This document shows positions 1 through 64,000 of a DNA stretch of 64,000 bases, piece after piece. Numbering within the stretch: the stretch's first letter is position 1; the number at the start of each line of letters is the position of its first letter. The stretch is taken from contig NZ_JAMFTH010000002.1 in the NCBI RefSeq assembly GCF_024195295.1, positions 248,001 through 312,000 of the forward strand, read 5' to 3'. A program made the translations under genes and the position numbers. This DNA comes from Gilvimarinus xylanilyticus (GTDB taxonomy: Bacteria > Pseudomonadota > Gammaproteobacteria > Pseudomonadales > Cellvibrionaceae). The notes beneath the pieces were generated by a model that saw only the letters and a list, made by a program, of their open reading frames with translations, ran no database searches and was not told the DNA's origin.

Positions 1-1098
1 ACCACCAATGTGGCCGTGGAAGGTATCAACCAAATCGGTAGAGTTGCGACGGCGCTTGGCATCGAAGTTAACACCGCCACCGGCCCAGCCACCGGCACGC
101 AGTACAACCAACATCATTTCCACGGTCTCGTTAATGTTGTAAGGGAACTGGTCGGTATCCCACTGGTTCTGATAGTCGCCGCGGTTGGCATCAATAGAAC
201 CCAACATGCCGGCGTTGGCGGCCACTTGCATTTCGTGGTCCATGGTGTGGCTAGCCAAGGTGGCGTGGTTGGTTTCAATGTTCAGTTTAAAGTCCTTGTC
301 CAAACCGTGATGACGCAAAAAGCCAATAACGGTTTCACTGTCAAAGTCATACTGGTGCTTGGACGGCTCCATGGGCTTGGGCTCAATCAGGAAGTTACCT
401 TTAAAGCCATTGGCGCGGCCGTAGTCGCGGGCCATGGTTAAGAAGCGCGCCATGTGCTCTTGCTCGCGACCAATGTCGGAGTTAAGCAGACTCATGTAGC
501 CTTCACGACCACCCCAGAATACGTAGTTCTCACCACCCAGAGCGATAGTCGCGTCGATGGCGTCTTTTAATTGCGCACCGGCGTAGGCCACTACGTTAAA
601 GTCGGGGTTGGTTGAAGCGCCGTTCATAAAACGCGGATTGGTGAACAGGTTAGAAGTGCCCCACAAAAGCTTCATACCCGAAGCGTCTTGCTTTTCTTTG
701 GCCCACTCTACCCACTGCGCCAGGCGCTTGCTGAAAGCGGCGCGACCGTCATCACCCTCTTCAACCACATCCACATCATGGAAGCAGTAATAAGGAGTAC
801 CCACTTTGGTAAAGAACTCAAACGCAGCATCAAGCTTCATGCGCGCGCGAGTCTCGGCATCTTTCCCTTCGTTCCATGGGAAGATAAAAGGTCCTGGACC
901 GAAAGGATCGTGACCGGCGCCGCAGAAGGTGTGCCAGTAACAAGTGGCAAAGCGCAAATGGTCTTTCATGGTTTTACCGGCGACTACACGGTTCTCGTCA
1001 TACCACTTAAACGCCAGAGGATTGTCGGACTCTGGGCCTTCGTAGGCGATCTTGCCGACACCTTTAAAATATTCTTTATCTCCGATGAGTACACTCAT
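1..1098 (-). CDS. xylA: Xylose isomerase, 3' end cut by window edge
   Basis: Converts D-xylose to D-xylulose in the cytoplasm, the first step of the isomerase pathway. The 366 visible residues start [13 protein letters not shown] and contain the family hallmarks [52 protein letters not shown] and [13 protein letters not shown], which carry the catalytic and metal-binding residues. The family is usually about 437 residues, so roughly 70 C-terminal residues lie outside the window. The start at 1098 has an AAAAGG ribosome site about nine bases upstream. It is the last visible gene of a leftward operon, 65 bases after the epimerase gene and behind xylB. Identification is secure. Confidence 0.97.
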
Positions 1099-1163
1099 AA
1101 CTAATACCTTTTAATGTTGCCGCGAAGGCGGTACACCCCCGCAAATGTAATAAACGTTCTGGC

Positions 1164-2090
1164 CTATAAGCCGTAGGCGCGTACACCAAAAACGCCGCTA
1201 AAAGTCTGGCCGGGCTCTAGATTTACCAAGCCCTCACCAGTATTAAATGCATCGATACCGCAGCTCATTGGCTCGACCGCTAGCGACTTGCGATCGGGCG
1301 ACGTGTACACCTGCATAAAATTCATTCCCCGGTTGCCAGCCCGCTGCCACAACTCCAGACCAAAACCGGCCCGCTCGCTGTCAAAGCGCGCTGATACTCG
1401 ACCACTTTGGCCATCCAGTACAAAACAGTTGTCCAGCTCAACATCGGCGAGGCTCGCGCCCTCGACAAACCGAGTATCCGGTTCGCTTTGCCCTGTGGGC
1501 AGCATGCGCTCATCCACCAAAGTGCGCCGCGCCGGCGGCAATGCCAACCGACAATCATCCAGTGCAACCCCCAGCGAGAAATACGGATGCCACCCCATAC
1601 CCACTGGAATTGTATGCGTGCCTTGGTTTACCACACTCATACAAACTTCCAGCTCGCCTTCGGGGTAGAGCACATAGTCCAGCTGCACTCGCGCCCTAAA
1701 AGGGTAGCCGGGCTCCGAGCCATCGAAAGCGTAGACCAAACTAACCGAACTCGCCCCCTCTACTAAAGGCCCTTCTGTCACTTGCGCCTCGGCGCGATAC
1801 AAAAAACCATGCAGAGCGTTACGCAAAGCCGGCTCATTGAGGTCAAACTGATAGTCGCGCCCTTCGCACCGGTAGCGACCATCGCGCAAACGATTGGGGA
1901 AGGGGAACAACACCGCACCGCGAAAACCCGGATTGGCCGCACATTCGTCACGACCAATTCCCGCGATCACATCGCGCGCGCCCGCCCGCGTGGGCAGAAC
2001 CAAGCCATTAATCATGCCGCCATAGGCAGGCTCCAAGGTTAAACAGGCCTGCCCGGCACGCAACTCGAGCGGCTGATGATTCACCGCCAT
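1164..2090 (-). CDS. Aldose 1-epimerase (mutarotase)
   Basis: A 308-residue cytoplasmic protein of the GalM-like beta-sandwich fold, which interconverts the alpha and beta anomers of aldoses. Visible family residues are His94 in ALHGF, His168 in GMGWHPYFS (the general acid in the family) and Glu273 in LAVEPMSCG (the general base). Asp220 in LDNCF is the usual sugar-binding Asp. It has no signal peptide. Its start is five bases after the xylB stop and xylA follows, so it probably supplies the xylose anomer that xylose isomerase uses. That substrate is inferred from context; the sequence alone does not separate it from galactose or glucose mutarotases. Confidence 0.92.
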   Translation of the reverse strand: MAVNHQPLELRAGQACLTLEPAYGGMINGLVLPTRAGARDVIAGIGRDECAANPGFRGAVLFPFPNRLRDGRYRCEGRDYQFDLNEPALRNALHGFLYRAEAQVTEGPLVEGASSVSLVYAFDGSEPGYPFRARVQLDYVLYPEGELEVCMSVVNQGTHTIPVGMGWHPYFSLGVALDDCRLALPPARRTLVDERMLPTGQSEPDTRFVEGASLADVELDNCFVLDGQSGRVSARFDSERAGFGLELWQRAGNRGMNFMQVYTSPDRKSLAVEPMSCGIDAFNTGEGLVNLEPGQTFSGVFGVRAYGL

Positions 2091-2095
2091 CGCCC

Positions 2096-3580
2096 TTACC
2101 CTAAGTCAGCCAGGGCTTTTTGCCAGGCGCCATAGGCACTCTGGTACTCATCGGCGCGCGAGGCCTGGGGCTCTATGATGGCCACTTTTTCCAACCCCGC
2201 GAAGGCCTCTTTGGCCGAGGCGTAGTAGCCTGCCCCCAAGGCCGCACCGCGAGCAGCGCCCGCCGCGCCATCGGTATCGTACAACTCTACCGAGGCCTGG
2301 GTGGTGTTGGCGAAGGTCTGGGCGAATACGTCACTTAAAAACATATTCCCCTGCGCCACTTTAATCACCTCACAGCTGCCACCCAGCTCTTTCAGCACAT
2401 CAAAACCCTGGTTGAGCGCGAACACAATACCCTCTTGCGCCGCCCGGACCATATGGCCCAGACCGTGACGGTTGAAATCAATATTGCGAATGTGTCCGCC
2501 CATATTGCGGTTTTGAAAAATACGCTCAGCACCATTACCAAAGGGGTGAAAGATAAGCCCGTCACTGCCCACGGGGATTTCGGCGGCCAGCTGATTCAGG
2601 TGCGGATAACTCAGATCGCCACCGGCGGTCAGCATTTGCCGCAACCAACTGTAAAGACGCCCGGTGCCATTGACGCAGACCAAGACACCATTGCGCTTGT
2701 GCGCCTCGGTATCGGTCACATGCACAAAGGTATTAACGCGGGACTTCACATCGGCCACATCCTTATCGGTAACGCCGTAAATAACCCCGGAAGTACCCGC
2801 CGTAGCCGCCACCTCACCGGCTTCCAACACATTCAGACTAAAGGCGTTATTGGGCTGATCACCCGCGCGGTAGCTGATTAAGGTGCCCGGCGCCAAGCCC
2901 AATTCGGCGGCCGCGGCATCGCTTACGCGAGCCTGTTCGCCAATATTAGGAACCAGCTCTGGTAGCAGGTCGGTACTCATGCCCCAGTGGGCCATCAACT
3001 TTTCGGCTGGCGTACGATTTTGATAGTCCCAAAAGGTACCCTCTGACAAACCCGAGGCGGTGGTGGTCGCCTCGCCGGAGAGCTTCATGGCAATATAATC
3101 GCCGGGCAGCATCGCCTTATCAATTTGACCGAACAGCTCGGGCTCGTTTTCCTGCACCCAACGCAGCTTAGCGGCGGTGAAATTACCCGGCGAGTTCAGT
3201 AAATGTTGGTAACAATAATCTTCACCCAGCGCCTCAAGCGCGGCATCGCCATAGGGAACGGCGCGCGAGTCACACCAAATGATCGCCGGACGCAACACTT
3301 GCTGGGCCTTATCTACCAGCACCAGGCCGTGCATCTGGTAGGAGATACCAATCGCCTTGATGCTTTTTAAATCAATGCCCTTGGCGGCAAGCTTGGCCAA
3401 CCCGGCGGCCACACACTCCCACCAGGTTTGCGGATCCTGCTCGGCAAAACCCGCCTGGGGACTTTTGATCTCAAGCTCCGACTCTGGATGAGTCACAGCC
3501 GCCAGCGTGCGACCACTGTCACCATCGATAACCGAAAGCTTGGTTGAAGAACTACCGATATCCAGACCTAGAAACAACAT
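2096..3580 (-). CDS. xylB: Xylulokinase
   Basis: Phosphorylates D-xylulose with ATP to xylulose 5-phosphate for the pentose phosphate pathway. The 494 residues match family length (about 480-500). It is an FGGY-family kinase with two actin-like domains: the N-terminal phosphate loop is LGLDIGSSSTKLS, the substrate segment is GISYQMHGLVLVD followed by IIWCDSRA, and GTSGVIYG and FGNGAERIFQNRNMGG lie in the second half. The start at 3580 has a TGGAGAG ribosome site. It is the first gene of the leftward operon xylB - epimerase - xylA and is divergent from a NUDIX-type regulator. The AT-rich 272-base gap between them should hold both promoters. Confidence 0.96.
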   Translation of the reverse strand: MLFLGLDIGSSSTKLSVIDGDSGRTLAAVTHPESELEIKSPQAGFAEQDPQTWWECVAAGLAKLAAKGIDLKSIKAIGISYQMHGLVLVDKAQQVLRPAIIWCDSRAVPYGDAALEALGEDYCYQHLLNSPGNFTAAKLRWVQENEPELFGQIDKAMLPGDYIAMKLSGEATTTASGLSEGTFWDYQNRTPAEKLMAHWGMSTDLLPELVPNIGEQARVSDAAAAELGLAPGTLISYRAGDQPNNAFSLNVLEAGEVAATAGTSGVIYGVTDKDVADVKSRVNTFVHVTDTEAHKRNGVLVCVNGTGRLYSWLRQMLTAGGDLSYPHLNQLAAEIPVGSDGLIFHPFGNGAERIFQNRNMGGHIRNIDFNRHGLGHMVRAAQEGIVFALNQGFDVLKELGGSCEVIKVAQGNMFLSDVFAQTFANTTQASVELYDTDGAAGAARGAALGAGYYASAKEAFAGLEKVAIIEPQASRADEYQSAYGAWQKALADLG

Positions 3581-3753
3581 GACTCTCCAGTAATTTAATC
3601 GTTGTTTTTATGGGCGCCCAGCGCCTAAAAAGAACCTCAAAGGATTCTCGAGTGTAGCGCACTATATCTTATTGTCCCAATGACCACAAGACTTAGTGCT
3701 TGAATTTTACGCGGTTTTCATCCACATTACCTCGCCTGCGAACCCTATGTACG

Positions 3754-3808
3754 TAATATGGTATTATTGACCAGATCAAGTCAAATACAAAATCAATATC
3801 ATATTTGA
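3754..3808. promoter_or_regulatory. Candidate operator region between xylB and the NUDIX regulator
   Basis: This stretch holds two dyads: TAATA-N3-TATTA at 3754-3766 and TCAAATA-N14-TATTTGA at 3781-3787 / 3802-3808. The larger one sits just upstream of the preferred GTG start of the regulator and could bind it. Half-site spacing and AT-richness suit a dimeric winged-helix protein. This is inference from symmetry and position only; no -10/-35 pair is clear. Confidence 0.4.
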
Positions 3809-3852
3809 ACACCCTGGATCGTTTAAATAGTCATTTTTACAGGCAACACACC

Positions 3853-4581
3853 GTGTCAGAAACCAACCACCGCTACAGCGCTCACGTCGAGCCATCCTTC
3901 ACGCCCAAGAACGTCATAAAATCTCTGTCCATTGATAACCTTATTTTTGGCCTAGATCACGGCAAGCTCGACATATTGCTGGTTAAACATAAAGTGGGGC
4001 TCAGCAAAGGCCAGTGGGCCCTGCCCGGCGGCTTTATCCGACACGACGAGAATCTGCGGGATGCCGCCTCGCGCCATCTGCACGAGCTGACCGGGGTAAC
4101 CGACCTATACCTGGAACAACTCAAAACCTTTGGCCGAGTGGACCGCTTTCCCTCCGAGCGAGTAATCACAGTGGCCTATTACGCGCTGGTTAGCGCCGAA
4201 GACTACAAACTGGTGGCGGGCAACAACGCCTCCGACGCCTGCTGGTTCGGTATTCACGAATTGCCCGAGCTGATCTTCGACCACAAAGAAATCGTCGACT
4301 TCGGTATCCAGCACCTGCAACAGCAAGTGCGCCGTCGCCCCATTGGTTTCAACTTGCTGCCGGAAAAATTTACCCTGCTGCAGTTACAGGAGCTTTACGA
4401 AGGTATTCTGGACACCAAGCTGGATAAACCCAACTTCCGCCGTAAGATCATGAAAATGAACTTGTTGACCAGCTGCGAAGAAAAGCAAACCGGGGTTGCC
4501 CACCGCGCCGCCAAGCTTTACCGCTTTGACGAGCAAGCCTACCAAGCCCTTACCGAAAAAGGCTTTTCCTTCGAAATATAG
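3853..4581 (+). CDS. NUDIX-domain transcriptional regulator (NrtR/AraR-like)
   Basis: A 242-residue protein with an N-terminal NUDIX fold (about residues 20-160) and a C-terminal winged-helix domain (about 170-242, from FNLLPEKFTLLQLQELY onward). The NUDIX box is present as GGFIRHDENLRDAASRHLHE, but the catalytic RExxEE is RHLHEL. The metal-binding glutamates are mostly lost, so it should sense a ligand and not hydrolyse one, as in NrtR and Bacteroidetes AraR regulators. It is divergent from xylB, which makes the xylose operon the likely target. Start: a TTG at 3805 is also open in frame but lacks a ribosome site and would overlap the dyad; the GTG at 3853 has AGGCAA upstream and is preferred. 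Confidence 0.85.
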   Translation: MSETNHRYSAHVEPSFTPKNVIKSLSIDNLIFGLDHGKLDILLVKHKVGLSKGQWALPGGFIRHDENLRDAASRHLHELTGVTDLYLEQLKTFGRVDRFPSERVITVAYYALVSAEDYKLVAGNNASDACWFGIHELPELIFDHKEIVDFGIQHLQQQVRRRPIGFNLLPEKFTLLQLQELYEGILDTKLDKPNFRRKIMKMNLLTSCEEKQTGVAHRAAKLYRFDEQAYQALTEKGFSFEI

Positions 4582-4647
4582 GGAAACTCGCGCCGCGAAC
4601 TCCTCTCGGCGCCCCCTCTTACGTCATCCACCTAAGCGACTCTTTTT

Positions 4648-4913
4648 AGGGCCTGTTCACACTAATTAAATGCGCCTGCTGGAAGCCAGTTTTGTTTCCA
4701 GCTAGGCGCCGTGAGTGTAGTTTGGTGATTCCAAATAAGCGATCGGCAACAACGCTGGGGCAAAACAGGCTCCAGCCCTTCGGGTTGCGGCTAAAAATCC
4801 GCCACTCTGCGTTGCTCGTCGTTCATTTGGAATCACCAAACCACTCTCCTCGCGCCTTGATTGACAAATTTTTAGTCGCAACAGGCTGCATCTAATTAGT
4901 GTGAACAGGCCCT
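4648..4913. repeat. 266-bp MITE-like element with 21-bp terminal inverted repeats
   Basis: Perfect 21-base terminal inverted repeats occur at 4648-4668 and 4893-4913 (the left copy begins AGGGCCTGTTCACAC). A second inner inverted repeat, TTTGGTGATTCCAAAT and its complement, lies near 4721-4736 and 4829-4844. No coding frame fits it. The structure is that of a non-autonomous palindromic element, and related intergenic repeats are common in this group. It separates the regulator from the GH115 gene. Confidence 0.75.
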
Positions 4914-5201
4914 AGCGGGGGTTGTAGATCGCCGCATTTTGGTTTATGTTATGGTTTTCATGACTATAAGAAGAGTGGCAATAACAGCGACTCTGCGGAT
5001 CCGACCGCCCCAAATCACGACTTAAAGCGCGCGAGTCACAGACGAATCCTCGGCGCCCCGACGCTACCTCAGAATAAAAAAGGACAGGGGCAGTAGGTAA
5101 GGGCCTACCCTGAGCAGGCTTCACAGTCTTGCGCGCTAGCTTCCCGGGTTTTACTTCCGGCGCAGCGAGTTGCAATTTTATTTTAGCGATGTACTGACAT
5201 T
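4914..5201 (+). other. Leader of the GH115 gene, no gene seen
   Basis: This 288-base stretch between the repeat and the GH115 start holds no convincing coding frame. A weak dyad, GGTA-AGGGCC-TACC, lies near 5096-5109. It must contain the GH115 promoter, but no clear -35/-10 pair or operator could be assigned by eye. Confidence 0.3.
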
Positions 5202-8075
5202 ATGAAGATTATTAATAAAATATCTCTTGCCGCAGGCTTAGTCGCGGCCCTGGCCGCACCTCAGGGCGCTCTCGCACTGGGCGGCCCCAGCTTTATCAAT
5301 GACAAGCCAAACGACGGAGACTTTCAGCTCGTGCATCGCAATCATAGTGCGCCCCTGCTGCACTATGCCCAAGCCGATGCTGCAATCAAGATTGCGCTGC
5401 AAAACCTGCAAGCTGATATTGAACGAGTCAGCAACAAGCGCCCCTCGCTAACCACCCTGAAGCAAGCCAAATCGCCTCTTAAGCAAGCGGTCATTGCCGG
5501 ACAAATCGGCACCAATCCACTGATCGACAAACTCATTGCCGAGGGAAAACTGGATACCGAGAGCATCACCGGGCGCTGGGAAGGCTACGTGATTCAGACT
5601 GTCGACCAGCCGACCGAAAATATTGACCAAGCGCTGGTCATCGCCGGCACCGACAGGCGCGGGGTGGCCTACGGGATCTACGAGATCAGCGAGCAAATTG
5701 GTGTTTCACCCTGGTATTGGTGGGCGGATGTGCCGGTACACAAACGCGACAATATCTACCTGGATGGCGACCTGAAAATCGCCGATTACCCCGACGTGAA
5801 ATACCGCGGCATCTTTTTAAACGATGAGGCGCCCGCTCTCACGGGCTGGGCCCAGGAAAAATTCGGTGGTTACAATCACGAGTTTTACGAAAAAGTATTC
5901 GAGCTGTTAACGCGCCTGAAGGCCAACTATTTATGGCCCGCCATGTGGAACAACGCCTTCAATGACGACGATCCGCTGAACATGGTGCGCGCCCACGAAT
6001 ACGGCATTTTTATGGGCACTTCACATCACGAACCGATGATGCGCGCCGATAAAGAATGGAATCGCTACGGCGAGGGCCCCTGGGACTATGAGCGTAACCC
6101 CGAAAAGCTGTACGACTTTTGGGTAGAGGGCGCGAAACGCAACAAACCCTACGACTCCATTTATACGTTGGGTATGCGCGGTCAGGCCGACACCCCCATG
6201 AGTGACGAACAGAATATTGGCCTGCTGGAAAAAATTGTCACCGATCAGCGCGAGATTTTAGACGACGTTTTCGACCGCGACTTAAGCGAGATTCCCCAGG
6301 TCTGGGCACTGTATAAAGAGGTGCAAGGTTATTACGAAGACGGCATGCGCGTCCCCGATGATGTGACCCTGCTGTGGGCCGACGATAACTGGGGCAATGT
6401 CCGGCGCCTGCCTACACCACAAGAACGCGAGCGCGAGGGCGGTGCCGGGGTTTACTACCACTTTGATTATGTGGGCGGGCCGCGTTCCTATCGCTGGATG
6501 AATGTTACCCCCATCGCCAAGATTTGGGAGCAAATGAATCTGGCCGACGCGTTCGATGCGAAAAAGATTTGGATTGTTAATGTCGGCGACTTAAAACCGC
6601 AAGAATTCCCCACCGAATTCTTTCTGCGTATGGCGTGGGACCCAAGCGACTGGCCCAAAGAGCGTTTGGAGGAATTCAGCCAGCTTTGGGCCGAGCGCGA
6701 GTTTGGCGCCGAATACGCCGCCGACATTGAAGATATCATCACCGGCTATACCCGGCAGAATGGTCGCCGCAAACCCGAGCTGATGAGCCCGGATACCTAC
6801 AGCCAACTAAACTACCGCGAGGCAGACCGCATCAGCGCCGAGTTGAACGGGCTGCTGGAAAAAGCCGAGTTGCTTTACGGGAAAATTCCAAAACAACATC
6901 AGGATGCCTTCTTCCAACTGGTGTTACACCCCATTAAAGCGACCACCATCATTCACGAGCTGTACAGCAATACTGCCAAAAACCGTCTTTACGCGGAGCA
7001 AGGCCGGGCTAATGCCAATGAATATGCTGAGCGGGCAAAAGAGTTGTTTGCCGCCGACGCCGCCTTAAGCGAGCGCTACCACAGCATTAATGACGGCAAG
7101 TGGAATCACTTTATGAGCCAAACCCACATTGGCTACACCCACTGGAACAATCCACCCGCGAATACCCTGCCGGTAACCTATCGCTATCAGCCCCACGATA
7201 AGCCCGATATGGGTGTGGCCGTTGAGGGACAGGCACAGAGCTGGCCCGCCACCAGCAACCTGGCGCTGCCCGAGTTCAGTCCCTACGGCACGACCAGCCA
7301 TTACATCGACGTTTATAACAAGGGCACCGCTCCGTTCAACTTTACGGCTGAAGCCAGCGAGCCCTGGATTAGCATTAGCCAAACTGAGGGCGAAATTACT
7401 GGCACCCAACGCCTGCGCGTCAGCATCAATTGGCAAGAGGCCCCTGTAGGTCGCCATACCGGACACGTCTTTGTCAAAGGCACCGGCTGGGGCGGGGCAA
7501 AAGTTCAGGTCGAGTCATTCCTACCCGAGTCCGACATCCGGGCTGAGGTCAAAGGTTTTGTAGAGGCGAATGGTGTTGTGGCCATCGAACCGGCCGACTA
7601 CGCTCGTAAACAGTCAGCGGACGGTATCGAGTGGCAGGAAATTCCGCTCCACGGTCACACCGGCTCGTCCATGTCGACCTTCCCGGTCACCGACACCAGC
7701 TTCGAGGATTTAGAACACGCGCCTTGGGTAGAATACGATTTCTATCTGTTTAGCGCGGGCGACATTAGTGTCAAAGGCATTTTCGCACCCAGCCTTAACT
7801 TTGTTCCCGAGCGCGGCCTTCGCTATGCAATTGCGATTGACGACCGGCAGCCGCAGGTGGTGGACATTCTCAGCGACCTATCTCACCAAGCCTGGCAAGA
7901 GGCGGTACGCCAAGGCGCCCGTAAAACCACAACTCAACACACCATAGAGAAGCCGGGTCCTCACACTCTGCGTATTTACGCCATCGACCCGGGTGTAACC
8001 CTGCAAAAGCTGATTATCGACAACGGTGGTTTAGAGCCCAGCTATCTGGGCCCAGAACCCAGTTACCGTCGTTAA
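5202..8075 (+). CDS. GH115 xylan alpha-1,2-glucuronidase
   Basis: Removes (4-O-methyl-)glucuronic acid side chains from xylan, the debranching step before backbone degradation. The 957 residues are a normal GH115 length. A signal peptide (residues 1-25, ending PQGALA) points to export to the periplasm or outside. The N-terminal alpha/beta domain contains VIAGTDRRGVAYGIYEISE (about 147-165). The TIM-barrel core contains YRGIFLNDEAPALTGW (about 201-216), LWPAMWNNAFNDDDP and MGTSHHEPMMRADKEW. The C-terminal beta-rich GH115_C domain follows from about residue 780 (FEDLEHAPWVEYDFYLFSAG). A terminator follows the gene. It lies near xylA/xylB and other xylan genes, which fits glucuronoxylan use. Family assignment is secure; substrate is by family. 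Confidence 0.95.
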   Translation: MKIINKISLAAGLVAALAAPQGALALGGPSFINDKPNDGDFQLVHRNHSAPLLHYAQADAAIKIALQNLQADIERVSNKRPSLTTLKQAKSPLKQAVIAGQIGTNPLIDKLIAEGKLDTESITGRWEGYVIQTVDQPTENIDQALVIAGTDRRGVAYGIYEISEQIGVSPWYWWADVPVHKRDNIYLDGDLKIADYPDVKYRGIFLNDEAPALTGWAQEKFGGYNHEFYEKVFELLTRLKANYLWPAMWNNAFNDDDPLNMVRAHEYGIFMGTSHHEPMMRADKEWNRYGEGPWDYERNPEKLYDFWVEGAKRNKPYDSIYTLGMRGQADTPMSDEQNIGLLEKIVTDQREILDDVFDRDLSEIPQVWALYKEVQGYYEDGMRVPDDVTLLWADDNWGNVRRLPTPQEREREGGAGVYYHFDYVGGPRSYRWMNVTPIAKIWEQMNLADAFDAKKIWIVNVGDLKPQEFPTEFFLRMAWDPSDWPKERLEEFSQLWAEREFGAEYAADIEDIITGYTRQNGRRKPELMSPDTYSQLNYREADRISAELNGLLEKAELLYGKIPKQHQDAFFQLVLHPIKATTIIHELYSNTAKNRLYAEQGRANANEYAERAKELFAADAALSERYHSINDGKWNHFMSQTHIGYTHWNNPPANTLPVTYRYQPHDKPDMGVAVEGQAQSWPATSNLALPEFSPYGTTSHYIDVYNKGTAPFNFTAEASEPWISISQTEGEITGTQRLRVSINWQEAPVGRHTGHVFVKGTGWGGAKVQVESFLPESDIRAEVKGFVEANGVVAIEPADYARKQSADGIEWQEIPLHGHTGSSMSTFPVTDTSFEDLEHAPWVEYDFYLFSAGDISVKGIFAPSLNFVPERGLRYAIAIDDRQPQVVDILSDLSHQAWQEAVRQGARKTTTQHTIEKPGPHTLRIYAIDPGVTLQKLIIDNGGLEPSYLGPEPSYRR

Positions 8076-8102
8076 GAACCCTGGAGCAACCTCAGGAAGC
8101 TT

Positions 8103-8136
8103 ACCCCGGTCGGAGCAATCCACCGGGGTTTTTTTT
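8103..8136 (+). terminator. Rho-independent terminator after GH115
   Basis: The stem ACCCCGGT / ACCGGGGT has an 11-13-base loop and is followed by eight T residues (8129-8136). It ends the GH115 transcript before the lipoprotein gene. Confidence 0.85.
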
Positions 8137-8190
8137 GCGTTACTTGCAGCTATACTGAATAAAATAAGGCAAATCGCAAACGAGGTCATC

Positions 8191-8646
8191 ATGGTAAAGA
8201 CAACTCACAGCTTACTCCCCCTCACCACAACCGCTTTATTCGCTGCAGCCATAACCGCCTGCAGCACCACAGGCGGCCCCTCCACTAATGTATCCAGCTT
8301 GCTGTTAGACGCTACCGGACAAAATGGCCGCGCCTGCCTGGACGTCAAAGATATTCGCGGTTATGGGGTGCTGGACGGCGATGTCATCTCCATTAACACC
8401 AATCGTGAATACTACCTAGCAACGGTACTACCAGGATGTATGGATTTGCAGATGTCGACCCACGCCATGTTCAAACAGCGCTTTGGTGAAATTTGCGGAG
8501 GCGGTATGGACAGTGTCAGAACAGGGGGTGATAACTGCACCATTCGCAATATCTTTGAATTTGAAAACCGCGAGAGTGCCTTTGCGGTTCACGACCAGGT
8601 CATGGAAAAACAGGCCGAATTAAGAGAGGCCGCCAGAGCTCAGTGA
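8191..8646 (+). CDS. DUF6491 family lipoprotein
   Basis: A 151-residue protein with a lipoprotein signal (lipobox ITAC, Cys24). The mature part has the DUF6491-like pattern CLDVKDIRGYGVLDGDVISI and four further cysteines (in PGCMD, ICGGG and NCTI among others), which could form disulfides. The start has GAGG nine bases upstream. The family is common in Gammaproteobacteria and its function is unknown. The stop codon overlaps the convergent response-regulator stop by seven bases (8640-8646), so the two genes share their 3' ends. Confidence 0.75.
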   Translation: MVKTTHSLLPLTTTALFAAAITACSTTGGPSTNVSSLLLDATGQNGRACLDVKDIRGYGVLDGDVISINTNREYYLATVLPGCMDLQMSTHAMFKQRFGEICGGGMDSVRTGGDNCTIRNIFEFENRESAFAVHDQVMEKQAELREAARAQ

Positions 8647-9089
8647 ACTCGGGTATTCAGTTTTAACCAGTAGTGACTGACATCCTGTAAAAGCTGCGCA
8701 AACTGGTCAAATCCCAGCGGCTTTTGCAGGTAACTGTTTACTCCCAGCGCGTAGCCCTCTTCGATATCGGCGTTCTCGTCCGACGTGGTTAAGAAAGCAA
8801 TGGGGGTATGGTGGTAGGCGGCCGACGAGCGCAGCGCGCGCAGTACATCAAAGCCGTTAAGTTGCGGCAGATCGATATCCAAAAGCACCAATGCCGGTTT
8901 GCGATAATCGGGGCGATCACAGTAGCGCCCCGAGGCGAACAGAAAATCCAATGCCTCTTCGCCATTGGCCACTATCTGCAAGTCGTATTCAGCATTCAGG
9001 CGAGCAAAAGCCAACTCAGCCAGCTCCGCCTCATCGGCATTATCTTCAACCAGTAATATCGTTTCCCTGATCACGGTCCGTTTTCCCAT
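8640..9089 (-). CDS. CheY-like response regulator (Rcp1 type)
   Basis: A stand-alone receiver domain of about 149 residues with no output domain. Hallmarks are ILLVEDNADEAELAELAF (acidic pocket), LVLLDIDLPQLNGFDVLRAL (phosphoacceptor Asp), IAFLTTSDE and SYLQKPLG (conserved Lys). The VEDNADE opening and long beta4-alpha4 part resemble the Rcp1 class that pairs with phytochrome-like or bacteriophytochrome kinases. Its start lies inside the 3' end of the kinase gene: the ATG at 9089 is chosen, a GTG at 9074 is possible. The 44-base overlap suggests translational coupling, so the kinase upstream is the natural phosphodonor. Confidence 0.85.
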   Translation of the reverse strand: MGKRTVIRETILLVEDNADEAELAELAFARLNAEYDLQIVANGEEALDFLFASGRYCDRPDYRKPALVLLDIDLPQLNGFDVLRALRSSAAYHHTPIAFLTTSDENADIEEGYALGVNSYLQKPLGFDQFAQLLQDVSHYWLKLNTRVH

Positions 9090-10617
9090 CCCAGAAAGTG
9101 AAATAAAAGCTGGCCCCTTTTCCGGGTTCAGCCTCTGCCCAAATTCGTCCTCCATGGCGGGCGACAATACGCTGCACTGTCGCCAAGCCAATGCCTATTC
9201 CCTCGAACTCTGAGGCTTTATGCAGGCGGGTAAAGGGCGAAAACAAGCGCCCCGCATACTTCATGTCGAAACCCGCGCCGTTATCGCGCAAAAAGAATTG
9301 CCGCTCACCATTGTCAGCGCTCTGACAACCAAACGCAATACGCGCACACGCTTCGCGGGCGGTATACTTCCAGGCGTTGTGCACCAGGTTATCCACCAGA
9401 ACCGCAAGGAAACGATGATCTGCCTCGACCACTACGCCATCTTCAATGGTAAGCTCCACACGGCGTTCAGGCTCTAGCGCGCTTAACTGCGCAAAATAGT
9501 GTCGCACTAATGCCGATAAGTCCACCTGACTGATATGCAGCTCGCTCTGGGTGGCGCGCGACAGCTGCAAAAAACTATCGATCATTTCGCTCATCTCTTG
9601 CGCCCCAGACTCCATTCGCCCCAGGTAGTGTCGCTGTTGCTCGTTGCACCGCTCTTCGATCTGTTCCGCGAGAATCCGGCGAAACCCTTCGATCCGCCTT
9701 AGCGGGGCACGCAAATCGTGAGAAACCGAATAACAAAAGCTGGCTAACTCACCATTGGCCGCTTCAAGCTCTGCCGTGCGCTGTTTAACTCTCTCCTCCA
9801 AAACCGCATTTAAGTGCTTTACCTCTTCCTCAGCGCGACGCCGCGCCACAATATCATCGGCCAGGGCCTGATTGACCTGGCGCATATGTTCGTAAGCATC
9901 CTCGAGTTTCGCGGTTAGGGCATTGAACGAGGTCACCACCAGATCCAGCTCATCCGGGTGGCTACGACGATCTCGCGCAAGCGTTAGAGGACTGGTTTGA
10001 TCAATATTGTAATCACTTAAATACTGCGCAATACGACCTAGGTGAACAGCCACTAACCGGTAAAACACATAGAGAATAAACAATGACACCAGAAAGGTTT
10101 TAACCCCCTGACTCAAAAGGATAACAATCGCTTTATCCCACAGGCGGGCATACACTTGAGTCAACGACGCCTCAACCCTCAGTATGCCGATTGTGCGGCT
10201 ATCCTCGGCAAAGGTATGGGTAATGGCGTATTCGCGTACAATCGCACTTTCGGCCTCGAATTTCCCCAGCTCAATCTTCAGGGGCTTGCTCACCGCGTTC
10301 CCCACCTCATACACAGCGACTGAACTAACATCGGGCAAATGGCGAATCCCTTCCAGCTGTAATTTGAGCTGGCTCACATCCAAATTCCAGAGACTGGCGC
10401 TAATACTGGCCATATAGCTGCTATCAATGTCTGCCAAGCGGCTTTTTATTAAGCTTACATCGCGTTGATAGTCGGTTAGCAGCTGCACGGCAGTAGCGAC
10501 AAGCGTCACCACAGAACTAAAGACAATAATACTGAGCAGGAGACGCCGACCGATCCCATGCCGCTTGAGTGCTTGTTTTAAATAGTCCCACTGGTAGCCC
10601 GAACCGAGCAGCTGCAT
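9046..10617 (-). CDS. Membrane sensor histidine kinase
   Basis: A 523-residue inner-membrane kinase. Two transmembrane segments (about 25-46 and 165-190) frame a periplasmic sensor domain. A HAMP-like linker and coiled coil (about 235-290, with VKHLNAVLEERVKQRTAELE) follow. The dimerisation helix has H300 in SVSHDLRAPLRRI, the ATP-binding part has LVDNLVHNAWKYT (N box), RDNGAGFDMKYAG and GIGIGLATVQRIV. The H-box type (SHDLRAPLR) is that of bacteriophytochrome-like kinases. It is the middle gene of a leftward operon, nine bases after a periplasmic binding-protein gene and overlapping the response regulator. The binding protein may deliver the ligand to the sensor domain. Confidence 0.92.
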   Translation of the reverse strand: MQLLGSGYQWDYLKQALKRHGIGRRLLLSIIVFSSVVTLVATAVQLLTDYQRDVSLIKSRLADIDSSYMASISASLWNLDVSQLKLQLEGIRHLPDVSSVAVYEVGNAVSKPLKIELGKFEAESAIVREYAITHTFAEDSRTIGILRVEASLTQVYARLWDKAIVILLSQGVKTFLVSLFILYVFYRLVAVHLGRIAQYLSDYNIDQTSPLTLARDRRSHPDELDLVVTSFNALTAKLEDAYEHMRQVNQALADDIVARRRAEEEVKHLNAVLEERVKQRTAELEAANGELASFCYSVSHDLRAPLRRIEGFRRILAEQIEERCNEQQRHYLGRMESGAQEMSEMIDSFLQLSRATQSELHISQVDLSALVRHYFAQLSALEPERRVELTIEDGVVVEADHRFLAVLVDNLVHNAWKYTAREACARIAFGCQSADNGERQFFLRDNGAGFDMKYAGRLFSPFTRLHKASEFEGIGIGLATVQRIVARHGGRIWAEAEPGKGASFYFTFWDGKTDRDQGNDITG

Positions 10618-10626
10618 ACTCTAATC

Positions 10627-11352
10627 CTAAAAGTAATATTCTGATTTGATCCGCTCGATAACCCCTTCGGCCTTCATGTCCATCACGGCGCGATTAAGGG
10701 CGGGCAGCAAATCCAGGTGGCGGGATTGACGCGAGCACTGCAACGTCAATGGCACATCCCCCAGCTTTAGCGGTTTACCCAGGGCACCCGCCAAACCATT
10801 TTTTTCCGCCAAGTACCGCATCGTAGGAATGGCTCCGGCAACGGCGTCCACCCTTTGGCGATCCAGCTTGCGCAATGACATCAAATAGTTTGTATCGTAA
10901 ACCTTCTGAAACGTCACGTCGGCATCAAAGCGCGATGTAATAGAGGCGCCGCGCAGCACCGCCACCTTTTTCCCCTTTAGCTGACTATAGTCATTCAGGG
11001 TAACGTCACGGGCGGGGATCACCCCAATATCATGTTCACCCACCACCTCGCCTCTCACGACCATTTCCTCAGGGCGCGGTATCAAAATGGTGCAATCGTG
11101 CCCCCCCAGCTCCAGCTCGCGATCAACACGTGCGAACGGCGTCAGGGTAATACTCAAATCGGCATCTACCCGGGCATCTAACTCTTTTACCATTTCCGCA
11201 AAAGCTCCCCGAATCTCACCAGACTCTGAATCCTGCCAGCCCCAGGGTGCCACCTGAATAGAAATAAACTTTAAGGTTATGGGCTCAGCCAGCGCGTGCT
11301 GGGAGAACATCCACACCCCCACCAGTAAAAGTCCTCGCAACAACAGTGTCAT
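10627..11352 (-). CDS. Periplasmic solute-binding protein (SBP_bac_3 type)
   Basis: About 241 residues with a signal peptide (MTLLLRGLLLVGVWMFSQHALA) and the two-lobed amino-acid-binding-protein fold: GAFAEMVKELDARV and GKKVAVLRGASITSRF in lobe one, RQRVDAVAGAIPTMRYLAEKNG at the hinge. No permease or ATPase gene lies nearby; the next gene, nine bases on, is a histidine kinase. A role as extracytoplasmic sensor feeding that kinase is therefore more likely than transport (inference). Start: the ATG at 11352 has GAGG upstream and begins a normal signal peptide; an upstream ATG at 11406 would add 18 residues. The ligand is unknown. Confidence 0.8.
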   Translation of the reverse strand: MTLLLRGLLLVGVWMFSQHALAEPITLKFISIQVAPWGWQDSESGEIRGAFAEMVKELDARVDADLSITLTPFARVDRELELGGHDCTILIPRPEEMVVRGEVVGEHDIGVIPARDVTLNDYSQLKGKKVAVLRGASITSRFDADVTFQKVYDTNYLMSLRKLDRQRVDAVAGAIPTMRYLAEKNGLAGALGKPLKLGDVPLTLQCSRQSRHLDLLPALNRAVMDMKAEGVIERIKSEYYF

Positions 11353-11417
11353 ACCTAACAGTCCTCGCACGTTCAATCTTTTAGATTCTAGACACATTTC
11401 ATCCACCCAGTCGCTGC

Positions 11418-11432
11418 TTAACAGGCTGTTAA
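11418..11432. promoter_or_regulatory. 15-bp perfect dyad in a divergent promoter region
   Basis: TTAACAG-G-CTGTTAA lies in the gap between the leftward sensor operon and the rightward AfsA/HAD genes, about 66 bases upstream of the binding-protein start. It could be an operator for either unit. A related dyad (CTAGCAG-G-CTGCTAG) occurs twice near 17.2 kb, so it may instead be a general short repeat. Confidence 0.35.
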
Positions 11433-11591
11433 ACCCAATGCGAATAGTGGCCGTTTCACCCAGGCCAGATATAACTAAAGAGCCCTCTGCAGATTCAGTG
11501 GCGTTGCTATTGCTACGGCATTGGGCGGTGTCTGTGTCTTTTCGACTCAGGCCAAATGTAACACATTCTCATCACTTATATAGGTAACTCT

Positions 11592-12386
11592 ATGAACTCA
11601 CGTATTATGTTAGTAGTCAGCGATAAATTCTCTTCATTCGCTCTGGGCAAAGACGCCATTACCGTCTCTCAGCTCAAGGGGCTGATGGCCCTTCCCCACG
11701 ACTTATTGCCTTTTACCGGACGCGTTAGGCTCGTTCCCGGGCAAGGCATGGGAGATCAATGCATAGCTGACATTCTCCTTATGGCCTCGCGCTTGGATCG
11801 TCACGCTAAGTTTGACTTCAGCCTGTGGCAGCAAATGCCAAGCCGTGCCCCGCGAGAGATTACTCACAAACATCAGTTAGAGAACACTCTAATATCCACC
11901 CCGGTACAGATTGCTCAAGATCTCTACGAAATGCATTTTTTAATCGATGAAAATAGTGAGCTAATGAGCGATCACCAAAGTGGTCAGCACGTACAGGGAA
12001 TGCTACTGATAGAGGCGGTTCGACAAGCCACAGTGGCAATTACGGAACTGTTTTTTTTGACTCAGGCCGAAGGAAGTTTTGCTTTTGTGCTGAATAACAT
12101 GTCGGTTAAGTACAATAATTTTTCATTCCCCCTTCCGGCAAAAATCCAGTGCCGCATCAGCGATAAGTTAGTTGAACTTCCCAAGCGCCTTAATTTCAGC
12201 ATTGAAGCGGACGTAGTGCAGTGCGGCACCAGTGTCTCAACCCTTCACTTTGAAATAGCCGCGATGGATAAGGAGCGAATTTACAAGCAGGAGAATCGCC
12301 AGGCGCTAAAGGCACAAAAGGTTCATATGAGTCATTTTTTTGTGCAAACAGAAGATTCCCTGTCTGAAGCCACCCCTAGCGCCTGA
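11592..12386 (+). CDS. AfsA-like hotdog protein (A-factor biosynthesis family)
   Basis: A 264-residue cytoplasmic protein. Residues about 105-230 match the AfsA hotdog family, most clearly QHVQGMLLIEAVRQATVAI (His133, Glu141), which corresponds to the HxPGMxLxEAxRQ core of Streptomyces AfsA, and VLNNMSVKYNNFSFP. Streptomyces AfsA has two hotdog halves; here only the C-terminal one is obvious and the first 100 residues are not recognised. AfsA condenses a beta-ketoacyl-ACP with dihydroxyacetone phosphate on the way to gamma-butyrolactone signals. Eleven bases downstream lies a HAD phosphatase gene, which would suit the phosphate-removal step. Family membership is fairly clear; the product is inferred. 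Confidence 0.72.
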   Translation: MNSRIMLVVSDKFSSFALGKDAITVSQLKGLMALPHDLLPFTGRVRLVPGQGMGDQCIADILLMASRLDRHAKFDFSLWQQMPSRAPREITHKHQLENTLISTPVQIAQDLYEMHFLIDENSELMSDHQSGQHVQGMLLIEAVRQATVAITELFFLTQAEGSFAFVLNNMSVKYNNFSFPLPAKIQCRISDKLVELPKRLNFSIEADVVQCGTSVSTLHFEIAAMDKERIYKQENRQALKAQKVHMSHFFVQTEDSLSEATPSA

Positions 12387-12397
12387 GGAGAAAACTT

Positions 12398-13072
12398 ATG
12401 AAACCCCATAGAAGTTCACAACCCATGGCTTTTTTTGATGTCGACGATACACTGATTTCAGTTAAAAGCATGCTTAGTTTTCAGGATTTTTGGTATCAAA
12501 TCCATCCCCACCCTGAAGAACAAAAAGGCTACCGGGAAACTTTGCAACAAGTTTATTCCCCGAGCAGCTCTTGGGGCGACCTGAACCGACAGTATTATCA
12601 GTACTTTTCCGGTCGCCCTGTGGCAGAGGTGGAAAATGTAGCGCTGCAATGGTTTCAAAAAACCAGTTCTCAGCCAGGGTTTTATCACTCCCCTGTGGTA
12701 GACATTATGCACCGGCATAAACAGCGTGGGCACGAGTGTATTTTGGTCTCGGGATCATTTCCCTCACTGCTCGAACCTATAGCAGTCGAGTTGGGAGCTG
12801 ACCATATTCTCGCCACTCAGTTGGAGCAAAGCCTCGGTGTGTACACGGGTAAAATTATACCTCCGCAAACTATCGGAGAAGGCAAGGTGATCGCCATTGC
12901 CGATTTGTTGGCAAAACGGGGCATCGACAGAAGAACCTGTTACGCCTACGGCGATGATATTTCTGATCTTCCCATGCTGGAGTATGTCGGCTACCCTCAT
13001 GCGATCGCCGGGGGACGGCAACTGCAAGAGAAGGCTCGGAAAAATAGTTGGCCCATCATTTTACCGGTCTAA
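12398..13072 (+). CDS. HAD-IB family phosphatase (SerB-like)
   Basis: A 224-residue soluble HAD hydrolase with all four motifs: FFDVDDTL (nucleophile Asp14, acid Asp16), LVSGSF (Ser118/Ser120), Lys163 in GEGKVIA, and YGDDISDLPML (Asp186, Asp187, Asp190). A helical cap lies between about residues 20 and 105. Subfamily IB includes phosphoserine phosphatase and small-molecule phosphatases. A GGAG ribosome site precedes the start, and the gene is 11 bases after the AfsA-like gene, so the two are co-transcribed. Dephosphorylation of the AfsA-like product is the simplest joint function (inference). The true substrate cannot be read from sequence. Confidence 0.85.
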   Translation: MKPHRSSQPMAFFDVDDTLISVKSMLSFQDFWYQIHPHPEEQKGYRETLQQVYSPSSSWGDLNRQYYQYFSGRPVAEVENVALQWFQKTSSQPGFYHSPVVDIMHRHKQRGHECILVSGSFPSLLEPIAVELGADHILATQLEQSLGVYTGKIIPPQTIGEGKVIAIADLLAKRGIDRRTCYAYGDDISDLPMLEYVGYPHAIAGGRQLQEKARKNSWPIILPV

Positions 13073-13080
13073 AACCAACC

Positions 13081-13102
13081 CGCTCCCGCTTCTGCGGGAG
13101 CG
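13081..13102 (+). terminator. Hairpin after the AfsA/HAD pair
   Basis: CGCTCCCG-CTTCTG-CGGGAGCG is a perfect eight-base stem just after the HAD stop. There is no T run after it, so it may terminate weakly or protect the 3' end. Confidence 0.5.
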
Positions 13103-13255
13103 TCTAATCTGGGCAAGTCTCGCTATATCAATACGAATACAGACGCTACCTGCAGAAAATAATTCAGTCTAAACATTGGCTCTCGGCGGCCCTATCAGTA
13201 TTATGTACCGATATCACCTTAAAACCCAACAGGCCCTTCCGCCCTGAAACCGATT

Positions 13256-14056
13256 ATGCGCCCAGTATTGCCCCACTTGTTTGCAAGATTCAAACGCAGA
13301 CCACGAAATATTTTTCATCCTTTGTTCCTACCTAAAAAGCAACTAATGCTCTCGCTGTCAGCCAAATCGGGGTCGGTATTCGGGGCTAGCTGGCTCTTCT
13401 ATCATGCCGGCCTGGGAGATCAAGTTAAAAACCACCCTCGCTGGGTGCATAAATACCGTCAGGAAGTTTATTACCCCAGCCGAGAATACAAAAGCATATC
13501 GCGACAATTTTTCGCCATGCCAAGTGATTTTAAAAAAGTTAAAATAGTAAGAAACCCCTACGCTCGTGCCGTCAGCGCTTATCTTCATACGCTTAAAAGG
13601 CCCGAGCTTCTGCACAAAGACACTGCGGGTCAATTCAATCGAATGCAATACAGCTTTGCCGAGTTCATCGACACTTTAGAGCGCTTAGAGGGAAAAAACA
13701 TTGACCCTCATTACAGTCCGCAAACCTACGATTTCGAACGCCATGCCAAATGGAGTTACGATTGGATTATTCAACTGGAATCGTGCACCGAACAGCTACG
13801 CGAGCTTGAGTGCGCCATGGACTTAGGTGCCTCACCGCTAGAGGAATTTCGCGAATCGAAGCATCATTCTAAGCGACGCACAAACAGCGATAAATTTGTC
13901 GGTCACACCTCGTACCGTTCGGGGAACATCGCTCACAGTGCTTACCCATACTTTTACAATCGCGACCTTGTTCAGCGGGTACATAAGCTCTTTAAAGACG
14001 ATTTTTCACGCTACGGGTACAGTGACGAGCTAGAACTTCCCCACAGTGGACGATAA
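13256..14056 (+). CDS. Sulfotransferase family 2 protein
   Basis: A 266-residue protein of the carbohydrate-sulfotransferase-like family, transferring sulfate from PAPS to an acceptor. The 5'-phosphosulfate loop is SAKSGSVFGASWLFYHAG (about 35-52) and the 3'-phosphate site is IVRNPYARAVSAYLH (Arg99, Ser107). The C-terminal end FSRYGYS is typical of the family. No signal peptide or membrane segment is evident. It lies 183 bases after the HAD gene, beyond a hairpin, so membership of that transcript is uncertain. It could modify a small molecule, polysaccharide or capsule sugar. The start at 13256 lacks a strong ribosome site; a downstream start is possible. Confidence 0.75.
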   Translation: MRPVLPHLFARFKRRPRNIFHPLFLPKKQLMLSLSAKSGSVFGASWLFYHAGLGDQVKNHPRWVHKYRQEVYYPSREYKSISRQFFAMPSDFKKVKIVRNPYARAVSAYLHTLKRPELLHKDTAGQFNRMQYSFAEFIDTLERLEGKNIDPHYSPQTYDFERHAKWSYDWIIQLESCTEQLRELECAMDLGASPLEEFRESKHHSKRRTNSDKFVGHTSYRSGNIAHSAYPYFYNRDLVQRVHKLFKDDFSRYGYSDELELPHSGR

Positions 14057-14071
14057 GCAACTAAACGAAGG

Positions 14072-15151
14072 TTAAAACTGCCGCCCCAGACCCATTGGCA
14101 TATTTAAGGTAAAACCAAGCCAAGCACGGTCATCATCGGTAACACCCAAACCTAGGCCAAACTTTATCGTCTGCGACTTCCAAGGGTACACATTTACCCT
14201 CAGCTTGAGCGCTTCGGTACCATTGTAGATAACCGACCAGAGTAAATTACCATCACGATCGCCAAATACCCCCAAGCTAGGACGGGACTCATAACGCAGC
14301 ACGCCGCTGCGATAATAAATTCGGGTAAGCGCAATACCCGCTCCCCAGGACAATGTATTGCCGCCACTTAGAGAGTGCGATAAGCCCACCAGAGAGTTCA
14401 TTCCCATATAGACAAAAAACTCAGTGCTATCAAAGCTGAGAAACTGCGGGCGTACGACATAATTAATGCCGGCGTTGCGCAAAGTATCGGAGCTGGGGTC
14501 GTAGAAGATCAAATGGGGCCAGACCTCGGGCTGCAAGTGCTTCTCGATATACGCCGCTCGCTCATCATCCGCAAACAACCAGACACCAAGAGGGCGAAAG
14601 ACATAGAAATCCGCGATCGGGTCGTCGTCTGTTGAGGTTTTCTTCTCCACCGCCTCCTGAGACAGCTCAGAGGCTAAGGCGGTGGCAATAGCCGCAAACT
14701 GCGGATAGCGATAACCATGCGCACGGTAGTATTCCAGATCGCGGCGATAAACCACCCCTCCGCCAAAAAGGTGCAACGCATAGTTTGGCAAGGCTGTGGG
14801 CCAGTCGCGGGCATAGTCAGAATCGTAGGGCAAGAGTTGGCGATTGATAAAACGTCCCCAGCCGCCTTCGTCCTGAATGGCGGCGTCAGGGTTACCCAGC
14901 TCATCAAACAGCTCATTAAAGCGATCACCCAAATTATGCTGATCGAAGTTGTCGGGCATTTGCAGGGTGTCGAACGCGTAATGCGAAAAGCTGTTTAATG
15001 GGTTGTATAACGCATCCGCCCCCTCTTGTGATGCGCGATAGTAATCAGCCCGAGCCTGAGGAACGAGACACACGCATGCAATGAGCGCGGCAAGCGCAAA
15101 TCCACAACAGGCAGCGCTTGCTATCGCCTGGGCAAGTGGGAGTACAGGCAT
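14072..15151 (-). CDS. Unknown exported protein, probable outer-membrane barrel
   Basis: A 359-residue protein not recognised as a characterised family. A signal peptide (about residues 1-35, ending VPQARA) and a C-terminal stretch of alternating hydrophobic strands ending LNMPMGLGRQF suggest an outer-membrane beta-barrel. The middle part is soluble and includes ALHLFGGGVVYRRDLEYYRAHGY and FYVFRPLGVWLFADDERAAY. The gene converges on the sulfotransferase gene, 15 bases apart. Nothing in it indicates an enzyme. A function in envelope or lipid handling is possible but unsupported. Confidence 0.6.
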   Translation of the reverse strand: MPVLPLAQAIASAACCGFALAALIACVCLVPQARADYYRASQEGADALYNPLNSFSHYAFDTLQMPDNFDQHNLGDRFNELFDELGNPDAAIQDEGGWGRFINRQLLPYDSDYARDWPTALPNYALHLFGGGVVYRRDLEYYRAHGYRYPQFAAIATALASELSQEAVEKKTSTDDDPIADFYVFRPLGVWLFADDERAAYIEKHLQPEVWPHLIFYDPSSDTLRNAGINYVVRPQFLSFDSTEFFVYMGMNSLVGLSHSLSGGNTLSWGAGIALTRIYYRSGVLRYESRPSLGVFGDRDGNLLWSVIYNGTEALKLRVNVYPWKSQTIKFGLGLGVTDDDRAWLGFTLNMPMGLGRQF

Positions 15152-15268
15152 TTGATTATTATCATTAAGCTGGCGAATCGATTGGCATTGTTATAGAGCC
15201 TCACCCAAAAGTAAATGCCTGAGCCTGTGTAAACCTCGGCTAACCTTACGCCGCACATCCCATCTGTG

Positions 15269-15308
15269 CCAGTAACATCCTAATCAAACCAGTGACACCC
15301 TAATCAAA
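15269..15308. repeat. Two tandem 20-bp repeats and a nearby hairpin
   Basis: CCAGTAACATCCTAATCAAA and CCAGTGACACCCTAATCAAA follow each other with two differences. A seven-base stem AGCGCAC / GTGCGCT lies at about 15338-15358. These sit in a 573-base gene-free gap (15152-15724) that also holds the larger inverted repeat below. Confidence 0.5.
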
Positions 15309-15443
15309 AGAGACAGGCGTGTCAGTGGGCTCACCCAGCGCACTTCAAATGTGCGCTCGCTCACACACATGGATTATTATATTACAATTATGATGATTTA
15401 TAGACTAGCCTCTGATCGTCCGCTTTGCGGCAAATAAAACTAA

Positions 15444-15619
15444 GGAGCCTCTGATCAAGTCCCCAGTGGTCTCTGCGCGAGTCAAAACGTTCACTCCGCA
15501 AGGCGCGCTTCGCAGGCAATGGCCATAGTCCTTGGCAAGAAGTGCAACACAGCGGATGGACGTTTTGGCCGCGCCCTTCGGGGCTTACAGAGGCCACTGG
15601 GGACTTAATCAGAGGCTCC
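15444..15619. repeat. 176-bp MITE-like element with 32-bp inverted ends
   Basis: The left arm 15444-15475 (GGAGCCTCTGATCAAGTCCC...) and right arm 15588-15619 are inverted copies with two mismatches in 32. The interior has no coding frame. Architecture matches the element at 4648-4913, but the sequence is different, so at least two families of such repeats are present. Confidence 0.7.
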
Positions 15620-15724
15620 CTAGGGCTCATAATAACCATCGCAGTACCTCTCGCCGAAGGGCGCTCTCAGGATGATTGGCTAAAGCTCACACCGGGCTCA
15701 AAATCCAATAAAAAGGGATAGTCT

Positions 15725-17179
15725 ATGTCTCACATCAAACGCTCACTCTGGTTGGGCGCGGCCCTAGTCGCAGCCTCCACAGGTTTCACCTCCCATGCTC
15801 TGGCCGACGCCGAGGTCACCTACACCAATGGTAGCTGGCTGGCGCGCGTCGACGGCAACCAGGTATATAACGGCAGCCGCTACTTCGATGCGATTAACGC
15901 GGCCATTAACAACATGGGTACAGGCACCGTTAATATTCGCAACTCGGGCAACAGTGGTAGCGACGGTGGCCAGGTATACGCTGTGCGTCCGCGTGCGGGC
16001 CAGACCCTGGATTTTCACGGCCATCAACTCAACGCCAACGGCGGCGACTTAGTCGTCCCTGTCTATTGCGACCGGCGCGATAATATTACCGTGCACAACC
16101 TGCACGTCACTGGCAACCCACGCTATGGGGTCTGGTTTCGCGGCTGCTCAAACGTCACCCTGGAAAATATCACCATGGATTTAAGCAACAACAATCCTGT
16201 GGGTCTGGGTATACGGGTGGACTCTTCGACCGCGCCGGCCAGTAATTTAACCGTCGCCGGTAATATCAATATTAACGGCGCCGCCGGGCACGGCCTGGAA
16301 ACCTATGGCATCGATGGCTTTACCATTGGCGATGTCACGGTTACCAATAACGGCGGCTCGGGTGTCCTGTTGAATAATTCACGCAATGGCACAGTGGGCA
16401 ACGTGACCGGCCACTACAATAATTATGGCGGCGGCTATGCGACCTTTCGGGTGGCGAACAATAATGGTCCCAATGTCACCGTAAGCAGCGTGTACTCACG
16501 CAATTCGGGACGAGGCTTTTTCAGCGTTTCCGGCAGTCATGGTACAACCGTCAATTATGTAGATATAGAATCTTCCACGTCCCACGGCATTTTCCTGGAA
16601 GACGCCAGCGATACACATGTCGTAAGTGGACGCGTGGCGAACGGCAACCCGAACTGTCAATTGGTGCGCACAGCAAGCTCAAGCATTAATGTTTCCGGCT
16701 GTGGCCAAGTGGGAACACCGCCTGGCGGCGGCAGCAACAATGGTTCGATCAATGGCGTGTATCGTATTGTTCCACTTCACAGCGGCAAAGCTCTGGATAC
16801 CGCCAACTGCGCCACTGCCGACGGTACTAATGTGCAACAATGGAGCTGGCTCAATAACGACTGCCAAAAATGGTCGATCTCTCAAGTGGATGGCGACTAT
16901 CATCGCATATCCCCACTCAATGCCCCCACCCTGGGGCTGGACATAGATTCACTGTCAACCGATAACGGTGCCAACGCCATGCTTTGGAACTACTGGGGCG
17001 GAGATAACCAACAGTTCCGCTTCCAAAGTGCCGGCGAGGGACGCTGGCGAATTATTAACCGGCTCAGCCAGAAGTGTCTTGACGTAAGTGCGAGCGACTC
17101 GGCTGACGGTGCCAACTTAATTCAGTGGGAATGCTTACCGGGCGCCAACAATCAGCAATACCAATTGCTCGCCCAATGA
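15725..17179 (+). CDS. Secreted beta-helix protein with C-terminal ricin-type lectin
   Basis: A 484-residue exported protein. Signal peptide about 1-27 (ending SHALA). Residues about 30-335 form a right-handed parallel beta-helix: repeated short strands such as VTLENITMDLSN, FTIGDVTVTNNG and GTVGNVTGHYNN, the fold of pectate lyases, polysaccharide lyases and GH28. A Gly/Ser linker (PPGGGSNNGS) leads to a ricin B / CBM13-like beta-trefoil (about 345-484) with QQWSW, QKWSI and IQWECL QxW-type motifs. No catalytic residues can be assigned with confidence. It precedes GH43 and GH11 xylan genes, so hemicellulose or pectin binding or cleavage is likely. An AAGGGA ribosome site supports the start. 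Confidence 0.8.
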   Translation: MSHIKRSLWLGAALVAASTGFTSHALADAEVTYTNGSWLARVDGNQVYNGSRYFDAINAAINNMGTGTVNIRNSGNSGSDGGQVYAVRPRAGQTLDFHGHQLNANGGDLVVPVYCDRRDNITVHNLHVTGNPRYGVWFRGCSNVTLENITMDLSNNNPVGLGIRVDSSTAPASNLTVAGNININGAAGHGLETYGIDGFTIGDVTVTNNGGSGVLLNNSRNGTVGNVTGHYNNYGGGYATFRVANNNGPNVTVSSVYSRNSGRGFFSVSGSHGTTVNYVDIESSTSHGIFLEDASDTHVVSGRVANGNPNCQLVRTASSSINVSGCGQVGTPPGGGSNNGSINGVYRIVPLHSGKALDTANCATADGTNVQQWSWLNNDCQKWSISQVDGDYHRISPLNAPTLGLDIDSLSTDNGANAMLWNYWGGDNQQFRFQSAGEGRWRIINRLSQKCLDVSASDSADGANLIQWECLPGANNQQYQLLAQ

Positions 17180-17181
17180 TG

Positions 17182-17251
17182 CTAGCAGGCTGCTAGAAGG
17201 GGCGCGCTGACGCCCCTGTGCTAACGCACATTAGCAGGCTGCTAGTATTTT
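17182..17251 (+). terminator. Cluster of three hairpins between the beta-helix and GH43 genes
   Basis: The dyads are CTAGCAG-G-CTGCTAG (17182-17196), AGGGGCG-N6-CGCCCCT (17198-17217) and TAGCA-GGC-TGCTA (17232-17244). The last is followed by GTATTTTT, so it can act as a terminator. Confidence 0.55.
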
Positions 17252-17322
17252 TCTGGCAATAATTTCCTGTAAGATGCCCTTTTCGCTTACCCACTATAAT
17301 TCGTTTGCATAAAGGTAATGAA

Positions 17323-18327
17323 ATGGTCAAAGCCAACACCCCTGGTATCATCGCTTCAATATTAGCCATCAGTGCTTGTGTGGCTTGCGCCCCCACCGCT
17401 ATCGATAAGAATACTTCAGCAACCCAAGGCAACCCTCTGCAAATGGGCGACAACTTGCGGGTTGCCGATCCGTCTGCCTACGTTTGGGGGGATGGTAAAA
17501 TGTATGTTTATACCTCTCATGATTTGGAGTGCCAAGAAGATTTCTGGATGAAGGACTGGTACGCCTTTTCATCCACCGACTTAAAGAACTGGGAAACCCA
17601 CGGCCCCTTGCTCTCGGTTAACGATTTAACCTGGGCCGACAACTACGCCTGGGCACCGGATGCCGCCTATAAAAATGGCAAGTACTACTTGATATTCCCC
17701 GCCGGCACGGGCCATAAAGACCGGGTTAACCCCGAAAACAGCACCAAGTGGATGGGCATCGGCATCGCCGAAAGCGACTCGCCCACCGGCCCCTTTAAAG
17801 ACATGATTGGCGCGCCTCTGTGGCGTACGCCCTATGCTAATGACCCCAGCCTGTTTATTGACGACGATGGTCAGGCGTATTTGTACACCCACGCCAAAGA
17901 TCACGATTACCATGTGATTAAAATGGCAGACGACATGCGCAGTACCGCGGGCGAGTTAACCAAAATGGACATGGGCGGATACGAGCCCAAAATGGAAGGC
18001 CCCTGGGTGTTTAAGCGCGGTGACTGGTATTACTACACCATGCCAGAAAACAACCGCATCCTGACTTACTATATGGCAAAATCCCCCACCGGCCCCTGGG
18101 AGTATAAAGGCGAGATTATGGGCCAGGAGAACAACAGCAATAATCACCATTCAATTGTTGAGTATCAGGGTCAGTGGTTTTTGTTTTACCACCGCTGGCT
18201 GGATATCAACTCCGCCTGCGGTCGTCAGCGCCATGTGGCCGCCGAATATTTATACTTTAACGACGACGGCACCATTCAATCCATCGAGCGCACTGAAAAA
18301 GGGGTAAGCAATTTTAGCGAACGTTAG
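17323..18327 (+). CDS. GH43 family glycosidase lipoprotein
   Basis: A 334-residue five-bladed beta-propeller glycosidase, probably an alpha-L-arabinofuranosidase or beta-xylosidase acting on xylan side chains or oligomers. Visible catalytic positions are Asp49 in LRVADPSAY (base), Asp174 in YANDPSLFID (pKa modulator) and Glu225 in KMEGPWVF (acid). WAPDAAYKNGKYYL is a conserved propeller segment. The N-terminus is a lipoprotein signal with lipobox ISAC (Cys19), so it is membrane-anchored. The ATG at 17323 has an AAAGG site; an upstream in-frame TTG at 17305 is less likely. A terminator follows. Family is secure, exact substrate is not. Confidence 0.92.
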   Translation: MVKANTPGIIASILAISACVACAPTAIDKNTSATQGNPLQMGDNLRVADPSAYVWGDGKMYVYTSHDLECQEDFWMKDWYAFSSTDLKNWETHGPLLSVNDLTWADNYAWAPDAAYKNGKYYLIFPAGTGHKDRVNPENSTKWMGIGIAESDSPTGPFKDMIGAPLWRTPYANDPSLFIDDDGQAYLYTHAKDHDYHVIKMADDMRSTAGELTKMDMGGYEPKMEGPWVFKRGDWYYYTMPENNRILTYYMAKSPTGPWEYKGEIMGQENNSNNHHSIVEYQGQWFLFYHRWLDINSACGRQRHVAAEYLYFNDDGTIQSIERTEKGVSNFSER

Positions 18328-18353
18328 ATTTTATATATCTTGCGAAGCGCAGA

Positions 18354-18387
18354 AACGGCACCGAATAAAAAGTTCGGTGCTGTTTTT
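18354..18387 (+). terminator. Rho-independent terminator after GH43
   Basis: GCACCGAA-N7-TTCGGTGC, followed by TGTTTTT at 18381-18387, lies 30 bases after the stop codon. Confidence 0.85.
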
Positions 18388-18408
18388 GAAAACTCAGATT
18401 AATAAATA

Positions 18409-18636
18409 TTAACGATTTACGAAGCACCAAAAGAGCCACCCGAGTCGATACCAACCATTCACACCGCACTCTTTACACTTTTCAAAGTACTGCTCACTGG
18501 TTATTCGCCGTTTACTTCTGCGGTTGTTTTGCACAAACGATGCAACCAATATCTTTGCCAATACGAACCTAGAGTCCGACACCACAAGCTTTTTCAGCAA
18601 CCAACCAAACGCACTAATGATAACGATTATCACCAT
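18409..18636 (-). CDS. Possible small membrane protein, doubtful
   Basis: A 75-codon frame in the 530-base gap between the GH43 and GH11 genes. It has a hydrophobic N-terminus (VIIVIISAFGWLL), a basic middle and a C-terminal part with CKECGVNGWYRLGWLFW, resembling a small zinc-ribbon tail. No ribosome site is evident and no family is recognised. It may be chance. The rest of the gap holds only the terminator and presumably the GH11 promoter. Confidence 0.22.
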   Translation of the reverse strand: MVIIVIISAFGWLLKKLVVSDSRFVLAKILVASFVQNNRRSKRRITSEQYFEKCKECGVNGWYRLGWLFWCFVNR

Positions 18637-18857
18637 AAAATAGCTGCGCTCTGGAAGATTGGCACCCGGCAGCTGATTTGCTTCCCTCTTTTGTCACCCA
18701 TATATTTGAAGGTCCACGCCCCCTTACTTAGAACCAGCGACAGCCTGCTAGTGCTTGGGGTCCAACTTTGATATAGTCACAAAAACCATAACAGATCACC
18801 CTGAATTCTTACGCTTTCGCACTCGGGGTTAAAACCTTAATACAGGAGAACCACGGC

Positions 18858-19691
18858 TTGAACATCTCTCTCCCTCTTGCAGCTTCAGCTCTATTAACGG
18901 TTGGCTCTCTCACCAGCTGCGCTATAGATCAAGATCGTAGCTCGACCGCATCGGACCGAAACCAATCTACGACTATCCCTGACGGCATTGAAAAGTTCAA
19001 CGCTTACACCCAGCGTTACCCCCAGAGCGCACACCTGACCCAGAATCATGCCACTGGCCATGTAGGCGACTACTTTTTCACCCATTGGAAGGACGGCGGC
19101 TCAACCTCGTTAAACCTGGACAACGATGGATCTTTTAAGGTGACCTGGGAGGGAGGCGGTTACAACTATGTTGGTGGCCCAGGTTGGCACTATGGGGACC
19201 CCGATAGAGAGATTGGTTATCGCTTTGACGAAGACAGTGGCGCGAGCTATATCACGCTATACGGTTGGGGCTACGACGAAACCATGCCCACCTCTGACCC
19301 CGCACATCTGGTCGAGTACTATATTCTCCAACGCTGGACCTACGATCCCAGCCAGGACGGCACATACGGTAAAACTTTTGTCAGTGATGGGGTTGAGTAT
19401 TCCACCTACCGCTCCATTCGCGAACAAAAGCCCTCAATTAACAGTACGTCCACTTTTTATCAGTACTGGAGCAAACCCACCGAGCCTCGCGCACTGGGTG
19501 AAGATCATAAGATTATTTTTGCCGACCACGTTAAAGCATGGGCGGACACCGGCTGGATCATTCCCGATATGAATAACTTCAATGCCAGCGATGACCCCAC
19601 CTATCAGGTAATGGCGGTGGAAGTGTTCAACCCCGCCAATGACGGCGCAGCGTCTGGACAGGTATGGGACGCTTCGAAGGAAAGCAAATAA
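18858..19691 (+). CDS. GH11 endo-1,4-beta-xylanase lipoprotein
   Basis: A 277-residue enzyme with the GH11 jelly-roll: FFTHWKDGGSTSLNLD, GGGYNYVGGPGW, then nucleophile Glu153 in VEYYILQRW and acid/base Glu255 in MAVEVFNPA. It cuts the xylan backbone. The catalytic surroundings differ from the usual VEYYIVDSWG and ATEGYxSSG, so it is a divergent member. The N-terminus is a lipoprotein signal (LTSC, Cys21), so it is anchored, unlike most secreted GH11 enzymes. The start is a TTG, supported by AGGAGA nine bases upstream. The position after GH43 and before the TonB receptor suits surface xylan degradation. Confidence 0.88.
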   Translation: MNISLPLAASALLTVGSLTSCAIDQDRSSTASDRNQSTTIPDGIEKFNAYTQRYPQSAHLTQNHATGHVGDYFFTHWKDGGSTSLNLDNDGSFKVTWEGGGYNYVGGPGWHYGDPDREIGYRFDEDSGASYITLYGWGYDETMPTSDPAHLVEYYILQRWTYDPSQDGTYGKTFVSDGVEYSTYRSIREQKPSINSTSTFYQYWSKPTEPRALGEDHKIIFADHVKAWADTGWIIPDMNNFNASDDPTYQVMAVEVFNPANDGAASGQVWDASKESK

Positions 19692-19870
19692 TAAATCAAG
19701 GCTCAGCCCAGGGGCCGAAAACGCCCCGGGGCTGAAGCATTAAAATAGATTCCTCAGCAATTTTTAGCCAATCCATCGTAATTTACAGACAATCGCTCAG
19801 CGTTAAATCCCTGATCCGCTCAATCGCGTTCTAGAATAATCACATCCCCCGCTAAAACGCTCTGCTCCAT

Positions 19871-20257
19871 CTACTCTAACAACAGACGAATGGTATTTAA
19901 GTCTTTCTCTACCAACCGCATATCCTCCTGAAACCGCGCATCCGTCATACCTTTATTTTGGAATACCGTAAACATCAACGCGCAGCCAGCCCCATTGGCT
20001 ACCACTCTCATTGGGTTTATTAATGTGGCACCCGATGAAAACCGAATGCGATGATCCAGAACGCCCAAATTATTATCGGGCGCAAACTCAAAACCGGCCG
20101 GCCCGTCGGGAGTCACCACATTCCAGACACCGTCCTGCCCCGGCGCAACAGATTCAAAAAAAGGAACCCAGCGCGGCAAATTGTTAGGATCGCGGACAAA
20201 ACCATATACTTTGTCGGCCGGTACATTAATGGCGACCGATAGAGTCTCAACATTCAT
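19871..20257 (-). CDS. SRPBCC (START-like) domain protein
   Basis: A 128-residue single-domain protein with the opening VETLSVAINVPADKVYGFV and RDPNNLPRWVPFFESV, typical of the polyketide-cyclase/START-like SRPBCC superfamily, which binds hydrophobic ligands in a helix-grip fold. The ATG at 20257 has AGGGA nine bases upstream. The open frame continues upstream to 20446, but that part is low-complexity and lacks a ribosome site. It is a lone leftward gene. No specific ligand or partner can be proposed. Confidence 0.75.
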   Translation of the reverse strand: MNVETLSVAINVPADKVYGFVRDPNNLPRWVPFFESVAPGQDGVWNVVTPDGPAGFEFAPDNNLGVLDHRIRFSSGATLINPMRVVANGAGCALMFTVFQNKGMTDARFQEDMRLVEKDLNTIRLLLE

Positions 20258-21024
20258 GGCGCAATTCCCTGAGTGACCAAAATAATTATATTGACCTGTT
20301 TTAAACGCGCAAATCAAGTCTACCCGCGAGATCCTCGCGCTCGCGCATGAACACTTAGTATTAAAAATGGAAACTTTGTCTCGGGCTTTACCTATCAGAA
20401 CCAAATAAATCAGTGTGAATAACAATAACAAAGTCACATCAATCATACGACGGCAGAGCCAAGAGCAATTTCATAAATAATTTGGTTACTCTTCACCACG
20501 ATATAAAGTCCGACTCGTAAATCGTTTCACAACTTGATATATTCACACGCCACACAGAGATGCAAACCAGACGACAATTGCCCCAAAGCGGGGCAGCCCA
20601 CCCTAAAAAGACAAGGAGAGTTTCAAACACTGATTGATATCACTAAAACAATCTCACACTTTCTATAACCCGGCAACGATCAGTGTAGTGTCGCGCCACT
20701 AGGCTGTAGTAGCGGCTTTGGCGACGGTCATCACTTTTAAAGTTTGATCAAAAAATAACGTATAAGCAGAACAACGTTTATTTCGTTAAGTATTGGCGTG
20801 ATATATGCCTTACCAAGGCCACCTTGCCCTTAAGGCACCGCAACCAAGGTTTACCCTCGGCGCTGCACAATCAATATTCTTACGTCACTCATAAAAGTGG
20901 ACATAAGATTCAAGCAATACTAAACCTAATTGTGGCCAAGAAGTTAGGCGCATATTAAAAACTCAACCCGCTGATTTTCAATCGAACGCAAATTGGATAA
21001 GTCAGATCAATATAAGGAAGAACT
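20258..21024. other. 767-base gap upstream of the TonB receptor
   Basis: No convincing gene is seen. It is AT-rich and must hold the promoters of the SRPBCC gene and the TonB receptor. One short hairpin, TGCCCC / GGGGCA, lies at 20579-20595. The long leader suggests complex regulation of the receptor, but no operator was recognised. Confidence 0.35.
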
Positions 21025-23259
21025 ATGCAAACGTTGAAGACCACACCCAGCAAAGGTCCCCTATCACTCGCAATCGCTATATCCGCCGCTGTTTCCGGCT
21101 ATACGGGATCAGCCTCCGCACAAGAGCAGCAGGAACCAAACAAAAAACCGCGAGCCATTGAAGAAGTCATGGTTACGGCACAAAAGCGAACCGAGAGTGC
21201 GCAAGATGTTGCCATCGCCATGTCGACCTTTAGCGGCGAAGCTCTGGACAACATGGGGGTTGAAGCGGGCATCGAAATTACCCAGCAAGTGCCCAACATG
21301 AACTTTTTCGCGATTTTTGGCGAGGCATCCAGCCCCTCACTAACGCTGCGTGGTATTGGTCTGTCTAACTTTGCCGACACCTGGGAAGCGCCCGTGGGCC
21401 TCTATGTCGATGAAGTCTATCGCGGTAATCCAGCGGGCTCGGGCATGCAACTGTTCGATGTGAAACGGGTAGAAGTATTGCGCGGCCCTCAGGGCACACT
21501 GTTTGGTCGCAACACCTCGGCGGGCCTCGTCCACCATATTACCAACGACCCCACTGAACACTTTGAAGCCGATGCCAGCGTACAGGTAGGCACCGATAAC
21601 CAACGTATTTTTGAAGGCGCGGTCAGCGGTTCATTCACCGATAGTGTGCGCGGCCGCTTTGCGGTCAAAAAGAACGATAGCGACGGCTGGCAAACCAACG
21701 GCTTTGACGGTCGCGAATTGGGCACCACAGATACCTTAGGCTATCGCGGCAAGCTGGCTATCGACTTCTCTGACCGGGTAAACCTGTTGTTGGATATTCA
21801 CGGCAGTGAGGCCGATCAACAAACCGTTGGTTTTGTGCATATGGGTTATTTGGACCCGGAAAATACCGACTCTTATTGCTCCGTGTCGCGCATTCAAAAC
21901 GGCGAATGTATCAGCGCTATTGATGGTGCTGGCACCGGTCGCGAAGAGGCCGGTGGCTGGGGGCCAGAGTACGCCTCCTCCGGCGCCAGCGATGGCATCA
22001 AAACCGAAATTGAAACCTTCGGCGCCTCGGCCAAACTGGTGATTTCCACCGACAGCTTCGATATCACCTCCATCACTGCACTTGAACAAATGGACAAGCT
22101 GCTGGAAGACGACTTTGATGCAACCAAGGTTATTTTCTTCGATGAGCAATACAAAGCCGACACCGAACAGTTCAGCCAAGAGCTTCGCATCAGCGGCTCA
22201 ATGTACAATATGGATTGGGTATCGGGGGTGTACTACTTTAAAGATGATCGCGACCTGATTACCCAGGCCCCCACTACCAGCGATGCGACCGGCGGCTATT
22301 GGCACAATGAATATATGGATCAGGATACCGAGTCCTACGCCGTCTTTGGCCAAGTCGACCGAACCCTAACCGATACGCTATCGCTCACCGTCGGCGCCCG
22401 CTACACCTGGGAAGAAAAAGACGCCGTACTCAGCAACCGCGGCGAACCCAATTATTACGGTGACCCCAACTACACCGATACCATTGATGAATCCGGCTTC
22501 AGCGGTCGCCTGGGGCTTGATTACACCCCCAACGACAACACCCTTTACTACGCCAGCTTATCCCGCGGCTTAAAGTCCGGCGGCTTCAATGGCTCTTATG
22601 TTGGCAGCGTGGGGGCATTTGGTCCGGTTAAGAAAGAAGTTATGACCAGTGCCGAAGCCGGCTACAAAGCAACCCTGGCCGGCGGCCGTGCGCGCTTGAA
22701 CATGGCTATTTTTGCCTATGAGTTAGAAGACTTTCAAGCGCAGCTGTGGGACGCCTCTACCGACTCCTCCGACATCTCTAACCTAGGCGATGTCAACGGT
22801 CACGGCCTGGAAGCCGAATTCACCTACTTAATTACCGACAACTTCGAAATCGTAACCAATCTGGGCTTACTGGATACCGAAATTGATTCAGACCTGATTA
22901 CCGAAGTAGGCAATCAAACCATCGCCATTGACGGCAACGAAATGCCCTCGGCACCGGGTATTTCCGCCAACCTGGTCGCCCGCTACTATCTCGGTAACTG
23001 GACGCTACAGGCCGATTACTCCTGGGTAGACGACCACGAACTGCAACTTGAAAACGACCCCTGGTCCAAACAAGACGCCTACGGCATCACCAACGCTCGC
23101 GTCTCCTGGCAGTCCGGCTCTTGGAAAGTCACCGGCGCCGTCAAAAACCTGCTGGACGAAGAATACTTTACCTACCAAAACACCGGCCAAGCTTCGTGGG
23201 GTTACGCCGTATGGGGCGCGCCGCAAACAGCTTATGTGAAGTTAGACTATAGTTTTTAA
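21025..23259 (+). CDS. TonB-dependent outer-membrane receptor
   Basis: A 744-residue receptor. Signal peptide about 1-32 (ending GSASA), then a TonB-box-like segment EEVMVTAQKR (46-55), a plug domain (about 60-170, with VPNMNFF, LTLRGIG and VEVLRGPQGTLFGRNTSAG) and a 22-strand barrel ending AYVKLDYSF. There is no STN signalling domain, so no direct sigma/anti-sigma link. It lies within xylan-degradation genes and is probably the importer of xylo-oligosaccharides, but siderophore or other cargo cannot be excluded from sequence. It has an AAGGAAG ribosome site and a strong terminator, so it is probably transcribed alone. Confidence 0.92.
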   Translation: MQTLKTTPSKGPLSLAIAISAAVSGYTGSASAQEQQEPNKKPRAIEEVMVTAQKRTESAQDVAIAMSTFSGEALDNMGVEAGIEITQQVPNMNFFAIFGEASSPSLTLRGIGLSNFADTWEAPVGLYVDEVYRGNPAGSGMQLFDVKRVEVLRGPQGTLFGRNTSAGLVHHITNDPTEHFEADASVQVGTDNQRIFEGAVSGSFTDSVRGRFAVKKNDSDGWQTNGFDGRELGTTDTLGYRGKLAIDFSDRVNLLLDIHGSEADQQTVGFVHMGYLDPENTDSYCSVSRIQNGECISAIDGAGTGREEAGGWGPEYASSGASDGIKTEIETFGASAKLVISTDSFDITSITALEQMDKLLEDDFDATKVIFFDEQYKADTEQFSQELRISGSMYNMDWVSGVYYFKDDRDLITQAPTTSDATGGYWHNEYMDQDTESYAVFGQVDRTLTDTLSLTVGARYTWEEKDAVLSNRGEPNYYGDPNYTDTIDESGFSGRLGLDYTPNDNTLYYASLSRGLKSGGFNGSYVGSVGAFGPVKKEVMTSAEAGYKATLAGGRARLNMAIFAYELEDFQAQLWDASTDSSDISNLGDVNGHGLEAEFTYLITDNFEIVTNLGLLDTEIDSDLITEVGNQTIAIDGNEMPSAPGISANLVARYYLGNWTLQADYSWVDDHELQLENDPWSKQDAYGITNARVSWQSGSWKVTGAVKNLLDEEYFTYQNTGQASWGYAVWGAPQTAYVKLDYSF

Positions 23260-23281
23260 TGACCAATTAAAGCCTGTTAAC

Positions 23282-23313
23282 AAAGGGGAATGGCTGGCCA
23301 TTCCCCTTTTTTT
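23282..23313 (+). terminator. Rho-independent terminator after the TonB receptor
   Basis: A 13-base perfect stem, AAAGGGGAATGGC and its complement, with a two-base loop, runs into seven T residues (23307-23313). Confidence 0.92.
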
Positions 23314-23479
23314 GTCTGGTAATGCTTTGGCTAAAGGTATCTGGATTTAAAAGCAAAAAAATAGTGAAAGTTAAAAAGCGCATCACCTGATCTACCTAGC
23401 AAAGACTTCAACCCTGTTTCCCCAAGCCAAGACCTTGTAAGGTATGGGAATGAACGCACCGATAACCACGGGGTAACCC

Positions 23480-25153
23480 ATGACTGACAAACGCAAACAC
23501 TCGTCCAAGGTAGTGGACGGTATTGAAAAAACCCCCGCCCGCGCCATGCTGCGAGCGGTGGGCTTTAGTGATGATGACTTTAAAAAGCCCCAGGTGGGTA
23601 TTGCTTCTACCTGGAGCATGGTCACGCCCTGCAATATGCACATCGACAAATTAGCGGATGAAGCCTGCGCCGGCGCCGACCAGGCCGGTGGCAAAGGCGT
23701 GGTGTTTAACACCATTACCATCTCCGACGGTATCTCCAACGGTACCGAGGGCATGAAATACTCGCTGGTCTCCCGTGAGGTGATTGCCGACTCTATCGAA
23801 ACCGTCGCCGGGTGCGAAGGGTTTGACGGGCTGGTGGCCATTGGCGGCTGCGACAAAAATATGCCCGGCTGCATGATCGGCCTGGCGCGGCTGAACCGGC
23901 CCTCGGTGTTTGTGTATGGCGGCACCATTAAGCCCGGCGCCAATCATACGGATATTGTTTCGGTGTTTGAGGCAGTGGGCCAGCACGCCCGGGGCGACCT
24001 CTCGACCATTGCGGTCAAACAGATTGAAGAAACCGCCATCCCCGGTCCCGGCTCCTGCGGCGGCATGTACACCGCCAACACCATGGCCTCGGCCATCGAG
24101 GCGCTGGGCATGAGCCTGCCGAACAGCTCGGCGCAAGAGGCGGTGTCGTCCTCTAAAGCCGAAGATTGTCGCCGCGCTGGTGCTGCCGTGCTGGCACTGC
24201 TAGAGAGTGACATTAAGCCCACCGATATCATGACCCACAAGGCGTTTGAAAACGCCATTACCGTCACCATCGCCCTGGGCGGCTCCACCAACGCCGTGCT
24301 GCACCTGCTGGCCATGGCTCATGCGGTGGATGTGCCGCTCACGCTGGATGACTTTGTGCGCATCGGTAAACGTGTACCCGTGCTGGCGGACTTGCGCCCC
24401 AGTGGCCACTACATGATGTCCGAATTAATTGCCGTGGGTGGCATTCAGCCGCTAATGAAAATGCTGCTGGACAAAGGCCTACTGCACGGCGACTGCCTCA
24501 CCGTCACCGGCAAAACCCTGGCCGAGAACCTCACCAATGTAGAGCCCTACCCGGCCGAGCAGGAGATTATTAAAGATTTTGATAACGCCATTAAAGCCAC
24601 CAGCCATCTGGTTATCCTTAAAGGCAATCTGGCCCCCGAGGGCGCGGTGGCGAAAATCACCGGCAAAGAGGGCTTAGTGTTTACCGGCAGCGCGCGGGTG
24701 TTTCACTCCGAAGAAGAAGCGCTAGAGGCCATTCTGGGCGGCACTGTGGTGAAGGGCGATGTTATCGTCATCCGCTACGAAGGACCGCGCGGCGGCCCCG
24801 GCATGCGCGAAATGCTCAGCCCCACCTCGGCGGTGATGGGTAAAGGCCTGGGTAATGATGTCGCACTGATTACCGACGGGCGCTTCTCTGGCGGCAGCCA
24901 CGGCTTTGTGGTGGGCCATATAACGCCCGAGGCTATGGACGGCGGCCCCATTGCCATTATCGAAAACGGCGACGAAATCACTATTGATGCCGAAAACGCC
25001 CAGATCAGTCTGAATATTGCCGAGGCAGAGATCCAAGCCCGGCTAGCAAAATGGCAAGCGCCAGCGCCGCGCTATACACGTGGAGTACTGGCTAAATTTG
25101 CCAAAACGGTATCTTCGGCATCCGAAGGGGCGGTAACGGATAAAAACCTGTAG
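23480..25153 (+). CDS. ilvD: Dihydroxy-acid dehydratase
   Basis: Dehydrates dihydroxy acids to 2-oxo acids in isoleucine/valine (and pantothenate) synthesis. The 557 residues match the shorter, [2Fe-2S]-containing class. Cluster ligands are Cys51 (TPCNMH), Cys124 ([10 protein letters not shown]) and Cys193 ([14 protein letters not shown]). MYTANTM favours true dihydroxy-acid dehydratase over the related sugar-acid dehydratases. It stands alone between the TonB receptor and a secreted hydrolase, with terminators on both sides. A leader peptide of the ilv type was not seen in the 166-base upstream gap. The placement in a xylan region appears incidental. Confidence 0.93.
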
Positions 25154-25176
25154 CCGCACCCTTTAACCAACATCAC

Positions 25177-25210
25177 AGCGGGGTCGAATAGGTAACGCCA
25201 CCCCGCTTAT
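25177..25210 (+). terminator. Terminator-like hairpin after ilvD
   Basis: The stem AGCGGGGT / ACCCCGCT is separated by 15 bases and followed by TATTATTA, a weak T tract. Confidence 0.55.
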
Positions 25211-25446
25211 TATTAAGCTTTCTCCGTTCTACCTCGGCTACTTTTTCCGTAAAACCCCCAAACGTTAGCGCTTACTTAAGCAACTGTTTTATATAAAAAT
25301 ACTGTTTTACTGGCAAATGCGAAAAGCGCCGCTCGACTGCTCTCTACCGGTGTTGCATTCAATATGGTCTGTATGACTATAATACATTACGGGCGTGTGG
25401 ATTGCGTCCCGAAATAATGAATAACAAACCTTCTGGAGAGCAGCAA

Positions 25447-26388
25447 ATGTTAACTATAAAAGCCAAAGGAACCCTGGCGTTCCTATTTATCTTTTTTTCA
25501 CTGTGCGGCGGCATTTCTAACGCCCAAGACGGCAAAATGTACCCCATGGAAGCGCCGGATGAGCCAAACGCCATCCCCCTTAATACCGGAGGCGTAGACG
25601 ACCAGGACGCCGAGGAAAGCTGGTTTCGTCAATGGGGCGATCCCATGGCCCGCAATATTACCCAAGCCACTTTAACCCCCGTATTAGCCGATCCCAACAA
25701 GGCCACAGGCACGTCAATTATTGTCGCTCCGGGCGGTGGATTTATGTGGCTATCGATGGGCAATGAGGGCTGGGAAGTCGCCGACGCTTTGGCAGCTCAG
25801 GGCATTAACGCCTTTGTCTTAAAGTATCGCCTACAACCTACCGCCCCGGCGCTAAAAGATTTTGAACAACAAATGAATCAGCGTTTTGCCGAGGCCGCCG
25901 AATCAACCGATGATGGCGAAACAGACGCCCCCGAGCGCCCCCGCTGGAATCTTGCTAACCAACTGCAGGACGTAGAAGCAGCCTACGATCTGATTCTTGC
26001 ACGCAAAGACGAATGGGGCGTAGACCCTTCACGCATTGGCATGATTGGCTTTTCCGCCGGCGCCGGTTTAACCATGCATACCACCCTGAACTCTGAAAAA
26101 GTTGATCTGGCATTTATTGGTCCTATTTACGGCGGCATGAACTCGGTTGATGTCCCCGAGGATGCCCCTCCCATGTTTGCCGCCATAGCCTCTGATGATT
26201 TTCTTTTCCACGGCCAGTTCGGTCTAATTCAAAGCTGGTATGACGCGGGCGTGCCCGTAGAATTCCATCTGTATCAAAACGGTGGCCACGGGTTTGGTTT
26301 AGGTAACCCAGATCGCACCAGCAACAAATGGTTTGATGCGTTTATGCACTGGCTGAGTGTGAATAAGTTTCTAGTCGCAGACCAGTAA
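25447..26388 (+). CDS. Secreted alpha/beta-hydrolase, likely (acetyl)xylan esterase
   Basis: A 313-residue exported hydrolase. Signal peptide about 1-26 (ending GISNA). The triad is visible: Ser203 in IGFSAGAG, Asp250 or Asp251 in IASDDFLFHG, His281 in NGGHGFGLG. The oxyanion loop is VAPGGGFMWLS. Members of this BD-FAE / esterase-lipase group are often found with xylanases and remove acetyl or feruloyl groups. That role is inferred from family and neighbours. The ATG at 25447 has GGAG nine bases upstream and begins the signal peptide; upstream in-frame starts at 25402 and 25417 are less likely. Confidence 0.85.
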   Translation: MLTIKAKGTLAFLFIFFSLCGGISNAQDGKMYPMEAPDEPNAIPLNTGGVDDQDAEESWFRQWGDPMARNITQATLTPVLADPNKATGTSIIVAPGGGFMWLSMGNEGWEVADALAAQGINAFVLKYRLQPTAPALKDFEQQMNQRFAEAAESTDDGETDAPERPRWNLANQLQDVEAAYDLILARKDEWGVDPSRIGMIGFSAGAGLTMHTTLNSEKVDLAFIGPIYGGMNSVDVPEDAPPMFAAIASDDFLFHGQFGLIQSWYDAGVPVEFHLYQNGGHGFGLGNPDRTSNKWFDAFMHWLSVNKFLVADQ

Positions 26389-26403
26389 ACGCATACCCCA
26401 GAG

Positions 26404-26476
26404 GCCAGGCCACTTAAAAGCGTAACTAGTTTTTTAACGGCCTGGCTCAGAGTGGCACATTCCCGGCGCCACTCTG
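26404..26476. terminator. Two adjacent long-range hairpins
   Basis: GCCAGGCC (26404-26411) pairs with GGCCTGGC (26439-26446), and CAGAGTGGC (26448-26456) pairs with GCCACTCTG (26468-26476). No T run follows. They may end the hydrolase transcript or be a small repeat. Confidence 0.4.
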
Positions 26477-26567
26477 GCTCCCTAATATTTGACTTAATAC
26501 AGCGATGTCGAGCAAATCATCGCGTTAGGGTTTACTGCAAATAATACATTCCACCATGATTAATTAA

Positions 26568-27002
26568 TCCCGGGCATTTCTATGCGTCGCATCATTCGAG
26601 CCATTAGCCAACACGTTTCTGGCACTGAGCGTACTGACCAATGAGGTCCGCACCAGCAATGACAAATCCGGTGACACAAATAAAATTGAAAATCAGCTGC
26701 TATGCATCAGAGAGTCTGTTCAGCAGCTACTGTTAGCCAAGCCCTCTTACCCCTATTACGCGGGCCAAGACTTTGGCCTTGTGGACATTAGCTTTGCACC
26801 ACTTTTTCGGTACCTTTACTTGTTTAGCGAAGCTTTGGATTTTGATTTTATCGGGTCCAGAAGTCGACTGCACGCTTGGTCTAGCAGTGTTCTTCAAAGG
26901 AAATCCGTTCGCGAGTGTGTTCCGCCGACTTACGCCAAAGACCTGATTCACTTTATTCAGCCCATTAACCCCATCCTCGCCAAGCAGCTACAAAGCCGCT
27001 AA
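26568..27002 (+). pseudogene. Remnant of a glutathione S-transferase, C-terminal domain only
   Basis: A frame open for 145 codons up to a TAA at 27000-27002 codes for a GST C-terminal helical domain: FEPLANTFLALSVLTNE, YYAGQDFGLVDISFAPLFRY and NPILAKQL. The N-terminal thioredoxin-like domain is missing. The frame begins right after a stop at 26565-26567, and has no ATG near its 5' end; a GTG at 26781 would give only 73 residues. I read it as a truncated, probably dead gene in the 825-base gap 26389-27213. The family is recognised from the DFGLVDISFAPLFRY helix. Confidence 0.65.
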
Positions 27003-27213
27003 CCAGCCTAGGTGTATCGGCTAAAAGTAGCCAATGGCCTGCCCGATATACTTACATATTCAGGATACATCTTCACAACCATATTCAACTAATGGCACAG
27101 GCGGTTTTTAATCACGTAAATTGACAACGCAATTGAGGCAAAGACCGTCTATGCTTAAACTCATCAATTCCGTTTGATCGGGCGTCACGCCAGACAACAA
27201 TAAGAGGTACAGC

Positions 27214-27456
27214 ATGCCATTTTCCCAAGACCAGCTAAATGAACTGAACCTGCTCGCTTTGTTTTCCTCCTCATCCAATCAAGAGGGCATTAAAGTCCAC
27301 CAGCACTCCGCCGATCCAGCCTCGGTAGCCGCCGCCAAGCGCTTACACGAGCGCGGTCTTGTCACCCAACCTGACGGTGGTTACCTAACTCCCCTGGGTA
27401 GTGAAATTACCGAGCAAGTGCATAAAATACTGGCGGTGCTCAGTAGCACCTCATAA
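27214..27456 (+). CDS. TIGR02647 family protein
   Basis: An 80-residue protein. The pattern LNLLALFSSSSNQEGIKVH, AAAKRLHERGLVTQPDGGYLT and LGSEITEQ matches the short TIGR02647 family of Gammaproteobacteria, thought to be DNA-binding from its winged-helix-like layout; its function is not established. An AAGAGGT ribosome site lies before the ATG. It is a lone gene. Confidence 0.82.
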   Translation: MPFSQDQLNELNLLALFSSSSNQEGIKVHQHSADPASVAAAKRLHERGLVTQPDGGYLTPLGSEITEQVHKILAVLSSTS

Positions 27457-27567
27457 ATGCCCAGCAAGGCTTAACCGCGCTGCAAACCGACGCTTGAACT
27501 GCCCCGTTGACTGGCCCACACTTTGCGAACACGCTTTATTAATCCACCGGCGAAAAGGACGACACCC

Positions 27568-28116
27568 ATGAACAGCTATAAGTGTTTATTGACTCTACCG
27601 GCATTTTTAGCCCTGGTACTCCTGGCGGGCCAAGCTCAGGCCGATGAGCCACATATGAAACCCGGCCTATGGCAACACAAAATGGAATTCACCAGCGAGA
27701 GCGGGGAAATGGAGAAAATGATGGCCCAGCTGCGCCAACAAATGGAGAACATGCCCGCCGAACAGCGGCAGATGATGGAAGGCATGATGAAATCCCAAGG
27801 CGTGAATTTCGACTTTGAAAGCCAGGCCTTCAAAACCTGCCTGACACCCGAGCAAGCCGCCCGGGGCCACCTGGATCTAATGGAAAACAACAACTGTCGG
27901 GAAACCGGGCGCCACACCAGTGATGGCAGCACTACCATCGAGTTTACCTGCAGCGGCGAAACCGAGTCCCAAGGCTCGATAATCTTTGAAGGAGATACAA
28001 GTTACTCGGGTGAATCAAGCGCCAACGTCGACTTTCAAGGCCGCCCCGAAAAAATGACCATCGCCCATCAGGGCAAATGGCAAAGCAGTGATTGTGGCGA
28101 CGTAAAGCCCCAGTAA
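27568..28116 (+). CDS. DUF3617 family exported protein
   Basis: A 182-residue protein with a signal peptide (about 1-25, ending AGQAQA) and the DUF3617 pattern: HMKPGLWQHKMEF near the mature N-terminus, FKTCLTPEQAA and NCRETGR with conserved cysteines, and a C-terminal GKWQSSDCG. A Met-rich amphipathic stretch (EKMMAQLRQQMENMP) lies in between. The family is periplasmic and of unknown function. The ATG at 27568 has AGGA nine bases upstream; a start at 27523 is less likely. Confidence 0.82.
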   Translation: MNSYKCLLTLPAFLALVLLAGQAQADEPHMKPGLWQHKMEFTSESGEMEKMMAQLRQQMENMPAEQRQMMEGMMKSQGVNFDFESQAFKTCLTPEQAARGHLDLMENNNCRETGRHTSDGSTTIEFTCSGETESQGSIIFEGDTSYSGESSANVDFQGRPEKMTIAHQGKWQSSDCGDVKPQ

Positions 28117-28156
28117 ATCACTCTGGGCGCTCTGGCAGCGCCCACCGGGAGCGGTA

Positions 28157-28672
28157 TCATTCTTCCCCGCCGCACGAGGCCTCTTCGGTTATAGCAGAGT
28201 AACTCACGGGTAAATCGCTTTTTTCCATAGCGATAAAACAATAGGGTGATACCACCATGGCCGGGTAGGCGCAGTCACCACTACTGTTGGCCAGGATATC
28301 GGTATAACGCACAACAATGGAGCCTTCGTGAGTGACCACCTCATCGATGCGCAGGCCGTAACCGGGGTTCGGCTTCCAGCCCGAGTGAATCGCCACAACC
28401 TGTTGGGTGGAGAAGTCTATGTCGGGCACCTCCTCTTGGCTGTTTAAATCCGTAACGCCATATACTTCGCGAAATTCGTGCATGTCGGTAATCACTTCGC
28501 GACTGGGCTCCTCAATCGTCGTATGCGGGCTATTGCCACACTCGACAATCTCATAAGCGTATGACTCCCCCGTGTTGTCGTGGCGCACCCGGGTTTCATC
28601 TTCATTCTCACTATCACCGGCACACCCCAATAGGGAAAATGCCAACGGGGCGATCAAATACACTGGCTTCAT
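28157..28672 (-). CDS. Lipoprotein with PrcB_C-like domain
   Basis: A 171-residue lipoprotein (lipobox LLGC, Cys17). The mature part contains FSTQQVVAIHSGWKPNPGYG and LRIDEVVTHEGSIVVRYTD, which resembles the C-terminal domain of the Treponema protease-complex protein PrcB. Cysteines near the end (DCAYPA, YCFIAM, ASCGGEE) could form disulfides. An AAGGAG ribosome site supports the start. It converges on the DUF3617 gene. The function is unknown. Confidence 0.65.
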   Translation of the reverse strand: MKPVYLIAPLAFSLLGCAGDSENEDETRVRHDNTGESYAYEIVECGNSPHTTIEEPSREVITDMHEFREVYGVTDLNSQEEVPDIDFSTQQVVAIHSGWKPNPGYGLRIDEVVTHEGSIVVRYTDILANSSGDCAYPAMVVSPYCFIAMEKSDLPVSYSAITEEASCGGEE

Positions 28673-28713
28673 CTCAACTCCTTGTTCTGATCCGTGAATT
28701 CAGCGCAACTGTT

Positions 28714-28749
28714 AACCTGGTAATTACAATCAACCTGGCAATCACAATG
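28714..28749. repeat. Two tandem 18-bp repeats
   Basis: AACCTGGTAATTACAATC is followed directly by AACCTGGCAATCACAATG (15 of 18 identical), upstream of the PrcB_C-like lipoprotein gene. It may be a binding-site pair or slippage product. The remaining gap to 28950 shows nothing else. Confidence 0.45.
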
Positions 28750-28950
28750 GCCGAGTTGAAAGCTTACCAAACAGAAAGCTCGCGATGTGTAAAAAACTTT
28801 ATTCTTGTCGATCACCACACCTAAACTTCGATGGCGAAATTGCGACCAACGACAACTCGCCTAACGAGTAAACCTTGCTCGCGCTACTCATTTTATTGTT
28901 TCTCATTTAGTATACAATTAGCCTCAAACTCCCATATCCGATATTTAACC

Positions 28951-29226
28951 ATGAAATCCGACCCCAAAAAACTTGTCGACAAAAACCAAAATCTTATCCA
29001 CTCCGAGATGATGAAAGTCGTCTCTCATGTGCAACGCGATCAAGGCGAGTGGATACTGCATACCGTTATGGTCGAGGGGTGTGACGTTCCTTTTAAGTTT
29101 AAGCGCAAAGGAAACTACCAAAATTTGAAAGGAGCACGGGTCAATATGACCTACTACCCCGAGACGGAAAAAGTAGCGGGCATAGACTTTGAAATTATGA
29201 AGGTCGTGCGTATAAAACGCGGATAA
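28951..29226 (+). CDS. Conserved hypothetical 91-residue protein
   Basis: A soluble basic protein without signal peptide: LIHSEMMKVVSHVQ, WILHTVMVEGCDVPFKFKRKG and YYPETEKVAGIDFEIMKVVRI. The composition looks like a real small beta-rich protein. It resembles short uncharacterised proteins of marine Gammaproteobacteria. The frame is open upstream to 28831, but the ATG at 28951 gives the compact form. No ribosome site is strong. No function is proposed. Confidence 0.6.
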   Translation: MKSDPKKLVDKNQNLIHSEMMKVVSHVQRDQGEWILHTVMVEGCDVPFKFKRKGNYQNLKGARVNMTYYPETEKVAGIDFEIMKVVRIKRG

Positions 29227-29437
29227 TCTGTTTAAAAGCTACCGAAAGCACACTTAAACTTATATTTAAGCGGAAAACTCAGGACCAACGGCCACCATTT
29301 TTATGAAATAAGCTTTTATAAAAGTTAATAGAGATCGTCAACATCTACGAATAATCAGCTAGTTTTTGCATGATTTACAGATCATATCCGGTCATAGAAG
29401 AGCAGAACGATAAGCCCGATTTAACTTATAAGATTGA

Positions 29438-30076
29438 CTAAAGAATACCCAGGTCCATCGCCTTTAGTACCGCGCGCGTACGATCTTTAACCTCTAATTT
29501 TGAGAGAATTGAAGAAACTTGATTTCGCACCGTTCCTTCGGAGCGAAAGATCGCTCCGGCTATTTCATTATTCGTATACCCGGCTGCCACTAATTGTAGT
29601 ATTTGCTGCTCTTTCTCAGTAAGCGGTGATGTCATCACCTTATGCCCGTCACCTGCGGACGGCACCTGACTTCTAATACGCTCAGTCACCACTGGCTGCA
29701 TCCAGTTCTTACCATCGGCTACGGTTTTTATTGCACTGACCAGGGTGTTCAGGCTTACATCTTTCTTTAAATAGCCTTTGGCACCCAGCCTCAGGCACTC
29801 CAGCACTAGGTCGTGCTCGTCAAAGGTGGTTAGTACAAGAATATTAAGCGATAAGCTTTCTTTTTCTAGCGCCTGTAAAAGCTCTAGCCCACTCATAACC
29901 GGCATACGGACGTCCAGCAACACAACGTTCGGTGACATGGACTGAAGCATATCTAACGCCTGTTTCCCATCCCAGGCTTCGCCACAGACGTGAATATCAC
30001 TGTTTAGCGACAGCAAGCTCTTTATGCCTTCTCGAACCAAGGTTTGATCATCGACCACCAAGACACTGATTGTCAT
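29438..30076 (-). CDS. NarL/LuxR-type response regulator
   Basis: A 212-residue regulator. The receiver domain has VLVVDDQTLVREGI, phosphoacceptor Asp55 in VVLLDVRMPVMSG and Lys104 in KGYLKKDVS. The C-terminal LuxR-type helix-turn-helix is LTEKEQQILQLVAAGYTNNE to KLEVKDRTRAVLKA. It is downstream of its histidine kinase (11-base gap), in a leftward operon divergent from a MipA/OmpV gene. The inverted repeat at 31275-31331 is a candidate binding site. Confidence 0.93.
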   Translation of the reverse strand: MTISVLVVDDQTLVREGIKSLLSLNSDIHVCGEAWDGKQALDMLQSMSPNVVLLDVRMPVMSGLELLQALEKESLSLNILVLTTFDEHDLVLECLRLGAKGYLKKDVSLNTLVSAIKTVADGKNWMQPVVTERIRSQVPSAGDGHKVMTSPLTEKEQQILQLVAAGYTNNEIAGAIFRSEGTVRNQVSSILSKLEVKDRTRAVLKAMDLGIL

Positions 30077-30087
30077 GGTTATAACTC

Positions 30088-31242
30088 CTAACTGGGAATA
30101 TCTATATTCAGGTTAAAACCATGGGCGTCGAAATCGACTGCCATTGTACCGCCTAGATTTTCGACTCTTTCTTTCATTCCGGTTAGCCCATTACCCCAAA
30201 CAAAGTCTTCCGAAATCCCTCCATTGTCGCGGTAGCAAAACCCGAATGATTGGTGAGATTTTAAAATAGAAATTTCAATACTTGTGGCTCTACTGTGTTT
30301 TCGCGCATTGGTCAGCGATTCCTGGGCACATCGAAACAAGGTTTCGGCCAGGGTCGCGCTTTGCAAGTCAAGGTCGTCTTGAATATTCAGAGACACACGG
30401 CCTTCATCGGTTGGCTGTAAAAGGCTTTCAACCGCGCGCTCTATATCAATATTGGTCTTGGCTCTGATATCAGTAATCGTTGCGCGTATATCGCTTAGCA
30501 ATAAACGTGAAATATCGCGAGCCCGATGCACGTATTGCAATGCATGTTCAGGAGCTGCGTTAATCGCCACCTCCAGCTGCAAGCTCAGTGCAGTTAAGTG
30601 GTGACCGACCTGGTCGTGCAAATCACGGGATATGTGCAATCGCTCATCCTGCTTTGCGGCCTCACTCAATAAGTACTGGGTGGCCCGAAGCTCTCGCAAC
30701 AGTTTTTCAGATCGTTCTTTCTCGCGGCGCTCAGACATAACCGCAAACCCAATAACCAAAATCGCTAAATTGAAAAGTACATATAAAATAGCACCGTGAA
30801 TAGCATAGGGAATAGAGTGGTAATAGTGATCAATTAGCCCTCCCGACATTGTGGGAACAACAGCCAAAACTAAGCAAGTTGGTAAACTGAATATTTGCGT
30901 TGCGCGATTAACCATTAGAATAGTAAGAATGCTGACGAACGACAGCTCATACAGCAACATCAGTATATAGGTGGCGGCAAACGCCACAGCAAAAAAATGC
31001 CGGCGGTATCGGCTTAGCTTTTCCAGTCCACCCCAAAAAAACTCTAAAACCAAGTAGCTGGTTACCACGGCGAGCAAGGCGGCGATAACATACTTAGGCA
31101 CAGCCAGAGTTTTCACCCAGCCCCTGGGATCTTCAAAGGTTAGCGTCAAGTAAGCCACGATAACACCTGTGCATATCGCCAGCATGCGCTCCAGCGTTCG
31201 CAGTTCGTATAAAGACGCTAAAAAGTTATTTTTCTTCGACAT
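30088..31242 (-). CDS. HisKA_3-type membrane histidine kinase (DesK/LiaS-like)
   Basis: A 384-residue kinase with about five transmembrane segments in residues 20-168, little extracytoplasmic sequence, then a coiled linker, H209 in ISRDLHDQVGHHLTALS (HisKA_3), Asn312 in RCAQESLTNARKH and GNGLTGMKERVENLGG in the ATPase part. Such kinases sense membrane state or envelope stress. It is the first gene of the kinase-regulator operon. It is divergent from the MipA/OmpV-like gene, which is the likely target. Confidence 0.92.
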   Translation of the reverse strand: MSKKNNFLASLYELRTLERMLAICTGVIVAYLTLTFEDPRGWVKTLAVPKYVIAALLAVVTSYLVLEFFWGGLEKLSRYRRHFFAVAFAATYILMLLYELSFVSILTILMVNRATQIFSLPTCLVLAVVPTMSGGLIDHYYHSIPYAIHGAILYVLFNLAILVIGFAVMSERREKERSEKLLRELRATQYLLSEAAKQDERLHISRDLHDQVGHHLTALSLQLEVAINAAPEHALQYVHRARDISRLLLSDIRATITDIRAKTNIDIERAVESLLQPTDEGRVSLNIQDDLDLQSATLAETLFRCAQESLTNARKHSRATSIEISILKSHQSFGFCYRDNGGISEDFVWGNGLTGMKERVENLGGTMAVDFDAHGFNLNIDIPS

Positions 31243-31274
31243 TGTTAAATTGTACCTGCGCTAACGTCTAACGG

Positions 31275-31331
31275 GCATGTGTCATATGTCATTATCATAA
31301 TGGGGATGAATTCATGACAATTGACACATGC
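31275..31331. promoter_or_regulatory. Strong inverted repeat between the two-component operon and the mipA-like gene
   Basis: GCATGTGTCATATGTCAT (31275-31292) and ATGACAATTGACACATGC (31314-31331) are inverted copies with 16 of 18 matches, 21 bases apart. Each arm holds two TGTCAT/TGTCA half-sites. The position in a 162-base divergent gap suits a binding site for the NarL-type regulator controlling both directions. Confidence 0.6.
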
Positions 31332-31404
31332 GATTACCGGACCCGAGGGGTAAGCTTTTGCATCGAAACTGAGTGGAACCTTTACCGGAAATAGGGATTA
31401 GACC

Positions 31405-32172
31405 ATGTGGCGACTACTTTTTACAGCTACCTTGTTAAGCCTGACACTAGCCTCGAAAACCAGTGCGGACACCCGTTGGCACGTTGAGGTAGGCGGGGGC
31501 GGGGCTAGCTTTCAAGCGCCTTGGCGAGGTGTGGGTGTTGAATTGACGCCTTTGCCCTATGTTACGGCCCGCTACGGGCGCTGGGGGTTTGGGGTAGGTG
31601 AAGGCCTGGTTCAATACGCCTTAATGCAATCTGACCTTCAGGTAGAGGTTGGACTGGGCTATCGCGATGAAACCTATCAAAGTAACTTTTCACTGGTTAA
31701 GTACGACTCCGACGATGCGGTTTTTAACGGCTACAAAAGCCCCAAAGGCGAAGTCACGGCACGAATGCAGTTTAACTATAGTTACTTTCATTTACGCCTG
31801 GCACAAGATATTCAGGGGCGTTCCAAAGGTGGCACTGCCCTTCTCAGGGCGGACATACCTGTCTATCGACATAATAGCGGTTGGCAGGTATCTACCCGTG
31901 TTGGCGCCTACTGGTTGCAAGACAAGTACGCAACCCATGTATTCGGTGTCTCGCCCGGCAACACCAACGAATCGGTAGGCCGATATCAGTACCAAGCGGA
32001 TAGCTCACTGAATTACTTCACCGGCCTTCAAGTTTACGTACCCGTGGCAAAGCGCCATTCAGTGCGTGGCTTCGCACGATATGAGCGACTGGATAATGAA
32101 ATCAGCAATAGTCCACTGGTCGGACGCAAGTATCGCGCGCAGTTAGGCATTATGTACGTAGTCACCTTATAA
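31405..32172 (+). CDS. MipA/OmpV family outer-membrane protein
   Basis: A 255-residue outer-membrane barrel with signal peptide (about 1-21, ending TSA). Family features are WHVEVGGGGASFQAPWRG near the mature start, alternating strands, and the C-terminal SVRGFARYERLDNEI and AQLGIMYVVTL. MipA/OmpV proteins are scaffolds or porin-like barrels often placed next to two-component systems, as here. A lipoprotein gene follows 12 bases on, probably in one transcript. No strong ribosome site is seen. Confidence 0.85.
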   Translation: MWRLLFTATLLSLTLASKTSADTRWHVEVGGGGASFQAPWRGVGVELTPLPYVTARYGRWGFGVGEGLVQYALMQSDLQVEVGLGYRDETYQSNFSLVKYDSDDAVFNGYKSPKGEVTARMQFNYSYFHLRLAQDIQGRSKGGTALLRADIPVYRHNSGWQVSTRVGAYWLQDKYATHVFGVSPGNTNESVGRYQYQADSSLNYFTGLQVYVPVAKRHSVRGFARYERLDNEISNSPLVGRKYRAQLGIMYVVTL

Positions 32173-32184
32173 ACGGACATACCT

Positions 32185-32685
32185 ATGAACTTTCCAAAAC
32201 ATGTAAAGTGTATCGGATCGCTCACCGGCATAACTCTGTTAGTCGCCTGTGGGGGCAATAGTGATCCGCTTACCAAAGAGTTAAATCGGCACCTAGAGGT
32301 GGATATTCAGGATTTTGATGTCGATAAGTCAAACCTACACCCGGGCCAGTCGCTTGATATCGAATGGCGCTCCGAGGGTGCTGTATTGTTTGATGCCCAC
32401 CTTTACCTAAGCGAAGACCGAACAGTGTCCAACAGTGATATCCAGATTGTCGACGAAAAGTGCGGTGTCGAGCACAACGACCATTGTCATGCTGCACGCG
32501 AAGTCGAGTTCACATGCGAATTTTACTCAGACAACTATTTTGGCTGTTATGAAGATGGTGACAATATTGGTACGGAAGATCTGACCGAATATTTAACTCA
32601 ACTGCCTTTTGAAAACTACTTAATACTAGAGCTATGCAGCCACGGAGATTGTGAAACAAGGGTACATCGTCTGACCTTTTACTGA
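32185..32685 (+). CDS. Unknown lipoprotein after the mipA-like gene
   Basis: A 166-residue lipoprotein (lipobox LVAC, Cys22). The mature region has VDKSNLHPGQSLDIEWRSEG, which looks like an Ig-like beta-sandwich strand pattern, and six cysteines (CGVEH, DHCHAA, FTCEF, GCYED, ELCSH, DCETR) likely to pair as disulfides. It is acidic. No family is recognised. Being 12 bases after the MipA/OmpV gene, it probably acts with it in the envelope and shares its regulation. Confidence 0.65.
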   Translation: MNFPKHVKCIGSLTGITLLVACGGNSDPLTKELNRHLEVDIQDFDVDKSNLHPGQSLDIEWRSEGAVLFDAHLYLSEDRTVSNSDIQIVDEKCGVEHNDHCHAAREVEFTCEFYSDNYFGCYEDGDNIGTEDLTEYLTQLPFENYLILELCSHGDCETRVHRLTFY

Positions 32686-32706
32686 ACCAGGCCACTTTTT
32701 GACCCG

Positions 32707-33009
32707 CTATTGATCCTCCAGTGAATAAACAAGTGGGGCTCCCCGCTTAGGGTATGACTGACAATGTATGCATAGGCTCTGAGACACAACAACGCGCAGC
32801 GCGGCCTGGTCACTCTCTGTTTTCTGAACACTCCAACAGGGCTCTGGTTGAGTATAGTATTCGCAGACAACGCGATAAACAATTATCGCCTCAAACAGCA
32901 AGCTTAGCGGCAAAACAACAAACAAAATGGCATTAGAAACGTTATTTATTTGGCGATCTGCCGCGAAAAATCCCGGTGTGTTTTCTAAATTGGGAGTTCC
33001 ATCTGACAT
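32707..33009 (-). CDS. Hypothetical single-pass membrane protein
   Basis: A 100-residue frame from the ATG at 33009 (GAGGACG ribosome site) with one hydrophobic segment, ISNAILFVVLPLSLLFEAIIVY-like in position (about residues 26-46), and a Cys-containing tail. It is not recognised. The stop converges on the lipoprotein gene. It could be a real accessory gene or a chance frame. Confidence 0.42.
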   Translation of the reverse strand: MSDGTPNLENTPGFFAADRQINNVSNAILFVVLPLSLLFEAIIVYRVVCEYYTQPEPCWSVQKTESDQAALRVVVSQSLCIHCQSYPKRGAPLVYSLEDQ

Positions 33010-33111
33010 AGCGTCCTCGCATGGGCTGATTCGGACCTGCGGAGCCAAAACCCGTTACTGCGCCGGCATCAGCTCCACGTGTCGATAAGTAGAGGGTAAA
33101 AACGGGAAGAC

Positions 33112-33570
33112 TTACAACTTACGCCCCAACCGGCGCTCGGCCAGGCGTCGCTCCCAACCTGGGCTCATAAAGCTGATCACCCCAAACGCAATCAGCCCTT
33201 GCACCACCAGCCCAACTCCCAGCCCCGCGAAGATGATGTAAACAATCGGCGCATCGTGGAATGCAAAAAAGAATACAGCAGCCGTTATAAGGTAAGTAAT
33301 CAGGTACTCGTAAAATTCTTTCACACGCCTCGCGTACAGAAGAACGTATTGTTCATCCAGCTTCAACTCGGTGTCATCTTGCATAGGTTTATCCTCTGGT
33401 TGCAGTACAGACAGATCTACCTCAAACACAGATGCCAGAGCCTTACAGGTTTCCATACTCGGTCGGTGCCCCTGCTCCACCCGCTGAATGGTGCGGGTGG
33501 TAACCCCCGCCATTTCCGCTAGCTGGGCCTGAGACCAGCCCCTTTTTAAACGCAACTTCCTGATAATCAT
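33112..33570 (-). CDS. XRE-type HTH regulator with C-terminal 2TM domain
   Basis: A 152-residue protein. Residues 1-65 are a Cro/C1-type helix-turn-helix (LRLKRGWSQAQLAEMAGV, TRTIQRVEQGHRPS). The C-terminal half holds two transmembrane segments (about 92-110 and 116-136) in the 2TM-domain pattern YARRVKEFYEYLITYLITA. This makes a membrane-tethered DNA-binding protein. The ATG at 33570 starts the HTH neatly; the frame is open further upstream. Its targets are unknown. It lies at the left edge of the accessory island. Confidence 0.8.
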   Translation of the reverse strand: MIIRKLRLKRGWSQAQLAEMAGVTTRTIQRVEQGHRPSMETCKALASVFEVDLSVLQPEDKPMQDDTELKLDEQYVLLYARRVKEFYEYLITYLITAAVFFFAFHDAPIVYIIFAGLGVGLVVQGLIAFGVISFMSPGWERRLAERRLGRKL

Positions 33571-33860
33571 GGCTCTGTTTACCCTTACTGCCTGAGGTGG
33601 CTGCAGTGTTACCGAATTGAACGCCCAGCAAAACGACACAAACGCGAAACACAGGCGAAATTGACACGACAGTCTAATAGTATCAATGACTTACAAGGTT
33701 ATGTATTGCTTAAATCCTGTTCAGCGCTAATCTAATGGTAACCTACTTTTACCCAATCATGGTTCAAATAACGTACAACCACTAGTTGTTCAGATAGACT
33801 AAAAGCCTCATAGAACCTTCAAGAATCTCAATACCCCCTAAAGCGACTTCAATAAGGTTA

Positions 33861-34177
33861 ATTGACGAAACCCTGGCCCGAATCGGATAACTAGCAAAAG
33901 CTATGGACAGTCCGTGAGCCTGGTTAATGGCCGAAGCCATAAAACAGTTAGTCGCCCGACAAGAATGGTTTATCCGCGAGCTAGAGCAAGACGCCAGCCG
34001 CGGCTGACGCCAATCGTCTAGTCGACCACAGCGACTTAAAAGCCCTTGGGGAGGCAAAGCGCGCCGCCACAATGGACTGACCTGGCCGCGCAAGATTTAG
34101 AGAAAATAGAGCGGCATATTGCCGAACAGAGCAATCCGCCTATTTCTATAGATGTCGTACCCGCTATCCGAACATAG
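33861..34177 (+). pseudogene. Decayed ParD/ParE-type toxin-antitoxin pair
   Basis: Reading the + strand through in-frame stops gives IDETLARIG*LAKAMDSP*AW then LMAEAIKQLVARQEWFIREL (33861-33995 or so). This is the ribbon-helix-helix antitoxin pattern, with the TGA probably a former CGA Arg codon. It continues after a frame change as ADANRLVDHSDLKALGEAKR. A second, frameshifted part gives LTWPRKI and DLEKIERHIAEQSNPP, the start of a RelE/ParE toxin, ending at the TAG of 34175-34177. Several independent lesions show the locus is dead. It lies in the gene-free 33571-34628 stretch. Confidence 0.7.
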
Positions 34178-34300
34178 GGCACAAGACCAGCTGAAACAGC
34201 CTGCCGCCGTTGGATTAATTGAAGCGATTACTTTGGCGCCATAGCTTCATCTGACTCCAAGATTTTCCACTTACCCCTATAGCCGGCCTTCTAGCCATCT

Positions 34301-34551
34301 CCCGGTTGTCAGGTCCATTCCGCCGTGGCACACTAGCCCGCATAACGCGTAGGCTTATCACCGAATCTGCTTGCCAGGGGCAAGCCAAGATAAGTCAGAT
34401 TTAACCAGTCAGGAAGGTTAGATAATAGCAGGCATATCCCGGATATACGCAATGCTTCTCCTCCCTTTTGGCTCGTCCATTTATTCGCAGGAATTTTAAG
34501 CTGGGGGCAGCTTAGCCTTTGTATTTCTATTGTGTGAAATGTAAAGCCTGA
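34301..34551 (+). repeat. Long structured repeat, copy 1
   Basis: This 251-base stretch recurs at 35941-36193 in the same orientation, with perhaps 80-85% identity by eye. It begins CCCGGTTGTC, contains a hairpin GCTTGCC-AGG-GGCAAGC near 34370-34386, and ends in a palindrome-like segment (34502-34555, TTGTGTGAAATGTAAAGCCT) related to the other island palindromes. Neither copy has a conserved reading frame. It precedes an orphan membrane-protein gene, as the second copy does. Confidence 0.7.
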
Positions 34552-34628
34552 CGCCGCCGGTTTTCGATTTCTTCATAAAGGTGCTCTCGAAAAGCGCCCT
34601 TATGTGGTGTCACAGTTGGAAGAACGTA

Positions 34629-35021
34629 ATGACTATTCTATTTTTTGTTCATCTAGCGATACTGCTCCCTTTGGTGATTACTTTAATATCGCTGCTCGCT
34701 GAGTCAACCATTCTTGGCGGTTGGGCCCAGAACCTGATGATACTATTGTTAGTTATTGGGTCGGTAGGGTTGGTTTACGCTAGAGGAAGAGTTCCTTTTA
34801 AGGTCACCACTTCGAGTCTTATTGTGTATAACTTTCCTTTGATGCGTACTTTTTCTCTGAATGGAGTTCAGGAAATTTCATTAGCAAACAGTTTTGGGGG
34901 AACCAGAGTTGACATCTCAACAAAGAGCGGAAAACCTATGAACACTCTTATACTGGCCCCGGTAAGCGTTTGTGTTGCTTCATTGCGAAATATTCCGTCT
35001 GACATAGAAGTAAAAAGCTAG
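34629..35021 (+). CDS. Hypothetical two-pass membrane protein
   Basis: A 130-residue protein from the ATG at 34629 (GGAAGAA ribosome site). Two hydrophobic segments (about 3-24 and 32-52) are followed by a soluble beta-rich part (FKVTTSSLIVYNFPLMRTFS, VDISTKSGKPMNTLILA) that looks like a bacterial PH-like domain. It is not recognised. It is flanked on both sides by palindromes of the island (34502-34555 and 35036-35088), which suggests it was acquired as a unit. Confidence 0.5.
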   Translation: MTILFFVHLAILLPLVITLISLLAESTILGGWAQNLMILLLVIGSVGLVYARGRVPFKVTTSSLIVYNFPLMRTFSLNGVQEISLANSFGGTRVDISTKSGKPMNTLILAPVSVCVASLRNIPSDIEVKS

Positions 35022-35035
35022 CTAATTAAAAACCA

Positions 35036-35088
35036 TCGGCGTAAGGCCTTACAGTTCACACTAAGATGTAAAATTTAAGGCCTGCACC
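35036..35088. repeat. Island palindrome (REP-like)
   Basis: TAAGGCCTTACAGTTCACAC, then an inverted half GATGTAAAATTTAAGGCCTG. It shares the GGCCTTACA / TGTAAGGCC core with the sites at 34502, 36143, 37003, 38673 and 40063. Confidence 0.6.
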
Positions 35089-35189
35089 TAAATTTCTCGA
35101 TGCCCTAAGCCCTATTGATGGCCATACTCGGCACTCGCTTAAAGGCACGATAGTCTTAGATTTCACCAACTTGGAAGGTAACAATAAAA

Positions 35190-35828
35190 ATGAGAGCACT
35201 CAGCCACCTTGCCCTTTATATTTTTGCTTTTGTGGGATTTGCCGCAACGATAGCGTCAGCGGGAATTTATTATTTTGTAAACTCGCAATCTGACGCTGTT
35301 AACAGCATGGCGCCGCTGGAAGAAAAGTACGAGCCCGCTCTTAGCCCCCTCGAAACTAATGCCATTATCAACGGATCGCGCAGTGAAAATATTAACGTAA
35401 CCAGCGTAATCGTGCGCGAAGAAACCCCCGAGCACACCGTACTAGAGGTAACCTACGATACGGACGACAGCGCGCCGTTAGACAATGTTTGGATCGGTGC
35501 CCATTTACTCGAGCAGTCCGGCGCTGTTATGACTACCGCGTATAAACCAGGCAAGGCACACGTAGGCATGGGCCGAACAGCCCGGGTGTGGATTGGCTTG
35601 GCGGACACCGAAGAAAAACCCTTGGTGGTATCAGAACGCCTGCTAATCAAATTCTATGAAGCCGGTGGCTCACCGTTTCACGAAGAGCAGTTTGCGTATC
35701 AACGGGTGTGGTGTCGAGGCGAATCCGTTCTCAGTGATCTGGTCCGAGGCACCTTTACCAACGAGCGCACCAGCAAATACGCCGCAACCTCACAGAGAAC
35801 CGTCTCCAGACTGTGCCTGGGGGACTAA
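35190..35828 (+). CDS. Hypothetical membrane-anchored protein
   Basis: A 212-residue protein with one N-terminal transmembrane anchor or uncleaved signal (about 7-30, LALYIFAFVGFAATIASAG). A soluble domain follows, with VTSVIVREETPEHTVLEVTY and LDNVWIGAHLLEQSGAV, which suggests an extracytoplasmic beta-sandwich. AAGG lies about 12 bases before the ATG. It is not recognised. It lies between two island palindromes, like its neighbours. Confidence 0.6.
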   Translation: MRALSHLALYIFAFVGFAATIASAGIYYFVNSQSDAVNSMAPLEEKYEPALSPLETNAIINGSRSENINVTSVIVREETPEHTVLEVTYDTDDSAPLDNVWIGAHLLEQSGAVMTTAYKPGKAHVGMGRTARVWIGLADTEEKPLVVSERLLIKFYEAGGSPFHEEQFAYQRVWCRGESVLSDLVRGTFTNERTSKYAATSQRTVSRLCLGD

Positions 35829-35940
35829 CCACAATCGTTGTGCTTCGAACAAGCACCTCAGAATCAGGCCTTTCCAGTTGAGAAACCGGGGCCAGATGAC
35901 ACTTATGCAGCAGATTTCACACTGGCGCCCCGTGCTGCTT

Positions 35941-36198
35941 CCCGGTTGTCAATCGCCATAGGCCGTGGCACACTAGACCGCATAGCCCGTAAGGCTTATC
36001 ACCCAAACCGCTTGCCAAGGGCAAACCACGATAAGTCAGATTGAACCAGTCGGGAAGGTTAGATAATAGCGGGGATAACCCCGGATATACGCAATGCTTC
36101 TCCTCCCTTTTGGCTCGTCAATTAATTCGTAGAAATTTTAAACTGGGGTCACATTAGCCTTTATATTTTTATTGTGTGAAATGTAAGGCCTGATCCCG
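35941..36198 (+). repeat. Long structured repeat, copy 2
   Basis: Second copy of the element at 34301-34551. Shared blocks include GTGGCACACTAG, ATAAGTCAGATT, GGTTAGATAATAGC, ATATACGCAATGCTTCTCC and TTGTGTGAAATGTAAGGCCT. It also has GGGGATAACCCC, where copy 1 has a different palindrome. The last 56 bases (36143-36198) form a palindrome running from GGGGTCA to TGATCCC. The upstream part 35829-35940 shows no gene. Confidence 0.7.
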
Positions 36199-36229
36199 AT
36201 ATTGCGCTGAGCGCGAAGAGTTGGAGTGA

Positions 36230-36961
36230 ATGATTACTGCCGCAATAGAGTCGTGGAAAGTGTTTAAGGCTATTGATAATAAGGTTAAGTGTCTATTCTA
36301 CTTCTCCTTGTTCTTAATATTGGTTAGAAATTTAATATATCTTGATTATATTCCGGTCCGCTTCGACCCTATGATTTTTGAATCTGGAAAGCTAGCTTAC
36401 AGACTTTCGCTTGGCATTTTCACCAGCTTTATATTCTATGTTGTAGTTATTCACATTCCCGAATATAGCAAGAGAAGAAACCTTAATCCATATATATTTA
36501 CGCTTTCTGACAGGCTTATCACAAGGTTCGAAAATGAAAAGCAACATTTATTTTTAAAGAATAGTTTAAGAGATAAAAATTTCAAAGTTCTTATAGAAAA
36601 GATTAAAAGTGAGAGCGATTCTGATGAATTCGATAAATCTAGAGTGACATATTTCTTTAACGCAACTACACTTTCTGAGTTTTCGCGTGGATTGAAGAAT
36701 GACGTCGACTCGCTTATCAGGTGCTCTATCCACGTCGACCATGAGGCATTCTCAATTGTCAATAACATAGATATGGATCTGTGCCGGGTGGCGTCTTACT
36801 CATACCCTTTTTCAGAGAGCAACGAAGGTGTTAAACCATGCAATCTAGTAGAAGATTGTTTACTGGATAAAATTATCCAGGCCCTAGAAAGTATTGAGAG
36901 AAATGTATATTTACTAGATGCTTACGTAAATAGTTTAAAGAACAAGTACAGCCATCAATAA
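36230..36961 (+). CDS. AT-rich orphan membrane protein
   Basis: A 243-residue protein with two N-terminal transmembrane segments (about 21-40 and 57-76), then a charged cytoplasmic helical region (SDRLITRFENEKQHLFLKN, IKSESDSDEFDKSRV). Base composition is clearly more AT-rich than the rest of the window, with codons such as ATA, AAA and TTA, a sign of recent transfer. TTGGAG precedes the start. It is not recognised; such proteins sometimes accompany defence or phage cargo, but nothing here proves that. The IS30-type element follows. Confidence 0.6.
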   Translation: MITAAIESWKVFKAIDNKVKCLFYFSLFLILVRNLIYLDYIPVRFDPMIFESGKLAYRLSLGIFTSFIFYVVVIHIPEYSKRRNLNPYIFTLSDRLITRFENEKQHLFLKNSLRDKNFKVLIEKIKSESDSDEFDKSRVTYFFNATTLSEFSRGLKNDVDSLIRCSIHVDHEAFSIVNNIDMDLCRVASYSYPFSESNEGVKPCNLVEDCLLDKIIQALESIERNVYLLDAYVNSLKNKYSHQ

Positions 36962-37002
36962 TTTTAACTTTTTTCTCTCAAACAGTTAACTCGATGAAAC
37001 CA

Positions 37003-37037
37003 TCGGGGTCAAACCTTACAATTCAAGCCGAAATATG
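37003..37037. repeat. Island palindrome half-site (REP-like)
   Basis: TCGGGGTCAAACCTTACAAT resembles the left half of the other island sites. It abuts the left end of the IS30-type element, which may have inserted in or beside it. Confidence 0.5.
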
Positions 37038-37043
37038 AAACGC

Positions 37044-38120
37044 GGTTTCGGATAATAAGTGCAATTGGTAAGAGAGAGGCCAGCTGGTAGAGTCGGCACC
37101 TCTCCCGACCAAGAGAAAAGCACTGATGAGCTACTACCAGCTGACCGAGAACGAACGATACCAGATTTACAGCCTGAGAAAAGCCGGACATTCACAAACA
37201 GAAATAGCGGAGCTACTGGAAAGGCACCCATCGACGATCAGTCGAGAGTTACAGAGAAATAAGGGGTTGCGGGGGTATCGCCCTGGTCAAGCCGATAAGC
37301 TGTCAGATCTTCGGCGAAGCAAGGCCCACAAGGCACGGAAGGTTACCGACGAGGTTCTGCGTCAAATTGAGATGTTAACTAGGCAGGATTTAAGCCCACA
37401 GCAGACTGCGGGCTACTTGAAGAGGCGCACCGGGGTTTCGCTACACCATGAAACGATCTATCAGGTAATTTATGCAGATCAGGCCTGTGGTGGGGATTTG
37501 TATAAACATCTGCGGATAGCGTCAAAGCCGTATCGAAAACGCTATGGCAGCTATGATAGACGGGGAAAGATTAAAAACAGAGTGAGCATAGATGAGCGCC
37601 CAGCTGTAGTTGATCAGATGAGCCGGACTGGCGACTGGGAGGGTGATACGGTCATTGGTAAGGGGCGCAACGGAGCCTTGCTGACGATGGTTGAGAGGAA
37701 AACATTATATACGGTCATTGTACGATTAACCGGTAAACGATCAGATTTGCTGGCCGATGCAGCTGTTTCTCACATGGCCCACCTCAAGGACAAGATCAAG
37801 ACGATCACCTTCGACAACGGGCTTGAGTTCGCCGGGCACGAGGTTATAGCCAAAGGTCTGAATGCAGACATTTACTTTGCACACCCCTACGCCTCCTGGG
37901 AGCGGGGAATCAATGAAAACACCAACGGCCTTATCCGGCAATATTTCCCGAAAGGCACGGACTTCAATAAGGTGACGGACGAATAGGTTCGCTTTGTAAT
38001 GGATCGGTTGAATAGCAGGCCGAGAGAAAGCCGAGACGGAAAGTCACCGAATGAGTTATTTATGGGGCAACGAGACGACTTGCTCGCTGCGTAAAGAAAT
38101 TGCAGTTATTACTTGAAACC
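37044..38120 (+). mobile_element. IS30-family insertion sequence
   Basis: Imperfect terminal inverted repeats are visible: GGTTTCGGATAATAAGTGCA... (37044-37066) and its partner AATTGCAGTTATTACTTGAA... (38098-38120), 19 of 23 matching. They enclose one transposase gene that has an amber codon. The element is 1077 bases, a usual IS30 length. No clear target duplication was found by eye. Confidence 0.8.
37126..38094 (+). pseudogene. IS30-family transposase interrupted by an amber codon
   Basis: The reading frame runs 322 codons to the TAA at 38092-38094, but codon 287 (37984-37986) is TAG. The downstream part VRFVMDRLNSRPRESRDGKS continues in the same frame, so a single CAG-to-TAG change explains it. 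The protein has the IS30 N-terminal HTH (MSYYQLTENERYQIYSLRKA), and DDE residues in DWEGDTVIGKG, TFDNGLEFAGHE and WERGINENTNGLIRQ, all before the stop. The truncated 286-residue product lacks only the C-terminal end; activity is doubtful. Readthrough cannot be excluded. Confidence 0.85.
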
Positions 38121-38268
38121 AAGAAACTTAAAGTCTTTCAGATATTTTTCGATTTGGCGGGGAATAAGAGGTCAAATCGTGACTAAACCAATTTAGGTCT
38201 TAGACCACTTCATAACCACAACCGAGCTGCTTTTCTTCTTAAGTCAACACTAGCCCCCATCTTTTTTA

Positions 38269-38664
38269 TTAATCACTCCTAAGCTTCTGAACGGCTGGCC
38301 CAACAACCTCGACTTTATTTGTCCATATATAGCCGGAAAACGTTTCAGGTACGCGGGACACTTGCGTCAAAGTATCAATTCCGGGGGCACCGTTACTATC
38401 CATAGTACCGATCAAGATGATTTCGCTGTTTACGCTCTGCAAACGCTGAGAAAATAGATTTGGCCAACCCCATAGCCAGGGCGCTATATTCATTGGCACC
38501 ATCACAAATGTGTTCCGGCAGCCCTCTGGCACATAACCTGTCCAACCGAAGGTAATATAGCGCTTAAGACAGTTCTTGACACTGGCACGGGTAAAACCGC
38601 GCAGGTTGCCGCCCACGCGTTTCGTGGCTCGCCAAGTCGATTCGGCTCCGCCATAGACGCCCCA
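38269..38664 (-). pseudogene. Duplicated C-terminal fragment of glycerophosphodiesterase
   Basis: Codes for the same C-terminal residues as the intact gene (from about GGAESTWRATKRVGGNLRG to VGPAVQKLRSD), but lacks the catalytic N-terminal part with HRG and ExD. A GTG start could give 115 residues with no active site. It lies between the IS30-type element and the intact gene and should be non-functional. Confidence 0.85.
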
Positions 38665-38672
38665 AAGGGTCA

Positions 38673-38753
38673 GTGGATCGGGGTCAGGCCTTACAGTGGA
38701 TCGGGGTCAGGCCTTACAATTTACAACGAAATATGAAGCTTAAAGCCTGCTCC
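38673..38753. repeat. Island palindrome with a perfect 23-bp tandem duplication
   Basis: The segment GTGGATCGGGGTCAGGCC plus TTACA occurs twice in tandem (38673-38695 and 38696-38718), then AATTTACAACGAAATATGAA and AAAGCCTGCTCC complete the palindrome. It sits at the junction of the duplication. Confidence 0.7.
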
Positions 38754-38862
38754 AAAGTAATAAGGGATAAAACTTAGCTTAACCAATTCAGGTCCTAGGC
38801 CACTTCATAACCACAACCGAGCTGCTCTTTTCTTAAGTCAACACTAGCCCCCATCTTTTTTA

Positions 38863-39846
38863 TTAATCACTCCTAAGCTTCTGAACGGCTGGCCCAACAA
38901 CCTCGACTTTATTTGTCCATATATAGCCGGAAAACGTTTCAGGTACGCGGGACACTTGCGTCAAAGTATCAATTCCGGGGGCACCGTTACTATCCATAGT
39001 ACCGATCAAGATGATTTCGCTGTTTACGCTCTGCAAACGCTGAGAAAATAGATTTGGCCAACCCCATAGCCAGGGCGCTATATTCATTGGCACCATCACA
39101 AATGTGTTCCGGCAGCCCTCTGGCACATAACCTGTCCAACCGAAGGTAATATAGCGCTTAAGACAGTTCTTGACACTGGCACGGGTAAAACCGCGCAGGT
39201 TGCCGCCCACGCGTTTCGTGGCTCGCCAAGTCGATTCGGCTCCGCCATAGACACCCCACACAGACTGTCGCCACTGCGGGTTCTCGTCAAGCAAGGTGGC
39301 CAGCATCTCACCTTCTTGCGTTTCGCGACCTTTAAAGTTAATCAAAAACTTCTGGCTCGGAAAGGCAGAAAAAACCTCACCCAGCTCGGGCAGCAGGCCA
39401 ACACCCTTACCACGCAGAGGGAAGGTCTTGCCGTTATCCGCAGTATAGCCATACCCAAGGTCCAAGGTTTTCAGATAGTCCAAATCATGGTGACGCGTAA
39501 CGCCTGTCCCTTCAGTGCGGCAATCCAACGTCCAGTCGTGGAAGACGGCAAAGTAGCCATCTGTTGTGGGGTGAACATCTAGTTCAACCACATCCGCCCC
39601 AGTGGCGAATGCCGCGCGTATGGAGGGTATAGTGTTTTCAATGTAGTCATGAGTCGGCGTATCAATACGCTGAGCGGTGCAGGTATCATTGGTTAGCCCC
39701 TCACGATGATAGGTTTGATGAACCCCTCGATGCGAAATAATTTTTAAGTCATCCGATTCCGAGCTAGCCCGCCACGAAGCATTCAAAATATATGCGCTTA
39801 GACTGAATAGGACCAAAATAGACGAAGCAATCGTTTTTATTTTCAA
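38863..39846 (-). CDS. Exported glycerophosphodiester phosphodiesterase
   Basis: A 327-residue GDPD-family TIM-barrel enzyme that hydrolyses glycerophosphodiesters to an alcohol and glycerol 3-phosphate. Catalytic motifs are His39-Arg-Gly in ISHRGVHQ, Glu and Asp in VVELDVHPTTDG and His in VFHDWTLD. IENTIPSIRAAFATGAD is the conserved helix. An N-terminal hydrophobic segment (about 5-23) is a signal peptide or anchor, so it acts in the periplasm. It is bracketed by island palindromes at 38673 and 40063, and its 3' half is duplicated downstream. Confidence 0.9.
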   Translation of the reverse strand: MKIKTIASSILVLFSLSAYILNASWRASSESDDLKIISHRGVHQTYHREGLTNDTCTAQRIDTPTHDYIENTIPSIRAAFATGADVVELDVHPTTDGYFAVFHDWTLDCRTEGTGVTRHHDLDYLKTLDLGYGYTADNGKTFPLRGKGVGLLPELGEVFSAFPSQKFLINFKGRETQEGEMLATLLDENPQWRQSVWGVYGGAESTWRATKRVGGNLRGFTRASVKNCLKRYITFGWTGYVPEGCRNTFVMVPMNIAPWLWGWPNLFSQRLQSVNSEIILIGTMDSNGAPGIDTLTQVSRVPETFSGYIWTNKVEVVGPAVQKLRSD

Positions 39847-40062
39847 ATCACACTTCCTGTTAACACCACGACAAGTGATAATGTTTTTTATTATTGATCT
39901 AATACTTTCCGTTTATCATTAAGAAGTCTAAAACACGAAGTGGACATTTTTAAGGCATAATTGTGGCGAATTATGGCAAGTGACCAACTGTAACCCTCCC
40001 CAACACGCGGGAATTCAGGGGGGACAGTTTACTTAATTCAAACTGAATCTTAAGGCCGGGCA

Positions 40063-40116
40063 TCGGGGCTGGTCTTACAACACACATCAAAATGTAACAT
40101 CCAAGGCCAGTCCTGA
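40063..40116. repeat. Island palindrome (REP-like)
   Basis: TCGGGGCTGGTCTTACAACA followed by AATGTAACATCCAAGGCCAG. The core is diverged (GGTCTTACA / TGTAAC), but the layout matches the other island sites. Confidence 0.5.
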
Positions 40117-40166
40117 AGCTTTTAGGGTTATCAGGTTCTAGTCTCCATCTTTAGCCGACAAAAAAC

Positions 40167-40658
40167 CTATTCTGGCTTACTCAACTGCCTCGTTAAGAAA
40201 AAATAGCCAATCAGTCCAAAGACAAACGGATGTCCGGTATAAAGCCTAACTTGATGCGGGCGTCGGAACTCATATTCTTGCTCGCTAACCTCATAGTACT
40301 TCTCAGGATTATCTCCAAGGACATAGAATTTATTATTTTCATATTTAGTAACTCCACCAATTGCAGAACTGTAGGAGAAATTGAAAAAGAAGTAGCCGCC
40401 CACGAGAAATACTATTAAAAATCGCTTGGCTGTCGCCTGCTGAAACATCGCCTCTATGGGGTTATCGACAGTCTTTGGTGTTCCGGATTTTATTTGATGT
40501 ATCCCAAGGCGGCCACAACCCAGAACAAAAAAAGACATGCTGACTACGGATAATGGTAGCCAGAACCATTTTGGGGGAAGAATTCCGAGCCATGCAATTA
40601 AATGAACCAGCATTAGGCCTAAAAAAGTAATTGCTGCTATTAGTTTTATAGTTTTCAT
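40167..40658 (-). CDS. Hypothetical membrane protein
   Basis: A 163-residue protein with about four transmembrane segments: residues 5-25, 32-50, 79-97 and 144-158. Between the third and fourth lies a soluble loop (KYENNKFYVLGDNPEKYYEVS). No family is recognised and the ribosome site is weak. It is the last gene of the palindrome-punctuated island. Confidence 0.55.
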   Translation of the reverse strand: MKTIKLIAAITFLGLMLVHLIAWLGILPPKWFWLPLSVVSMSFFVLGCGRLGIHQIKSGTPKTVDNPIEAMFQQATAKRFLIVFLVGGYFFFNFSYSSAIGGVTKYENNKFYVLGDNPEKYYEVSEQEYEFRRPHQVRLYTGHPFVFGLIGYFFLTRQLSKPE

Positions 40659-40772
40659 GGTGGTATGTTCAATCTATTCGCGAGCTTATTATTTGGTCCA
40701 AATTTTGGGCTTGTCTTTATTTCGATCAGAACAAAGCCTAAATCTCGCACGGTGCACTTTCCCCTGCAACCA

Positions 40773-40839
40773 GCCGAGCGCAGGCCTATTTTAGGGGGTA
40801 AGTGAGCAGGACGCTCACGCAAGCATCGCCACGCCAAGG
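40773..40839. repeat. 67-bp inverted repeat, left copy, flanking the DUF1501 gene
   Basis: GCCGAGCGCAGGCCTATTTT to GCAAGCATCGCCACGCCAAGG matches the reverse complement of 43020-43086 at about 58 of 67 positions (by-eye count). It lies in the gene-free stretch 40659-41105, which has no convincing coding frame. Confidence 0.65.
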
Positions 40840-41105
40840 ACAAGGTGAATGCCGCATAGCGGGAGAGAAGGTGCCCTGGGGTACGGCGTGTCGAAGCGGC
40901 CCGCTAAATTAGGTCGGAGCGAGGGAACCCGTAGGGCTGAGATGCCGGGGTGCGTTTCTTGGTTACTTCTTGCCGCACTGCAAGAAGTCACTCGCCCGCC
41001 CGGCGATTGAGGGCACACAGTTAAAAAGTAACACCGACACAATCGTTAAACTTACGAGCTTAAAGATGTAGTGCTTTATAAGAATAAGGCGCACCGCCCA
41101 ACCCG

Positions 41106-42695
41106 CTACACCGGATTCCCAATCCCCCCATCGCAAATCGGATTCATCGCCGTCAACCGATCCATCAAGGTCGCATTCCCCAAACCATGCTGGGGGAACA
41201 GCGTGGGGAATAAATGCTGCTCGTTATGCAGTGCCATATAATTCAGCACCAAAGTCTCCACCAATAAGTTCACGTTATTAGCGGCGGGGCTGGAGGCGGT
41301 TTCTACGTCGCCGCTGCGGCGCATGTAGCCCAATTGCTGATGCACGGCTTGTTCTTCCAGCGAGCCGCCGACGATGCCGGGGCGGCCATTGGGGTTGTAG
41401 ACCAGAAAGAAGCTGGCGGCGGTTTGCTGATTGTCGCCGGTCCAGACGCCTTTGCCGCGTCCGTTTACGGATTCATCCAGCATGCCGTTGGAGAACACCG
41501 AACCGTCGGAGAATACGTAAATCATGACCGGTACGCCCACGCGGGCGGCGTATTCAATGCAGGCGCCAATGCAGCGCCCGGCGCGCAGGTCGCGGATTTC
41601 GCCGGTGGCGCGGTCGCCGGTGTGGTAGTCGTAACCGCCCATGGTAATGGTGCCCGCACCGGCGTAACCGTTAACCACCAGTTTCATTATTGATGCGGCC
41701 TTGCGGAATTCGCCGTCGGAGTCGAACTCGTCAAAACTGAAAATACCGGCGGGGCCGACAATGTCCGGGTCGGCCACCGGGTCGATAGCGGCAGGGTTGC
41801 CGAAGCGGTCGGCGAGATCGGCGCTTTTGACATAGCCGCAGCGCATTAAATCTTTTAATACCGTATCGCGCACGCTGCCGGTATTCACCGCGCCCAGCTT
41901 GGCGTTGCTGATGCGGTACATGGATTCCATTACCGCGACTGTGTCCGACTGGCTGAGCAGGCCCACTAAATCGCCCACATCCACCAGGCCCGAGACATCG
42001 CTGGGGCGGTCGACTTTAGTGGGGCGCACTTCGGGGTTAATCAGCATTTCGGGCGCAAGAGAGTTACCGCCCGAGTCGCTGGCGCGCGAACCGATAAGCG
42101 CCAGCAGCGAGCCGTTGGCACCTACGCGGTTAATGCCGTACATGGGGTTGTGGGGGTTGTTGCCGGTGTCGTTTTCCGAGCGCGCGGGAATCACCGCGCC
42201 GTTAACGCTGGCGGCGCGGTCGGTGCCTATGCGCTCTAAAATACCGCGCAGCATTTGGCTGTCGGAGTGAAAGGCCAGGCCCAAATCCTGATTAATAAAA
42301 TCGCCCTGCCCGCTTTGCGGCGTCATATCGCCGGGCAAACCCTGTTTGCTGTAACCGGCGGTAGAGAGAAAATCCATTTGCCCACCGGGGCCACCGACTA
42401 ATACATTCGAGCCCGCAATATTGGCGCCGCCTGCTAAATCGAAACAGATAAACGGAATTTTACCCGCGCCTTGGGTGGCTATGCCGCAGGCATCGCGCAT
42501 GGCAGCCAAATCCGACGACAGTGCCGCTTCGGCCTGGCGTGGGTTGGCAAACAGGCTAAAGGCGCTGCCGCCCAACACGGTGGCCGTGCCTTTGTAAAAG
42601 CCCTGGCAGATCATATCGCGCCGGGTGATGGGGCGGCCGTGATCGTTGAGCTTTAGCGGTGCATCTGGGTGCAGGGGTTGTTTGTTTTTACGCAT
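41106..42695 (-). CDS. DUF1501-like Tat-exported protein
   Basis: A 529-residue protein. ITRRDMICQGFYKGTATVLG near the N-terminus is a twin-arginine signal, so it is exported folded. The mature part has FICFDLAGGANIAGSNVLVGG, HNPMYGINRVG, GGYDYHTGDRATGEIRDLR and IYVFSDGSVFSNG, the alkaline-phosphatase-like pattern of DUF1501 proteins. In other bacteria these sit beside cytochrome-c-type genes of the DUF1800 and PSD families. AGGAG supports the start. It follows a LamG/cytochrome gene after a 480-base gap with repeats. The function is unknown. Confidence 0.78.
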   Translation of the reverse strand: MRKNKQPLHPDAPLKLNDHGRPITRRDMICQGFYKGTATVLGGSAFSLFANPRQAEAALSSDLAAMRDACGIATQGAGKIPFICFDLAGGANIAGSNVLVGGPGGQMDFLSTAGYSKQGLPGDMTPQSGQGDFINQDLGLAFHSDSQMLRGILERIGTDRAASVNGAVIPARSENDTGNNPHNPMYGINRVGANGSLLALIGSRASDSGGNSLAPEMLINPEVRPTKVDRPSDVSGLVDVGDLVGLLSQSDTVAVMESMYRISNAKLGAVNTGSVRDTVLKDLMRCGYVKSADLADRFGNPAAIDPVADPDIVGPAGIFSFDEFDSDGEFRKAASIMKLVVNGYAGAGTITMGGYDYHTGDRATGEIRDLRAGRCIGACIEYAARVGVPVMIYVFSDGSVFSNGMLDESVNGRGKGVWTGDNQQTAASFFLVYNPNGRPGIVGGSLEEQAVHQQLGYMRRSGDVETASSPAANNVNLLVETLVLNYMALHNEQHLFPTLFPQHGLGNATLMDRLTAMNPICDGGIGNPV

Positions 42696-43175
42696 GGGGT
42701 GGCTCCTGGGCCTTATTGCGTTGTTTCAACTTTTGCTGTTCACTTTGAACATCTAACGTATGTTGTACTTTCATTGCATTGCTAAATGCACAAAATAATT
42801 CTGCTGAATTTTCAATTCTTTTTTCATATGCCCGTGTCGCCGGGCGTGGCGAGCTACTTTTTTCGGCAAAAAGTAACCGCCATCTCTCCTGCGCGTCCTG
42901 CGCGTCCTGCGCCCGCGATGTTAGTGAATCCCTTCACGTCAAAAACCTCGCCCAACAACTGGCCCCTTTCGGGGTGCCCTCCCTCCGACAAATTTTCGAG
43001 GGCCGCATAGACGCGCCTTCCATGGCGCGGCTATGCTTGCGCGAGCGTCCTGCTCACTTACCCTCGAAAATTGGCCTCCGCTCGGCTCAGTTGTAAACGG
43101 GCGAAAAACCCAAGCGGTTCCACGTTCTCCACGTCGATTTCAATACTTTTTAATGCCTAGTTACAGAAAACATTG
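42696..43175. other. 480-base gap with repeats, no gene
   Basis: Contains a short tandem CCTGCGCGT (about 42891-42910) and the right copy of the 67-bp inverted repeat (43020-43086). Small open frames here are not convincing. The DUF1501 gene may have its own promoter in this gap. Confidence 0.4.
43020..43086. repeat. 67-bp inverted repeat, right copy
   Basis: Inverted partner of 40773-40839. The best-conserved core is GTAAGTGAGCAGGACGCTC on the minus strand. The pair encloses the DUF1501 gene. Confidence 0.65.
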
Positions 43176-45845
43176 TTAATGCACCAACATTATCGCGCTG
43201 CCGAGTGCTGCTGCGCAGGTGGCTTTTACGGCGGTGGCGGTGCGTTCGGCGTTGCAGTTGCTGCCGCAGTTGGCCATGGTGTCTATTAGGCGGTTTAGTT
43301 CTTCGCGCACTACCGCAGGCTCGGCCTGGTTGTTTAGGCTGGTGCCGTTTACTTCACCCCCAACCAGTGCGTTTAGCAGCGGGTCGATTATTTGCGCGCG
43401 GCCGGTGGTGTTAAAGGCTTGGGCCGGGGCGGCGTTGAAGTTAAAGCCGGTAAAAAACTCGCTGCGTTTGGTTGTGTCGTTGACCAGGGCGTTACAGTAG
43501 GCGACGGCCAGTTGGGTTATGCCCATTTGCTGGGCGGCGACAAAGCCGTCTATTTGCGCGGCTACCGGCAGTTGCTGTTCCACTTTTTCGTAGGTGGCGC
43601 GCACGGTTTCTGTGCTGTGGCTTATGCCGGTCATGGCGGCCAGGGATTGGTTAATGGCGGCGAAGGTTTTAATCCCAATGCGCGGTTGGTCGGCGATGTC
43701 GGCGGCCGGTGGTGGCGCGGGTGGTTCGGCTTCGATGCGTACGTATTCGTGCTCGCCTAAGCGATCGAAGGTTAAAAAGAAGGTATCCAGCTCGCTGCCC
43801 TGCTCCAGCCCGATGACGGCGCCCTGGCGGGATAAGTCTTGCTTGCCGTCTACATACTCGGCGGCGTTAATCTCGGTATCCAGCGCGGCGAATACCTGGC
43901 CGACGATGGCTTCGCGGCCGTTGATGCCGATGCGGATGCCTTCGAGATCAACGGTGGGAATGGGTTCGTCCCCCAGGCTGGCAAAGAAGGGTTCGCTGAA
44001 CAGGTAGCTGTAGTCGTCAAACTGCTGCACCTGAAACACCACATAGGCCTGGCTTAGGCCGACTTTTTCGCTTACATCAAACAGCAAATAATACTTTTGC
44101 CCCACGCCCACCTCGTAGTTGGCGGCGATGGCCTCGGGCGGCAGGGCGCGGTTGTGAATGGCGAGAAAGCGCAGGCTGCCTTTCCATAAGCGATCCGACG
44201 AGACTTCGTTACCCACCACCAGGGCGTAGCTGGAATCCCACTCGTTGAGGTTGCCGGGTTCGGTTTCATCCACATCGCCGGTGTACTCGCCGTTAACGTA
44301 AATACGGCGGCCGTTGACCGGGTCAAAGGTAATCACCGTGTGTTGCAAGCTGGCCTGCAAACGCTCGTCGGCATCGGCGGTGGAGAGCGCTGGCATGCCA
44401 TTGCCATCGGTGGTGGAGCTGCGGTGGAAAAAGTCGTAGTTGTACAGGGTTTGGCCCAGGGTAAAGTTGCGCACCTGAGTGCTGCCGGAGTAGCTGACAA
44501 TGCGCGCCTCTTCCTGGGTGACGTTATCGGGTATGACCCAGGCCTCGATGCTGTACTCGCCGGTGGCGGTGATTAAATCGAACAGCTTGCGGCTGGTGGC
44601 GGTAGCGGCCTGAGCTTTGCCGTCGATAATGCGCAGCCCCCAGCTGGACATCCAATCCACATCGCCACTGATGGTTAAATCGGCGGCGGGCTCGACCCCG
44701 CTGGTGTCGTAGGCGATGCTGCCCTCGCCCGCTTTAAATTCGTACTTGGCGATTAGGTCGTTTTCTACCCGCCCGCCGGAGCTGGCGATAATGCCGTCGC
44801 CCAGTTGCAGGGCTTTGCTGATGACCAAGTCCGGGTTTACCTGAGTTACCGGCAGGCTGTTTACAAAGCTTTGAATGGCGCTTTGCATGGCGGCGGCATC
44901 GGATTGGCAGTTGTCGCTCCAGCAGTTGTGGCTTTCCAGCCCCAGGCGCTGTACCAAACGCGAGTCGGCGGGGTTGTCCAGGCGAATGCGGCTGCGCGCC
45001 GCGTCGTAAGAGACTTGTACATCGCTACTTCCCAAATAGGGTTGCTGCTGGGTGGGCGCGCTTTCGGCGTGGCAGCCGCTGCAGTATTGGCTGAGCAATG
45101 GGTACACGGTGCTGCTAAAGGTGCCTGGGCTGGCAGTAAAGTTTTTGCTCTGCCCCACGTCTTTTTCTACCGGCGGAATCAGCACAATTTCGTTGGTGAG
45201 CGAGCCGGTGCTGCTGGCCCAGTCGGTAATGTAGCCTTCAATAATATCCGCGCAGGCGGTGGCGCTGTCCAGCCAGCAGTTGTGACCGCCCGCCACCTTG
45301 GTAACCAGGGTGGATAATTGCGGCGTGCCCAAATCCACCAATGGCTCGCCCGCACTGTAAGCCTGGTTAATATCGTCGCTGCGCACAAAACGTGGCAGCT
45401 GACCGCCGGTGCCGTGGCAGCTGCCGCAGCGCTCCTGTGTGGCCAGGTTGTCCCAAATGTTTAGCTTGTACAGCTGAATGTCGTCGGTTTGCGGTGCCGG
45501 GCCGTTGTATTCCAGGCCGTTGCCGCCTCCGCCACCGGTATCCGGGTTGACGTTGGGGGTGGTGGCTTCGCCGCTGTCGGAGCCGCAGCCCGCCAGTAAA
45601 GCTGCGCTAACTACCAATGCGGCGAAACTCAGTGGTGCCTGGTGTTTTGAGTGCTTTACCGGATTATGGGGCGAGCGGTAACCGACGCTGAAATTCAGAA
45701 CACGCGGTGAATACGTCCTTGTAGCTCTGCTCCAGCATCCATGCTGGAGAAGGTTCTGAATTTCAGCGCCGGTTGCCACCCTTCGCTTTATACAGCGGGA
45801 GAGGCGGATCGCGATTGTGCTCAGGTGTGATGTGATCGCCGCCAT
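43176..45845 (-). CDS. LamG-domain lipoprotein with two c-type haem motifs
   Basis: An 889-residue exported protein. CxxCH haem motifs are at Cys140-His144 (CGSCH) and Cys255-His259 (CSGCH), in planctomycete-type cytochrome-c segments. A LamG/concanavalin-like domain follows (about 365-580: YEFKAGEGSIAYDTSGVEP, YSIEAWVIPDN, HNRALPPEAIAANYEVG). The lipobox is LAGC (Cys87), unusually far from the start: an 83-bp palindromic element (45686-45768) lies in frame inside the N-terminal region. The ATG at 45845 has AAGGGTGA and follows the upstream stop by one base. The true start might be nearer the lipobox. It is the middle gene of a leftward operon. Confidence 0.75.
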   Translation of the reverse strand: MAAITSHLSTIAIRLSRCIKRRVATGAEIQNLLQHGCWSRATRTYSPRVLNFSVGYRSPHNPVKHSKHQAPLSFAALVVSAALLAGCGSDSGEATTPNVNPDTGGGGGNGLEYNGPAPQTDDIQLYKLNIWDNLATQERCGSCHGTGGQLPRFVRSDDINQAYSAGEPLVDLGTPQLSTLVTKVAGGHNCWLDSATACADIIEGYITDWASSTGSLTNEIVLIPPVEKDVGQSKNFTASPGTFSSTVYPLLSQYCSGCHAESAPTQQQPYLGSSDVQVSYDAARSRIRLDNPADSRLVQRLGLESHNCWSDNCQSDAAAMQSAIQSFVNSLPVTQVNPDLVISKALQLGDGIIASSGGRVENDLIAKYEFKAGEGSIAYDTSGVEPAADLTISGDVDWMSSWGLRIIDGKAQAATATSRKLFDLITATGEYSIEAWVIPDNVTQEEARIVSYSGSTQVRNFTLGQTLYNYDFFHRSSTTDGNGMPALSTADADERLQASLQHTVITFDPVNGRRIYVNGEYTGDVDETEPGNLNEWDSSYALVVGNEVSSDRLWKGSLRFLAIHNRALPPEAIAANYEVGVGQKYYLLFDVSEKVGLSQAYVVFQVQQFDDYSYLFSEPFFASLGDEPIPTVDLEGIRIGINGREAIVGQVFAALDTEINAAEYVDGKQDLSRQGAVIGLEQGSELDTFFLTFDRLGEHEYVRIEAEPPAPPPAADIADQPRIGIKTFAAINQSLAAMTGISHSTETVRATYEKVEQQLPVAAQIDGFVAAQQMGITQLAVAYCNALVNDTTKRSEFFTGFNFNAAPAQAFNTTGRAQIIDPLLNALVGGEVNGTSLNNQAEPAVVREELNRLIDTMANCGSNCNAERTATAVKATCAAALGSAIMLVH
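45686..45768. repeat. 83-bp palindromic element inside the 5' end of the LamG gene
   Basis: Perfect 16-base ends CGCTGAAATTCAGAAC / GTTCTGAATTTCAGCG enclose an inner perfect hairpin CTCCAGCAT-CC-ATGCTGGAG (45730-45749). It is open in the gene's frame. Similar elements are mobile intergenic repeats in this group; here it sits within or just before coding sequence. Confidence 0.75.
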
Positions 45846-45846
45846 A

Positions 45847-47052
45847 TTATTCACCCTTACAGTAGTCGGCGGTGTCAATAAACACCTGCTTTAAGTTGTA
45901 ACCACTGGCGGCAAAGTTGCTCGTGGCGTTTGCAATTAAGGCGCGGTCGGCACTGTCGCCGGGTTTGCGCAGGCACACGGCGTTAAACACTTTTTCCACC
46001 TGGCAGCTGGCAAAGGCGCCCGAGTGGGCCAACTCCATGCCTAGGCTTTTAGCGCCGCTGCCACTGCCTTCAAGGCTTGGGTCCCAGGCCAGCACCACGT
46101 TGGGGCCGCGCCGCCAGTAGTTGTCCCAGTGGTCGTCGGGGGTGACGTAGCCCGGCGCAAAGGTGCCGGCGTTAATGTGGTATTTGGCCTCGACGCGGGT
46201 GCCGGTGGCGGGGTCGGTTTCGCCGTCCGTGTTGTAGTGAATGGCGCCGAACTGGGCGTCCGGGTCGGCGGCGGCATCGTACTCGTAGTCGTAGTAGGCA
46301 AAGGCCTGGGCCATGGGGTCCATGCCCGTGTGGCAGCCCACGCAGTTATTCAAAAACACCCGGCTGTCGCCGCCGGGGCTGCGGCTTACATCCTGGCGGA
46401 TGCGGTCGGGAATACCGGTGGTGTCGTGTACCTGTTCTAAATCGCGGCACAAATGGTTGAGCAGGGTAAAGCGGAACATCGCGCGGTTGGTGCCGGCGTA
46501 AAAAAACGCTTTGGCGGCAGCGCGGCTGGTCATGACCCCGGCGGTGGCTTCGCTGGGCAAACCAGTAAGTGAAGACTGACTACGGCGGGTAAGCGTGTCT
46601 TTTAAGCTGGCGTCACTCGCCTCTAGAGCGCGATAGTGCTCGTTGTTGTCGGTGCTGTAAGCGGGCAGATCGTCACTGCCGGTATAGAGCACATTGCCAT
46701 ACAGCAGCTGGCGAAAGTCCTCGCCATCGCGCACCAGCCCCATCACCGTGGCGGTGTAATCGTTTAGCGGGGCGAAAGGCGTCATATCGCGGTTGGTCCA
46801 GGGCGTGGCCAGGGTTTTAAGGGTGGCGCGGTAAAAACCGTCGTTTTCCATGGCCATCCGCACTGCAGCGGCTGTGTCGCCACTGTCTATATGCTCGGCC
46901 ATTTGCAGCAGCACGGTTTGGCTGGGCGGCACCCCGGCCACGCGCGAGTGAATTTGCAGCGCCTGCTCGCGCGGCCCGGCCTGCACCTGCACGGCGGCGC
47001 ACAGCATGGCGGCGCCCAGCGCCAATCGCTTAAGTTGTTTGCTTAGGGGCAT
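45847..47052 (-). CDS. Exported cytochrome-c-like protein
   Basis: A 401-residue protein with signal peptide (about 1-25, ending VQVQA). One haem motif CVGCH (Cys237-His241) lies in FLNNCVGCHTGMDPMAQAFA, like the C-terminal haem region of DUF1588/DUF1592 cytochrome families. The rest is helical. A GGGGA ribosome site directly precedes the ATG. It is the first gene of the leftward operon with the LamG and DUF1501 genes and is divergent from the HzsA-related gene. It may be an electron-transfer partner of these proteins; the substrate is unknown. Confidence 0.72.
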   Translation of the reverse strand: MPLSKQLKRLALGAAMLCAAVQVQAGPREQALQIHSRVAGVPPSQTVLLQMAEHIDSGDTAAAVRMAMENDGFYRATLKTLATPWTNRDMTPFAPLNDYTATVMGLVRDGEDFRQLLYGNVLYTGSDDLPAYSTDNNEHYRALEASDASLKDTLTRRSQSSLTGLPSEATAGVMTSRAAAKAFFYAGTNRAMFRFTLLNHLCRDLEQVHDTTGIPDRIRQDVSRSPGGDSRVFLNNCVGCHTGMDPMAQAFAYYDYEYDAAADPDAQFGAIHYNTDGETDPATGTRVEAKYHINAGTFAPGYVTPDDHWDNYWRRGPNVVLAWDPSLEGSGSGAKSLGMELAHSGAFASCQVEKVFNAVCLRKPGDSADRALIANATSNFAASGYNLKQVFIDTADYCKGE

Positions 47053-47234
47053 TCCCCGGCTCCACGGTTTTGTTCTATAACCGACTATTATAGGCGCATG
47101 GCAAAGGGTATCCTGTGGTTTGCGCCGGGCAGTCTTGTCTACCCAATCACAAATACATCAATTGGTGGCAGATTGCGCCATCGCTAAGGCTAGAATAACT
47201 CGCTCACCCTAACGCTCAAAAAGAGTTTGACTGC
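47053..47234. promoter_or_regulatory. Divergent promoter region of the cytochrome locus
   Basis: A 182-base gap between two divergent operons. It must hold both promoters and could co-regulate them. No clear operator or -10/-35 pair was recognised. Confidence 0.4.
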
Positions 47235-49910
47235 ATGGAATGGCCCCACTCGATCTTGCCCGTCGCACCGCTTAAGCGATTATTGCTGAGCTGCACAGCC
47301 GCCACTCTGGCCGCCTGTGGCGGAGGCGAGGGCGGTGTATCCGGCGGCGGACAAGATCCGGACCCAGTGGTGGTGGATTTACCCATTGCTTATATTCAGC
47401 GCGCACTGCCCCGCGACGACGAGGGCGAACTTGAGGCCCCGGAACCCTTCGCGCGGGATGACTTTGCCCCAGGCGCCCGGTTATTTTTAAAAGAGCGCGC
47501 CACCGACTCGGCCCTGACCGTTAACATCACTGATCGCGCCTTTGGCGAGGGCGCCGAATACGATGTAAGAGATTTAAGCGCGCACCCCAATGGCGAGCGA
47601 CTGCTATTCGCCCTGCGTGCGCCCGAGCTTGAAGACGTAGACGAGGACGAACAACCCAGCTGGAATATTTGGGAGTACAACCTGGAGCTGGACAGCCTGC
47701 GCCGGGTGATTGAATCGGACATTGTCGCCGAGCAAGCCGACGACATTAACCCCCGCTACCTGCCTGACGGGCGCATTGTGTTTTCCTCCACCCGCCAGGT
47801 GCGTAGCCGGGCTATTTTGCTGGACGACAACAAACCCCAGTACGCCGCCCAAAGTGAAAGCGGCGATGGCCCGGCCTTTGTCCTGCACTCCATGAACAGT
47901 GACGGTACCGATATCCGCCAGCTGACCTACAACCAAAGCCATGACTGGGAACCACTACTGCTGGAAGACGGGCGCCTGCTTTACACCCGCGCCGACAACT
48001 ACCGCAATAACCGCATTAGCTACTACACCATGCGGCCCGATGGCACCGACGCCCGGCTGCACTACGGCTACCACACCCGTCTGGGCGACGAGACACCCTG
48101 GCTGTTTAACCCCGAATTGCTGCCCGACGGCCGCCTGGTAGGCATTTATAAGCCCCGCGACACAATGCTGGGCGGCGACATGGTGGCCATCAACCACACC
48201 GATTACGTTGAAGATAACCGCGCCCTTACCTCAAGCGAAGAAGAGACCAGCCTGGCCGAGGATGCCGCGCTGGATACCCTGACAGTCCTGCCGGTGATGA
48301 TTGACGGCAGTATCTCTCGCCACGGGGAATTCTCGGCCCTGACGCCACTGTACGATGGCACCAACCGCTTGCTGGTCAGCTGGAGTCAGTGCCGCCTGCT
48401 GGACCCGGTTGAGCCGGAAAACCCGGACAGTGAAAACCGCACCGTGCCCTGCACTGAAGATAATTTGGCGCGCGAGCTGGAAGCGGCGCCGCCGGTATAC
48501 GGTTTGTGGATTTACAACCTGGACGACAATACCCAACAGCCGGTGATTGTGCCCGCCGAAGACGTTTACTACACCGATATCGTCACCCTGGAGCCGCGCG
48601 CCCCGGCCGATTATCGGCCACCCACCACCGACCCCGACTTGGCCGCCGAAGGTCTGGGCGTGCTGCATATTCGCAGCGTTTACGACATAGACGGCGTGGA
48701 CAGCACCAGCGCGGGTATCGAAAACCTGCGCGACCCGGCACAGTTTAATGCCAGCGAGCGCCCTGCACGTTTTCTGCGCCTGGTAAAAGCCGTCTCCGAA
48801 CCGCCGGATGAGATTTTAAATGTTCCCGGCAGCGCCTTTGGTATCAGCAGCGCACAGCGCTTCAAAGAGGTGCTGGGTTATGTTCCGGTGGAGCCCGACG
48901 GCTCGGTTAAAACCCTGGTACCCGCTGACGTGGCCTTTACTCTGTCGGTCCTGGACGGCAATGGCCGACGAATCAGCCCCCGCCACCAGCATTGGTTACA
49001 GCTGCGCCCGGGCGAGACCTTCGAGTGCCAGGGCTGCCATGATGGCGACACCCAAATCCCCCACGGTCGGTTAAACGCCGGGCCAGAGACGATTAACACG
49101 GGCGCCGAAACCACCGGTGCCCCCTTTGCCAATACCGACCCCGCGCTGTTTGCCGACATGGGCGAAACCATGGCCGAGGTGTACGCGCGCATTGCCGGCA
49201 TCCGCCGCCCCAATGTGAATATTGAATACACCGACGATTGGACCGACCCCGACGTGCGCGAACCGGACGAGTCCTTCGCTTGGCGCTATGAAGACCTGGC
49301 CGCCGCACCCGAGGCCATCCCCACCACCGAGGCCTGCCTTGAGGCCTGGAACGCCCAGTGCCGCATTGTCATCAATTACCCGCAACACATTCAGCCGCTG
49401 TGGAATAAACCCCGCATCGAACTTCGCGACGATGGCAGTGTACTGGCCGACAACACCTGCACCGGTTGCCACAGCCCGCTGGACCTTGACGGCCTTGTAC
49501 AGATTCCGGCAGGGCAGTTAGACTTAAGCGCCAGCGAAAACAATACGCCCCACCTCACCTCTTACCGGCAGCTACTGGCCACCCGTTTCGAGCAAGAAGT
49601 GGTAGACGGCGTGCTACAGGATATTTTAATTGAAAGCGGCGAGTATGAAGTGGACGAAGACGGCGAGCTGATACTGGATGCCGAGGGCAACCCCATTCCG
49701 ATCTTAGTGCGGGTGCCCGTGGGTCGGCCCATGTCGCCGGCCGGCGCCTGGGCCAGCGCCCGGTTCTTTAACGCGTTAAACAATTTTGCGCCAGAAGAAC
49801 AAACCTTTGACCATCGCGGCCTGCTAAACGCCAGCGAGCAAAAATTACTAACCGAGTGGCTCGATATCGGGGCCCAGTACTATAACAACCCATTTGACGT
49901 GCCCGATTAA
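47235..49910 (+). CDS. HzsA-related lipoprotein with two c-type haem motifs
   Basis: An 891-residue lipoprotein (lipobox LAAC, Cys28). The first half is a TolB/PD40-type beta-propeller: INPRYLPDGRIVFSSTRQ, MNSDGTDIRQLTYNQSHDWE and LLPDGRLVGIYKPRD. The second half resembles the HzsA (hydrazine synthase alpha) middle domain, with VPVEPDGSVKTLVPADVAF and haem motifs CQGCH (Cys598) and CTGCH (Cys742). HzsA-like proteins are widespread outside anammox bacteria, so this does not imply hydrazine chemistry. It is the first gene of a rightward operon; its stop overlaps the next start by one base (TAATG). Confidence 0.8.
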   Translation: MEWPHSILPVAPLKRLLLSCTAATLAACGGGEGGVSGGGQDPDPVVVDLPIAYIQRALPRDDEGELEAPEPFARDDFAPGARLFLKERATDSALTVNITDRAFGEGAEYDVRDLSAHPNGERLLFALRAPELEDVDEDEQPSWNIWEYNLELDSLRRVIESDIVAEQADDINPRYLPDGRIVFSSTRQVRSRAILLDDNKPQYAAQSESGDGPAFVLHSMNSDGTDIRQLTYNQSHDWEPLLLEDGRLLYTRADNYRNNRISYYTMRPDGTDARLHYGYHTRLGDETPWLFNPELLPDGRLVGIYKPRDTMLGGDMVAINHTDYVEDNRALTSSEEETSLAEDAALDTLTVLPVMIDGSISRHGEFSALTPLYDGTNRLLVSWSQCRLLDPVEPENPDSENRTVPCTEDNLARELEAAPPVYGLWIYNLDDNTQQPVIVPAEDVYYTDIVTLEPRAPADYRPPTTDPDLAAEGLGVLHIRSVYDIDGVDSTSAGIENLRDPAQFNASERPARFLRLVKAVSEPPDEILNVPGSAFGISSAQRFKEVLGYVPVEPDGSVKTLVPADVAFTLSVLDGNGRRISPRHQHWLQLRPGETFECQGCHDGDTQIPHGRLNAGPETINTGAETTGAPFANTDPALFADMGETMAEVYARIAGIRRPNVNIEYTDDWTDPDVREPDESFAWRYEDLAAAPEAIPTTEACLEAWNAQCRIVINYPQHIQPLWNKPRIELRDDGSVLADNTCTGCHSPLDLDGLVQIPAGQLDLSASENNTPHLTSYRQLLATRFEQEVVDGVLQDILIESGEYEVDEDGELILDAEGNPIPILVRVPVGRPMSPAGAWASARFFNALNNFAPEEQTFDHRGLLNASEQKLLTEWLDIGAQYYNNPFDVPD

Positions 49911-50671
49911 TGCCAAACCTTGTTAAGCCAAGCTTGTTACTGTTGCTGCTGTTTAGCGCGCCGCTGCATGCCGGTTGGTTAGACTGGTGGAGCGAAGATG
50001 AACCCCTGGTGGTCACCGTTAACAGCGCTTACATAGATGTATACACTGGCCCCGGCCGGGGCTACCCCATCTTTTATGCGCTGGAAAAAGGCGAAACCAT
50101 CACCCTGCTAAAAAGCCGCACCGGTTGGATTAAGGTTGCCACCGCGCGGGGGCAAGAAGGCTGGGTTAAACGCGACACCATGGCCGACACCATAGATAGC
50201 ACCGGCGAGCCGCCAGACTTTACCGACGACTATCGCTCGGACGCGGTGGTGGGGCAATTTGAGTTGGGCGCCGCCTTTGGCGATTTTGATGGCGCCGATT
50301 CCACCACACTCAGTTTGGGCTACCGCTTTACCCGCAACCTGACCATCGAAGCACGCTACGGCGAACAGGCCGGCAGCTTTTCCGACAGTGATGTGGCATC
50401 ACTGGGGCTTACCCATCAGCCCTTCCCCGAATGGCGAGTATCGCCTTACTTGGGACTGGGAGCGGGGATTATTAACATTAACCCCAGCGCCACCCTGGTG
50501 GATACCGAGGATCGCGAAGACACCGTATGGCAGGCCAGCCTGGGGACCTATGTGTATTTATCGCGCCGGTTTTTTCTGCGCCTGGACTACACCAACCATT
50601 ATTTGCTTACAAGCCGCGAAACTAACGACGAGGTTGACGAATGGCGAGTCGGATTCAACGTATTTTTCTAG
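49910..50671 (+). CDS. SH3-domain outer-membrane beta-barrel protein
   Basis: A 253-residue exported protein: signal peptide (about 1-20, ending PLHAG), bacterial SH3 domain (about 30-80, VNSAYIDVYTGPGRGYPIFY, GWIKVATARGQEGWVKRD) and a C-terminal OmpA-like eight-stranded barrel (about 105-253: FELGAAFGDFDGAD, LSLGYRFTRNLTIEARYGE, ending VGFNVFF). The SH3 part may bind peptidoglycan. It is translationally coupled to the HzsA-related gene and overlaps the next gene by 31 bases. Confidence 0.82.
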   Translation: MPNLVKPSLLLLLLFSAPLHAGWLDWWSEDEPLVVTVNSAYIDVYTGPGRGYPIFYALEKGETITLLKSRTGWIKVATARGQEGWVKRDTMADTIDSTGEPPDFTDDYRSDAVVGQFELGAAFGDFDGADSTTLSLGYRFTRNLTIEARYGEQAGSFSDSDVASLGLTHQPFPEWRVSPYLGLGAGIININPSATLVDTEDREDTVWQASLGTYVYLSRRFFLRLDYTNHYLLTSRETNDEVDEWRVGFNVFF

Positions 50672-51279
50672 CGGCCCTGGCCTGCTTACCCCTGGGCGCA
50701 AACGCTCAGCAAGATGACCCGCTGGAACCTATTGTGGGATCGGATATCGAGCGCCGCGACATTGACGAAGACATGCTGGATTCGGAAAACTTTGAAATCG
50801 GCGTGTATGGCGGCGCACTGGGTATTGAAGACTTTGGCAGCAACGCGGTTGTGGGCGTAAGCCTAGCTTACCATATAACCGAAGACTTTTTCTTTGAGGC
50901 CATTTACGGCGTTAGCGAGGCGCAGAAAACCAGTTACGAGCTACTCAGCGGTGCGGTAGAATTTTTAACCGATGATCAGCGCGAGTACAGCTACTATAAC
51001 TTGTCGTTGGGCTACAAGCTGTTTCCCGGCCAAGCGTTTTGGAGCGAGAATACCGCCTTTAACACCCACTTTTATGTCACCGCAGGCGGCGGCAACACCG
51101 AATTTGCCGACAACCGATACGCCACCTATTCGCTGGGTGCCGGCTACAAAATTTATTTTACCGACTGGTTCGCGCTGGACATAGGCCTGCGCGATTATAT
51201 GTTCAGCCACGAGCTGTTTGGCGAACCCCGCGACACTAATAACTTTGAAGGCCGACTGGGTCTGTCGGTTTTCTTTTAA
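50641..51279 (+). CDS. Outer-membrane beta-barrel protein
   Basis: A 212-residue exported protein: signal peptide (about 1-22, ending GANA), an acidic linker (residues 25-50) and an eight-stranded barrel ending GRLGLSVFF. It is similar in layout to the preceding gene product but lacks an SH3 domain. Its start lies inside the upstream gene, with GAGG just before the ATG. The two barrels may be a paralogous pair serving the same complex. The function is unknown. Confidence 0.8.
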   Translation: MASRIQRIFLAALACLPLGANAQQDDPLEPIVGSDIERRDIDEDMLDSENFEIGVYGGALGIEDFGSNAVVGVSLAYHITEDFFFEAIYGVSEAQKTSYELLSGAVEFLTDDQREYSYYNLSLGYKLFPGQAFWSENTAFNTHFYVTAGGGNTEFADNRYATYSLGAGYKIYFTDWFALDIGLRDYMFSHELFGEPRDTNNFEGRLGLSVFF

Positions 51280-51295
51280 CCCGTAAGGATTGGCT

Positions 51296-51781
51296 ATGAC
51301 ATTTTGGCACAAGACACTTTTGGCAATTACTATCTGGGTAACCGCCACAGGCGTTCAGGCACAACAGAGCGCACCCGACTTCACCTTAAAAAGCACCACC
51401 GGCGATAACCAGCGTCTGGCCGAGCAACGCGGCAATGTAGTCATGCTGAATTTTTGGGCCAGCTGGTGCGCCCCCTGTCGCAAAGAAATGCCTTTACTGG
51501 ATGAGCTATACCAACGCTACCAAGACGCGGGATTTGTGTTGTACGGGATTAACGTAGAGTCAGACACAGACGCCGCCGACAAACTGCTGGAAGATATCCC
51601 TGTCAGTTTTCCGGTGCTTTACGACCCCACCAGCAAAGTCAGTGAACTGTATGGGGTAGACGCCATGCCCACCACCATTTTGATTGATCGCGACGGCAAC
51701 ATCCGCCACACCAACCGCGGCTACCGCTCGGGCGATGAAGAAAAGTACCGCAAGCAAATCAAAGAGCTGATTCGCGAATGA
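51296..51781 (+). CDS. TlpA-type thioredoxin
   Basis: A 161-residue exported thiol-disulfide oxidoreductase. Signal peptide about 1-22 (ending GVQA), then a TlpA/ResA fold with redox motif WCAPC (Cys58, Cys61) in MLNFWASWCAPCRKEMP and the cis-Pro segment DAMPTTILIDRDG. ResA/TlpA proteins keep CxxCH cysteines reduced for haem attachment, which fits the cytochrome motifs encoded next door (inference). The ATG at 51296 has AAGGA six bases upstream. Its end overlaps the next start by four bases (ATGA). Confidence 0.92.
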   Translation: MTFWHKTLLAITIWVTATGVQAQQSAPDFTLKSTTGDNQRLAEQRGNVVMLNFWASWCAPCRKEMPLLDELYQRYQDAGFVLYGINVESDTDAADKLLEDIPVSFPVLYDPTSKVSELYGVDAMPTTILIDRDGNIRHTNRGYRSGDEEKYRKQIKELIRE

Positions 51782-51990
51782 TTCGCTCATTGTTGCTGAT
51801 AACGGTCGTAGTACTCGCCAGTGGTTGCAGCCCCTGGGTAAAACCCTACGAGCGGGAAAACTTGGCCGATGAAATCATGGACTTTAATCGCGACCCCATT
51901 GCCAGCAATTATTTACACCATGTGTACGAGGCGCGCGAGGGAGCGCGCGGCGCCGATGGCGCCAGCGGAGGCGGTTGTGGGTGTAACTGA
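51778..51990 (+). CDS. DUF4266 small lipoprotein
   Basis: A 70-residue lipoprotein (lipobox ASGC, Cys17). The mature 54 residues hold the family pattern WVKPYERENLADEIMDFN and HHVYEAREGARG. The tail is Gly-rich and ends GGGCGCN, with two closely spaced cysteines suited to metal or disulfide chemistry. DUF4266 genes are typically next to DUF3570 genes, as here. The start overlaps the TlpA stop and the end overlaps the DUF3570 start, so all three are coupled. The function is unknown. Confidence 0.85.
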   Translation: MIRSLLLITVVVLASGCSPWVKPYERENLADEIMDFNRDPIASNYLHHVYEAREGARGADGASGGGCGCN

Positions 51991-53164
51991 TTTAGTTCGC
52001 AGCACGCTTAACGCGAAACGCAGAACGCCAATTGCTCAAGTCGCAGCGTTGGGGGTTTTGCTACTGCTGGCGAGCATGTCCCTTCAAGCCGAAGTGCTGG
52101 ACCCGGACCGGGTGGATGTGATGTACCACAGCTACGATGGCGGCGGCGCGACTATTGATGGCCCGTCGGTCTTGGTGCGTAAAAATATTGGCAGCAATGT
52201 GGCTGTATCAGCCAACTATTATGTGGACATGGTATCGTCCGCGTCTATTGATGTATTAGCCACCGCCAGCGAATACTCGGAAAAGCGCACCGAGTATTCG
52301 CTGGGCACCGAGTATTTGCACGACCGCACTATTATCAGCGCTGGCTATACCAGTAGCGAAGAAAACGACTACAGTGCTGAAACCGGAAGTCTGGGAATTA
52401 GCCAAAGCTTTTTTGGCGATTTAACCACATTAAGTTTTGGTTTTAGCTTTGGTAAAGACGTTGTAGGTAAAAACGGGCGACCTAACTTTGAACACGACGT
52501 AGAACGCCGTCGCTACCAATTGAACTTAACCCAAGTCATCACCAAATCGTTTATCGCCGCCGCCAGCGTTGAGGCCGCCGTGGACGAAGGCTATTTAAAC
52601 AACCCCTACCGCCAGGTTCGCTATTTAGACCCCAACGCCGCCCAGGGCTATAGCTACCAGGCTGAAGTGTACCCCCACACCCGCAATTCGGATGCCGTAG
52701 GTCTGCGGGGCATATACTATTTACCCTACCGCGCCAGCATCCGCGCCGATGCCCGCTACTATGACGATAGCTGGGGCATAACCGCGAAAAACTGGGCCCT
52801 GCGCTACACCCAGCCCTGGGGCGAGCGCTGGCTGTTTGAGGTGAAGTACCGCGCCTATCAACAAACCAATGCCGACTTTTACTCCGACCTATTTCCCTTT
52901 CGCGATGCACAAAACTTTCTCGCTCGCGACAAAGAGCTCAGCGAGTATCAATCGGACAATTTTGGCCTGGGCGTGACCTACGACATCCCCGAACGCTGGC
53001 TGTGGAGCTTTGAGAAAAGTACCATCAATTTATACTGGGATTATTTCGACTTTAACTACGACAACTTTCGCAATGTGCTGGATACCGAAGCTTCGCCGGG
53101 GGAAGAGCCGCTGTACAGTTTTGATGCCAATGTCATTCGGTTTTATTGGTCCCTGTGGTATTAA
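51977..53164 (+). CDS. DUF3570 family outer-membrane protein
   Basis: A 395-residue exported beta-barrel. Signal peptide is near LGVLLLLASMSLQA. Family features are DRVDVMYHSYDGGGATIDGP, VSANYYVDMVSSASIDVLATASEY (split here by position only), YSLGTEYLHDRTIISAGY and the C-terminal VIRFYWSLWY. A GTG start at 51977 is preferred because GGAGGCG precedes it; an ATG at 51869 is in frame but would overlap DUF4266 by 122 bases. DUF3570 and DUF4266 form a conserved pair of unknown role. It is the last gene of the rightward operon. Confidence 0.82.
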   Translation: MGVTDLVRSTLNAKRRTPIAQVAALGVLLLLASMSLQAEVLDPDRVDVMYHSYDGGGATIDGPSVLVRKNIGSNVAVSANYYVDMVSSASIDVLATASEYSEKRTEYSLGTEYLHDRTIISAGYTSSEENDYSAETGSLGISQSFFGDLTTLSFGFSFGKDVVGKNGRPNFEHDVERRRYQLNLTQVITKSFIAAASVEAAVDEGYLNNPYRQVRYLDPNAAQGYSYQAEVYPHTRNSDAVGLRGIYYLPYRASIRADARYYDDSWGITAKNWALRYTQPWGERWLFEVKYRAYQQTNADFYSDLFPFRDAQNFLARDKELSEYQSDNFGLGVTYDIPERWLWSFEKSTINLYWDYFDFNYDNFRNVLDTEASPGEEPLYSFDANVIRFYWSLWY

Positions 53165-53167
53165 ATA

Positions 53168-53411
53168 ATGCCCTTTAGTTCTGACGAGCGCGCCGCTCTA
53201 CTCGCATTAAAGGGTGTAGGCCCCACGGTTATTCAACGCTTTGGAGAGATTGGCATATAGGGCACCTCTATTAATCCAGCTCGCCCGGCACGAGCCTTAC
53301 GACATTGCCGAACTCGTGGCCGATATGCTCCACTCAAGCTGCTGGAAGAACAGCCCCAGGGCTCTGGCATCGGTGGAGGCCGCGATTAATCGGGCCAAGC
53401 AGGGTAATTGA
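53168..53411 (+). pseudogene. Frameshifted helix-hairpin-helix protein gene
   Basis: The ATG at 53168 opens MPFSSDERAALLALKGVGPT and VIQRFGEIGI, stopping at the TAG 53258-53260. The next frame continues at the same point as APLLIQLARHEPYDIAELVA, DMLHSSCW and AINRAKQGN to the TGA at 53409-53411. Joined, they make one small protein with a GVGPT HhH motif, as in the Cdd1/pathogenicity-locus and mitomycin-resistance families. A single-base indel explains the break. It is probably inactive unless there is a sequencing error. Confidence 0.75.
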
Positions 53412-53461
53412 GGGAAAACGCTCAGTCATAGGGCTGACCAAGCAAATTACGGAGATAAGCG

Positions 53462-54151
53462 ATGCAAAATAATAAACCACTTTACCTCTATCAAGAAATA
53501 ATGCTGTTGGCTCTGCGCGATGAGAAGGGCACCATTTCCACCGGCTTTATTGAGCAGGTAATCGCCGGTGCGGTTTTGGCAGAGCTACTGCTTAACGAAA
53601 GAATCACGGTAGAAAGCGCCAAGAAGCCACTGGTTAACATAGAAAATTCAGCGCCCTGTGGAGACCCCGTAATAGACGAATGTCTTGCCAAAATGAAGGA
53701 GGCTAAGCGTAGAGCGTCGCTGCAAAACTGGGTATCGCGGCTTGCCGGGGTGAAAGACTTAAAATATAAAGCGGCGCAATCACTGTGCGATCGGGGCATT
53801 CTCAAAGCCGAGGAAGATAAAATTCTGTTTATTTTTACACGACGAATTTACCCCGAGCTAGACCCCATCCCGGAACGAGAGATTATTGAAAGATTAAAAA
53901 CGGCTATATTTACCGACAAAGAGCCGCTTGATCCTCGCACCGTGGTATTAATTTCTCTGGCCAATGGCTCGGGAATGTTGAGCGAAACCCTGGGTCGCAA
54001 AGAGCTCAAACCTTACAAAAAGCGAATCGATAAAATTCAAGAGGGAGAACTAACCGGCGAAGCGACCAAACAAGTTATCAGCGCCTGCCAGTCAGCCGTT
54101 ATTGTCGCAGCCGTTATGCCCGCCATCGCGGCCACTACCATCAGCAGCTAA
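53462..54151 (+). CDS. GPP34 (GOLPH3/Vps74-like) family protein
   Basis: A 229-residue soluble protein. LYLYQEIMLLALRDEKGTIS at the N-terminus is the GPP34 signature, followed by AGAVLAELLLNERI, QSLCDRGILKAEEDKILFIF and VVLISLANGSGML. In eukaryotes GOLPH3/Vps74 binds PI4P and glycosyltransferases at the Golgi; bacterial members are best known in Actinobacteria and uncharacterised. A GGAG ribosome site supports the start. A DUF6694 lipoprotein follows 24 bases on. Presence in a gammaproteobacterium is unusual and membrane association is plausible. Confidence 0.82.
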   Translation: MQNNKPLYLYQEIMLLALRDEKGTISTGFIEQVIAGAVLAELLLNERITVESAKKPLVNIENSAPCGDPVIDECLAKMKEAKRRASLQNWVSRLAGVKDLKYKAAQSLCDRGILKAEEDKILFIFTRRIYPELDPIPEREIIERLKTAIFTDKEPLDPRTVVLISLANGSGMLSETLGRKELKPYKKRIDKIQEGELTGEATKQVISACQSAVIVAAVMPAIAATTISS

Positions 54152-54175
54152 AGAACCTAATGTATTGAGGATTTA

Positions 54176-54511
54176 ATGAAAAGACTATTATTTATACTGC
54201 TATTTATCTGCGTTGCCGGGTGCGCCACTAGCAAACCAAACTTCGTATTTGACGGAAGCACAGCAGAATCGACTAAGGCCGGAATAGCGACAGTAATGAA
54301 ACGCCTTGACCGAGCGGAGAAAATAAAGTTTGGAACTGCACTTGTAACTATTCAGTTTTCAGATATTAACACTGTCTACGAGGTGGCAAATAATCCAACG
54401 ATGCAGCAATTCAACTACGCATTAATCGGCCGAAAAATTGATGGCCTAACCTACGACCAAGTACTGGAGCTTGCCAAGCAGTCGCCCAACCAATTTAAAG
54501 ATTCTGACTGA
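54176..54511 (+). CDS. DUF6694 family lipoprotein
   Basis: A 111-residue lipoprotein (lipobox VAGC, Cys16). FVFDGSTAESTKAGIATVMK and RAEKIKFGTALVTIQFSD match the DUF6694 pattern. LIGRKIDGLTYDQVLELAKQ is the C-terminal conserved part. It probably shares a transcript with the GPP34 gene (24-base gap) and perhaps the DUF4862 gene (26-base gap). The function is unknown. Confidence 0.75.
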   Translation: MKRLLFILLFICVAGCATSKPNFVFDGSTAESTKAGIATVMKRLDRAEKIKFGTALVTIQFSDINTVYEVANNPTMQQFNYALIGRKIDGLTYDQVLELAKQSPNQFKDSD

Positions 54512-54537
54512 GCCAATCAACTGAATAAGGATACTCC

Positions 54538-55494
54538 ATGTCTTATTATGTAGGTGCCTACGCCTCCTCACCCTGCACTTCAGGCTGGAATCCAGAACTG
54601 GAAACCCGCTACTACCATCAGTTAAAGCAAATTCCATCGATTAAGGGCCTGGAACACCCATTTCTCGGTGAAAACCTGCACGCTTACGACGACGATTGGT
54701 TTTTAGAGAACATTGACCCTAATTGGCAATATGTTTTTACCTGTGTACCCGGCACTATGGGCGCGATAGGAATAAACCCTAATTTTGGTATTGCCTCGGA
54801 TGATACAGCAGGTCGTGAGCAAGCCTTGGCCTTTATGGAAAAGGCTCGCGCTGCGATAGCGAAATTAAATGCCCACGCCGGACGCCAGGTGGTGCAAGCG
54901 ATTGAAATGCAAACCGCGCCCAATAAAGCAAAGGCAAGCTCATCTGCTGCTTCGCTTAAAGCGTCGCTGGAAACCATGCTGCAATGGGATTGGCAGGGTG
55001 CGCGAGTTGTACTTGAGCATTGCGACACCTTGATTGAAGGGCAAGAGCCCGCCAAAGGTTTTTTAACGCTTGAGGACGAGATAGAGGTAATAAAAGCCGT
55101 TAACCAAACTCACAATGCCAATCTAGGGGTAGTCATTAACTGGGGGCGATCCGTTATTGAGACCCGCTCGACCACAGGTGCAATCGAACACATTCAACAA
55201 GCCAAACAGGCGGGCGTACTGGCCGGATTAATGTTTTCGGGCGCATCAGATCAAGACACACCCTATGGCGTGTGGGCGGATACGCATATGCCTGCCGCAC
55301 CTTCAGAACATAGCGCTATCGGTGCCGAGCGCTCACTTATGAGCGAAGCACAGATTCACCGGTGCATTCACGCAGCCGACGCAAAGAACTTGCCGATTTT
55401 AGGTATAAAGCTGGGCATTCGCCCCAAAGATGAACGCCTTGAAAATCGCGTGGCATACAACCGCGAAGCTCTGGCCATGCTTGGACGGACATAG
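54538..55494 (+). CDS. DUF4862 family TIM-barrel-like protein
   Basis: A 318-residue cytoplasmic protein. The start MSYYVGAYASSPCTSGWNP and segments GLEHPFLGENLHAYDDDWF, FTCVPGTMGAIGINPNFGIA, VVLEHCDTLIEGQEPAKGFL and GVVINWGRSVIETRS match DUF4862, a group with a xylose-isomerase-like barrel. EHCD and NWGRS could hold metal or sugar. Sugar isomerase/epimerase activity is a guess from fold. It follows the DUF6694 gene by 26 bases. Confidence 0.75.
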   Translation: MSYYVGAYASSPCTSGWNPELETRYYHQLKQIPSIKGLEHPFLGENLHAYDDDWFLENIDPNWQYVFTCVPGTMGAIGINPNFGIASDDTAGREQALAFMEKARAAIAKLNAHAGRQVVQAIEMQTAPNKAKASSSAASLKASLETMLQWDWQGARVVLEHCDTLIEGQEPAKGFLTLEDEIEVIKAVNQTHNANLGVVINWGRSVIETRSTTGAIEHIQQAKQAGVLAGLMFSGASDQDTPYGVWADTHMPAAPSEHSAIGAERSLMSEAQIHRCIHAADAKNLPILGIKLGIRPKDERLENRVAYNREALAMLGRT

Positions 55495-55568
55495 TATCGA
55501 AAACGTTTACGCGATCGAACTGCATCAGCCCGATTAACCCGAGGGATCAATAATCGCTCTGCGGGGTA

Positions 55569-55596
55569 AGGTTGGTATCAGTTTTGATACCAACCT
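55569..55596. terminator. Perfect 12-bp-stem hairpin
   Basis: AGGTTGGTATCA-GTTT-TGATACCAACCT, in the gap before the glutamate dehydrogenase gene. No T tract follows (GGGGGATAAG), so it may be a repressor site or a Rho-type 3' end instead of an intrinsic terminator. Confidence 0.5.
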
Positions 55597-55736
55597 GGGG
55601 GGATAAGAAATTTTATTGCCTTCAAGGGCGTCTACGGGAAAACATCAGTAACACAGCCCTGCAAAAGGGCATTCACGCTCACTAAAGCCCTTTAATGGCG
55701 CCCTATCCGCAGTCAGCACCAGACAAAGGAATGATC

Positions 55737-58637
55737 ATGCCAAACGATTTGAAAGAAACGTTTAAGTCGGGGCTTATTCAGTATGTCACAGACTCGACCG
55801 ATCGCATGTTGGACAACTTCTTCGCCATAATGCCGCAAAGTTATTTCGATTCTAACGACGAACGCACGATCCTTCAGCATTTATCGGCCATTTTATTGGC
55901 GAACATTTCCGGCACCCAAGAGCGCATCATGCTGGAAAATCATGATGCCAACCGCCAAACCTATATCCACTTTGGTGGCTACCCGGGGCTACTGGGGGAT
56001 ATCCTCAACCAAATCCCGGCACACAAAAGCCTTAAGCAAGCGCGCGCTTACACCGCTAAAAACAATTCCCTCGTCATCGATGTGTTTGATTTTAGTCAAG
56101 CGGAGCACACCGCCAACGATCAGAGATCGGCTCGACGAGAAGCGCTGCTCGCCGAGCTGGACAAGGTTTACATTGAATCCGATAAGGCGGTGACCGAAGT
56201 TACGCGGGACTTTATCCGCGCAGCGAATGACAACTATCTGGCCCGCCACTGCCTGCAAGAGTTGCTGGGGCACGCCCAGCTGGTGCAGAAAGTACGTCAC
56301 TCGCTGGACACTGAATCACGTATTACGCCTGTGCCAGGCAGCTCATCGGTCTTTAATATCGCCTATGCCACGGGCCAGGTGGACTCTACTAACCTGTTCA
56401 CCCGCGTGGCCCGTTTTTGCTGCAGGCATGAAATAGATATACGTGAAAGCTATGTTGAAAACTTTGACCTAGACACGCCGGCGCAACGCACCCTGCTGGT
56501 TTTACAAGTCGATATGCGCGGTTGTAACGACGACCAAATCAGGCAGTTTGGGGCGGAAATTAACCGCCTGGCCTACCTCGATAAGGAAGTTCTCGAACTC
56601 GCTTTTACGCGCCCCGGCTGGTCTTTGCTAGAGACAGAAGTGCTTGTGGGACTGTGTCACCTGGCCGATCAAGTGCTGGGCATCACTATAAGCCAAGAGT
56701 TAAGCCGCGATGCTATTTTAGCCGATGCCCTAAGCGACGAGAGTATTGCCCTATCGCTCGCACGGCTTGTGACCGTGCGGTTTGATGCAGAGCAATCTCA
56801 TAATTTTGACCGACTCTATTCCCAACTGGCTCACACGATCAGTAACCGGGTGGCGGATAGCCGCATCGCGCAAACGTATAACACACTGCTGAAACTGAGC
56901 AAACACTTGCTTAAAGCCAACCTTTATGCGCAGCAACGCTACGCCCTGGCCTTTAATATAGATCCCGCCATAATGGTATCTGAGCAGCGCCCGCTACAAG
57001 CCTTTGGTATTTTTTATATTTTTGGCAAGGCGTTTGACGGCTTTCATGTGCGCTTTGAAGATATTGCCCGCGGCGGCGTGCGCATAGTGCAACCCAAAGG
57101 TATTGAGCAATACGCCATTGAAGTGAAGCGTCTGTTCGATGAAGCCTATCAATTGGCGAGTGCTCAGCAGCTGAAAAATAAAGACATACCCGAAGGAGGC
57201 TCCAAAGGCGTAATTTTGGTTAAGCCCTCGGCCAATACCTTGCGCTGCGGTAAATCCTATGTGGATGCCCTGCTAGACGTCATTGTCGATACCCCTCTTA
57301 CCCAGGCTCAACGATGCGACTACTACCCTAAGCCCGAGCTTCTTTTTCTAGGCCCGGATGAGAATGTTTCGGATAATTTAATTGAGTGGATTATCCAGCG
57401 GGCCGAGCAGCGCCGTTACGCTCTGCCCAACTCGTTTATGAGTTCCAAGCCGGGCGCGGGCATCAATCACAAAGCCTATGGAGTCACCAGTGAGGGCGTG
57501 AATGTATTTTTGCGGGTGGGGCTGGAAAATATAGGCATTGATCCGGCAACGCAGCCTTTCACCGTTAAAATGACCGGCGGACCCGACGGCGATGTGGCGG
57601 GTAATCTTATACGTATTCTGTTTCGCGACTATGGCGACAAGGTAATCATTACCGGCATTGCCGACGGCAGTGGTTGTGCCGAAGACCCGAGTGGCCTTGA
57701 GCGCAACGAGCTGCTGCGCTTGGTCGCACACAACCTTACCATTGCTCAGTTTGACAGGTGCAAAGTCGGCCCCAACGGGCGTGTGTTGAGCATTGATGAA
57801 CCCGGCGGCATTGAGGCGAGAAACACGCTGCACTGCCGTCTGCACACCGATGTTTTTGTCCCGGCCGGTGGGCGCCCTGGCACCATTAACGAAGCCAATG
57901 CAAAGTATTATCTGAATGCCGAAGGCAGACCCGCCAGTCAGCTCATTGTAGAAGGCGCCAACTTATTCTTAACCCCCCGGGCGCGCGAATGGTTAACCCG
58001 CCAGGGCGTGTTTATCGTCAAAGACAGCTCGGCCAATAAGTGCGGGGTAATATGCAGCAGCTACGAAATCGCTGCGGGTATGATGTTAAACGAAGCGGCG
58101 TTTTTGCGTATAAAACCTGAGTTTGTGGAACAGGTAACCCAAAAGCTTCGCGCTTTGGCGCTGCTGGAGGCGAAAACCCTGTTCCGGGAATTTTACTTTC
58201 ACCCGGAATCCAGCCTGGCGCAGCTAAGTATGCAGCTGTCGCAAGAAATTATAACCCTCACCGATACTATTGCGAGGCTTATCGATTCAGAGAAAGTCTC
58301 ACCCACGGGTGTCTGTCGCTCGCTGTTGCTGGAGTTTTTCCCCCAATCGCTGCTGCACAAAGCCGGCGATCGCGCACTGGATAAGCTGCCGGCCAGCTAT
58401 TACGCGCGGGCTATGGCCTCGGTTCTGGCCAGTCGGATTGTCTACCACGAGGGCATTCGCCATATTCAGGCGCTGCCCGCTGATCGCTTAGAGCAGCATC
58501 TGATTCGCTATTTACAGCAGGAGGAAATTACCGCCGGCTTGCTTCGCACCATTGCAGACTCAGATATTGCAAACAAACAAATGCTTTTGGAGCTGATTAG
58601 CAAAGGCGCAACGGGCACTGCGCTGAAGTGGCGTTAA
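55737..58637 (+). CDS. Large NAD-dependent glutamate dehydrogenase
   Basis: A 966-residue enzyme that oxidatively deaminates glutamate to 2-oxoglutarate. The catalytic region is in the second half: ARGGVRIVQPKGIEQYAIEV, IPEGGSKGVILVKPS (Lys), FLGPDENVSDNLIEWI, GAGINHKAYGVTSEG, KMTGGPDGDVAGNLI (nucleotide binding) and EGANLFLTPRAREWL. The N-terminal half has an ACT-like region (about 195-290). At 966 residues it is far shorter than the 180-kDa class (about 1600) and near the 115-kDa class. Start: the ATG at 55737 has AAAGGA; upstream in-frame ATGs at 55695 and 55731 are less likely. It stands alone. Confidence 0.88.
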   Translation: MPNDLKETFKSGLIQYVTDSTDRMLDNFFAIMPQSYFDSNDERTILQHLSAILLANISGTQERIMLENHDANRQTYIHFGGYPGLLGDILNQIPAHKSLKQARAYTAKNNSLVIDVFDFSQAEHTANDQRSARREALLAELDKVYIESDKAVTEVTRDFIRAANDNYLARHCLQELLGHAQLVQKVRHSLDTESRITPVPGSSSVFNIAYATGQVDSTNLFTRVARFCCRHEIDIRESYVENFDLDTPAQRTLLVLQVDMRGCNDDQIRQFGAEINRLAYLDKEVLELAFTRPGWSLLETEVLVGLCHLADQVLGITISQELSRDAILADALSDESIALSLARLVTVRFDAEQSHNFDRLYSQLAHTISNRVADSRIAQTYNTLLKLSKHLLKANLYAQQRYALAFNIDPAIMVSEQRPLQAFGIFYIFGKAFDGFHVRFEDIARGGVRIVQPKGIEQYAIEVKRLFDEAYQLASAQQLKNKDIPEGGSKGVILVKPSANTLRCGKSYVDALLDVIVDTPLTQAQRCDYYPKPELLFLGPDENVSDNLIEWIIQRAEQRRYALPNSFMSSKPGAGINHKAYGVTSEGVNVFLRVGLENIGIDPATQPFTVKMTGGPDGDVAGNLIRILFRDYGDKVIITGIADGSGCAEDPSGLERNELLRLVAHNLTIAQFDRCKVGPNGRVLSIDEPGGIEARNTLHCRLHTDVFVPAGGRPGTINEANAKYYLNAEGRPASQLIVEGANLFLTPRAREWLTRQGVFIVKDSSANKCGVICSSYEIAAGMMLNEAAFLRIKPEFVEQVTQKLRALALLEAKTLFREFYFHPESSLAQLSMQLSQEIITLTDTIARLIDSEKVSPTGVCRSLLLEFFPQSLLHKAGDRALDKLPASYYARAMASVLASRIVYHEGIRHIQALPADRLEQHLIRYLQQEEITAGLLRTIADSDIANKQMLLELISKGATGTALKWR

Positions 58638-58640
58638 GCA

Positions 58641-58663
58641 CCTATACCGAAACCGGGTATAGG
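58641..58663 (+). terminator. Hairpin after glutamate dehydrogenase
   Basis: The stem CCTATACC / GGTATAGG lies right after the stop. It has no T run, so termination is uncertain. Confidence 0.45.
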
Positions 58664-58795
58664 CGCGGTGAAATGTAAAGCACTGCTTAAGCCGCCATTG
58701 AGTTTGGCTGTTGCGCCTGGATTTTTATGTGCGCGCTTCGCCCTGTGGGTAAATTCGGGTATCTTGGCGGCAAGATATTCAGACAGGAAAAGACT

Positions 58796-59899
58796 ATGAA
58801 TCCGACTAAGTCCCTGCTGGGGTTATTCGCAAGCCTTAGTTTAAGTGCCTGCAGTAGTGTACCGGCAGGCATGGGAAATCAGGTGAACGCCTGCGCCGGG
58901 CAAGACTCGCTGCGCATGGTAGATTATTTTGAGCCCATGCCCATGGGCCAGCAAAACGCCGAGGTATGGGGCGCCGCAGGTGTGCTGCCGCGGGACATTG
59001 CCAATGGTTTGGAAAGCGCAAAAGCCCAGCCCGAGTGGAATTACTGGGACGGTAAAATTATTAAGGGCCCCGAGGGCAAATACCATTTGTTCGCCAGCCG
59101 CTGGTCGGGTGATTTAACCCATTACGATTGGTCTAAATCGATTGCCGTACATGCCGTTAGCGACTCGCCTAAAGGCCCCTACCAAAACCCGCAACCGTTT
59201 TTCTCAGACCGCGATGGCCTGGGCCACAATATTACCGGCGGCGTACTGCCCGATGGCCGTTACTATGTGGTCGCCAGTGACGCAGGTCGCGCCGGGGATG
59301 TGTTTATCTCAGATACCATTGACGGCGAATTTGAGTTGCAGGGCACCGTAACCATGGAGGCCAATGGTCAGGACCTGGAGCATGCCGGAGCTAATGTGAG
59401 CATTATTGTGCGCCCCGACGATACCTTTATGCTGGTATCGCGTCCGGGTATTGTGATGCTTAGCGACGATATTATGGGGCCTTACGTTGCTCAGGGGCCC
59501 AGCATTTGGCCCACGGTTGAAGGCTACGATAACAGCAAGGCCGAAGACCCGATTGTCTGGTACAGCGGCGGCCTGTATCACATTACCCTTAACTGGTGGA
59601 ACATTCGCAAGGCGCGCCATTTGGTCTCGCGCAACGGCATCGATAACTGGGTGGATACCGGCATCGCCTACGACCCGCGCCTGGGGTTTGAATATACCGA
59701 CGGCAGTAAAAATACCTGGAGCCTGCTGGAGCGCCCTGGGGTGTTGGTAGAAAACGGCCACGTCACCCACTTCACTTTCTCGGCTCTGGATGTGAACAAG
59801 TGGGACGATATGGGCAACGACGCCCACGGCAGCAAGGTATTGGTAGTGCCTTTTGATGGCAAATGCTTTGATCGCGCGCTGGATGCGGCCCTGCCATAA
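58796..59899 (+). CDS. GH43-like five-bladed propeller lipoprotein
   Basis: A 367-residue lipoprotein (lipobox LSAC, Cys19). YWDGKIIKGPEGKYHLFASR, AVSDSPKGPYQNP, GHNITGGVLPDGRYYVVAS and KAEDPIVWYSGGLYHITLNW are blade segments of the GH43/GH117-type propeller superfamily. Asp in WDGKI and Glu in KAEDP are candidate catalytic residues. The family placement is less clear than for the GH43 gene at 17.3 kb. The ATG at 58796 has AGGAAAAG; an upstream start at 58727 is unlikely. It stands alone between glutamate dehydrogenase and katG. Substrate is unknown, probably a plant or algal oligosaccharide. Confidence 0.75.
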   Translation: MNPTKSLLGLFASLSLSACSSVPAGMGNQVNACAGQDSLRMVDYFEPMPMGQQNAEVWGAAGVLPRDIANGLESAKAQPEWNYWDGKIIKGPEGKYHLFASRWSGDLTHYDWSKSIAVHAVSDSPKGPYQNPQPFFSDRDGLGHNITGGVLPDGRYYVVASDAGRAGDVFISDTIDGEFELQGTVTMEANGQDLEHAGANVSIIVRPDDTFMLVSRPGIVMLSDDIMGPYVAQGPSIWPTVEGYDNSKAEDPIVWYSGGLYHITLNWWNIRKARHLVSRNGIDNWVDTGIAYDPRLGFEYTDGSKNTWSLLERPGVLVENGHVTHFTFSALDVNKWDDMGNDAHGSKVLVVPFDGKCFDRALDAALP

Positions 59900-60120
59900 A
59901 GCGGTCTGGAGCGGGCACAGGCTTTCGGTGCTCTTGCCCGCCCACCGGCCATAGACCAAGCTTTACGCATTATTTTGGTGCTTTTGGCTAAATTTCGGCA
60001 ATTTTCACCCATAAGATATACGTATAGATGATCAACCAAAAGACCACCATTAAAAATACCTATCAAGCACTTCAATAAATGAAATTGGTTGCACCGATAA
60101 AGTGCATCTAAAGTTGTCGC

Positions 60121-60171
60121 CGATAACAAGTAACCCTGCTAGCCAATTACGGATACACCCTCTTGTTATCG
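60121..60171. promoter_or_regulatory. Inverted repeat upstream of katG
   Basis: CGATAACAAG (60121-60130) and CTTGTTATCG (60162-60171) are perfect 10-base inverted copies, 31 bases apart, 41 bases before the katG start. They lie in the 312-base gap 59900-60211, which has no gene. It may be a regulator site or a leader hairpin. A classical OxyR site was not recognised. Confidence 0.45.
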
Positions 60172-60211
60172 CTCCTGTTTACCACAAACCACTGGAAAGA
60201 GGACAGCGACA

Positions 60212-62428
60212 ATGACACCCTCAATGCCGAAAAGGCTTCTCTCAATCGCCGTACTGTGCGCTATGGGCGCTACCGCCCAAGCCAACACAGGCACTACCCC
60301 CAACAACGATTACTGGTGGCCCAACCGCCTGAGCCTGGAGCCGCTGCGCGACTCATCCGCCTCGGCCGACCCGCGCCCCGAGAATTTTGACTACCAGCAA
60401 GCGCTAAAAGATCTGGATGTAGAGGCGCTGAAAAAAGATTTGAAAGAGCTGATGACCACCTCGCAAGACTGGTGGCCCGCTGACTACGGTCACTATGGCC
60501 CCTTCTTTATCCGTATGTCGTGGCACGCCGCCGGTACCTACCGCATGGTGGACGGCCGCGGTGGCGCCGACGGTGGTATGCAGCGTTTTGCCCCGCTCAA
60601 CAGCTGGCCCGACAACGCCAGCCTGGATAAAGCCCGCCGCCTGCTGCAGCCGATTAAGCAAAAGTACGGCAATAACTTGTCGTGGGCCGATCTGCTGGTA
60701 TTGGCCGGCACCATTGGTATGGAAGACATGGGCTTTCCCATCATCGGTTTTGCCTTTGGCCGCGATGACGAGTGGGAACCCGAAGAAGTCAACTGGGGCC
60801 CCGAGGGCGAATGGCTAACCGACAAGCGCCACAGCGGTGATCGCAAGCTGGACAAGCCCTTTGGCGCTACCGAAATGGGCCTGATTTACGTCAACCCCGA
60901 AGGCCCCCACGGTAACCCAGACCCCCAAGCCGCCGCCCACGATATTCGCCAGGCCTTTGGCCGCATGGGCATGAACGATGAAGAAACCGTCGCCCTGATT
61001 GCCGGTGGCCACACCTTTGGTAAAGCCCACGGTGCGCACAAGCCCTCCGACTGTGTCGGCGCCGACCCGGAAGCCGCCAGCCTGGAAGATCAGGGCTTAG
61101 GGTGGAAAAACAAATGCGGTAAAGGCAACGCCGAAGATACCGTCACCAGTGGCCTAGAGGGCGCCTGGACCATCAGCCCGGCGCAGTGGACCCACAACTT
61201 TTTGCAAAACCTGTACGGCTTTGAGTGGGAGCTGAGCGCCAGCCCCGCCGGCGCCAAACAGTGGGTGCCTAAAGACGGTGCGGCCTCTACTATGGTGCCC
61301 GATGCCCACGACGCCACCAAGCGCCACGCTCCCATAATGATGACCACTGACCTGGCGTTAAAAGTTGACCCGGCCTATCGCGAAATTACGCAAAAGTGGT
61401 TGAACGACCCAGAAGAGTTTACCCGCGCCTACGCCCGCGCCTGGTTCAAACTGACCCACCGCGACATGGGCCCCACCTCACGTTACATCGGCGAGCTGGT
61501 TCCAGAGCAAACGTTCGTCTGGCAAGACCCAGTCCCCGAGGCGGACTACCAGCCAATTGGCGAGCGCGATATCAAAAAGCTCAAAAAAGCCATTTTGGAT
61601 ACTGACCTCAGCACCAGCGACCTGGTGAAAACCGCCTGGGCATCGGCCGCCTCCTACCGCGAGACCGATATGCGCGGCGGCGCCAATGGCGCACGCATTC
61701 GCCTGGCACCGCAAAAAGACTGGGCGGTCAACCAGCCCCAAGAGCTGCAGCGCGTGCTGAGTGTGTTGCAAGACGTGCAGAGCACTTTCAACGACAAGGC
61801 TGGTAAAACCCAGGTATCACTGGCCGATGTCATCGTTCTGGGCGGCGCCGTGGCCATTGAGCAGGCAGCGGATAAAGCCGGCTACGACATCGAGGTGCCC
61901 TTCTACCCCGGCCGTACCGATGCCAGCCAGGAAATGACCGACGTCGACACCTTTGCCTGGCTGGAGCCTAAGTCTGACGGCTTCCGTAACTACCACGCCA
62001 AAGGCTACGACCGTAACCCGGCCGAAGCACTGGTAGAGCGCGCCGCACTGTTGGATTTAAGCGTGCCGGAAATGACCGCACTGGTGGGTGGTATGCGCGT
62101 ACTGCAAGCCAACGCCGATGGCAGCCAGCACGGTGTGTTTACCGATCAGCCGGGCGCGCTCAGCAACGACTTTTTCGTCAACTTGGTGGACATGTCCACC
62201 GTGTGGCAAAAGTCCGATGACCAGGCTGGTATTTTCCAGGGGTTGGATCGCGACACGGGCAAGGTGAAGTGGACCGCCACCCCGGTGGATTTGATCTTTG
62301 GCTCCAACTCCGAGCTGCGCGCTATTGCCGAGTTTTACTCGCAAGACGACAGCGACGAGAAATTTGTGCAGGACTTTGTCAGCGCCTGGAGCAAAGTGAT
62401 GACCGCCGACCGGTTTGATCTGAAGTAA
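60212..62428 (+). CDS. katG: Catalase-peroxidase, exported form
   Basis: A 738-residue haem enzyme that removes hydrogen peroxide. The Met-Tyr-Trp adduct residues are Trp104 ([10 protein letters not shown]), Tyr226 ([12 protein letters not shown]) and Met252 (GRMGMND). Distal His is 105, Arg is 101, proximal His is 267 in [10 protein letters not shown]. The C-terminal half is the usual inactive duplicate domain. A signal peptide ([20 protein letters not shown], about residues 5-24) shows export to the periplasm, as in the KatP-like branch. The start at 60212 has GAGGACAG; an ATG at 60224 is also possible. Two terminators follow, so it is transcribed alone. Confidence 0.95.
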
Positions 62429-62438
62429 TTGTCCTTTG

Positions 62439-62462
62439 GCAGGGGTTCGCCCCTGCGTTTTT
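62439..62462 (+). terminator. Rho-independent terminator after katG
   Basis: GCAGGGG-TTCG-CCCCTGC with a stable UUCG loop, then GTTTTT (62457-62462). Confidence 0.92.
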
Positions 62463-62483
62463 AATTCCCTTTCTAATGGCTTT

Positions 62484-62509
62484 GCCCGGGTTTTACCCGG
62501 GCTTTTTTT
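62484..62509. terminator. Second terminator, perhaps bidirectional
   Basis: GCCCGGGT-TTT-ACCCGGGC, followed by seven T residues. On the other strand it lies 67 bases beyond the convergent small-protein gene and is preceded by a short A run, so it could serve both. Confidence 0.85.
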
Positions 62510-62575
62510 CGCGGCAATTCTGCCTAAGACCTGCCAATCAATATCTGACTGTAGCCTGCGCCCAGTATAATCTCC

Positions 62576-63043
62576 TTAAGAGTCATCTTCCGGCACCGGC
62601 TTAATCACCGACACAGGTAGCACTCGTTCGCGCTGAGCGGGCTTAAGCGCTTCAATAGCTTTTTCTACCGATTGCTGTTCGGCGGTGCTTAACGCGCGAT
62701 ATCCCCGGTATTCAGGCCAGCCGTAGCCCCAGCGAAAATCGGTGGGCACGAAAGGAGTGCCGCCCAGCCTTACGCCCATATACATCACGCTAGCGATTAC
62801 CGGCTCATCCAGCTTGGCAACACAGGCCTCTAAAGCTTGATCGGCCTCGCGGCGCTGGGTGTAGGTGCCACCGCGCCAGTAGGCAAAGTCGTGTTTTTCA
62901 CAGCACTCCAGCCACAAGTCTTGCTGCTCTAACGTGCCATTGGGAAACCGGCTACAACCGTCGCTGCTAAAAGGGGCGATGCTCTGCGCCTGAATCAGCG
63001 GAACCGACAGGCCTAGCGCGATAATGGCGACGCTTTTTCTCAT
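62576..63043 (-). CDS. Small secreted protein with CCxxHD (phospholipase-A2-like) motif
   Basis: A 155-residue exported protein: signal peptide about 1-19 (ending PLIQA), then SSDGCSRFPNGTLEQQDLWL and ECCEKHDFAYWRGGTYTQRR. The CCxxHD arrangement matches the catalytic helix of phospholipase A2 folds (His-Asp, flanked by disulfide Cys); DGCS could be the Ca-loop or disulfide partner. EACVAKL and GYGWPEYRGYRAL follow. Enzyme activity is inferred from this motif only. The ATG at 63043 is chosen since it starts the signal peptide; the frame is open to 63094. It converges on katG. Confidence 0.65.
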   Translation of the reverse strand: MRKSVAIIALGLSVPLIQAQSIAPFSSDGCSRFPNGTLEQQDLWLECCEKHDFAYWRGGTYTQRREADQALEACVAKLDEPVIASVMYMGVRLGGTPFVPTDFRWGYGWPEYRGYRALSTAEQQSVEKAIEALKPAQRERVLPVSVIKPVPEDDS

Positions 63044-63339
63044 TGTCTTGTCATTGCTCAGGTTTACTCTGTTACCAACAAATACCCTCATCACGGGGTC
63101 ATTTATTCACACTCCCGCCAGCTTATGGTCCGCAGCAGCAATTCGTCACAGTTTACCGCAAGTGTCCGCCTTGCCCTGACCGGCCCGGACCAGCGGCTGG
63201 CTGGCGCTGCCTTCGGTCTCGCTGACCGCCGGAGAGGCCTCTAATGGCCGGCTTGGCTGTGAATAACTTTGTCCTGGGACGACGCTTTGTTTTCGATTTG
63301 TAAATTCCCTGTGAAACACCTGTTTAAATCGCAAACCAA

Positions 63340-63414
63340 AGTGTAATATTGACTATATGTCGGGAGAGCCATATGCCGACCGGGCGCCTTTACTCTTGTA
63401 GGGGCGCCCTTTTT
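63340..63414 (+). promoter_or_regulatory. Leader with terminator-like hairpin before the sugar porter
   Basis: A TAATAT -10-like box lies near 63346. It is followed by pairing ATATG / CATAT and GTCGG / CCGAC around 63355-63380, and then GGGCGCC-N14-GGCGCCC with a T5 tract (63382-63414), about 60 bases before the porter ATG. An intrinsic terminator inside a leader suggests attenuation or a cis-acting RNA, or else the 3' end of a small RNA. The preceding stretch 63044-63339 shows no gene. Confidence 0.45.
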
Positions 63415-63476
63415 ACCGCTATGATCCCCACCTATCAAGAATAACCTCGTCCGATTTTAATAACAGGGTAAGATCC

Positions 63477-64000
63477 ATGCGTAACTCCTCCGGCCCCAAC
63501 CAGGGCAGCACAGGCTTTATTATCTTCATCAGTGTGATCGCTACCATTGGCGGTTTTTTGTTCGGCTATGACAGCGGTGTCATTAACGGTACCGTGAAGG
63601 GCTTGCAGCAGGCTTTTGACTCAGAAGCCGCCGGTACCGGCTTTAGCGTCTCGTCCATGTTGCTGGGTTGCGCCGTGGGCGCCTTTTTTGCCGGCCGCCT
63701 GGCGGACGCCTACGGCCGCAAGGCACTTTTGATCGTCGCCTCGGTCTTTTTCATTGTCTCGGCCTGGGGCTCGGGCATCGCCACCTCGACCTTCGAGTTT
63801 GTCATCTACCGTATTCTGGGCGGTATGGCAGTGGGTGCCGCCTCGGTCATGGCACCGGCTTACATCAGTGAAGTGGCGCTGGCCAAGTATCGCGGCATGC
63901 TGACCTCGGTGCAGCAAATTGCCATTATCTGCGGCTTAACCGCGTCTTTTTTCTCTAACTATTTCCTTGCCGAGAGCGCCGGTGGCTCTACCGAGATGTT
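63477..64000 (+). CDS. MFS sugar porter, 3' end cut by window edge
   Basis: The 174 visible residues of a sugar-porter-family proton symporter. GGFLFGYDSGVINGT is the family's first-helix signature, GRLADAYGRKALLIV the loop 2-3 motif, and YRILGGMAVGAASVMAPAYI with SEVALAKYRGML the helix 4-5 region. Five transmembrane helices are visible. Together with xylA and xylB in the same region, D-xylose is a likely cargo, but glucose or arabinose porters look alike. The ATG follows GGGTAAG. The upstream leader has a terminator-like hairpin. Confidence 0.9.
   Translation, partial: MRNSSGPNQGSTGFIIFISVIATIGGFLFGYDSGVINGTVKGLQQAFDSEAAGTGFSVSSMLLGCAVGAFFAGRLADAYGRKALLIVASVFFIVSAWGSGIATSTFEFVIYRILGGMAVGAASVMAPAYISEVALAKYRGMLTSVQQIAIICGLTASFFSNYFLAESAGGSTEM

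Follow-up and report, generated by a model that had tools for sequence, protein, structure and literature searches.

An AfsA-related hotdog protein and a HAD-IB phosphatase conserved with a periplasmic sensor and a c-di-GMP enzyme: a candidate signalling unit in Gilvimarinus xylanilyticus and its relatives

The synthesis of gamma-butyrolactones by the Streptomyces proteins AfsA, ScbA and BarX is expected to include a dephosphorylation step, and the receptors of butyrolactones are intracellular. According to the accessible portion of PMC7426152, butyrolactone synthesis has mostly been described in actinobacteria. With regard to its chemistry, the accessible portion of PMC7756379 reports that a PKS-borne AfsA domain condenses DHAP and a 3-ketothioester in vitro, the product being visible after phosphatase action. 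AfsA genes are also known in proteobacteria, and the literature that we found says little on their role beyond a roseobacter killing cluster and the PKS-borne domains.

The locus considered here lies in a stretch of 64,000 nucleotides from the marine bacterium Gilvimarinus xylanilyticus, hereafter the window. We read it, with a probability of roughly 0.58, as part of an ScrABC-like unit in which an AfsA-HAD pair would make a butenolide-type signal and its own periplasmic receptor would feed c-di-GMP, product and ligand both being presumed. The synthase operon, on the + strand, comprises the gene of an AfsA-related single-hotdog protein (11592..12386, PF03756 at 57.2 bits), the proposed signal synthase, and, starting 11 bases past its stop, that of a HAD-IB phosphatase (12398..13072), proposed to dephosphorylate the product. 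A divergent intergenic region of 185 bases (11407..11591) separates it from the sensor operon on the - strand. The latter encodes a probable periplasmic solute-binding protein (SBP) of the family-3 type (10627..11406), proposed as the receptor, a membrane histidine kinase with a periplasmic CHASE5 domain (9046..10617; CHASE5 73.9, HisKA 47 and HATPase_c 70.7 bits), and a stand-alone receiver (REC) protein (8640..9191; Response_reg 62.1 bits in Pfam). As listed, the receiver frame overlaps the kinase gene, and its true start is probably further in. Every gene named in an earlier, sequence-only reading of this DNA is present in the window. A domain scan of eight genes (8191-15151), two of which have no known function, returned no transporter domain, in line with the claim of that reading that the sensor operon comes without transporter genes, and no TetR-type receptor domain.

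Conservation of the pair together with the sensor operon had been put forward as a test of a joint function. Among the 144 genomes of the family, the AfsA-HAD pair, the SBP, the kinase and a c-di-GMP enzyme of the REC-PAS-GGDEF-EAL kind occur together in an identical set of 19, a count that ignores common descent. SBP orthologues score at least 142 bits in these genomes (next best 72 bits) and kinase orthologues at least 378 bits (next best 261 bits, the best 10 candidates per genome being scored), while no c-di-GMP enzyme at E <= 1e-150 was found beyond the 19 among the best 8 candidates per genome; the orthologue cut-offs were placed once the score gaps had been seen. Since the parts share this identical distribution, their grouping is not due to chance. 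The HAD gene lies directly 3' of AfsA in all 18 other family loci of the window type, and the SBP and kinase genes are divergent to the pair in 17 of them, the eighteenth locus beginning at the AfsA gene. In the 18 other neighbourhoods, a c-di-GMP gene facing HAD convergently completes this arrangement, which persists although the flanks vary from genus to genus. Counting the window, 17 loci show the flank of the kinase where a receiver would lie, and 7 of them have a receiver homologue there. No such SBP is found in the nine family genomes that carry different AfsA genes (best 21.8 bits), and AfsA and HAD also occur without the sensor in two family members. In one (G125), an extra gene precedes HAD and the AfsA protein is 38% identical, the level of the most distant sensor-bearing members; in the other (G055), AfsA and HAD are adjacent, and 28% and 34% identical. 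No 9-mer is common to more than 3 of the 18 divergent intergenic regions compared for a shared DNA motif. Distance-matrix correlations are strong for AfsA-HAD (0.93) and for the kinase and the EAL enzyme (0.83), and weak for HAD-SBP (0.30) and kinase-SBP (0.25); they support no conclusion, because common descent alone yields such values.

Taken alone, the SBP reaches 23.3 bits against SBP_bac_3 of Pfam, under the cut-off of 26.4; the profile of its relatives (A4) matches amino-acid-binding SBP structures, with a best E of 8e-20, and its N-terminus resembles, as judged by eye, a signal peptide. In the gapped alignment of 23 rows, the column that we take to be that of the amino-acid-holding Arg varies, and the presumed place of the Asp is occupied by Gly or Ala, with Val in 2 rows and Asp in none. 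In the kinase, the HDLRAP motif is found in all 18 members aligned, and the GGDEF motif is kept in 16 of 17 aligned c-di-GMP enzymes. The sensor could instead read an outside cue, such as a nutrient or host compound, and control an AfsA/HAD product that is an antibiotic or another secreted metabolite, in a one-way manner with no autoinducer loop. One-way control is common in divergent regulator-enzyme pairs, and the kinship of the SBP to amino-acid-binding proteins points the same way. So does the AfsA gene of Ruegeria pomeroyi, which is required to kill competitors, as given in the accessible text of PMC7426152; in our comparison, its product aligns to 80% of the query at 44% identity. However, the same text also has this afsA gene required for the transcription of its own cluster, and the SBP alignment shows no Asp at the presumed amino-acid-holding place. 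Moreover, across the 144 family genomes, in which SBPs without AfsA were sought, orthologues of the SBP and of the c-di-GMP enzyme (the latter among the best 8 candidates per genome) appear only alongside a window-type AfsA, which is unexpected for a general nutrient sensor. We therefore regard one-way control as rather unlikely.

The PF03756 match of the AfsA-related protein (curated cut-off 24 bits) covers residues 92-221 only, and the protein is therefore taken to have one hotdog; Pfam assigns nothing to its N-terminal 90 residues. The hotdog core named in the sequence-only reading, HVQGMLLIEAVRQ, is found within 11592-12386, and the claim that a single hotdog sets this protein apart from AfsA is borne out, three ScbA-type proteins showing two stretches each and the window protein one. 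Profile-profile comparison (hhalign) pairs it with the second hotdog of these proteins (probability 96.4%, E 1.2e-9), the Glu/Arg-Gln motif being in register in all three. The active-site Glu of AfsA, to which the earlier reading had attached importance, is thus present as that of the second ScbA-type hotdog, while the first, with its own Glu, finds no match in the window protein. Across an alignment of 42 rows, made up of the window protein and 41 of the 80 relatives, H128, H133, E141, R144 and Q145 never vary. Of 81 relatives in the wider set, 80 were kept, and the motif is partly conserved by construction, because the scan patterns were drawn from the same subfamily; the E-x-x-RQ end was absent from these patterns, and a regular expression including it fits 79 of the 80. 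Against the ScbA/BarX equivalog NF041195, the protein scores only 25.7 bits for a cut-off of 200. Given this score, the single hotdog and the unmatched first ScbA hotdog, the reaction may differ. Judged by its sequence, the window protein is not of the ScbA/BarX kind and retains the Glu/Arg-Gln motif.

The phosphatase passes the HAD-IB cut-off of TIGR01490 (138.8 versus 98.3 bits), and its DxDxT motif is present in all 23 aligned HAD sequences. In the 80 wider loci, the distance between the matched AfsA and HAD domains is below 450 bases in 37, from 450 to 1700 in 36 and larger in 3, HAD not being seen in 4. These data bear on a second alternative, which assigns the hotdog protein to lipid metabolism, as a thioesterase or dehydratase, and takes HAD for a general phosphatase; together they would alter envelope lipids, and the sensor would watch the envelope. 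The only solved structures matched by the AfsA-related profile are FabZ-type dehydratases (E 1.9e-5), and the single hotdog and the N-terminus devoid of a Pfam match also suit this alternative. Yet AfsA is the sole Pfam match at E <= 0.001, with no FabA/FabZ family, hhalign pairs both the domain and the E/RQ motif with ScbA-type proteins, and a HAD gene follows AfsA at no more than 1.7 kb in 73 of the 80 relatives, as AfsA chemistry would require. A role in envelope lipids thus appears improbable.

Outside the family, sets of four or five parts are found again in Azospirillum, Kiloniella, Ferrovibrio and one alphaproteobacterial MAG, with a different order or strand. Kiloniella has the sensor and no full-length c-di-GMP enzyme of the REC-PAS-GGDEF-EAL kind, and Ferrovibrio has no good HAD match. 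Sensor parts were not seen in 60 of the 80 wider AfsA loci, seven of which (L096, L099, L103, L106, L113, L128 and L141) have flanks so short that absence of the sensor is not established for them. The AfsA tree holds 79 rows, L135 and L136 being omitted for broken or short frames; on 78 of them (L099, whose locus begins 558 bases before AfsA, being also omitted), sensor presence is explained by 2 changes, and 5 of the 26 rows of the sensor clade show no such sensor. In the family of Azospirillum, AfsA is found in 2 of 82 genomes, too few for a co-occurrence test.

The REC-PAS-GGDEF-EAL gene is absent from the 64-kb window. It sits on another contig of the same genome, where its product is 71% identical to that of G. 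chinensis, and the genes that relatives carry 3' of HAD lie away from the window, on contig G000:C9. A rearrangement has severed the unit directly past HAD in this genome, and the displaced c-di-GMP gene has been retained. This retention, the constancy of the unit while flanks vary between genera, and the parts kept in Alphaproteobacteria despite changed order or strand leave very little room for a neighbourhood reflecting common descent without joint function, even though some flanking genes are likewise conserved within Gilvimarinus, to which 8 of the 19 genomes belong. The unit as first delineated keeps AfsA, HAD and the sensor operon, gains the c-di-GMP enzyme, which had been missed, and loses the sulfotransferase (13256..14056, + strand; Sulfotransfer_2 46 bits), which lies outside it. 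That this neighbour would sulfate the product had been proposed, and its domain and the strand shared with AfsA-HAD favour the idea; we reject a sulfated signal as most improbable, for the gene has no homologue in any of 27 other neighbourhoods, lies beyond the rearrangement point and starts 183 bases past HAD, across a gap with a 9-pair stem-loop (13081..13102) that is terminator-like on the - strand. The stem-loop itself is weak evidence, because the number of such sites in the region (2) matches shuffles (mean 2.1).

Starting from what is established, namely the genes, their motifs, the co-occurrence across the family and the recurrence in Alphaproteobacteria, the signalling reading would proceed as follows. 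By analogy with its family, the AfsA-related protein would join dihydroxyacetone phosphate to a beta-ketoacyl thioester supplied by fatty acid synthesis, giving a phosphorylated butenolide, from which the HAD-IB phosphatase would strip the phosphate to yield a molecule able to exit the cell. Operon structure and precedent suggest that the periplasmic SBP binds this molecule and that the CHASE5 domain of the kinase reads the complex. Phosphate would then move from the kinase to the REC-PAS-GGDEF-EAL enzyme, at its REC domain, and, in loci that have one, to the small receiver; in view of the domains and the co-occurrence, this transfer would set the c-di-GMP level. We know of no product, ligand or phenotype for sensor-bearing AfsA members. 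Tentatively, and with slightly more doubt than confidence, these loci may represent a class of quorum sensing for which we found no description in the literature that could be searched, in which an AfsA-type molecule made by a two-enzyme operon would be perceived by a dedicated extracytoplasmic SBP and a CHASE5 kinase and change c-di-GMP in Gamma- and Alphaproteobacteria. The recurrence of the gene set together with an enzyme for c-di-GMP, a switch of biofilm and motility, suggests a bacterial communication system of unfamiliar make; if true, marine and soil bacteria would link hormone-like lactone chemistry to their biofilm switch. Since conservation singles out a probable receptor and a probable output, the unit is open to direct testing.

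With regard to known systems, the window protein and Streptomyces AfsA/ScbA/BarX have in common a PF03756 hotdog with the DH...HV-x-GM...E-A-x-RQ motif, whereas the latter have two hotdogs and the former one, with another N-terminus and a score under the NF041195 cut-off. The Streptomyces receptors ArpA and ScbR are of the TetR type; in the window, a binding protein and a kinase are found instead, with no such domain in the eight genes scanned. In LuxPQ, a binding protein is read by a membrane signalling protein, as is likewise the case for NspS-MbaA of Vibrio cholerae in the accessible description. Both, however, involve other ligands and protein families, and neither is known to have a synthase within the unit. 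R. pomeroyi DSS-3 AfsA, involved in diffusible killing, belongs to the same one-hotdog subfamily with a HAD-IB downstream, and its relatives (Ruegeria sp., Shimia) fall in the sister clade to the sensor clade on the AfsA tree; its cluster (hypothetical - AfsA - hypothetical - tautomerase - HAD-IB, with LysR regulators and an MFS transporter) differs from the window. In Chromobacterium subtsugae, an AfsA-related hotdog gene and a HAD-IB gene adjoin as in the window, in an operon with a hypothetical protein, a DUF2165 protein and a MarR regulator, the accessible text of PMC12114271 mentioning no sensor of the window kind. Finally, ScrABC of Vibrio parahaemolyticus combines, like the present unit, a signal synthase, a periplasmic binding protein and a GGDEF-EAL output, as described in the accessible part of PMC11315295. 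There, ScrA is an aminotransferase and ScrC a GGDEF-EAL enzyme of the inner membrane that couples directly to the binding protein, whereas here the enzyme is REC-first and a CHASE5 kinase, encoded beside the SBP, stands between the SBP and the REC-PAS-GGDEF-EAL enzyme.

The window (C4:248001-312000 of the 3.93-Mb genome G000) carries at 11592-12386 the sole PF03756 match of its genome, a single-hotdog AfsA protein that scores 57.2 bits against Pfam AfsA over residues 92-221 only, and whose nearest named relative is the AfsA of Gilvimarinus chinensis (69% identity). A HAD-IB phosphatase gene starts 11 bases past it, and a divergent operon codes for a family-3-type periplasmic solute-binding protein (SBP), a CHASE5-HisKA-HATPase_c histidine kinase and a lone receiver. 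Upstream of this operon, a gene of about 957 residues (window 5202-8075), which looked like a glycoside hydrolase, is found in five Gilvimarinus genomes, namely, that of the window and those of loci L032, L037, L038 and L041.

The search for PF03756 in 144 genomes of the family (Cellvibrionaceae), including that of the window, returned a match in 28 of them, belonging to 12 of the 32 genera, and 27 AfsA neighbourhoods were compared with the window. In 18 of these (L032-L049), HAD directly follows AfsA, with identities to the window proteins of 43-56% and 37-69%, respectively. SBP and kinase genes are divergent to the pair in 17 of the 18; the other locus, L040, starts with AfsA itself, and in that genome SBP and kinase are encoded on another contig, at 143-146 kb. 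Where the region beside the kinase is visible (17 loci, window included), a lone receiver homologue occupies it in 7. Two SBP genes stand in tandem before the kinase in L042 (1684-3166) and L049 (7558-9096), and also in a further locus, L076 (3853-5329). Furthermore, all 18 loci possess a gene of about 700 residues convergent to HAD (17 complete, one cut by a contig end), and a domain scan of one of them, L041, identified its product as a REC-PAS-GGDEF-EAL protein, hereafter the c-di-GMP enzyme.

In the window's genome, the gene of this enzyme does not follow HAD but sits on another contig (C9:101761-103827). Its product has REC, PAS, GGDEF and EAL domains and shares 71% identity with the L041 enzyme, compared with 37-41% for the next best paralogue. 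Since genes found next after it in Gilvimarinus relatives also adjoin it on C9, we infer that an older neighbourhood was cut by a rearrangement just after HAD, and that the sulfotransferase gene at 13256 therefore belongs to the other side. The sequence-only reading had included this sulfotransferase and envisaged a perhaps sulfated product; its membership is rejected in view of the rearrangement, of the absence of a homologue from all 27 other family neighbourhoods, and of a 183-base gap holding a stem-loop (13081-13102), of a kind as frequent in shuffled sequence. Just beyond it, 14072-15151 codes for a 359-residue protein without Pfam or NCBIfam match.

With regard to phyletic distribution, SBP orthologues (142 bits or more) occur in 19 of the 144 genomes, the next best match being at 72 bits; the search at E 0.001 lists 40 genomes, 21 of them beyond these 19 at about 72 bits or less. 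Kinase orthologues (378 bits or more) are likewise present in 19 genomes, the next at 261 bits and 35% identity, among the 25 genomes retrieved at E 1e-60, and a c-di-GMP enzyme orthologue (E 1e-150 or better) is found in 19 as well. These sets are identical to one another and to that of the direct AfsA-HAD pair of window type, and comprise eight genomes of the window's genus and others from five genera (Fisher test of co-occurrence, 4e-24, ignoring common descent and with cut-offs chosen after the gaps were seen). The proposed conservation of the AfsA-HAD pair with the sensor operon is thus borne out. The conserved unit is real, with one part more than had been described and the sulfotransferase excluded, and joint function of its parts is well supported.

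No SBP homologue is present in the other nine family AfsA loci. In G023, G080 and G032 (L029, L030 and L031), AfsA lies inside open frames of 1057-1105 residues with a HAD gene next, an arrangement that may recall a polyketide-synthase chain-release domain. The six short AfsA genes (L050-L055) have a HAD homologue nearby in four cases, directly after AfsA in L054 of G055 (identities 28% and 34%), and after one or two genes in L051 (G125), L053 and L055. The G125 AfsA is 38% identical to that of the window, a value shared with L040 and L042 (37-38%), so AfsA identity alone cannot separate the two kinds of locus.

A single scan of a species-genome collection with the AfsA alignment yielded 80 loci, many from the same family genomes, which were searched with profiles derived from the loci of the family. 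HAD lies less than 450 bases after AfsA in 37, at 450-1700 bases in 36 and further in 3, and was not seen in 4. In 15 loci the SBP, the kinase and the c-di-GMP enzyme are encoded nearby, and 60 show no sensor part or c-di-GMP enzyme near AfsA. Three loci, two from Kiloniella and one from a Rhodospirillales MAG, have SBP and kinase without a nearby c-di-GMP enzyme. One, from Ferrovibrio, has kinase and c-di-GMP enzyme, its SBP gene some 300 bases upstream having been missed by the cut-off, and one, at a contig edge (L094), has the c-di-GMP enzyme alone. All five parts are found in Azospirillum TSO22-1 (L082), with SBP on the other strand, and in an alphaproteobacterial MAG (L086), where the c-di-GMP gene comes after the kinase. 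The Kiloniella kinase is of CHASE5-PAS-HisKA-HATPase_c type, and at E 1e-110 no full-length c-di-GMP enzyme relative turned up in either of two Kiloniella genomes; the Ferrovibrio MAG has no good HAD match genome-wide (best 28 bits). Genome-wide, the SBP profile reaches 347 bits in Azospirillum, 333 in the alphaproteobacterial MAG, 352 in Kiloniella and 134 in Ferrovibrio, partly by construction because these genomes contributed rows to the profile; additional homologues score up to 124 bits in that MAG and up to 80 bits in Kiloniella.

In a rapidly computed tree of 79 AfsA sequences, a single group of 26 (SH-aLRT 94) contains every one of the 21 rows that have a complete or partial sensor. 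Sensor presence requires 2 changes over 78 rows, and the tool warned that long branches meet in other parts of the tree. The sister group (SH-aLRT 97; 32 rows) includes Ruegeria, Halomonas, Vibrio, Serratia, Erwinia, Photorhabdus and others, as well as the G125 locus (L095 on the tree), with HAD 450-1700 bases after AfsA in 31 rows and not seen in one. In Serratia and Vibrio (L104:7356-10326, L116:7378-10483), AfsA stands between a ~205-residue gene and a ~280-residue gene, with HAD as the fourth member of the row, and Ruegeria pomeroyi has a comparable row; two flanking proteins of each size had no Pfam match. The other five rows of the sensor group are L099, too short to judge, and L084, L089, L090 and L092, AfsA-HAD pairs from Telmatospirillum-type bacteria. 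L084, L089 and L092 carry a PAS-PAS-HisKA-HATPase_c-REC hybrid kinase (roughly 5600-11700 of each) in place of the SBP/CHASE5 sensor, their genomes giving nothing above 30.2 bits with the SBP profile, and L090 a weak kinase match (5385-7124, 24 bits); the receptor may have been swapped in these members.

In profile-profile comparison with three ScbA-type proteins from actinomycete plasmids, residues 90-218 of the window AfsA align with the second hotdog (probability 96.4%, E 1.2e-9), with the E-A-x-RQ motif in register. Each of these three proteins contains two AfsA stretches, against one in the window protein, whose N-terminal 90 residues give no alignment to the first ScbA hotdog. They resemble those of a Ruegeria pomeroyi megaplasmid protein, which we take to be SPOA0342 and which is 44% identical to the window AfsA. 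The only solved structures matched by the AfsA profile are FabZ-type dehydratases. On the Rhodococcus fascians plasmid pFiD188 (L160:1422-3097), a ScbA/BarX-type gene is directly followed by a HAD phosphatase gene, like the proteobacterial pairs. Since condensation of a 3-ketothioester with DHAP has been demonstrated for an AfsA domain borne by a polyketide synthase (PMC7756379), the same reaction is a fair guess, not more, for this subfamily, and the adjoining HAD phosphatase would supply the dephosphorylation of the product.

On the sensor side, the SBP profile matches glutamine- and arginine-binding proteins. The presumed position of the Asp holding the ligand's amino group corresponds in the alignments either to a gap or to a site with Gly, Ala or Val, never Asp, among 23 SBPs, and the presumed Arg place varies; these features hint at, without demonstrating, a ligand outside the common amino acids. 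All 18 of 18 kinases carry HDLRAP, and 16 of 17 c-di-GMP enzymes have GGDEF, one having GGDEY. For the unit as a whole, the favoured interpretation, a little more likely than not, is a quorum-sensing loop based on a butenolide.

Among the open-licence papers searched, none was met that links an AfsA-family gene with such a binding protein and kinase, or with c-di-GMP. A proteobacterial AfsA can act in regulation, since in R. pomeroyi most of the cluster that holds afsA depends on this gene for its transcription, as does killing (PMC7426152). The nearest working model is Vibrio ScrABC, in which the product of a signal synthase is bound by a periplasmic protein and a GGDEF-EAL protein changes c-di-GMP (PMC11315295). 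In such a scheme AfsA-HAD would take the synthase role and, in contrast to ScrABC, a kinase and a REC domain would be interposed between the binding protein and the c-di-GMP output.
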